From: Dehalococcoidales bacterium
GTDB lineage: Bacteria; Chloroflexota; Dehalococcoidia; Dehalococcoidales; RBG-16-60-22
Reading direction: 5' to 3'
Length of the DNA: 37,934 bases
NCBI GenBank assembly: GCA_016930185.1
Contig: JAFGHK010000098.1
Span: 1 to 37,934, forward strand
In this document: positions 1 through 37,934 of the stretch, in pieces
Position numbering within the stretch: the stretch's first letter is position 1
Layout of the letters: each line of letters begins with the position of its first letter
Notes under the pieces: model-generated
What the model was told of the DNA's origin: nothing
Seen by the model: the letters and a program-made list of their open reading frames with translations, nothing else
The model's database searches: none
Made by a program: the position numbers and the translations under genes

Positions 1-381
1 ACGGAGAAGGTCAAGCTGGAGGACGCCGACATCATCGTTTCCGGGGGGCGGGGACTGGGTAAACCCGAGAATTTCAAGCTCCTCCAGGAGCTGGCTGATG
101 TCTTGGGTGCGGCTCTAGGGTCAAGTCGGGCGGCGGTGGACGAGGGGTGGATTCCCTACAGCCACCAGGTCGGTCAGACCGGCAAGACCGTCTGCCCCAA
201 GCTTTATGTCGCCTGCGGCATCTCCGGCGCTATCCAGCACCTCGCCGGCATGCAGACCTCCGACTGCATTGTTGCCATCAATGATAACCCGGACGCCCCT
301 ATCTTCCAGGTCGCCCACTACGGCATCGTCGGCGACTTATTTCAAGTAGTCCCCCTGATTATTAAAAAGCTCAAGGGATAA
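1..381 (+). CDS. etfA: Electron transfer flavoprotein alpha subunit, C-terminal part (5' end outside window)
   Basis: Frame 1 is open from base 1; translation contains [71 protein letters not shown], the typical EtfA FAD-binding region. Confidence 0.95.
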
Positions 382-394
382 AATCTCCCCCCTT

Positions 395-424
395 TTGCCC
401 CTTCACTCTCAAACGTGTTATAAT
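395..424 (+). promoter_or_regulatory. Predicted sigma70-type promoter for the downstream FKBP gene
   Basis: TTGCCC (395-400), 18 nt spacer, perfect TATAAT (419-424) in the etfA/FKBP intergenic region. Confidence 0.4.
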
Positions 425-585
425 ACAGAAAACTGGATAAAAACTGTTCTCGTTTCACCTCTTGGTCAAATCTGCTTCTGGCCAATCTTGCGTAAAAAAT
501 CCCCGAGATTTCTCCCCGTTTTAAGCTAGGGTTAGTTTTTATCTTTTACAGCCCATTTCCCGGTTGAAAGAGAAAGGAGAATATC

Positions 586-1014
586 ATGGCTAAAGTAAAA
601 AACGGCGACTCCGTGAAAGTCAATTACACCGGCAAGCTTGAGGACGGCACGGTGTTCGATACTTCGGATAATAAAGAACCGCTGGAATTCAAGGTCGGCG
701 AAGGTAAATTAATCAAGGGCTTCGAGGCAGCCGTCGTCGGCATGGAGCCCGGCGAAGAGAAGACCGTTCAGATACCCGCGAATGAAGCCTACGGCCCGCA
801 CCATCCGGAAATGATAATGGTAATCGACCGCAAGGAAGTCCCCGATACCATTACTCCCAAGGTCGACCAGATGCTTCAGGTGCGCCAGAAGGACGGCACC
901 TCTTTCGCCGTTAAAGTCACCGATGTATCGGAAAAAAGCCTTACACTGGACGCCAATCACCCGCTGGCGGGTAAAGACCTCACCTTCGATATCAAGCTCG
1001 CCGAGATTGCCTGA
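586..1014 (+). CDS. FKBP-type peptidyl-prolyl cis-trans isomerase (SlyD-like)
   Basis: NYTGKLEDGTVFDTS...LIKGFEAAVVGMEPGEEKTVQIPANEAYGPHHPEMI; RBS AAAGGAG upstream of ATG. Confidence 0.93.
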   Translation: MAKVKNGDSVKVNYTGKLEDGTVFDTSDNKEPLEFKVGEGKLIKGFEAAVVGMEPGEEKTVQIPANEAYGPHHPEMIMVIDRKEVPDTITPKVDQMLQVRQKDGTSFAVKVTDVSEKSLTLDANHPLAGKDLTFDIKLAEIA

Positions 1015-1097
1015 TTCGGAGACGCGCCCGGTCACCTTACTTTCTTGATGGAATCGCCTGATTTCCCATATAATATTTAGCTGGGAGGTGAGGCGGG

Positions 1098-1607
1098 ATG
1101 GATATGAATGTATCCCAGTTGCTACGCGACCCCATCGGGTCGACCCGCGACTTCAAGATAGATACGCTAATCGATATCACGAGCGACGGGAAAAGCCACA
1201 AAATCCAGGGCGAGTGCCATATGCTGCGCACGCAGCGCAGTATCCTTGTCAAATGCCTGCTGAACACGGAAATCGAACTCTCCTGCAACCGCTGTCTTGG
1301 CAAATTTCTCCAGCCTCTGAAAATCAAGTTCGAAGAGGAATTTTTCCCCACCATGGACGCATTAAGCGGCGCACCGGTATCCCTGCCGGAAGACTCCGGC
1401 GCCTTCACCATTGATGAGCAGCATACCCTCGACCTTACCGAGGCCGTACGCCAGTACGCACTGCTTGCCATCCCGATGAAGGCCCTCTGCAAAAAGGACT
1501 GCGCCGGCCTGTGCCCTACCTGCGGCAAAAACCTCAATGAAGGCGACTGTGATTGCCCGAAGCAAAAAACCGACCCCCGCTGGTCAAAGCTGGCGGAACT
1601 GGATTAA
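1098..1607 (+). CDS. DUF177 / YceD family protein
   Basis: CNRCLGKFLQPLKIKFEEEFFP and C-terminal CKKDCAGLCPTCGKNLNEGDCDC; located directly upstream of rpmF as is typical for the family. Confidence 0.9.
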   Translation: MDMNVSQLLRDPIGSTRDFKIDTLIDITSDGKSHKIQGECHMLRTQRSILVKCLLNTEIELSCNRCLGKFLQPLKIKFEEEFFPTMDALSGAPVSLPEDSGAFTIDEQHTLDLTEAVRQYALLAIPMKALCKKDCAGLCPTCGKNLNEGDCDCPKQKTDPRWSKLAELD

Positions 1608-1644
1608 TCTCTGGTAAAATAAGAGCAAAAGAACGGAGTTAGAT

Positions 1645-1857
1645 ATGGGAGCACAACCTAAACGAAAGAAAAGCAAGTCACGCGCCATGCAAAGGCTAAG
1701 TCATGCCGCTGTAAAGCCGCCGGCGCTGGTGGAATGTCCGCAGTGCCACGCCATGATACGGCCCCACCACGCCTGCCCTACCTGCGGTAACTATAACGGG
1801 CTGCCTATTATAGAGATAAAAGAAAAAAAGAAGAAACCGGAAGCCCCCGCCTCATAA
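1645..1857 (+). CDS. rpmF: 50S ribosomal protein L32
   Basis: MGAQPKRKKSKSRAMQRLSH... with CPQC/CPTCGNYNG zinc site. Confidence 0.95.
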   Translation: MGAQPKRKKSKSRAMQRLSHAAVKPPALVECPQCHAMIRPHHACPTCGNYNGLPIIEIKEKKKKPEAPAS

Positions 1858-1952
1858 ACATTCCGGAAAACGGGCGCCCTCCAGCATTATTTCCTTATAC
1901 ACAGGCATAAAGAAGGCGCCTTTTCACTTTGGAAAGGATAAAACAAAACCAG

Positions 1953-2876
1953 ATGACGCCAACAGCCTGGGTCTTTCCGGGTCAGGGCTCGCAGTCCGTG
2001 GGCATGTGCCGCGACCTCTACGACAACGTAAAATCGGCCAGAGATGCCTTTGAAACAGCGGATAAAGCCCTGGGGTTCACCATCTCCAGATTATGTTTTG
2101 AAGGCCCGGAGGATGAACTCCGCCAGACCATCAACGCCCAGCCGGCCCTGGTGGTTGCAGAATATGCCTGCCTGGAGGCCGCCAGGGAAATCATCGGGAA
2201 CAAACTGGCCTCACCGTCATTTTTAGCCGGACACAGCCTTGGAGAATATACGGCGCTGGCGGTAGCCGGGGTGCTCGATTTTAGAACCGCTGTCCGTTTA
2301 GCCCGCGAGCGAGGTCGGCTTATGCATGAAGCCGGACAGAAACGGGCGGGGTCAATGTCCGCCGTCATCGGTCTGGATGAAGCTAAACTTACCGAAATCT
2401 GCCGTAAAACCGACGTTATTATGGCCAACGTCAACTGCCCGGGTCAAATTGTCATCAGCGGCGCCGCCAAAAATATAGCCATAGCCAATGAAATGGCTAC
2501 CGCCGCCGGGGCTAAACGCGCCATCACCCTCCAGGTCAGCGGCGCTTTTCATTCCCCGCTGATGCAGCCGGCGGTTGATAATATGGTAAAATACCTGGAT
2601 GCCACCACCTTTAAAACCCCGGAAATCCCGGTAATCGGCAACGTCACCGCTTTGCCCCTCGCCACCCCGGAAGCGGTGAAAGACGAGCTTAAAAGGCAGT
2701 TGTTAAGCCCCGTGCTGTGGCAGCGCGGAGTCGAATACATGATAAAGCAGGGCGTGACCACGTTTATCGAAATCGGGCCGGGCAAAGTGCTGACCGGCCT
2801 TATTAAACGCATAAATAACGAGGTTGCCACACAAAACATCGGCGATTTATCAGCCATAAAAAGTCTGTCATCCTGA
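1953..2876 (+). CDS. fabD: Malonyl-CoA:ACP transacylase (ATG at 1953 preferred over the TTG at 1929 in the ORF track)
   Basis: WVFPGQGSQSVGM, GHSLGEYTALAVAG (nucleophile elbow), VSGAFHSPLMQPA. Confidence 0.95.
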   Translation: MTPTAWVFPGQGSQSVGMCRDLYDNVKSARDAFETADKALGFTISRLCFEGPEDELRQTINAQPALVVAEYACLEAAREIIGNKLASPSFLAGHSLGEYTALAVAGVLDFRTAVRLARERGRLMHEAGQKRAGSMSAVIGLDEAKLTEICRKTDVIMANVNCPGQIVISGAAKNIAIANEMATAAGAKRAITLQVSGAFHSPLMQPAVDNMVKYLDATTFKTPEIPVIGNVTALPLATPEAVKDELKRQLLSPVLWQRGVEYMIKQGVTTFIEIGPGKVLTGLIKRINNEVATQNIGDLSAIKSLSS

Positions 2877-2965
2877 CCCTTGAGCAAAGCGAAGGGGAAG
2901 GATATCGGGGCGGCAGGGGTTCGTATTACCCCACCCCGGAATTCTTCGCTTCACTCAGAATGACA
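2866..2965. repeat. Imperfect ~100 bp inverted-repeat element (MITE/REP-like) overlapping the fabD 3' end
   Basis: Left arm TGTCATCCTGA...AAGCGAAG...CGGGG; reverse complement of right arm TGTCATTCTGAGTGAAGCGAAGAATTCCGGGG; centre GGGGTTCGTATTACCCC. Confidence 0.65.
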
Positions 2966-2990
2966 GGAAAAGAAATATAGGGGGTATGAT

Positions 2991-3740
2991 ATGGACCTCT
3001 CGAATAAAGTTGCCGTTGTAACCGGCAGTGCGCGGGGAATAGGACGGGCGATATCCCTGAAGCTGGCGGGTGCCGGCGCGGATATCGTGGTTAACGATAT
3101 ACCGTCGGCCGCCGAAGCGCTGGAAAGCACCGCCAATGAAATCAGGGCGTTGAAGCGGAAAGCCCTGGCGGTCACCGCTGACGTCAGCTCATCCCCGGAT
3201 GTCGCCCGACTTATCGACATCGCCGCCAAGAAAATGGGCAGCGTCGATATCCTGGTCAATAACGCCGGCGTCACCCGCGACCAGATTGTAATGCGCATGA
3301 CCGACGAGGACTGGGATACCGTCCTTAATATCGACCTCAAGAGCGCTTTTCTCTGTGCGCGCGCCGCCCTGCGGCACATGATAAAGCGGCGCTGGGGAAG
3401 AATCGTCAGCATCGCCAGCGTAGTGGGCATGATGGGCAATGCAGGGCAGGCCAATTACGCCGCGGCCAAGGCGGGAATTATGGGCCTGACCAGGTCCATC
3501 GCCAAAGAGGTGGGGTCGCGGGGCATCACCGCCAACGCCATTGCCCCCGGCTTTATCGAGACCAAGATGACGGAACAGCTTGATGAAAAACACCGCCAGA
3601 TATTGATGCAGCGTATCCCCCTGGGCAGTATCGGCACTCCGGAAGACGTGGCCGAGGCAGTGGCCTTCCTGGCCTCCGAAGAGGCAAAGTATATCACCGG
3701 TCAGGTGCTGGGGGTTGACGGGGGGATGAGTTTAGGCTAA
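2991..3740 (+). CDS. fabG: 3-oxoacyl-ACP reductase, SDR family
   Basis: VTGSARGIGRAI, NNAGVTRD, YAAAKAGIMGLTRSIAKE, C-terminal ITGQVLGVDGGMSLG. Confidence 0.94.
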   Translation: MDLSNKVAVVTGSARGIGRAISLKLAGAGADIVVNDIPSAAEALESTANEIRALKRKALAVTADVSSSPDVARLIDIAAKKMGSVDILVNNAGVTRDQIVMRMTDEDWDTVLNIDLKSAFLCARAALRHMIKRRWGRIVSIASVVGMMGNAGQANYAAAKAGIMGLTRSIAKEVGSRGITANAIAPGFIETKMTEQLDEKHRQILMQRIPLGSIGTPEDVAEAVAFLASEEAKYITGQVLGVDGGMSLG

Positions 3741-3743
3741 TTA

Positions 3744-3777
3744 CGGGAAAATATCCTTAAGTTATTTCCCGCTTTTT
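3744..3777 (+). terminator. Rho-independent terminator after fabG
   Basis: CGGGAAA (3744-3750) / TTTCCCG (3765-3771) stem followed by CTTTTT; overlaps the 3' end of the convergent PRT gene. Confidence 0.6.
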
Positions 3778-4473
3778 CTCCGGTAATTTAATGTTGCCGC
3801 CGCGGCGCCTCATGCGCCATTCCTTGAGACAGGTAAGTACCTCGCTGTCGGTGATATCGTACCAGTAACGGTAGTAGTCGGCTATATAAAAAACGGGCCC
3901 GCTGGCGACCACGCAGGTGACTACTCTATCGGCGACCTTACGGACTTCCTCGATTATGTGTTCCGGCCCCACCGGCACGGCGGCGATGATTGTCTCCGGT
4001 CGGCGTCGGCGCAACGATTCTACGGCCGCCCTCATGGTATAGCCGGAAGCCAGGCCGTCATCCACGATTACCACCGTCCTGCCGGCGATGGAAAGCGGCG
4101 GGCGGTCTTTATGATAGAGCAGGCTCCGCTGCTTGATATTCACCCGCACCTGGCTTACCTGGTAGTTGATTTGCTGCCGGGTCAGGCCAGTCTTCTTGAC
4201 CAGTTCTTCGTTCAGAATCAGCGTGCCGTCGTCGGTGACGGAGCCGAACCCGCCTTCAGGGCTAAGGGGGAGGGGGATTTTCCTCGAGATTACGATATCG
4301 AAGTCGGCACCGACAGCCAGGGCGACCCCCAACGCCACGGCGACACCTCCGTTGGGAATCCCCAGCACGACCACGGACTTGCCGGCGTATTCCTTGAGTT
4401 TTTCCGCGAGCTGGCGCCCGGCGTCGTAGCGGTTTTCAAAAACAGGCTCGATATTGGAGTGGCGCACGGGCAC
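3757..4473 (-). CDS. Predicted phosphoribosyltransferase (COG1926-like)
   Basis: GIPNGGVAVA, PRPP-loop VVIVDDGLASGYTMRAAVESLRRRRPETIIAAVPVGP. Confidence 0.85.
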   Translation of the reverse strand: MPVRHSNIEPVFENRYDAGRQLAEKLKEYAGKSVVVLGIPNGGVAVALGVALAVGADFDIVISRKIPLPLSPEGGFGSVTDDGTLILNEELVKKTGLTRQQINYQVSQVRVNIKQRSLLYHKDRPPLSIAGRTVVIVDDGLASGYTMRAAVESLRRRRPETIIAAVPVGPEHIIEEVRKVADRVVTCVVASGPVFYIADYYRYWYDITDSEVLTCLKEWRMRRRGGNIKLPEKKREIT

Positions 4474-4493
4474 AGCCCCCTTCTATTTTTTTA

Positions 4494-6194
4494 TTAAATC
4501 AGCTTGAATTCGTTTACATCCACCAGGCCGAGGTCGGTCAGCCGCAGTTCTGGAATCACCGGCAGCGCCAGGAAAGAGAGCGTGGCGAAGGGCGCGGGTA
4601 GTCTGCACCCCAGTTCGCGGGCTATATCCTGCATTTTGTCCAGTCCAGCGACCGCCTTTTCCAGGGGCTCCTCGGATAGAAGTCCGGCGATGGGTGTGGC
4701 CAGGCTGCCCAGGACTTTGCCCCCCGCAGCCACCGCGATGCCCCCGTGTATGCGCTCCATCTCGTTAACGACGGCGTAAATATCCTCGTCGCTGGCGCCC
4801 ACGGCAACGATATTGTGCGAATCGTGGGCGGTTGATGACGCTAAAGCACCCTTTTTAAGACCGAAGCCGGTCACCAGCCCAAGTCCGATATTGCCGGTAG
4901 CCTTATGCCTCTCCACCACCGCCGCCTTCAAAATGTCGCGGCCGGTGTCCGGCTGGATAAACCCATCTTTTGCAATGACTTTCACCGACTTCTTGCGGGT
5001 GACTATCTGGCCGGGAATAATCTCGATAGCGAAAGCCTGCTCGCCTTTAGCCTTGAGTTTCAGGTCATTCACTGTAAACGGCTTAATATTAACCGTCCGA
5101 TTAAGCTGGTTAGCGGGGGCTTTGGGGAGGCTGAACAGGGGACTGCCGTTTTCAGCCACTTTTTTCCCGCGGTAATAGACGTCTTTCACTTCAAATGTTT
5201 TTAAATTATCCAGGATAATAAAATTGGCGTGGTAGCCGGGGGCCACCGCGCCCAGTCCGTCCAGCCGGAAATAGGTAGCCGTGTTGATGGTAGCCAGCTG
5301 GATGGCCCGCACGGGGTCGAGGCCGAGTCGAATCGCCTTGCGCACCACGGCGTCGATATCGCCGTCATGCAGGATGTCCTCGGCATGGCGGTCGTCCACC
5401 ACGAACACACAGCGCGGATAGGTCTTGTCCGTCACCAGGGGCAATAGCGCCTCCAGGTTCTTTTCCGAGGAGCCTTCACGAATCATCAGGTACATACCGC
5501 GCCGCAGCTTTTCCTCCCCCTCGTCCAGGGCCACCGACTCGTGGTCGGAGTGCATACCCGCGGCAATATAGGCATTGAGGTCTTTGCCCCGTACGCCCGG
5601 GGCATGGCCGTCGATTATCTTGCCCCTGGCCGACTCTATTTTGGCCAGCATGGTGTCATCGCCGAAGAGCACGCCGGGGTAGTTCATGACCTCGCCCAGC
5701 CCGATGCATTCCTTGAACTTAAGAATTTTCTTAATATCCTCCGGTGTAATGTTCGCCCCGGAGGTCTCCAGGTGCGTGGCCGGCACGCAGGACGGGGCCA
5801 TCAGGAACAAATCGAAAGGTAAAAGACGGGCATAGTCGAGGACATATTTAATACCCTCGATACCGCAGACGTTGGTAATCTCATGAAGGTCGGTCACGAT
5901 GGCCGACGTGCCGTGGGGCACCACCGCACGGGCATACTGCCCGACATCCAGCATGGAGCTTTCCAGGTGGACGTGCCCGTTAATCAGACCGGGGGCAAGG
6001 TATTTACCTTTCAAATCGATGATTTCCTTCGCCTGCTTGTAGTCGCCGACGCCGGCCACTAGGCCATCATAAACGGCGACATTAGCGGTCTCGACCTCCC
6101 CGTTGCAGGTATTGACCACCTTGGCATTGGCCAGAATCAGGTCGGCGGGAGATTCGCCTTTAGCCACGGAGATTAATCGTTTTAAATTATCCAA
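4494..6194 (-). CDS. ade: Adenine deaminase
   Basis: KYLAPGLINGHVHLESSML, VTDLHEITNVCG, IDGHAPGVRGKDLNAYIAAGMHSDHESV, VVDDRHAEDILHDGDID. Confidence 0.94.
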   Translation of the reverse strand: MDNLKRLISVAKGESPADLILANAKVVNTCNGEVETANVAVYDGLVAGVGDYKQAKEIIDLKGKYLAPGLINGHVHLESSMLDVGQYARAVVPHGTSAIVTDLHEITNVCGIEGIKYVLDYARLLPFDLFLMAPSCVPATHLETSGANITPEDIKKILKFKECIGLGEVMNYPGVLFGDDTMLAKIESARGKIIDGHAPGVRGKDLNAYIAAGMHSDHESVALDEGEEKLRRGMYLMIREGSSEKNLEALLPLVTDKTYPRCVFVVDDRHAEDILHDGDIDAVVRKAIRLGLDPVRAIQLATINTATYFRLDGLGAVAPGYHANFIILDNLKTFEVKDVYYRGKKVAENGSPLFSLPKAPANQLNRTVNIKPFTVNDLKLKAKGEQAFAIEIIPGQIVTRKKSVKVIAKDGFIQPDTGRDILKAAVVERHKATGNIGLGLVTGFGLKKGALASSTAHDSHNIVAVGASDEDIYAVVNEMERIHGGIAVAAGGKVLGSLATPIAGLLSEEPLEKAVAGLDKMQDIARELGCRLPAPFATLSFLALPVIPELRLTDLGLVDVNEFKLI

Positions 6195-6196
6195 AT

Positions 6197-6724
6197 CTAT
6201 TCCTCCAGCACACAGATATCGGGCAGGTTGCGGTACTTCTGGTCGCAGTCCAGCCCGTAGCCCACCAGGAATTTATCCGGCACCGTAAGCCCGAGGTAGT
6301 CGATTTTCAGTGGTATGCGTCGACGTGATGGTTTGTCCGTCAAAGCACACAGTTTCAATGACGCCGGTTTTTTCTTTTTCAGGTAGTCGAGGAGAGAAGC
6401 CAGCGAGGTGCCCGTATCTATAATGTCTTCCACCACCAGCACGTGCCTGTCCTTAATATCCATCTCCAGCCCCTGTACCATTTTTACATTGCCGGAGGTC
6501 TCCCGCCCGCTGCTATAGCTGGATAATCGTACGAACTCAATTTCCAGGGGGAAATCAAGCCGGCGGACGAGGTCGGACATAAACACGAAGACCCCCTTAA
6601 GGATACCGAGCAGGAGGGGGTTTTTATCATGATAGTCGCGCGTAATATCGGCAGCCAGCTTATCAACAGTGGATTTTAACTCCGCCCGTGATACCAGCAC
6701 CTTTAGCCCGGCTTGAGAACTCAT
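6197..6724 (-). CDS. hpt: Hypoxanthine phosphoribosyltransferase
   Basis: LLGILKGVFVFMSDLVRRL, VLVVEDIIDTGTSLASLLDYLKKKKPASLKLCAL, VGYGLDCDQKYRNLPDICVLE. Confidence 0.95.
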   Translation of the reverse strand: MSSQAGLKVLVSRAELKSTVDKLAADITRDYHDKNPLLLGILKGVFVFMSDLVRRLDFPLEIEFVRLSSYSSGRETSGNVKMVQGLEMDIKDRHVLVVEDIIDTGTSLASLLDYLKKKKPASLKLCALTDKPSRRRIPLKIDYLGLTVPDKFLVGYGLDCDQKYRNLPDICVLEE

Positions 6725-6814
6725 CTACATTAAAATTATAGACTTAACGGCGAAGCATGTTCAAGCCGACTGCATAAGTCCGGTCATAAAAAATAGCTTT
6801 TTAATACATTCAGG

Positions 6815-7834
6815 TCAGGGATTCTGCATTGGCTTTGGCTTCCTCTTTTTCGCCCATTTTTCATAGCGCCGCCAGACGCGGAACCAGACACGCGAGATAG
6901 AGTCTATAGCGTCGGCAAGGGCGGCGGTGCTTACCTCGTGTAGCGAGAAATCCGGGGCCAGGGTTTTCCAGTTTTGAGTGGTCACGTTATCAGGGCCGTA
7001 CCCCGGAGGGAAGAAACGGTAAGAAATAAGATACGAATTATGGCAAATGGCATTCATAAAATCCCAGACGTTTTTATTACCTGTGCCGAAGGAATGCTTG
7101 TATTTTCTGGTGTCTAGCTCATCGGCAACAGCTTTAAGGAACGAATTCTTATAAGACTCATCATCGGTCAAATCTTTGGCAGGCTTAGGGTAGCCTTTAG
7201 TATCATACAGAAAGCGGGTCTCTTGCTCATTGAGGCGATAGTATTTTCTTATTTCATCGTCCCAGACTTTTTCCAGCTTGCCGTGGATATCTTTCCCATC
7301 AGAAAACGGGCGGGCATCGCAGTGGACGGGAACATGGGCATCGGCGACATAGTGACTCAACATGAATAACCACAATGCTACCTGGTTATCTGTCGGCGAT
7401 ACCGGCGAGCCCTTTTCCTCATTTTCCTGTACCTTTAGCTGGTCAATCACCGCTTCGGCTAGTGACTCACAACGGTCGGGAAGGTTATCATTCGGGTCGG
7501 TTACCCTGAAAGCCTGCCCTCTGACCGGAGAATCCTTGCCATACTTGAAGATAAGGTATTCTTTCGGTAACTTTTTTCTTTCTCCCGGAAGAATGGAATC
7601 TTTTTTCGGCGGGACTTTATCGTCCGGGGCCAATTTAAGCACATGCTTATCGGCCATGTCCCTGATTAGACTATCGGGGAACCAAGCCCCCTGCGTAACC
7701 TTATCCTTGTGTTCCATGAACCATTTTTTCAGGCTCACGGCGTGCTTCTGGTCGTTCTTGCCAAGGTCCTGCTTTTTGTCATCCAGCCTTTTTATAGCCA
7801 TGAAGGCCAGCCAGGCGTGAGAGAATTTTTTCAT
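6815..7834 (-). CDS. S1/P1 nuclease / zinc-dependent phospholipase C-like protein
   Basis: SHAWLAFMAIKRL N-terminus, GAWFPDSLI, and WLFMLSHYVADAHVPVHCD (HxxxDxHxPxH-like metal site). ATG at 7834 preceded by GGAGGTGGG; the ORF-track start at 7966 would read through a terminator hairpin. Confidence 0.55.
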   Translation of the reverse strand: MKKFSHAWLAFMAIKRLDDKKQDLGKNDQKHAVSLKKWFMEHKDKVTQGAWFPDSLIRDMADKHVLKLAPDDKVPPKKDSILPGERKKLPKEYLIFKYGKDSPVRGQAFRVTDPNDNLPDRCESLAEAVIDQLKVQENEEKGSPVSPTDNQVALWLFMLSHYVADAHVPVHCDARPFSDGKDIHGKLEKVWDDEIRKYYRLNEQETRFLYDTKGYPKPAKDLTDDESYKNSFLKAVADELDTRKYKHSFGTGNKNVWDFMNAICHNSYLISYRFFPPGYGPDNVTTQNWKTLAPDFSLHEVSTAALADAIDSISRVWFRVWRRYEKWAKKRKPKPMQNP

Positions 7835-7944
7835 CGTTCCCACCTCCTCAAGTACTGCGGCAAAAAGTTTATATCTATTACGGTTATTTGTCAATGACAG
7901 TTGAGGACAATTGAGCACCTTTTTAGCTTTTACTGCCTCCACTA

Positions 7945-7977
7945 CATAAAAAGAAAGAGGGGGCATTCACCCCCTCT
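7945..7977 (-). terminator. Rho-independent terminator (minus strand) downstream of the rubredoxin-like remnant
   Basis: Minus strand AGAGGGGG-TGAATG-CCCCCTCT followed by TTCTTTTT; perfect 8 bp stem. Confidence 0.8.
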
Positions 7978-7998
7978 CAAAAATTACGATAAGTAGGT

Positions 7999-8127
7999 CT
8001 ACTCTATTTTCTTGAACTTGCCGCGCGGGGCACCGCAGATGGGACAGCGCTCCGGGGCCTCGCCCCCCGCCGTGTTGCCTATGTAAGTGATAAAAGTAAC
8101 GTTTTGGGGGAATATCGTTAATCCCAT
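7999..8127 (-). pseudogene. Rubredoxin/rubrerythrin C-terminal-like remnant (42 codons)
   Basis: Minus-strand reading MGLTIFPQNVTFITYIGNTAGGEAPERCPICGAPRGKFKKIE*; second CxxCG knuckle of a rubredoxin-like domain present, first CxxC absent; no clear RBS. Confidence 0.5.
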
Positions 8128-8173
8128 GAAGCTGGATATTTTTTCTAGATAATGTTACCCAAAAACAGAAAAA

Positions 8174-8788
8174 TTAAAAGATATCATCCGGCATTTCATC
8201 AGGTATAAAGGGCATTGCTTCCACTAAAGGCGAAATTGGGTTTTTATAATCTCGTTTGAAAATCAAATACCAGAATAATGCAATTTCATCACCATAAACA
8301 ACAGAGTCTTTATACAGACAGGTATCAAAACCCCCCAATATGAAGCCGCAACTTTCATATAGTCGGCATGCCCCCACGTTAGTATCCTGTGTCTCGACCA
8401 TTACCCCTGGAAAGCCACGGTACTTAGCCCAGGTTATCGCGCGGTCCATCAATTCCCCGCCTATACCCTGCCTTCTGTGTTTTTTATCAACCCTTATATC
8501 TTCAACTAAACAAAATTTATTCCAGTTTTCACGCAGAATTACCTGTCCGGTTATCTTCCCGTCAAAATAAGCAAGATAGGCTGTTTTACTAGAGTAATTA
8601 ATATAGTCAGTATAATCACGTTTTTCAGGTTCATAACGTTTCTTATACACGGGCACATCAACTACCGTATAGCTCAAACTCCCGTCCTCATAACTAGGGA
8701 CGATTTTGGAATTAATCACAAACTCACTATCACATTTGTCCAGGTCTGTAATATTTTTATTATCAAGTTTCACAACAAGGATTCCCAT
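8174..8788 (-). CDS. GNAT family N-acetyltransferase
   Basis: VEDIRVDKKHRRQGIGGELMDRAITWAKYRGFPGVMVETQDTNVGACRLYESCGFILGG (acetyl-CoA motif); ATG 8788 with AGGAG upstream. Confidence 0.85.
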   Translation of the reverse strand: MGILVVKLDNKNITDLDKCDSEFVINSKIVPSYEDGSLSYTVVDVPVYKKRYEPEKRDYTDYINYSSKTAYLAYFDGKITGQVILRENWNKFCLVEDIRVDKKHRRQGIGGELMDRAITWAKYRGFPGVMVETQDTNVGACRLYESCGFILGGFDTCLYKDSVVYGDEIALFWYLIFKRDYKNPISPLVEAMPFIPDEMPDDIF

Positions 8789-8814
8789 AATAGCTCTCCT
8801 TGCGACAAGATAAG

Positions 8815-9297
8815 CTACCTCCCGCCGGACTTCTTCTCCCGGCATTTCTTACAGATGCCGAAGACGCCCACGTGCCGCAGCTCCGCCTGGAAACCGTATT
8901 CGCGCAGGAGGACATCCCTTAAGGAAGACAATGTCGCTTCGTCGATATCGATGACCCTGCCGCAGGACTGGCAGATGAGGTGGTGGTGGTGGCCGCTGCC
9001 TTCAGAATGGAACCTGATACGCCCTTCGCCGAGGTCTATTTCATAGACCATGCCCAGCTTCTTTAAAAGCTCGAGCGTACGGTAAACGGTGGAGATATTG
9101 ACGTTGGGGTACCGGGCAGCCACCTGTTCGTAAATATCCTCGGCGGAGATATGTTCATCGCTGTTCTCTATCGCCGCAAGAATAATCAGGCGCTGGGGAG
9201 TAAGACGATAGCCTTTCTCCCGCAGCCGCTCGGCAATGCTGGCGGCGTCATGCACGTGACTGTGCGAGTGACCGTGCGGGTGCTGCGTTTCCGCCAT
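8815..9297 (-). CDS. Fur-family transcriptional regulator with His-rich N-terminus
   Basis: RLREKGYRLTPQRLIILAAIENSDEHISAEDIYEQVAARYPNVNISTVYRTLELL, HHHHLICQSCGRVIDI, CKKCREKK; ATG at 9297 overlaps the upstream TAA (TAATG). Confidence 0.93.
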   Translation of the reverse strand: MAETQHPHGHSHSHVHDAASIAERLREKGYRLTPQRLIILAAIENSDEHISAEDIYEQVAARYPNVNISTVYRTLELLKKLGMVYEIDLGEGRIRFHSEGSGHHHHLICQSCGRVIDIDEATLSSLRDVLLREYGFQAELRHVGVFGICKKCREKKSGGR

Positions 9298-10031
9298 TAG
9301 TAGTCCTCCAGCCCCCACTTTTTAAACATGGCTTTATAAAAATCGGGACGGGCGAAATCCGGCTGTATGAAATAGCTGGTGTTGCGGTAGGCATAAGGCT
9401 GGTCCTGGAACTTCTTAAGATTGGTGAGGAGGTCGGCCAGCTTGCCTGCCGGTATGGCAAACATCATCTCATTATCATCGGCGTGGGCCCGCTGGTATTC
9501 GCCGGGGTCGGGGATAACAACATAGAATTTCCCGGTCATCATGGGAGTAACGACGGCATGCGCGCAGGAAGGAGGGAAGAAACGACCTTCTACCTCCGGC
9601 ACCTGCTCGAATGGCATGGAAAGCATAATGGTGCGCAGCTGCGCGGAATTAGCATAAACTATAGCCACGTCCGGCTCGAAGGAGGCAGTCTCAAGCGGCG
9701 CAGTCAGGATGCCGACGTACTTGCCGTATTCAAAGCGCTCGTAAGGGTGACCCATCACCGGACCTTCTACCGGCACCAGACCGTAAGCCATCAGGCCGGC
9801 GGGACACCAGTGGTCTTCCTTAAGCATGGCAATGGTGGCGCGTTCTCTACGTGTCATTGCAAAAGCCTGGCACTGGGCGAGATGATAATTATGGTCTTTC
9901 TTGGGACGCATGGCCTCCGCAGGTATGTCCGCTTCCTTCTCCAGCATTTTTACGGCTATAGGAGACGTCCTTAATTGCAGGATGTCCACCAGCTCCTCGC
10001 CATAGCGGTTGAACTCTTTAGTGGTCGCCAT
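9297..10031 (-). CDS. DUF169 family protein
   Basis: Resembles DUF169 proteins: LQLRTSPIAVKML..., DHWCPAGLMAYGLVPVEGPV, SCAHAVVTPMMTGKFYVVIPDPGE. Confidence 0.75.
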   Translation of the reverse strand: MATTKEFNRYGEELVDILQLRTSPIAVKMLEKEADIPAEAMRPKKDHNYHLAQCQAFAMTRRERATIAMLKEDHWCPAGLMAYGLVPVEGPVMGHPYERFEYGKYVGILTAPLETASFEPDVAIVYANSAQLRTIMLSMPFEQVPEVEGRFFPPSCAHAVVTPMMTGKFYVVIPDPGEYQRAHADDNEMMFAIPAGKLADLLTNLKKFQDQPYAYRNTSYFIQPDFARPDFYKAMFKKWGLEDY

Positions 10032-10051
10032 TGGGGTCTACCTCCCTTTTT

Positions 10052-10483
10052 TTATTTGTAATGGCTCGTGGGACCGGATGCGGTATGGAAGATGGGCCGC
10101 TTGATATTGCGGATGATGACCGGGCCGTGCTGGACGCCGGCCGGTATGCAGGCGGCGAAACTCCTGTCCACGATGTTCTTCTCGTTGTCGATGGTGATTT
10201 CAATCTCCGCGCCGAGGTCCTGGATATTATCGTAATTGAAGCCGAAAAAACCCAGCACCTCGTTGAAGTCGTGCGTGTGCGATTCGCAAAGCCTTATTTC
10301 TTTCGGTCCGCCGGGCAGTATCCACTTGGTCTCGGAATATAACTCGGCGCCGGGGACGGTATCGCCGTCCACCTGGACAACCGGCTTAACGACTTTGGGG
10401 TCGTTCTTAACGCGGTAGGGAGGATATTTGGCGTTGGCTTTAGGAGTATCTACAACGTACTTCGCATTTCTACCTTTATGCAT
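10052..10483 (-). CDS. Cupin-like protein 1 (AOR-cluster associated)
   Basis: HTHDFNEVLGFFG (HxHx3E) and IPAGVQHGPVII (PxGxxH) match cupin metal motifs. Confidence 0.7.
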   Translation of the reverse strand: MHKGRNAKYVVDTPKANAKYPPYRVKNDPKVVKPVVQVDGDTVPGAELYSETKWILPGGPKEIRLCESHTHDFNEVLGFFGFNYDNIQDLGAEIEITIDNEKNIVDRSFAACIPAGVQHGPVIIRNIKRPIFHTASGPTSHYK

Positions 10484-10522
10484 TTCAATTACCTCTTTCT
10501 AAAAAGTAAGATATGATTCTTG

Positions 10523-11041
10523 TTAGACGTACATATCACCCGAACCGAGGGTCATGTGGAAAATCGGGGCATCCCAGTGGCGGATAACTAATGGGCAATG
10601 CTCCATATTGGCCGGGATGTAAATCATGAAGCTCTTGTTGAAGATGAATTTTTCATCTTCCAGCCAGAACTCAACTTCGGCGCCGAGGTCGGATGGGTCG
10701 TCCACGTTGGTGCCGAACATTGTAAAAATCTCAACGAAGGGATGGGAGTGGGGCATAATGCCGGGCACTTCTCCGCTCTTGACCAGTTCCGGCGTTACTA
10801 ACTTGGGCATTTCCATCCTCGGCATCTGCATCTGGTCTTTCATCGTGGATGGCCACTGCCAGGTGTACTCGCCGTAGAAAGCGCCGGGGAGTACCTCTTT
10901 ATCCATCCAGATAACGTGCTCCAGTCCCAGCCGGTAGCCGTCGCGGTAGCCCTGCGCTATTTCCTGGGGGCCTTTATAGCCGGGCATCACGATGCCCTTC
11001 TTCAATTCCGTAGTAATATACTTGCCGTACTTGCTTGCCAT
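10523..11041 (-). CDS. Cupin-like protein 2, paralogous to cupin 1
   Basis: HSHPFVEIFTMFGTN (HxHx3E), IPANMEHCPLVIRHWDAPIFHMT; shares DLGAE-E...DEKFIFNKSF-IPA--H-P--IR----PIFH with the neighbouring ORF. Confidence 0.7.
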   Translation of the reverse strand: MASKYGKYITTELKKGIVMPGYKGPQEIAQGYRDGYRLGLEHVIWMDKEVLPGAFYGEYTWQWPSTMKDQMQMPRMEMPKLVTPELVKSGEVPGIMPHSHPFVEIFTMFGTNVDDPSDLGAEVEFWLEDEKFIFNKSFMIYIPANMEHCPLVIRHWDAPIFHMTLGSGDMYV

Positions 11042-11078
11042 CTGAACGCTCCTTTCAAGAATTGAATATACTATATTA

Positions 11079-12923
11079 TTATACTTTTATATCCTTTAAT
11101 ACAGAGTCCAGCCTTAATTCCTTAAGCTTTTTCTCATTAGGGACGCCGTCTTTCGTCCAGCCGCGCAGCTCATAGTATTTGTCCAGGAATTCATCGCTGT
11201 GGCCGACTATTTGCCCCTCCCCTTTAGCCTCCCGGGTATGCAGGGGCTCGGTGCGGATGCGATCGGGAAGATAGTCGTCTTTCCGACCAAATCCCTGGCG
11301 TATATTGAAAGCTCTTTCCAGGTTAAACATGCGGTCGCCGACTTCCGCCAGGTAAGCGTCGTCCTTGAATTTATCAATGCCTCGGGCAGCCGCTAGCAGT
11401 TTGCCGTAGAGCTGAGCCCAGCCCCAACCTCCGGCAAAAGCGCAAATCACACCACATTCGTTGGAGGCGGTGCTGTTCTGATTGAAGATAACGATGTCGG
11501 CATTGCCTTCGTCAAAGCGGTCTGTGGGGTGTGGGAAAGGGGCGCCGAAAATATCCTGGGCGGCGTAGCCGTAGCAGTGGGAAGCCCCGACGCTGGCGGT
11601 GGCGTAGTTATAACCCTGGGACTTGGCGCCGCGTGGCTCGTAGGCAGGCATCTCCAGTCCTTTAACATTCATGGCATAGACGTCCGAGCCTTTATCCAGT
11701 TTAGCGGCGACACGCATCGTGCCCTCGGCAAGGAGGTCGCCGATACCCTCGCGTAGGGCGATTTTCTTGATTAAGGCTACCATCGGCTCATGCCGACCGT
11801 AAATCAGCTCAAGTCCGCTGGTATCCGACTTATTGATTAATCCTTTCTCGTAAAGCTCATAAGCAAATCCGATGGTATTACCGGTACTGATGGTATCCAG
11901 CCCGTAGTCGTCGCAAAGCTGGTCGGCGCGGATGCTGGCTTCGATGTTGTTGCTTTCGATAGGCCCGGTAAAAGCCCAGATGGACTCATACTCGGGGCCC
12001 TCGCTGTGGGCGCCCTTATATATGCCGGACGTAACCGTATGCACTTTGCCGCAGCGTGCCGGGCAGGAATAGCAGCCCATGTCCCCGACTCTCAACTTGC
12101 GGTATTCGGCGCCGGCGAGTTTCTGGTAATCGACCTGCTGACCGTAGCGGAAATTACGCACCGGGTAAATACCGATAGTGTTGGTGATGTCCTGGGTGCT
12201 GGTGGTGCCCCATTCCTTATGGTTCAGGAAAGCGTCGTTGTCCTTGATGATATTGACCTGTTCTCTAGCTAAAGTATTATAGGTATCGGGGTCGGCGAGG
12301 TGGAGGGCTCGGGTGGCGGTAATGGCCACCGCCTTAAGATTTTTGGAGCCCATGACCGTGCCGGTGCCGCAGCGCCCGGCGGTGCGGCGATCACTGACGA
12401 CGGCAGCGTATTTCACCAGTTTTTCGCCGGCGGGGCCGATGCAGGCCGTCCGCGTATTCTTGCCGTGCTGGCTGTTCAGCCACGCCTGCGTTTCTTTAGT
12501 ATCTTTGCCCCAGATTTCTTTAGCGCTTAAAATTTCGCAGCCGTCCGGCGTGATGTGTATATAGGCCGGTTTTTCGGTTTTACCTTCGATGATTATGACT
12601 TCAAGGTCGGCGAACCTCATCCAGGCGCCGAAGTCGGCGCCGCAAACGGAACGGGCGAAAGCACCAGTGAGAGGACTCCTGGTGCAGACAATCCAGCGCG
12701 ATACCGCCTGAGCCATCGTACCGGCCAGGGGCCCGGCCAGCATAATAACCTTGTTTTTCTCGCCAAGGGGGTCGGTGCCGGGGGCGATTTCATCGTAAAG
12801 ATATTTGACCCCATATCCTCTCCCCCCTATAAAATCGGTGGCGATGGATTCGGGAACAGACTCCCGGCTGACTTTGCCGGTGGAAAGATTGACTCTTAAA
12901 ATTTTACCGGTATTCACTTCCAT
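11079..12923 (-). CDS. Aldehyde ferredoxin oxidoreductase family protein (tungstopterin/4Fe-4S)
   Basis: N-terminus GKILRVNLSTGKVS...FIGGRGYGVKYLYDEI, CYSCPARCGKV (CxxCxxxC), SEGPEYES, later NECGVICAF. Confidence 0.95.
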   Translation of the reverse strand: MEVNTGKILRVNLSTGKVSRESVPESIATDFIGGRGYGVKYLYDEIAPGTDPLGEKNKVIMLAGPLAGTMAQAVSRWIVCTRSPLTGAFARSVCGADFGAWMRFADLEVIIIEGKTEKPAYIHITPDGCEILSAKEIWGKDTKETQAWLNSQHGKNTRTACIGPAGEKLVKYAAVVSDRRTAGRCGTGTVMGSKNLKAVAITATRALHLADPDTYNTLAREQVNIIKDNDAFLNHKEWGTTSTQDITNTIGIYPVRNFRYGQQVDYQKLAGAEYRKLRVGDMGCYSCPARCGKVHTVTSGIYKGAHSEGPEYESIWAFTGPIESNNIEASIRADQLCDDYGLDTISTGNTIGFAYELYEKGLINKSDTSGLELIYGRHEPMVALIKKIALREGIGDLLAEGTMRVAAKLDKGSDVYAMNVKGLEMPAYEPRGAKSQGYNYATASVGASHCYGYAAQDIFGAPFPHPTDRFDEGNADIVIFNQNSTASNECGVICAFAGGWGWAQLYGKLLAAARGIDKFKDDAYLAEVGDRMFNLERAFNIRQGFGRKDDYLPDRIRTEPLHTREAKGEGQIVGHSDEFLDKYYELRGWTKDGVPNEKKLKELRLDSVLKDIKV

Positions 12924-12985
12924 ATTAGCCTCCTTAAGTCAAGGCTGGTATATATATTACAATTTTGAACATGGAAAATGCTATT

Positions 12986-13258
12986 TTATCCGCCCAAAAC
13001 GATATGGGAAATGTAAATCTTGTCCCCGGGACGCACGGGCTTCAATAGTGGCTCCGGGAAGGCGTTTTCCTTGTTGATAAAGATACTTATACCTTTGCGA
13101 AGATTGCCGCGTTTGTTAAAGAGTTTGGGCTTTAACTGCGGGTACTTCGCTACCATTTCATTTAAGCACTCCCCGACGGCGCTGCCCTCGACGTTAATGC
13201 GGTTTACGCCGTTAACGAGGGCCTGCAAAACGGGGGGTATGTTTACTTCCACAGTCAT
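12986..13258 (-). CDS. MoaD/ThiS-family sulfur carrier protein
   Basis: 90 aa beta-grasp-like sequence ending in ...PGDKIYISHIVLGG (C-terminal GG); directly upstream of AOR. Confidence 0.85.
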   Translation of the reverse strand: MTVEVNIPPVLQALVNGVNRINVEGSAVGECLNEMVAKYPQLKPKLFNKRGNLRKGISIFINKENAFPEPLLKPVRPGDKIYISHIVLGG

Positions 13259-13273
13259 GTTATGCCTAATTCG

Positions 13274-13279
13274 ATTATA
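13274..13279 (-). promoter_or_regulatory. -10 element of a predicted promoter for the moaD-AOR cluster
   Basis: Minus-strand TATAAT 15 nt upstream of the moaD ATG; -35 not convincing. Confidence 0.35.
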
Positions 13280-13313
13280 TCACTTTTAAAGGGTGAGATT
13301 GAAAACGGTCGTG

Positions 13314-14216
13314 TTACTTAAAAGGATTGAGAAAGGAATTATGTATTAACTTGCAATATGTTGCCGACAGCACGTAAATCAGTACGAAGCCTATCAAGAC
13401 CATGATGAGGGCTAATATCAGGAGACTATATACTGCGCCGAGAACTGACGCCGTATAGGGGAAGACGCTTTCGGACGTGCGCCCGGCGAGCAGCAGTATC
13501 AGGTTCAGTATCAAGAACGGCAGGATGATGCAGCCCAGGCCGGAAAGCGAGCCCTTGATGTCCGCCCAGCTTAGTCTGACGTTGGAGGCGATACATATGG
13601 ACAGGTAAAGAAAAACCCAGAACTGCCAGGTATTCAGGTTGTCGGACGTGAAAATGAGGTTGAGAATTGAAGGAATCGAGTCCCGGAAGACCGTAAAATA
13701 GTCGCCGACCGACGCGCTGGCGCCCAGGCTGTTCACCCCCGCGATAATGGAGTCCCAGACTTGCGAGCTGTCCGGTATAAGAAAATAAAACACAGCGAAA
13801 AGCGCGGCGCAGCCTAATACCACCGGTCCGATGCCGATGAAGAAATTACCGAGCACGTGCCAGGGGTTTCTTGGGTTCCAGGTGTGATAAACGTAGCCCA
13901 GCGTGCCGGTTTCTCTATCCGGCTGGAAGAATCTGATTTCCTGTATTTTGTGCAGGAATATCACGCAAAAGAGAGCATGCCCCAGCTCGTGCACCGGTGT
14001 TCCCAGCCAGGCGACGAAATAGGTGCCCCAGCGCCCGAAAGCGTTGGCCAGCGACCTGAAGGTAAGCTGGGAAATGAAATGTATCAGCAGACCGAAGATG
14101 AAGAAGCCCAAAAACAGGGCGGCCATCTGCCCCAGCGTGGCTATAAGGATGTCCTTGATGAAGATGAGGGCGTCCATGTTGGTAGCATGATATTCCGCAT
14201 CAAGTTGCAGTGTCAA
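13314..14216 (-). CDS. Membrane protein with HELGH motif (M50-like metalloprotease-related); true start may be at an internal Met
   Basis: TPVHELGHALFCVIFLHKIQEIRFF plus several hydrophobic segments. Confidence 0.6.
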   Translation of the reverse strand: MTLQLDAEYHATNMDALIFIKDILIATLGQMAALFLGFFIFGLLIHFISQLTFRSLANAFGRWGTYFVAWLGTPVHELGHALFCVIFLHKIQEIRFFQPDRETGTLGYVYHTWNPRNPWHVLGNFFIGIGPVVLGCAALFAVFYFLIPDSSQVWDSIIAGVNSLGASASVGDYFTVFRDSIPSILNLIFTSDNLNTWQFWVFLYLSICIASNVRLSWADIKGSLSGLGCIILPFLILNLILLLAGRTSESVFPYTASVLGAVYSLLILALIMVLIGFVLIYVLSATYCKLIHNSFLNPFK

Positions 14217-14248
14217 GGAATACGGCAGGGGGGCGGCGTGGACTTAAG

Positions 14249-15472
14249 CTATCCGCTTCTGATACTGCGGATAATCGTGCCCAGGCTGGGGCGTTTCCCG
14301 TACATGAGCAGGAAGGCCCTGACAATCTTGGCGGTAAAGAACAACCCGCCCACCACGCATACTAACAGGACGGCGATACTCGTAAGTATCTGCCATATCG
14401 GGACTTCGGTAATACCCAGCCGCATCATCAAGGTGACGGGGGCGGTGAAGGGGAAAATAGTCAGGGCGATGAAGGCCGGGTTATTCGGGAAGAAAATTAA
14501 GGCGGAAGCAAACCACAGCGGAGATACCGATAACAGCGTAAATATCGGAGCGAGCTGTTGACCTTCCCGGGCAGAGGAAGTGATTGCGCCGATAGCCACG
14601 AATATTATGGCGAATAAGAGATAACCCAGTATGAAATACACGATAAACAGAATGAAAAGCACGGGCGTTATCTCTAAAGTACTTAAAAATCCGCCTATCG
14701 AGATAGAGGCTACATTCAGCAGTAACGGGGCACATATCACCCATATAATTATTTGCAGCAGACCTGCCGCGCCCATCCCCAGTACTTTGCCGATGATAAG
14801 TTGTTTGGTAGAAACAGAGGATAATAATACTTCGATGAGGCGGTTTTCCTTTTCATCGCCCATTCCCTGGAGCAGATAACTGGAAGAAAAAGAAATCGAG
14901 AGTACCAGCAGTACCCCGAAAATCATCGGTATCAACATGTTTCCGTATCCGCCCTGTTCCGTCGCGATATCTCCGGTCTCCGTAAGCCGTATGGAAACAA
15001 TCCCCAGCGGCGCGTTGACCAGCCCGATGGTGGCATCGGTTACTTTACCCGCCAGCATGTTGCTGGAAAGGAAATCTTTTATGGCCGCAGTTACCTCGGG
15101 GGGTGGTTCGAGCTGTTTTTCCAGGGTGTAAATATTAATCATACCGATATTTAAATAGTCCTGTGTGATGATGACGTATTGTTCGATTTCTTCTTTGACC
15201 AGCGCCTCATTGGCTTGAGCAACCGCATCGTACCGGACCAGTTCCACGTTGCCCTGCTTGGTATAATTATCGAACCCGCCTGCTTCATCGATATACCCTA
15301 TGTTTGTTATTTCAACAGACGGCTCCATAGTACCCGTTATTATCTGGTAGGCGACTATCGCCAGGATACCTATCAGCGGCACGATAAGCGTGACGATGAT
15401 AAACCCCGCCCGGCGTATCATGGCGAGGAATTCATACCGAAAAACCAAAAAAGTCTTATTTATGGCTCTCAC
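14249..15472 (-). CDS. ABC transporter permease (NatB/ABC-2 type)
   Basis: Multi-TM protein: YLLQGMGDEKENRLIEVLLSSVSTKQLIIGKVLGMGAAGLLQIIIW; overlaps the ATPase gene. Confidence 0.9.
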   Translation of the reverse strand: MRAINKTFLVFRYEFLAMIRRAGFIIVTLIVPLIGILAIVAYQIITGTMEPSVEITNIGYIDEAGGFDNYTKQGNVELVRYDAVAQANEALVKEEIEQYVIITQDYLNIGMINIYTLEKQLEPPPEVTAAIKDFLSSNMLAGKVTDATIGLVNAPLGIVSIRLTETGDIATEQGGYGNMLIPMIFGVLLVLSISFSSSYLLQGMGDEKENRLIEVLLSSVSTKQLIIGKVLGMGAAGLLQIIIWVICAPLLLNVASISIGGFLSTLEITPVLFILFIVYFILGYLLFAIIFVAIGAITSSAREGQQLAPIFTLLSVSPLWFASALIFFPNNPAFIALTIFPFTAPVTLMMRLGITEVPIWQILTSIAVLLVCVVGGLFFTAKIVRAFLLMYGKRPSLGTIIRSIRSG

Positions 15473-16370
15473 CTGCTACTCTAATGAATATTTCGTTCAA
15501 CGGCGGTGTGGCCAGCTCGAAGCGATGGATGATAATCCCGCGCTCCAGCAGGCGTTCCAGCAGCTGCTGCGGTGTTGTATCGTCGCTAAGAAACAGCTCC
15601 ACGTGATTTTTGAAGACACGTTTTTCAGCGATTCCCGGCACTTCGCCCAGCTCTCCCTCATGTTCCAGTAGGACGGAATTGTTCCGGTACTTGGACTTGA
15701 TTTCGGCAAGCCCTCCGTACAGGACGGCACGCCCTTTATTGACCATTAAAATGCGGTCGCAGAGCTGCTCGACCTGGTTCATCTGGTGGGTGCTCAAGAT
15801 AACGGCCTTGCCCTGGCTCCGTAAGTCAAGCACCATTTTCATCGATGCTTCGGTATTAACGGGGTCGAGACCTGAAAAAGGCTCGTCGAGTATGAGGAGC
15901 TGCGGGTCGTGGATGGTGGTAACGATAAACTGGATAATCTGGCCCATGCCCCTGCTTAGCTCTTCTATTTTCTTGCGGGCGTGCGGCAGCATGCCGGTCT
16001 GCTCGAGCATGCGGTTGGCTTTTTCCTCAGCGGCGCGCCGGCTCATGCCTTTAAGCATGGCAAGGTAAACGATAACATCGAGAACACGCTGCTTTTTGTA
16101 GAGTCCGCGCTCTTCCGGCATATAGCCGATTTTGTTCTTGGCGGCTTCATTCATTTGCTCGCCGAGGACAGTTACCCCGCCGGAATCCGGCTTGATGATA
16201 TCCATCACCATCTTGATGGTGGTGGTCTTGCCGGCGCCGTTGGGTCCAATCAATCCGAATATCTCGCCCGACGCCACGGAAAAGGAAAGCTGATCTACGG
16301 CGACTTTATCACCGAAGGTCTTGACTACGTTTTCTACTTCAACCGTATTCATAAAATACCGCTTGCTCAA
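15456..16370 (-). CDS. ABC transporter ATP-binding protein (NatA-like; start may be 16352)
   Basis: Walker A GPNGAGKTTTIKM, LSRGMGQ, Walker B LLILDEPFSGLDP, H-loop STHQM. Confidence 0.95.
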   Translation of the reverse strand: MSKRYFMNTVEVENVVKTFGDKVAVDQLSFSVASGEIFGLIGPNGAGKTTTIKMVMDIIKPDSGGVTVLGEQMNEAAKNKIGYMPEERGLYKKQRVLDVIVYLAMLKGMSRRAAEEKANRMLEQTGMLPHARKKIEELSRGMGQIIQFIVTTIHDPQLLILDEPFSGLDPVNTEASMKMVLDLRSQGKAVILSTHQMNQVEQLCDRILMVNKGRAVLYGGLAEIKSKYRNNSVLLEHEGELGEVPGIAEKRVFKNHVELFLSDDTTPQQLLERLLERGIIIHRFELATPPLNEIFIRVAGESHK

Positions 16371-16567
16371 ATAAAAATTATAGCATATTTTAGCTTCCGA
16401 CTGTACATACTGAAAGTACGGGCGCGACCGTATTGCCGGCCTCGATTATGTTACTACCCGTTATATTGACGTAAAGGTATAAAAATGATACGCTTAAGCC
16501 AAGAGAATTCACGATTGTTTCCGCCTTGTACTGATAAGTCGACGATGAGGTATAGACAAGTAAGGAA

Positions 16568-19489
16568 ATGGCAAAAATAAGAATCTCGACCCCCCTGCTT
16601 ATCGGCCTTTTATTAGTTGCTTTCATTGTAATTTCCCTGCTTTTCCGGATTTTTCTCCCCTACGGAGATATCTTCGTCGGCGATGACATTAAATACGCCA
16701 GCAATGACGCTTATTATTACATGCGCCTGGTAGATAATCTTTCCCACCATTTCCCCACCCTCACCCAGTTCGACCCGTATTTTCTTTATCCCGGCGGTAA
16801 TATCGTCACCTCCCTGCCTACCTTTCACTGGATAACGGCAATCCTTGCCTGGATGGGAGGCGCAGGGCACCCGACACAAAATATCATCGATTTAATAGGG
16901 GTTTACCTGCCGGCAATCCTTGGTGCGTTATTGGTTATCCCCGTTTTCTTTATCGCCAGGGCTTTATTTAATAAATGGGTGGGCGTGCTGGCGGCCGGCC
17001 TGATAGCTGTCCTGCCGGGCGAATTATTGTCACGCTCGATGCTGGGCGCCGGGGATAATCCCGTTGCTGAAGTCTTTTTTACAACTACGGCCCTGATGTT
17101 TCTGATTCTGGCGGTGAAGGCCGCCGTTCAGAAGCAGTTGTCCTTTTCCCATATATTCAAGGGCGACTGGAAGGTGATGCTCAAACCGTTAATATACAGT
17201 GTGCTGGCCGGCGTATTCCTCGGTTTTTACCTCACTACTTGGCAGGGGGCTTTAATATTCGTCTTTATTCTTGTCCTTTATTACATAATCCAGTTCATTA
17301 TCAACCATTTGAAACGCAAATCATCCGACTACCTCTGCATCGTTGGGTTCTTGACACTATTACTGGCGTTGATTATGCTGCTTATCAATCCAATGTCCTC
17401 CGACGTAACTCTGGCCATGGTCATCGCGCTTTTGGTTCCCCCGGTTTTATGGGGTATCTCAAAACTCATTTCCAGCCGGGGCTTCAAAGAATACTTTTAT
17501 CCTGTTACGCTGGCCGTTATCGGGGGCTTAGCCGTAGTGGTTGTTTACTTTGGGGCACAGGGTATGTTTCACACGCTGCTGGCTAAATTCAACTTTGTAT
17601 TCTTTCCCACGGGTTCAAGTGCCATTACCACCCTTGAAATGACGCCGATGCTTACCCCTCAAGAAAATATCTTTACTACAAATGTAGCCTGGGGTAATTT
17701 TTCCACCCATATCTTTATTGCGCCGTGGTGGCTTATTTTCGGCATCGGGGCAGCAGCCATATGCGCTTATCTCCTGTACTTAAACTCCCGCAACGGCAAC
17801 GGGGTATCATTACTGGTGTTCTTTATTATAACCGCGGTGATAATGATAATATTGACCGCAACGCAGATGCCCAACGAGTATAATCTCCTCGATGACCAGG
17901 TCAAATTCATTCCGGGTGTGGCGATTATTTCGATGGGGGTACTGTTTTATACGCTTATCAGGCGGGGGCAAGAACAGCGGTGGTATATATCCGCCTTATG
18001 GGTCGTAGCGATGATTGCCACTTTATCACTGCTGGTAGTATTTACCACGTACAGCAATATCCGCTACCTGGCGCTGATACCTCTGGCCATATTAGTCTAT
18101 ATTTTGTTCAAGCAAAGCGAAGGGGATGAGCACCTGCGGCTTTTCCTTGTCTGGTCACTGGTAATCCTGATAATCCCGATGATACAGCGACGTTTCCAGT
18201 ACTATCTGGCGGTGAACTTTGCGGTGCTTTCTGCTTATCTATCATGGCAGATAATCTGGCTGGCAGGCATTAAAAAGCTGGTAAAACAGCCGGAGGAACC
18301 GGGTATTAAAGGAGCCGCGCGTCTGGAGGCCCCAAAGGAACAGGACTATTACACAATCCTGGGGGTAGGCAAAAACGCGGACTTTACTACTATAAAAAAG
18401 GCCTACCGTAGATTAATGCAGGATTACCAATCCGGCCAGGAGCAAAAAGATGCCGAATCAAAGAAGCGGATGAAGGAGATAAATAAAGCCTATGAAACCT
18501 TGACCAACCCGAGACTGCGCGCCTCTTATGACAGCTCCCGACGTAAGGGTTACGAAAAGAAAAGCGCAAAAAGTAAGAGGAAAGGCCAGACTCCGAAATT
18601 ATATTATGTCAATACTATTTTAGCTATAATTGTCGTTTTCCTTTTTGTTTTTTGTCCCAGTATATCTCAAGCACAGGCCCAGTCCCAGGTAGTGAGTTAT
18701 GCTTTATCGGATAACTGGCAGGCGGCCATGCTCTGGATGAAAGATAATACGCCCGCACCTATGGGAGACCCGGAGGCATACTATAAATACTATGACGCGC
18801 TGCCTCCCGGCGAGGAGTTCGAGTACCCCGAATCGGCGTATGCCGTAACGGCATGGTGGGACTACGGGTACTGGATTATCCGCGTCGCGCAGCGCATACC
18901 CAATGTCAATCCGTCCCAGTCGCCGGGACCCATCAGGAAGGTGGCGTCATTCTTCCTGTCGCAGGATAAAGATGCGGCAGATGCGCTAAGACAGGAACTT
19001 AATTCGAGGTATATAGTCGCTGATTATGAAATAACAACCGGAAAGTACTGGGCGATGCTCAATTGGGCGGGACTCGACCAGGAAAAATATATCCCGACGT
19101 TCTATATAGAGCAAGAAGGCATGGTCTATCCCAGACAGGTGTTCAGCATCGATTATTACAGCACCTTAATCGTCAGGCTTTTCAATTTCAACGGGCAGGG
19201 CGCCCCGGGAGGCAAAGCAGTGGTGATAACCTATCAGGAGGCACTGGATGTCAACGGCATAATTTTTAAACTCGTTGTCGATGCCCAGGAATTCGTCTCC
19301 TATCAGGATGCGCTTAATTTCGTGAACACACAGGAATCCAACTATAAATACGAGATTGTGGGCGTGGACCCCTTCACCTCCCCGATACCTCTGGAACCGG
19401 TCGAGGGATACCAGCTGGTGTACAACTCACCGACTTCTAACGATGCCATACCGGAAATCAAGATATTTGAATACATCGGGGATGATTAA
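16568..19489 (+). CDS. STT3/AglB-type oligosaccharyltransferase with an internal J-like domain
   Basis: SNDAYYYMRLVDNL, GAGDNPVAEVFF, many TM segments, WWDYGYWI catalytic signature; internal EQDYYTILGVGKNADFTTIKKAYRRLM...KEINKAYETLTNPRLRASYDSSRR. Confidence 0.92.
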   Translation: MAKIRISTPLLIGLLLVAFIVISLLFRIFLPYGDIFVGDDIKYASNDAYYYMRLVDNLSHHFPTLTQFDPYFLYPGGNIVTSLPTFHWITAILAWMGGAGHPTQNIIDLIGVYLPAILGALLVIPVFFIARALFNKWVGVLAAGLIAVLPGELLSRSMLGAGDNPVAEVFFTTTALMFLILAVKAAVQKQLSFSHIFKGDWKVMLKPLIYSVLAGVFLGFYLTTWQGALIFVFILVLYYIIQFIINHLKRKSSDYLCIVGFLTLLLALIMLLINPMSSDVTLAMVIALLVPPVLWGISKLISSRGFKEYFYPVTLAVIGGLAVVVVYFGAQGMFHTLLAKFNFVFFPTGSSAITTLEMTPMLTPQENIFTTNVAWGNFSTHIFIAPWWLIFGIGAAAICAYLLYLNSRNGNGVSLLVFFIITAVIMIILTATQMPNEYNLLDDQVKFIPGVAIISMGVLFYTLIRRGQEQRWYISALWVVAMIATLSLLVVFTTYSNIRYLALIPLAILVYILFKQSEGDEHLRLFLVWSLVILIIPMIQRRFQYYLAVNFAVLSAYLSWQIIWLAGIKKLVKQPEEPGIKGAARLEAPKEQDYYTILGVGKNADFTTIKKAYRRLMQDYQSGQEQKDAESKKRMKEINKAYETLTNPRLRASYDSSRRKGYEKKSAKSKRKGQTPKLYYVNTILAIIVVFLFVFCPSISQAQAQSQVVSYALSDNWQAAMLWMKDNTPAPMGDPEAYYKYYDALPPGEEFEYPESAYAVTAWWDYGYWIIRVAQRIPNVNPSQSPGPIRKVASFFLSQDKDAADALRQELNSRYIVADYEITTGKYWAMLNWAGLDQEKYIPTFYIEQEGMVYPRQVFSIDYYSTLIVRLFNFNGQGAPGGKAVVITYQEALDVNGIIFKLVVDAQEFVSYQDALNFVNTQESNYKYEIVGVDPFTSPIPLEPVEGYQLVYNSPTSNDAIPEIKIFEYIGDD
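18344..18546 (+). other. DnaJ-like J domain within the STT3 protein, HPD replaced by QSG
   Basis: DYYTILGVGKNADFTTIKKAYRRLMQDYQSGQEQKDAESKKRMKEINKAYETLTNPRLRASYDSS; QSG codons at 18428-18436. Confidence 0.85.
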
Positions 19490-19515
19490 GACCCTGTAAA
19501 ATCAAGTCCTGCGTT

Positions 19516-19543
19516 CGTAGAAATCAAGAACTTTTACGTTTTT
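19516..19543 (+). terminator. Possible rho-independent terminator after STT3
   Basis: CGTAGAA (19516-19522) / TTTTACG (19532-19538) stem with one G-U, followed by TTTTT. Confidence 0.4.
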
Positions 19544-20747
19544 CCTTTATGGCTTCAATTAACTTCTGTTCCAGTTGGCGGACGATTCTTTCATTGCTGT
19601 GATTTTCCCGCGCGTAGGCCAGCCCGGCCCGCTCCAGCTTTTTTCTGTCTTCCGGCGCTTTGAGCAGGGCGATTATCTTGCCCGGTATCTTGTCAGCGCT
19701 GTCCCCGTACGCCACACCCTGTTCTTCGCCCTGAATTACGGCCTCCATGCCGGGAAGGCGCGTGGCCACTACCGCCCTGCCGCAGGCAAGATACTGCACT
19801 ATCTTGCTGGGGAAAATATCCCGCGTGGTATCGTTGACAAGGAAAGTGTTGATGCATAACATCGACATGTTGATGTATTGAGGCATGGTGTCATAAGGCT
19901 GGAAGCCGGTGATGACAACGCTCTTCTGCATTCCCGTTTCAGCGATGATTTTTTCCAGCGCGGGTCGCTGCGGCCCGTCGCCGACGATGAGTAATCTAGC
20001 CTGCGGCACTTCATTCAGGACTTCACTAAAATGCCGGATAAGTATATCAAGTCCGCTGAAATCGAACAACGTACCCATAAAGAGTATCACGGCATCCTCT
20101 GCATTAAGTCCCCACCTGCGGCGGAGTTCTTCCGAAACGGGGGCCGGTTTAAACATGTCCGTATCCACGGGGATTAAAAGCAGCCCCACCCGGTCAGGGT
20201 CGGCGCCCAAATCCACAACGTATTTAGACATCTTGGGAGTGAGGGCGAGAATATAGTCCACCCTGGAATAGACCCTCTTCTCAAGCAGCCTGGTCAGGGG
20301 GCGCAGGAGAGGACTGGTCACCATTTGATTCAGCACGTCTATAGAGCGGAAGACCACCGGCATATTGTACTTTTTTGCCAGATTCACGGCCTGCCAGCCG
20401 CTGGTGGGCACGGAATAAAGCACAATGGCGTCGATTTTCTTTTCCTTGATGGTCCGTTGGATTTCCCGGTGCTGGGTGAATAAAGCGGAGAAACGGCTGA
20501 CGCCGGGGATTTTAATAAAACCGGGACGCCTTAGCTCCACCTTGGCGCCGGGGTAAGCGCGCTCTACGTTATCGATTACTCGCGTGCGGAGGCTGCCGAA
20601 GTCAAAAAACCCGTCCTTCTGCCACATGGACTCGTAGTCGATGACATAGACATTGTGCCCGAAAATGGACAGAAGCTCGGAAAGGGTATGGATTTCAAAA
20701 ACGACCTTTTTAAGCCAGTCGATTTCGTGAATAAAGAGTATATTCAC
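19524..20747 (-). CDS. Glycosyltransferase family 4 (GTG start)
   Basis: LFMGTLFDFSGLDILIRHFSEVLNEVPQARLLIVGDGPQRPALEKII, VITGFQPYDTMPQYINMSM, FPSKIVQYLACGRAVVAT. Confidence 0.9.
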   Translation of the reverse strand: MNILFIHEIDWLKKVVFEIHTLSELLSIFGHNVYVIDYESMWQKDGFFDFGSLRTRVIDNVERAYPGAKVELRRPGFIKIPGVSRFSALFTQHREIQRTIKEKKIDAIVLYSVPTSGWQAVNLAKKYNMPVVFRSIDVLNQMVTSPLLRPLTRLLEKRVYSRVDYILALTPKMSKYVVDLGADPDRVGLLLIPVDTDMFKPAPVSEELRRRWGLNAEDAVILFMGTLFDFSGLDILIRHFSEVLNEVPQARLLIVGDGPQRPALEKIIAETGMQKSVVITGFQPYDTMPQYINMSMLCINTFLVNDTTRDIFPSKIVQYLACGRAVVATRLPGMEAVIQGEEQGVAYGDSADKIPGKIIALLKAPEDRKKLERAGLAYARENHSNERIVRQLEQKLIEAIKEKRKSS

Positions 20748-20755
20748 AGCAGATG

Positions 20756-21976
20756 CTATTCGCTTTCCGATGCTTCGTGATAGAACCTCAATATGAGCGG
20801 ATGGCGCATCGCTTTTTTGATTTCGCCCTCTTGTTTCGCCAGCTCGTCCCGGACAGCCTTATGCTCCACGAGCACCACCAGGGCGTCGGCGTCTTTAGCG
20901 ATTTCCTTGATGGAAGAATACTGGGAGCCTTTTACTCTGGGATCGTAGGCGCTTACCCGGTAGCCGTCCGCCTTGAGCAGCCCGACTATTTTCTGCGCCG
21001 GACTGTTCCTGGTGTCGTAGGTATCGGGCTTGTAGGTCAGCCCCAGGACGACGATTTTAGGATTATCGATATCCTTTAAAGCCTGCCTGATTTTGGCGGC
21101 TATGTTGACCGGTACCTCGTCGTTGATAAGCCTGGCCGTATGAATGAGGCGCGAGTTGACGGGGTCCACCTCCTTGATAAACCACGGGTCGACGGGTATA
21201 CAGTGCCCGCCGGTGCCGATGCCGGGCTTGAGGATTTTCACCCGGGGGTGCTTGTTGGCCAGCCTGATAGCTTCCAGAATATCAATCCCCAGCCCCTCTG
21301 CCACCGCGGCGAACTCGTTGGCGAGGGCGATATTAACATCGCGGTAGGTGTTTTCCATCAGTTTCACGGTCTCCGCGGTAACGTCGTCGGTCAGGTACAG
21401 GTTCCCCTTGACAAACGAAGCATATATCTCGCGGGACATCTCGGCCGCTTTCCTGTCCATGCCGCCGATTATCCTGTCGTTATTGACGATTTCCTCGAAT
21501 ACCGCGCCGGGCAGAATCCTCTCCGGGCAGTGGCAGAGAAAGACGTCTTTGCCGATTTTCAGCCCCGACTTCTCAATAATGGGGGCGATGATATCGCGGC
21601 AGGTAAGGGGAGGCACCGTGCTTTCCACGATTACCAGGTTGCCGGAGCGCAGGTAAGGGACAATCGACTCCACGGCCTGTGTCACTTGAGAGAGGTCGGC
21701 GACCCTTTTCCTTTCGTCGATGGGTGTGGGAACGGAAATGATGAAAACATCCGCCTCGCAGGGTGTCTTCTGGGCGCGCAGGTTCTTCCTGACATTCGGC
21801 TCCTGGTAAATTTTACTGATATCCTCCTCGGCCAGGTGCAGGAAGCCGGTATTGATGGCATCGACCACGTTTTCCTCGATATCGGCGCCGATGACCTCGT
21901 AGCCGGCCCGCGCCAGCATGATAGCCAGCGGCAACCCCACGTATCCCGTTCCGATGACGACGATTTTCTTAGCCAA
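20756..21976 (-). CDS. wecC: UDP-N-acetyl-D-mannosaminuronate dehydrogenase-like nucleotide-sugar dehydrogenase (TTG start)
   Basis: KKIVVIGTGYVGLPLAIMLARAGYEV, VESTVPPLTCRDII, LMENTYRDVNIALANEFA, GTGGHCIPVDPWF, LGLTYKPDTYDTRNSP. Confidence 0.85.
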   Translation of the reverse strand: MAKKIVVIGTGYVGLPLAIMLARAGYEVIGADIEENVVDAINTGFLHLAEEDISKIYQEPNVRKNLRAQKTPCEADVFIISVPTPIDERKRVADLSQVTQAVESIVPYLRSGNLVIVESTVPPLTCRDIIAPIIEKSGLKIGKDVFLCHCPERILPGAVFEEIVNNDRIIGGMDRKAAEMSREIYASFVKGNLYLTDDVTAETVKLMENTYRDVNIALANEFAAVAEGLGIDILEAIRLANKHPRVKILKPGIGTGGHCIPVDPWFIKEVDPVNSRLIHTARLINDEVPVNIAAKIRQALKDIDNPKIVVLGLTYKPDTYDTRNSPAQKIVGLLKADGYRVSAYDPRVKGSQYSSIKEIAKDADALVVLVEHKAVRDELAKQEGEIKKAMRHPLILRFYHEASESE

Positions 21977-22886
21977 CTTTGTATACCTCTTTCTGCCATT
22001 CGATTGTCCTGGGGATGCCTTCCTCCAGGGACACCGTGCTTTTATGCTTGAGGTCGCGTACGGCTTTGGAGACGTCCACCTTTTTCACCAGCGTCGTTTC
22101 CGGCTGGGCGTCTTTATACTCCACCAGGCTGTCGTCTTTGCCCAGGTATTTCAGGATGATATCGGAGGCTGTTTTCATGTTGTGCGGCTCGTGCCCGGCA
22201 ATATTATACACCTCGCTGGCTTTGAAGTTATCGACGATGTTAGCCAGCGTCTTTGCCGAGTCGTCTATATACGACGACGTCCGCTCGTGCTTGGTATAGA
22301 CGGTGTACGGCTGGTTATGCAGGGCTTTGTAGATAAAGACACAGATGGCGCTGCGGTACTCGGAGTAGTATTCGCCGGGACCGTAAGTGTTGAACAGCCT
22401 TACGCGCACCGTCTCCGTGCCGAACCGGCCGGCGGAGTTTAAAATCTGCATCTCGTTGACCCACTTGGACATGGCGTAGTCGTTCATCTGCTTCACGGCC
22501 ACCTTGTCCATCACGTCCTCTAACATAACGTCGCGGTAATCGCCGTAGACCTCGGAGCTGCTAAAGAAAATCATGCGGAACTTGAGCCTTTCCTGCATCC
22601 GGATGAAATTCTTGGTGCCGATGGCGTTGGACTTCCAGAGGTTCTCGTAAAAGTCCTCGCCGTTGCGGCGCCCGAACTCAGCGGCAAGGTGATAAACATA
22701 GTCGAACCCGGCGCCGTCCAGCAACCTTTCCACCTGGTGAAACTCGCCGACGTCGCATCTTACGTAGTTCGCCTCGGCCGAGTGCACCCGGTCGGCTATC
22801 CAGACCTCATTGCCCCTCTTCTTAAGCTCGGCGGAGAGCGGTTTGCCCACCGCCCCCAGGCCGCCGGTTACCAGAATTTTAGCCAT
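21969..22886 (-). CDS. NAD-dependent epimerase/dehydratase (extended SDR)
   Basis: ILVTGGLGAVGKPLSAEL, YHLAAEFGRR, YAMSKWVNE, RLFNTYGPGEY. Confidence 0.9.
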   Translation of the reverse strand: MAKILVTGGLGAVGKPLSAELKKRGNEVWIADRVHSAEANYVRCDVGEFHQVERLLDGAGFDYVYHLAAEFGRRNGEDFYENLWKSNAIGTKNFIRMQERLKFRMIFFSSSEVYGDYRDVMLEDVMDKVAVKQMNDYAMSKWVNEMQILNSAGRFGTETVRVRLFNTYGPGEYYSEYRSAICVFIYKALHNQPYTVYTKHERTSSYIDDSAKTLANIVDNFKASEVYNIAGHEPHNMKTASDIILKYLGKDDSLVEYKDAQPETTLVKKVDVSKAVRDLKHKSTVSLEEGIPRTIEWQKEVYKVG

Positions 22887-23961
22887 TGCCTGCCTCCGTG
22901 ATTATTTTAACGATTCTCGCCGCGGCTTTGCCGTCCCCGAAAGGATTGTCCCACTTGTCTTTCTTGTCCAGCATGACTTCCACACATTCCAGGATGCTTG
23001 CCGCATCAGCCCCGGCGAGCATATTGGCGCCCACCTCCAGCGTTTCCGGTCGCTCCGTGTTGTCTCTAAGAGTAACGCAGGGCACGCCCAGTATGCAAGC
23101 CTCCTCCTGCACCCCTCCGGAGTCGGTGAGTATAAGTCTGGCGCCGCTTTCCAGCTGTAAAAACGATAGGAAATCAGCCGGTTCGATAAGAGTAAGATTT
23201 TCGGGTTTGAGCTTAAACTCATCCATCATCTTACGACTCCGCGGGTGGATTGGGTAAACGACGGGTAATTTATTCCTTACAGCCAGCATGTCCAGACCTA
23301 GTAGAATCGAGCCGAACCTGGCGGCGTTATCCACGTTCTCCTGCCGGTGCAGGGTCACCAGAAAATACTGCTTGGGTTTTAGCTTCAAGTCACTCAATAC
23401 GTCTTTACCGCTTTTCGCCAGCTCCAGGTTCTGCCGGACGGCATCGACGATGGTGTTGCCGGTGACAAAGACCTTTTTCTCATCAATCCCCTCACCAAGC
23501 AATATATCTTTTGCCTTGGGCGTGGGCGCAAAGAGGTAGTCCGCAAGGTGGTCGGTTAAAAGCCGGTTAAGCTCCTCCGGCATGGTGCGGTCGTAGGAGC
23601 GCAGCCCCGACTCCACATGTCCGACTCTAATACCGAGTTTCACGGCAGCTAAAGCGCCGGCCAGGACGCTGTTGGTATCACCCTCAACGAGGATGACATC
23701 AGGTTTCTCTTTCAGTAGTATTTTCTCGATACCGATTAGCATTTTACCGGTCTGCTCGGCGTGAGAGCTTGAGCCGACGTCGATATTGTACCTGGGGAGG
23801 GGCAGCTTAAGCTGCTCGAAGAAGACCTTATCCATCTGGTAGGAATAATGCTGGCCGGTGTGCAGTAAAAAGAAATCCGCCCGGTTTTCCTGATAAATCT
23901 TTATCAGCGGGGCCATCTTGATTATTTCCGGGCGGGTTCCGAGTATAATCGCAATTTTCAT
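22879..23961 (-). CDS. wecB: UDP-N-acetylglucosamine 2-epimerase (non-hydrolysing)
   Basis: ILGTRPEIIKMAPLI, LLHTGQHYSYQMD, VEGDTNSVLAGALAAVKLGIRVGHVESGLRSYD, PEELNRLLTDHLADYLFAPT, LTDSGGVQEEACILGVPCVTLRDNTERPET. Confidence 0.95.
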   Translation of the reverse strand: MKIAIILGTRPEIIKMAPLIKIYQENRADFFLLHTGQHYSYQMDKVFFEQLKLPLPRYNIDVGSSSHAEQTGKMLIGIEKILLKEKPDVILVEGDTNSVLAGALAAVKLGIRVGHVESGLRSYDRTMPEELNRLLTDHLADYLFAPTPKAKDILLGEGIDEKKVFVTGNTIVDAVRQNLELAKSGKDVLSDLKLKPKQYFLVTLHRQENVDNAARFGSILLGLDMLAVRNKLPVVYPIHPRSRKMMDEFKLKPENLTLIEPADFLSFLQLESGARLILTDSGGVQEEACILGVPCVTLRDNTERPETLEVGANMLAGADAASILECVEVMLDKKDKWDNPFGDGKAAARIVKIITEAGNG

Positions 23962-24087
23962 TATTTAAGTCAGAGGGGAGCATTACCGGTGCAATAATTA
24001 AACCCTCTTGACAAGTAATTATAATTCGGCACGTAGTGACAAAGCAAGAGCTAAAGCTACCGTATAAATTCCCTCAACAGACAAACA

Positions 24088-26409
24088 TCACCTCCTGCCG
24101 AAGCGTCTTCTTAACGGACCGAGGCGCTTGATAAGGGCGTTATAGACGAGGCGGCGCGCCTTGAGGATTTCCGCTTCTTCCGCCATGGCCGGTCTGTCGC
24201 CCCTCCCCCCGTAGCGACTCTCCAGGTAAGACTGTGTAATATAGTTCAGGGCTTCGGCCTGCCCCGGAAATACCTTCGCCAGACTGCCGGCAAATTCTAG
24301 AGGGGTCTGCTGAGGTTCGGGGACCAGCCCCACCATCGCCGCCAGCCTGCACATATTTACATAGCTGTCGGAAAGCAGTTTCTTCCTGTCCACGCGCCAC
24401 AGCCAGCGGAAGGAAAGCGACCTTACCAGCAGAACGATGCCTATCAATAATGCTATTACCAGGGCCGCGCCGAAAACAAAAAGCAGCGCCTGTCCCAGCT
24501 TGGCGCCGAAAGATAAGGAGTCGGCCCCGCCGGCCGTTACGTCGTCCGTCAGGCTGCCCATATTGAGATTGGCTATGCTCTGGGCATCCGGAGGCGCCGC
24601 CCAGGGCCAGTATGTGCTCCAGTTCTGCGACTGCTCGATGGTGTGGCTGGATACCAGCGGCGTATCGATAGATACCTGACTTTCCGCATTGCCGGGCGTG
24701 GCCTCGATATCCACCCATCCATAGCCGGGGAAATACACCTGCGGCCAGGCATGGTAATACCTGTCGCGTAATATATACTGTCCGGCGACATCACCCGGTT
24801 CTCCCGGGAGATAGCCGATGACAAGTCGCGACGGGACATCGATAGAGCGGAGCATCACCGCCACCGCCGAGGCAAAATGCAGGCAGAAGCCGTCCTGCCG
24901 GTCAAAAAGGAAGTAGGCAACGCTGTCGGCGTCTTCCGGGGGAGCTTCGATCTCCAGCTTGTAAGGAAAGTCGGCAAGGTACTCCACAATGGCCGTTATC
25001 TTTTCATAGGGCGTCGCCGCATTACGGGTAATGTTTTCGCTCAAAAGCCTGATTTCAGGGGGTAAATCGGCAGGCAGCTGGAGATAAACGGCTTTAACGG
25101 CCTCCGAGTAGTTATCTCCGGCGGCGGACAGTTCATCGCTGGCGGCGGTCACGACCCGCGCGGTAACCGTATAACCCTCGCCGGGATTGAGTATGCGCGC
25201 CGCGTTCACGGTCTCGATATCTCCCCCCTCCCCGGTACTCACCCTGGTCGGTATGTCCGCCGAGATAAAGCCGCCGTTGTTCAGCAGTACTTCCGTAAAT
25301 ATCTCGGTGGTAACGGCGTATTGCATGGTTACACCGTCTTCGGATTCTCCCCAGGGCGTATTAGCTTCCAGTAAAATTCTCTCCGCGTCGCTGCTGGTCC
25401 AGCCCTCGGTGGTATAGGTGCTGTACACACTCACCCGCCAGTAGGAGGGTCGCTCGGAGTAAACCACATACTCAATCTCGTCCCCCTGGTTCCATATCTC
25501 CCCGAAGTCGATATCCTTCAGCGAGCCGACCGTGCTTACCGACTGCTTGGATGGCACGACGTTGAAAATATTGTACTTGGACTCCAGGAAGTCCCTCTGC
25601 CAGGGCAGCTTGGTGGCGATATAGTCCTGCAGGCCGGTAGCCCGTACCTGCGGCGTGACCCAGGAAAACGAGGCCGCCACCCCAATTATACAGAGCAGGG
25701 AAATACCCAGATAAAGCAGGCTCCTGCCGGAATAATTGACCGGTCTCTCCTCTTTCAGGCTCCGGCCGGTCATGCGCGTGACCGCCACCAGCAGCGCGGC
25801 GGCAAAAAAGTAGAGGAAGAAGTAAATATAATATGAATCCGGCAGATTGCTAAGATTAAACAGGATAACCAGCCCGCCCATGATGGACGCCCACCAGGCG
25901 TTGTTCCGCCGCAGTACAAACCATATCGAGAGGCTGCCGATTATCCAGGCGAGTAGCGCGATAAATACCACGAAAACTACCTTCTCATCGCCGGTCAGCG
26001 CCGCCGCCGAACCCCGCAACCACGACGAGATAACATCCAGGAAATGAGTAAGCTTGGATGCCGTTTCCGGCGTCGCCAGAACGTTCATGACCTGCCACGC
26101 CGCCACGACCAGGCCGACGACTGCTACGATTAAAAACTTAAACAGTCCGAACATGCGGACTCTCGCCAGCACCACCCCTACGACTATAGAAATCAACAGG
26201 ATTAGCGTTAACGACGGCTGGGGGTCGACCCAGTGCGCCTGCTCTACGGACAGCACGGCCATTTCCAGGGTGAGAAAAACCAGGGCTACCTTCAGCCAGC
26301 TCTGCCAGCCTCCCCACTCCACTCCGCTCTCCCGCGACTTAATATCGCGGTTGCCGGACTGTTTTTTCCAGAAGAAAAACCGCTTCTTTTGCCTCGCGTC
26401 CTTGTTCAC
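24088..26409 (-). CDS. Transglutaminase-like membrane protein (TgpA/DUF3488-like, GTG start)
   Basis: N-terminal TM segments; DGFCLHFASAVAVMLRSIDVPSRLVIGYLPGEPGD...YYHAWPQVYFPGYGWVDIEATPG (Cys-His-Asp); C-terminal TM and DUF4129-like tail. Confidence 0.92.
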   Translation of the reverse strand: MNKDARQKKRFFFWKKQSGNRDIKSRESGVEWGGWQSWLKVALVFLTLEMAVLSVEQAHWVDPQPSLTLILLISIVVGVVLARVRMFGLFKFLIVAVVGLVVAAWQVMNVLATPETASKLTHFLDVISSWLRGSAAALTGDEKVVFVVFIALLAWIIGSLSIWFVLRRNNAWWASIMGGLVILFNLSNLPDSYYIYFFLYFFAAALLVAVTRMTGRSLKEERPVNYSGRSLLYLGISLLCIIGVAASFSWVTPQVRATGLQDYIATKLPWQRDFLESKYNIFNVVPSKQSVSTVGSLKDIDFGEIWNQGDEIEYVVYSERPSYWRVSVYSTYTTEGWTSSDAERILLEANTPWGESEDGVTMQYAVTTEIFTEVLLNNGGFISADIPTRVSTGEGGDIETVNAARILNPGEGYTVTARVVTAASDELSAAGDNYSEAVKAVYLQLPADLPPEIRLLSENITRNAATPYEKITAIVEYLADFPYKLEIEAPPEDADSVAYFLFDRQDGFCLHFASAVAVMLRSIDVPSRLVIGYLPGEPGDVAGQYILRDRYYHAWPQVYFPGYGWVDIEATPGNAESQVSIDTPLVSSHTIEQSQNWSTYWPWAAPPDAQSIANLNMGSLTDDVTAGGADSLSFGAKLGQALLFVFGAALVIALLIGIVLLVRSLSFRWLWRVDRKKLLSDSYVNMCRLAAMVGLVPEPQQTPLEFAGSLAKVFPGQAEALNYITQSYLESRYGGRGDRPAMAEEAEILKARRLVYNALIKRLGPLRRRFGRR

Positions 26410-26411
26410 GG

Positions 26412-27644
26412 CTAATACCCCATCCCCGTATATGGCAGTGGCGAAAGAATAAATCGACTGTCCAGGGCCCTGCCCAGCTCCGCGCCCCGCCTGACGGTAT
26501 AAACATACATGCCGCTTGCGACCAGGCCGCGCGAGGTTTCAGCCGCGCTTACATCTCCCCCGAAGGTAGCGGCGTCCAGCAGGACGGCGGTGACCACGGT
26601 ACTGCGGCCGGCGAGTCGCCGCAGGGCGGCCTGTATATTGCCGGAAGGGGTGATAATAACGACTGCGGAACCCGGCTCGAAACGCTCCTCCTGTGAGGCC
26701 AGTAAAGCATCGAGCGTCAGTCTGCTGTTGGCCTTGATTACCGCCAGCGCCTGCATCAGTTCTTCCAGGTGCTCGTCGCCGGTGTCCGGCAGGAAAAGAA
26801 AAGACTTATCGCCGGAAGCCATCAGCCCCACGTTCTTTTCGCTGTCGATGTATTTTTTAATCAGGGACGCAGCGATTGTCACGGCGTATTCTTCGGTCGT
26901 TTCTTCCCCCTCGCCGAAATGCGCCGTTTCGTGCATGTCCAGCACAATCCAGATATCTTTATATGAATAATTAACCGTATCGGGGTCGAATTCCTTGACC
27001 ATCAGGTTGCCCGTGTGCGCCGTGGTACGCCAGTGGATGTTGCGCAGGCTGTCGCCGCTGATATACTGCCGTACGCGTGCGGCGTTGATGCCTGACTCGC
27101 TGGTGAACCAGCGCCGCTTGCTCGCCCCCGGCTCCTGCCGCGGCAGCGCCTGGAAAAAAGGCAGGTCGATACTCTTGGGATAGACGATGATGCTCCTCTT
27201 GTTCATGATGCGCTCTTTTACCGAAAAGAACCCGAGGGGGTCGGTAACTTTGACGATGAAATTGCCCATGTCGTACGAGCCGCGCCGGCGTCCTATGCCC
27301 TCGCCGCGCCAGCTGTAAGACCCCTGCGCCGGCAGGTGGAAGGTAGCCGTGCCCTGGTAGTCCGGTAAATCCGTGTCCTCCCGCGCCTCTATTAAGGCGG
27401 TAGGCAGCCTGCCCCGGTTGTAAAAGGTGTATTCCTGCTCGAAACGTTCCCCCACCCGGCAGGACCGCGATAGCTTGGTCACTTTGCCGTCGATGCGGCG
27501 GACATTCATGCGCATCCATATATAGCTCATGAAAAGCAGCGCTACCAGGAAAATAAAAAAGCGCCACAGCATAATCGACCCGGTGGCTAAGGCCAAGGCT
27601 AACGTGAAAATCAGGATAACGGTGACAGGCCAGCGAATTCTCAT
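26412..27644 (-). CDS. DUF58 domain protein
   Basis: YISGDSLRNIHWRTTAHTGNLMVKEFDPD (DUF58 signature), DIWIVLDMHE; two N-terminal TM segments. Confidence 0.92.
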   Translation of the reverse strand: MRIRWPVTVILIFTLALALATGSIMLWRFFIFLVALLFMSYIWMRMNVRRIDGKVTKLSRSCRVGERFEQEYTFYNRGRLPTALIEAREDTDLPDYQGTATFHLPAQGSYSWRGEGIGRRRGSYDMGNFIVKVTDPLGFFSVKERIMNKRSIIVYPKSIDLPFFQALPRQEPGASKRRWFTSESGINAARVRQYISGDSLRNIHWRTTAHTGNLMVKEFDPDTVNYSYKDIWIVLDMHETAHFGEGEETTEEYAVTIAASLIKKYIDSEKNVGLMASGDKSFLFLPDTGDEHLEELMQALAVIKANSRLTLDALLASQEERFEPGSAVVIITPSGNIQAALRRLAGRSTVVTAVLLDAATFGGDVSAAETSRGLVASGMYVYTVRRGAELGRALDSRFILSPLPYTGMGY

Positions 27645-27690
27645 TTTTCAAAAGCCGTGAAAAGGACTATTCCCTATTGTTACCCCCGGT

Positions 27691-28698
27691 TTATCGTTCG
27701 GGGATTGCGCCGGGCACGGGCGTGCTCTTCAGTATTTCGGCTATAAAGGTACGGCTGTCCTTGCCCTGTGACTGCCCTGCGGAGGACACCAGCGAGCGGT
27801 GCGCCAGGGCGGGCTCGGCCAGGGCTTTAATATCATCCGGCAAAACGTAATCGCGTCCCAGCAGTAGGGCCCATGCCTGCGCCGTGCGGAAAAGGGCCAG
27901 CGAGCCGCGCGGCGACGCGCCGAGGTATATCGACGGGTGGCGGCGGGTCGCCTCCACCAGCGTCACGATGTACTGCTTGACAAGGTCGTCCACATAGACC
28001 TTTTTGACCGTCTCCTGGAGCATTACAACATCTGCTACTTCGACTACGGGGCTGATTTGCTCGATGGGGTGGATAATCTGCTGTTTTTCTATAATGGCTA
28101 TCTCTTCCTCTGCGGATGGATAGCCGATGTTAATCCGCAGTAAAAACCTGTCCAGCTGGGCTTCGGGGAGGGGAAAAGTGCCCTCGTACTCGATTGGGTT
28201 CTGCGTGGCCAGGACATGGAAGGGTAAGGGCATCTTGTGCGTGACGCCTTCCACGGTAAGCTGTCTTTCCTCCATTGCCTCCAGCAGGGCCGACTGCACT
28301 CGCGGTGTGGCGCGGTTTATCTCGTCCGCCAGCACCACCTGCGCGTCGATAGGGCCGGGGTGAAACTCGAAATCGCCGGTTTTTTGATTATAAACGGTAA
28401 CGCCGATGATATCGCCGGGCAGCATATCCGGCGTGAACTGGATACGCTTGAAACTGCAGTGAATCGACTTCGCCAGGCTACGGGCCAGCATGGTCTTGCC
28501 CAGACCGGGGGCGTCCTCGATAAGCAGGTGCCCCTGGCTTATTAAAGCTATGACCGCCAGACGTACCGCCTCCGGCTTGCCGACCATTACTTTTTCTACG
28601 TTCTGGACGATTTTTTCGGCTAGCTTTTTGGCTTTATCTATATCAACGTCCGGTTTGGCTCTTTCCGTTTCCGTTCCCATGTCTAATTTCTTCGCCAT
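27691..28698 (-). CDS. MoxR-family AAA ATPase
   Basis: [21 protein letters not shown] (Walker A), [27 protein letters not shown] (Walker B), [30 protein letters not shown] before ATG 28698. Confidence 0.95.
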
Positions 28699-28817
28699 AA
28701 TCTCCTGATTCGAGTATATCATAAGAAAAAATGGTACACAAAAGAACTCTTCTTTAACAAATAGTCACACATAGGGCCCAACGGTGCCGCTCCGCCTTAA
28801 AAATGCCCCTTTTTTCC

Positions 28818-28846
28818 TTTACTGTAAAGCTATAAAATGATATAAT
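28818..28846 (+). promoter_or_regulatory. Predicted sigma70-type promoter for gyrB
   Basis: TTTACT (28818-28823), 17 nt spacer, perfect TATAAT (28841-28846). Confidence 0.6.
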
Positions 28847-28975
28847 AATAACGGTCAAATGAGTGAAATATCCGGTTTTCACAGGGCATATCATCATGTG
28901 GCCGCCAACTGCACAGGGAATACCATTCCCCGCGAACACCAGCCTGCGAGTGTCTCCTATTATCCCGACCGTTAA

Positions 28976-31623
<2,648 letters not shown>

Positions 31624-31718
31624 TGTCATCAACCTCCCTTCGTTTGTGCCACACAAGCAAATTCTAGCGAATCTAAGACCTTTTTTGGTCTCCTGACATA
31701 TTATCCATGCGCGCCTAT

Positions 31719-31746
31719 ATAATAGCACAAAAAAAGAAAGTGTCTA
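31719..31746 (-). promoter_or_regulatory. Predicted sigma70-type promoter for the lipoprotein gene
   Basis: Minus strand TAGACA (31741-31746), 16 nt, TATTAT (31719-31724). Confidence 0.5.
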
Positions 31747-31777
31747 GACCGGCGGGAAAAGGGTTTCCTGTTCTGGT

Positions 31778-32341
31778 CTATTTACCCTGAATAATAGAGA
31801 AGAACTCGGCGCGGCTGGCAGCCTTGGAGCGGAAGGCGCCCCGCAGCGCTGAAGTGATAACGTTACTGCCGGGCTTTTTAATACCCCGCATAATCATGCA
31901 CATATGCTCCGCCTGCACAACCACCCCCACCCCGCTGGCTTTAAGTCCTTTATAGATAGTATCCGCGATGTCCGTGGTCATCCGTTCCTGTACCTGCGGC
32001 CGGCGGGCAATCGTCTCCACCACTCTGGCTAGCTTGCTGATGCCTACGATACGCCCCTCATCATTGGGAATATAACCCACGTGGGCTACCCCAAAGAAAG
32101 GCAGCAGGTGGTGTTCGCACATGGAATAAAACGGGATGTCCTTCAGCACCACCATCTCCCGGTGCCCCATCTCAAAGCCTACCTCCAGGTCTTCGCCGGC
32201 GTCTTTATGCAAACCCTGAAAAAGCTCGGCGTACATTTCCGCCACACGCTGCGGCGTTTCCTCCAATCCTTCCCGGGAGGGGTCTTCGCCGATAGCTTCG
32301 ATGATTTCATGTACCGCTTTTTCTATTTTTGCCTTGTTCAT
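31778..32341 (-). CDS. folE: GTP cyclohydrolase I
   Basis: DPSREGLEETPQRVAEMYAELF, FYSMCEHHLLPFFGVAHVGYIP, LARVVETIARRPQVQERMT, AEHMCMIMRGIKKPGS. Confidence 0.97.
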   Translation of the reverse strand: MNKAKIEKAVHEIIEAIGEDPSREGLEETPQRVAEMYAELFQGLHKDAGEDLEVGFEMGHREMVVLKDIPFYSMCEHHLLPFFGVAHVGYIPNDEGRIVGISKLARVVETIARRPQVQERMTTDIADTIYKGLKASGVGVVVQAEHMCMIMRGIKKPGSNVITSALRGAFRSKAASRAEFFSIIQGK

Positions 32342-32356
32342 AATGCCCGTCTCCTT

Positions 32357-33412
32357 TTACTTGCCCCACCCCAGGGCCTTCTCTACCGCCTCGGCATCGC
32401 CGGGGAGCTCAAGAATCTTGGGGGTCTTTTTCAGAGCTGTCTCGGTATCTTTAAGTCCGTTGCCGGTTACGATACATACGATTACCTGTTGGGAAAATTT
32501 ACGACCCTGCTGCGTCAGCTTAACCAGGCCTGCCAGCGACGCCCCCGAAGCCGGCTCCCCGAAAATCCCCGCCTCTGACGCCATGATTCTTTGCGCCGCC
32601 AGTATTTCCTCGTCGCTGACCATATCTATGATGCCGTCGGACTCGTCGCGGGCAGCGACGGCCTTCTGCCAGCTGGCCGGGTTGCCGATGCGTATGGCGG
32701 TAGCCACCGTTTCCGGCTTCTCGACTACATGCCCCCTTACGATAGGCGCCGCCCCCTCGGCCTGGAAGCCGTACATCTTCGGCTTTTTAGTCGCCTTGCC
32801 CGCCTCGTAATATTCCTTGAAGCCCTTCCAGTAGGCCGTGATGTTGCCTGCATTGCCCACCGGCAAAAAGAGGTAGTCCGGCGCGTCGCCGAGGACATCG
32901 ATAATCTCGAAAGCGGCGGTCTTTTGCCCCTCGATGCGGTTGGGATTGAGAGAATTTACCAGCGTTACCGGGTTTCTCTCCGAGAGCTTGCGGACGATTT
33001 TAAGCGCCATGTCAAAATTGCCGTCGATGGCGACGATTTTCGCCCCGTAAACGATTGCCTGCGCCAGTTTACCCAGGGCGATTTTCCCGCCGGGGATAAC
33101 GACCACGCATTCAAGCCCGCAGTAAGCGGCAAAGGCGGCGGCCGAAGCGCTGGTGTTGCCCGTCGAGGCGCATATTACAGCCTTGCTGCCCTCCTCCACC
33201 GCTTTAGCCACCGCCACCACCATGCCCCGGTCCTTGAAAGAGCCGGTAGGCTGGCAGCCCTCCAGCTTAAAATAAAGCTCGCCGCAGCCGTACTTTTTCG
33301 CCAGCTTATCGCTCTTGACCAGCGGCGTGTCCCCCTCCCCGATTGTAAACATGGGGGTCTTGCCGGTAACGGGGAGGTATTTTTTATATTGCTCAATAAC
33401 GCCCTTTTTCAG
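32357..33412 (-). CDS. thrC: Threonine synthase (probable CTG start at 33412; ORF track starts at ATG 33352)
   Basis: GEGDTPLV, GCQPTGSFKDRGM (PLP lysine), CASTGNTSASAAA; upstream in-frame codons give LKKGVIEQYKKYLPVTGKTP, the usual family N-terminus. Confidence 0.92.
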   Translation of the reverse strand: MKKGVIEQYKKYLPVTGKTPMFTIGEGDTPLVKSDKLAKKYGCGELYFKLEGCQPTGSFKDRGMVVAVAKAVEEGSKAVICASTGNTSASAAAFAAYCGLECVVVIPGGKIALGKLAQAIVYGAKIVAIDGNFDMALKIVRKLSERNPVTLVNSLNPNRIEGQKTAAFEIIDVLGDAPDYLFLPVGNAGNITAYWKGFKEYYEAGKATKKPKMYGFQAEGAAPIVRGHVVEKPETVATAIRIGNPASWQKAVAARDESDGIIDMVSDEEILAAQRIMASEAGIFGEPASGASLAGLVKLTQQGRKFSQQVIVCIVTGNGLKDTETALKKTPKILELPGDAEAVEKALGWGK

Positions 33413-33414
33413 CG

Positions 33415-34728
33415 TTAGCCTCCTTCTATATCCTCCACGCGGATAAAGTTGCTTACTTCCTTCACTACTTCAAGCCCTCCGAGCTGGCGGATGGCTTTCT
33501 GCATGGCTTTTTCCCCGGCCGGGTGCGTCATAATCACGATTTCCGCCGTCTTCGTTTTTTCGTCCGACTCCGGCTGGATGGCCGATGAGATGCTGATTTT
33601 ATTCCTGCCGAACACGGCTGAAATCTGCGCCAGCACGCCGGGTCGGTCTTTGGCCGCCAGCCTGATATAATACTGCGTCACGATATCGGCCATGGGCTTG
33701 ATGGTCTTGCCGGGCACTTCCTTCCAGGTTGAAAGACTGCCCACGCCCAGCGCGATTTTTCGCGCCGACGAAACAACATCCGCAACGACGGCGCTGGAAG
33801 TGGGCCTGGCGCCGGCGCCCTCGCCGACGAACATCACCTTGCCCACCAGGTCGCCTTCTACATGCACGGCATTGTAAACGCCGTCTATCTTGGCCAGGAA
33901 AGAGTCCTGCGGTATAAATACCGGGTGTACCCTGGCTTCGATGGTATCTTCATTCTGCTTGGCTATCGCCAGCAGCTTGATGGCAAAGCCGAGTTCCCGG
34001 GCGTAGCGGAAGTCGCGCCCGGTCAGGCGCGTAATCCCCTCGCAGTAAATATCTTGAGGCCGCACCCGCATCTGGAACGCCAGCGAGGTAAGTATGGCCA
34101 GCTTGTAATTGGCGTCTGTACCCTCGATATCGTTTTCCGGGTTTGGTTCCGCGTAGCCAAGTTTCTGGGCTTTCTTCAGCGCCGAGGCAAAGTCCGTGCC
34201 TTCTTTAGCCATCATCGAGAGGATATAGTTGGTGGTCCCGTTGATAATGGCATAGATGGCGTTTATCTTATTCGCCACCAGGTCGTGCTTGAACGGGGCG
34301 ATAAGCGGAATGCCCCCGCCGACGCTTGCCTCGTATTGCAGCCCGACCCCTTTTTTCTGCGCCAGGGCCAGCAGTTCTATGCCGCGCTTGGCAATCAGCT
34401 CTTTGTTGGAGGTGATTACATGCTTGCCCCCGTTAATGGCCCTTTTCAGGTAGTCGAACGCCGGTTTCTCCCCGCCGATAGCTTCGACGACGATATCGAT
34501 GCCGGGCTCGCGGAAAAATTCGTCATCATCGGTGGTGAACAGTCGGGCAGACATCTTCTTTGCCTGCGGGCGCTTTAAGTCCTGCGGCAGGACCTTAATC
34601 TTGCGCAGGATGAGCGGGCAGCCGACCTTTTCCGCCAGTTCATCGGCTTTCTCCGTGAGTACCCTGGCGACCTGTCCGGCGATTACCCCCAGACCCAGTA
34701 ACCCGATACCTATGCTTTTCTTCTTCAT
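33415..34728 (-). CDS. hom: Homoserine dehydrogenase with C-terminal ACT domain
   Basis: IGIGLLGLGVIAGQVARVL, VVEAIGG, VITSNKELIAKRG, YEASVGGGIPLI, INGTTNYILSMM, AKDRPGVLAQISAVFGRNKISISS. Confidence 0.95.
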   Translation of the reverse strand: MKKKSIGIGLLGLGVIAGQVARVLTEKADELAEKVGCPLILRKIKVLPQDLKRPQAKKMSARLFTTDDDEFFREPGIDIVVEAIGGEKPAFDYLKRAINGGKHVITSNKELIAKRGIELLALAQKKGVGLQYEASVGGGIPLIAPFKHDLVANKINAIYAIINGTTNYILSMMAKEGTDFASALKKAQKLGYAEPNPENDIEGTDANYKLAILTSLAFQMRVRPQDIYCEGITRLTGRDFRYARELGFAIKLLAIAKQNEDTIEARVHPVFIPQDSFLAKIDGVYNAVHVEGDLVGKVMFVGEGAGARPTSSAVVADVVSSARKIALGVGSLSTWKEVPGKTIKPMADIVTQYYIRLAAKDRPGVLAQISAVFGRNKISISSAIQPESDEKTKTAEIVIMTHPAGEKAMQKAIRQLGGLEVVKEVSNFIRVEDIEGG

Positions 34729-34747
34729 TTTATGTTCCCCTGACACT

Positions 34748-36031
34748 TTACAACTGCCGGCGCGCTCGTTCAACAGCCCACTCGTCCAGTTCGAAATCTT
34801 CAAGCAGGTGATTGATTATAAACTCCGTAGACTCTTCATGCATTTTAGTCGACCATTCGCTATAAAGGCTTTCAATTAACGTATCCCGGTCTTCAGTGGA
34901 TAACGTCCGGTTTTCGTCTCTATCGACAACCTGCACTACCCAGGCACCGCCCCGCGTGTACAGGGTATCTTCGCGCAAGGGCTGGCTCCACTGCCCTATT
35001 TCCACTGTCGGACTGAACACATATCCGTTGAAAACATTGGTGATGTTTTGCGTGACGCTAATCAAGCCGAGTTCGCCGTGTCCGGCTTCTGAAGAGCTGT
35101 ACTGGGATAAATTATCGGCAATAGGAGCAAGGTCTTCCCCGGCTTCCAGCCTGGCTCTGACTTCTATTGCCAGCTCCTCATTGCTTAAAAAGAGAGCCGA
35201 CACATTGGCAGTGTTCTCGTCCGACCCTTCATTGACCCGAAGCAACCAGTATCCCAGCTGTTTATAAGACTCGTTATCGCTCAAGGGCGGGCTTACGTCT
35301 CCCGGATTTACATTCATATCTTTTACATATTCAAATGGAATTTCAGAGACCAGCTGGTCTTCCAATATGCTTATGGGATGCCACCCGAAATCACCCCCAT
35401 TTTGCTTGGAATAATAGTTAAGCGCATATTCCTCGGCCAGCATCGTGAAATTTTCGCCGTTGATAATCAGTTCACGTAGCATCGCGGCCACGGCATCGCT
35501 TTCCACCAGCATAGCCCTCACGTGCACCTGATTAGCGGTCGCCGATACCATATTTTCAAAATATCCGCTTTTTACCTCGTGTGGTAATAATTGTCCCCTG
35601 ACCATATTCAAGGCGAATTCGCTGACAGGAATACCGGTGCCTTCCAGGTATTGTGCGGCTTCCTCGTCGCTGATAACGATACCTAGCTCGGCCGCCTTCT
35701 GTATCAGCAGTGCTTCAGTTATAATCTGGCCCGCCACCGAACTTGCTATTTGCGCCACGTCTCCGGAAGCCGGGTTGCTACCGTAAAAAACCAGCGCGTC
35801 GATATAATAGGCGGCATCGTACTTTTTATCGAATACCTCGATTACCGTTTTATGCATCGGCAAATATTCGCCCACCAGCCATCCACCCAGAATAATGCCG
35901 ATAATAGCAACGACAATTGCAATTCCCCCGAAGAAGAATATACGCTGCCGACGCTGCTGCTTTTTATAATGCGACAACTGACGTTTGGTGTATTCGCGTG
36001 GTTTGCTTTCGGTTTTTCTTTTCTTAGCCAA
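34748..36031 (-). CDS. Membrane-anchored SurA/parvulin-type peptidyl-prolyl isomerase
   Basis: Basic N-terminus and one TM; QVHVRAMLVES...FTMLAEEYALNYYSKQNGGDFGWHP and a second repeat FLSNEELAIEVRARLEAGEDLAPIADNLSQYSSSEAGHGELGLIS. Confidence 0.85.
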   Translation of the reverse strand: MAKKRKTESKPREYTKRQLSHYKKQQRRQRIFFFGGIAIVVAIIGIILGGWLVGEYLPMHKTVIEVFDKKYDAAYYIDALVFYGSNPASGDVAQIASSVAGQIITEALLIQKAAELGIVISDEEAAQYLEGTGIPVSEFALNMVRGQLLPHEVKSGYFENMVSATANQVHVRAMLVESDAVAAMLRELIINGENFTMLAEEYALNYYSKQNGGDFGWHPISILEDQLVSEIPFEYVKDMNVNPGDVSPPLSDNESYKQLGYWLLRVNEGSDENTANVSALFLSNEELAIEVRARLEAGEDLAPIADNLSQYSSSEAGHGELGLISVTQNITNVFNGYVFSPTVEIGQWSQPLREDTLYTRGGAWVVQVVDRDENRTLSTEDRDTLIESLYSEWSTKMHEESTEFIINHLLEDFELDEWAVERARRQL

Positions 36032-36160
36032 GTTAGTATCCCTTCATCTCAAATTATAAAATCACCCCGGTACTTAACATATATTATTTATAATGTAATG
36101 GATTGAAGGACTGATTTCAAATATTGCCTGTTACAATGCTGATAATCTGAATTTTTTAAG

Positions 36161-37705
36161 TTATTTTTTCTGCCACACGATATGGCATTTCCACCTGGGC
36201 AGAGTCTCGGGGAAATCGGTGCGGTAATGGGCGCCCCGACTTTCTTCCCTGATGCAGGCCGCTTCCGTAAGCAGACGCCCGGTTAATATCAGGTTGCTAA
36301 GCTCGTAGGAAGGCTGGTCGGTAGGACCGGGGAGAGAATTCTGCCACCCCGCCAGTACCCCCGCCGCCTTGTTTAAGCCGTCTTTGTCTCTTACTATGCC
36401 TACATTATCCCAGTGCAGTTGCTGTAGCGCGGCCAGACCCGGTACGGGCAATACCCTGGGCTTCGGCCGCTGGCTTAGCGATAACTGCATGTCTCTTATC
36501 TGTTCGGCATTCGCTTTCTTTTCTTTTGTCTTGTTCACCGTGCGTTCTACTATTCGTCGACTGAACACGATGGCTTCGAGTAAAGAATTGGATGCCAGTC
36601 GGTTGGCGCCGTGGACGCCGGTGCAGGCTACCTCGCCGGTAGCGAACAACCCGACGATATTCGTTTCTCCCCAGCTGTTTGTTTTTATGCCTCCTATCAT
36701 GTAGTGCGCCGCCGGGGCTACGGGTATCCGCGTTTTTGTTATGTCCAGACCGTGGTCCAGGCAAAAACGATAGATTTGAGGAAACCGGGTGGAAATAACA
36801 TTTGGCGGTAAATGGGTAACATCAAGATACACCTTGTCCGAATTGGTTTTCTTCATTTCGTTCAGTATGCTGCGGGCGACCACGTCCCTTGGCGCCAGGT
36901 CGCCCTTTTCATGGTATTCCGACATGAAACGTAAGCCTTTAGCGTTGCGCAGCATGCCCCCCTCCCCCCTCACAGCCTCCGATATCAGGAAGGGCAATAC
37001 GCCGGGCATACGCAGGGCGGTGGGGTGGAACTGGAAAAACTCCATATCCGTGATATCGGCGCCAGCGTTAAATGCCAGCGCAATACCGTCGCCGGTGGCA
37101 ACGTCCGAATTGGTATTGTATTTAAACAGCTGCCCTGCCCCGCCGGTTGCCAGGACCAGAAAACGGCACTGGAACTCTTCTTCGGTGCCGGTGCGGCAGT
37201 CGATTGCCTTGATGCCGGCCACCCTGCCCTTATCGACCAGTATCTCCGTGGCCAGGAAATTTTCCAGCACCTGTATTCCGGCGCCGCGCACCTTCCGGCT
37301 TAGGGCCAGCTCGATGTGCTCGCCGGTTGCATCTCCCCCCGCATGGAGAATGCGCGGCACACTGTGGGCCGCCTCCATCGTCAGGGCTATTTCCCCGTCT
37401 ATCGTGTCGAACGGCACACGGTAATATACGAGGTCGGCGATGCGTGCCGGGGCTTCTTTTGCCAGGATATTCACTACTTCTTCGTCGGACAGGCCGCCGC
37501 CGGCATTGATGGTGTCCTCCACGTGAAGCTTGAACGAATCGTCCTTGCCGATGGCCGCCGCGATGCCCCCTTGCGCATGCTTCGTATTGCAGTCGTCGAT
37601 GCTTCCCTTGGTTATAACCAGCACGCTGCCGTGCTCGCTGGCCAGGAGGGCTGTGTAAAGTCCGCCGATGCCGCTCCCAACGATGACGTAATCGTATTTA
37701 TTCAT
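36161..37705 (-). CDS. nadB: L-aspartate oxidase
   Basis: YDYVIVGSGIGGLYTALLASEHGSVLVITKG, NTKHAQGGIAAAI, LATGGAGQLFKYNTNSDVATGDGIALAFNAGADITDMEFFQFHPTAL, GEVACTGVHGANRLASNSLLEAIVF. Confidence 0.95.
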   Translation of the reverse strand: MNKYDYVIVGSGIGGLYTALLASEHGSVLVITKGSIDDCNTKHAQGGIAAAIGKDDSFKLHVEDTINAGGGLSDEEVVNILAKEAPARIADLVYYRVPFDTIDGEIALTMEAAHSVPRILHAGGDATGEHIELALSRKVRGAGIQVLENFLATEILVDKGRVAGIKAIDCRTGTEEEFQCRFLVLATGGAGQLFKYNTNSDVATGDGIALAFNAGADITDMEFFQFHPTALRMPGVLPFLISEAVRGEGGMLRNAKGLRFMSEYHEKGDLAPRDVVARSILNEMKKTNSDKVYLDVTHLPPNVISTRFPQIYRFCLDHGLDITKTRIPVAPAAHYMIGGIKTNSWGETNIVGLFATGEVACTGVHGANRLASNSLLEAIVFSRRIVERTVNKTKEKKANAEQIRDMQLSLSQRPKPRVLPVPGLAALQQLHWDNVGIVRDKDGLNKAAGVLAGWQNSLPGPTDQPSYELSNLILTGRLLTEAACIREESRGAHYRTDFPETLPRWKCHIVWQKK

Positions 37706-37853
37706 CTCCGTCTATCCCGTCTCCGGTTCCTGCTCGGTATATTGATTAAATATGCCTGTATTATATTCTATCCCTGGTGAAAGTGCGCTATCGGAAAGAC
37801 CAACTAAACGGCACGCGGTCCCCTGTCTTGAGAAGCTTCTCGACTATAAAAAA

Positions 37854-37934
37854 TGGTGCCGAGGCGGAGATTTGAACTCCGACGCGCTTACGCGCACCAC
37901 CCCCTCAAGATGGCGTGTCTACCTATTCCACCAC
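37854..37934 (-). tRNA. tRNA-Leu (anticodon GAG), truncated by the window edge (about 6 nt of the acceptor 5' strand missing)
   Basis: Minus strand GTGGTGGAATAGGTAGACACGCCATCTTGAGGGGGTGG TGCGCGTAAGCGCG TCGGAGTTCAAATCTCCG CCTCGGCACCA; long variable arm, T-loop GTTCAAATC, encoded CCA. Confidence 0.95.

Follow-up and report, generated by a model that had tools for sequence, protein, structure and literature searches.

The HPD motif of J domains is needed for the stimulation of Hsp70, and in STT3 oligosaccharyltransferases the linker that precedes the last transmembrane (TM) helix is cytosolic. In some J proteins of secretion, such as Sec63 and DjlA, the J domain is anchored to a membrane protein or a membrane machine; both of these retain HPD and recruit Hsp70. 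The placement of the DnaJ J domain on DnaK depends on residues R22, K26, R27, K48 and K51 (PMC8215388). Other J domains, known as type IV or pseudo J, carry a non-conservative replacement of HPD, and examples of these are Pam16/Tim16, kinetoplastid Pam18 and DNAJB13. HPD-less J domains such as Pam16 (PMC13254874) and TbPam18 (PMC11349236) work without activating Hsp70, Pam16 and kinetoplastid Pam18 being essential members of membrane complexes with no direct Hsp70 activation (PMC13254874, PMC11349236). The oligosaccharyltransferases Stt3, AglB and PglB have 13 TM helices, with EL1, EL2, EL5 and the C-terminal domain exposed externally (PMC8342417, PMC7226087), and the catalytic motifs of AglB are a first DXD (D47), a second DXD (D161/H163 in AfAglB), TIXE (E360) and WWDYG (PMC8342417). 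Here we describe a bacterial STT3/AglB that carries an HPD-less J domain inside its own chain, encoded in a 37,934-nucleotide stretch of DNA from a Dehalococcoidales bacterium (contig JAFGHK010000098.1, hereafter the window).

The host oligosaccharyltransferase

The gene occupies positions 16568-19489 of the plus strand, as do all its features given below, and encodes 973 aa; a first-pass annotation of the window had reported a continuous frame of this length with a J-domain peptide in an STT3/AglB host, and the peptide does lie within it. By every profile and fold test the product is an archaeal-type STT3/AglB with an altered metal motif, passing TIGR04154 (512 bits, cut-off 450), PF02516 (93 bits, cut-off 24.5) and PF22627 (73 bits, cut-off 27), and its AlphaFold2 model (mean pLDDT 77.7, pTM 0.75) has A. 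fulgidus AglB as its best Foldseek match (7e9s, E 4.8e-27, TMt 0.66). It is the single STT3 of the window genome. The PF02516 N-terminal match covers 16700-17818 (aa 45-417) and retains D47, D163, R156 and E357, while the PF22627 core domain with WWDYG lies at 18713-19036 (aa 716-823). The window protein has the fold of A. fulgidus AglB (7e9s/3waj; TIGR04154) along with D47, D163, E357 (in TTLE) and WWDYG, but differs from it by the J-like insert in its final cytosolic linker, an extra multi-TM stretch, and a second DXD motif changed from DHH to DNP in the window genus.

This second DXD reads D-N-P instead of D-H-H at 17054-17062 (aa 163-165), and across the genus it appears as GDNP, TDNP or SDNP, the metal-binding His of AglB being replaced by Pro; D47, R156 and E357 are retained despite the change. 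The genus also exceeds canonical AglB in its number of TM helices, since about 110 aa, mostly TM, are added before the J linker (17756-18067, about aa 397-500), and this genus-specific stretch occurs irrespective of the J domain. It lies between EL5 and the QRRF helix in L006-L009, is partial in L028, and has no counterpart in L015 and most relatives. A tie between the J domain and either this stretch or the DNP motif was rejected, as the J-less L009 has both and the J-bearing L015 neither. In the sequon-binding motif, WVDYG or WVDHG stands in place of WWDYG in a related clade (L014, L018, L022, L023, L024), and L026 has WTDYG.

Transfer of a lipid-linked glycan to N-X-S/T is the predicted activity of this protein, and glycan genes are adjacent to it: a group-1 glycosyltransferase, a UDP-glucose/GDP-mannose dehydrogenase, an epimerase and a UDP-GlcNAc 2-epimerase, at 19524-23961 on the minus strand. 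Their order is common to the congeners L184 (J-bearing, in part) and L185 (J-less). Over 19524-28722 the glycan block stands beside a MoxR, DUF58 and transglutaminase (TgpA-like) set, which is kept with STT3 in L185.

The J-like domain and its place in the membrane protein

The domain matches PF00226 over aa 593-655 (18344-18532), with 58 bits and E 1e-15 by hmmscan against a cut-off of 27.8 bits, and with 63.6 bits and E 3.3e-17 in the genome search; a phmmer search of the PDB with it finds E. coli DnaJ at E 4e-15. The location first assigned, 18344-18546, was right, but that interval holds 203 bases, which is not a multiple of three, and the peptide quoted with it ends at 18538. In the AlphaFold2 model the fold comprises helices 594-598, 606-622, 629-646 and 648-671, with linkers of pLDDT <50 on either side; folded alone with three sequences the prediction is weaker (pLDDT 68.6), and Foldseek with the isolated domain returns J domains as its top matches. 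The embedded domain is therefore a genuine J domain by profile and predicted fold, with its helix II/III hairpin in place, and the lack of such a fold, which had been named in advance as grounds for abandoning the idea, was not what the model gave.

The domain follows the QRRF motif and its TM helix (18185-18271, aa 540-568) and a disordered, fast-evolving linker A (18272-18343, aa 569-592), and is followed by a basic linker B (18533-18601, aa 656-678) and, in the AlphaFold2 model, by the last TM helix (18602-18682, about aa 679-705). Profiles and model thus agree with the first description, in which the domain lay between the multi-TM region and the last TM helix plus the WWDYG domain. Seven helices separate EL5 from the J linker in the model, an odd number after which the linker remains cytosolic, and the composition of linker B (10 K/R against one D/E) agrees with the positive-inside rule. 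We infer from this modelled topology that the J domain is on the cytosolic side, in the last linker before the final TM helix.

The alignment places QSG at the position of HPD (18428-18436, aa 621-623), as had been noted from the sequence. With DnaJ and CbpA (PF00226; 5nro, 3ucs) the window domain has in common the four-helix fold, the core and most of the DnaK-facing basic residues, but it is without HPD and is embedded in an enzyme, with a TM helix on either side. Sec63 and DjlA are weakly matched as well; they resemble the window domain in the membrane attachment of their J domains, but they keep the HPD and the recruitment of Hsp70, in contrast to the window domain, which has lost the motif and has STT3 as its host. 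Of the features that define J-protein classes A-C, it has the J fold and PF00226 match and lacks the HPD motif, whereas a recognisable J domain with a non-conservative replacement of HPD, the sequence definition of type IV (PMC13254874), describes it. It resembles Pam16/Tim16, kinetoplastid Pam18 and DNAJB13 in this replacement, and Pam16 and TbPam18 also in belonging to membrane complexes (PMC13254874, PMC11349236), but the type IV examples are mitochondrial or axonemal and none lies within an oligosaccharyltransferase polypeptide. From the loss of HPD, the domain is expected not to stimulate the ATPase of Hsp70. The window genome encodes DnaK and four further J-domain genes.

Distribution and origin of the insert

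Profile searches covered 31 genomes of the family and 156 of the order, 39 of the latter having an AglB match. The J insert is present in four of these 39, always at the same position and in an open frame: the window genome, G003 (= L083, JAFGOC010000100.1, labelled 'Dehalococcoidales bacterium'), G002 (= L084, CAIWTG010000235.1, labelled 'uncultured Chloroflexi') and G015. The first three are species of one genus, and G015 belongs to another. The company of these carriers makes the window organism most likely one of the Dehalococcoidia (Chloroflexota). No such insert was found in samples of 394 genomes of the class and 399 of the phylum, or among the matches listed from 397 archaeal genomes of one phylum and from 395 genomes of the phylum to which a Phycisphaerae MAG belongs, the latter with only one AglB seen; in a GTDB scan, only L083 and L084 carry it out of 80 AglB loci among the matches listed. 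MAGs bearing the labels Phycisphaerae/planctomycete, Acidobacteria, Bryobacterales and Vicinamibacterales also contain AglB relatives (L092, L099, L104, L108-L110, L112, L114, L116). The J domain was rejected as a common feature of STT3, being rare in the order and lacking in the wider samples, and this distribution, with near-absence outside the genus, makes it an apparently recent, lineage-restricted trait.

A rare architecture on metagenome-assembled contigs could in principle reflect an assembly chimera, a frameshift or a chance resemblance, and absence of the insert from nearly all relatives had been put forward at first as a sign against it. Such absence is indeed the case outside the genus, but artefact is excluded: three congeners and a member of another genus carry the insert at one site, in open frames of four separate genomes and with E values of 1e-15 to 1e-17, which rules out a chimera or frameshift and leaves this whole class of explanation with a negligible probability.

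Within the genus, the STT3 gene of the congener G004 is intact but has no J domain, and its surroundings follow the gene order of the window (MoxR, DUF58, a transglutaminase protein, two epimerases, a UDP-sugar dehydrogenase, a glycosyltransferase, STT3 and an ABC transporter), so presence and absence of the J domain concern one orthologous gene. The linker is also variable in length, the distance from QRRF to DP being 97-143 aa in ordinary relatives, 181-196 in J carriers, and 166-173 where an extra TM pair is present (144 in L026). An extra hydrophobic TM pair occupies the site of the J-bearing linker in L014, L022, L023, L024, L026, L043 and L170. On these comparisons, the linker before the last TM helix is an insertion hot spot of Chloroflexota AglB. 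The main rival to a functional reading starts from here, namely that the J domain is a passive, well-folding spacer in an insertion-tolerant linker, kept folded merely to avoid harm and with no partner. The hypervariable linker, the seven relatives with TM pairs in its place and the congener without a J domain all suit this explanation, which we nevertheless hold to be rather improbable on account of the selection figures presented in the next section.

The J-like domain probably derives from a DnaJ-type J domain that was inserted into this linker. In an STT3 tree built with the insert columns removed, the trait needs at least two changes, one for the genus group and one for L015. In the J-domain tree the three congeners group together (support 89/93) and a single clade of all four carriers is not rejected (p-AU 0.453), a weak test because of the long branches. 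One gain followed by losses, or two gains at one spot, are possible histories on these trees. For the losses of HPD within the genus, position 35 is equally parsimonious with an HPD or an HPG ancestor. No compositional sign of recent transfer was found, GC3 being 0.57 in the J domain and 0.58 in the gene.

Loss of HPD, selection and a putative docking role

HPD is lost in all four carriers, which answers whether the loss is conserved, a point raised with the first annotation: the position reads QSG (window), RSD or HPG (L008) in the genus, and the motif is absent in the other-genus carrier L015. It is retained in 14 of 14 other J domains examined from carrier and sister genomes. Selection was estimated by the Nei-Gojobori method between the window and its closest relative L007 (81% identical), both without HPD, and since only two sequences are compared and dS is near or above 1, the omega values are rough. 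They come to 0.12 in the STT3 body and 0.35 in the linkers; the J domain as a whole has 0.11, which splits into 0.04 for the J helices and 0.45 for the HPD loop. Nonsynonymous change is enriched in the loop (Fisher p about 0.001-0.002), with the loop taken as aa 621-634, limits of our own choosing that extend over the first turn of the modelled helix III. In active DnaJ J domains of the same genome pair, by comparison, helix omega is 0.04 and 0.07 and that of the HPD loop at most 0.05. Non-core positions of the J helices, the core set being our choice from general knowledge, have a pN of 0.079, that of the linkers being 0.281 (p 0.0016), and are as conserved as the STT3 body. Constraint on the helices therefore persists without HPD, which is consistent with a domain that acts without stimulating Hsp70. 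On these figures the J helices are under strong purifying selection, which maintains the fold and its surface but not the loop that triggers Hsp70.

These figures bear on several explanations at once. A passive spacer needs only its core, yet non-core helix positions match the STT3 body in conservation and far surpass the linkers. The domain could also be a relic in decay: formerly active and recruiting DnaK to the oligosaccharyltransferase, it would by now be functionless and eroding, HPD first; the HPG of L008, one residue off HPD, and the shorter, more diverged domain of L015 fit such a course, but a helix omega of 0.04 between two sequences that both lack HPD, and a frame open in all four carriers, make it unlikely.

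An active but unusual J domain, still stimulating DnaK without HPD, has in its favour the basic DnaK-facing residues kept in the genus and a designed J analogue that was active without HPD (PMC13254874). The DnaK-contact positions are K, R, R, K and N in the window domain, and in both congeners the first four are basic and the fifth is N, so that the carriers of the genus retain four of the five basic residues that contact DnaK; such an electrostatic face could still touch DnaK or a similar protein. However, no system tested retains stimulation once HPD carries an exchange of H for Q or of D for N (PMC8215388), and the entire HPD loop is nearly unconstrained between the window and L007, which renders this explanation very unlikely. 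In L015 the same positions are R, L, S, E and K, a basic docking face mostly lost, and one shared partner for all carriers is thus doubtful.

From the observed insertion, the predicted fold, the conservation of the domain with loss of HPD and the computed selection, we infer, as the somewhat more probable reading, an HPD-independent docking or tether module of type IV 'pseudo' J on the sole STT3/AglB. A former DnaJ-type J domain would have entered the cytosolic linker between the last two TM helices and become a docking module carried on two flexible linkers, most likely holding a cytosolic partner beside STT3 during glycan transfer outside the membrane. The partner could be DnaK or a member of the DnaJ family, in which case binding would leave ATP hydrolysis untriggered, or else part of the secretion or nascent-chain machinery. 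The precedents of Pam16 and TbPam18 make an HPD-independent role plausible by analogy, and the J-like adaptor proposed at first gains from the selection pattern of constrained helices and relaxed HPD loop. Counting against docking are the other inserts (TM pairs) at the linker, the one J-less congener and the loss of the basic face in L015.

In the open full-text literature no description of an STT3-J fusion was found, in line with the first-pass annotation, which knew of none. A 2026 review calls it enigmatic whether the HPD deviations of J proteins are evolutionary accidents or selected (PMC13254874). A J domain in a fixed context, in which HPD is lost and selection on the helices persists, bears on this question, and the orthologous, syntenic J-less gene of a congener together with helix selection without HPD makes it directly testable. 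Moreover, STT3 would here possess a cytosolic interaction domain of its own, a feature seen in none of the other relatives compared, and this bears on a possible coupling of single-subunit oligosaccharyltransferases to protein delivery. More tentatively, and as a possibility we would not yet bet on, the J domain would link N-glycosylation on the outside to protein delivery in the cytosol or to the Hsp70/J network, with Hsp70 not activated; if true, it would be a prokaryotic, one-chain analogue of the coupling between the multi-subunit eukaryotic oligosaccharyltransferase and the translocon.
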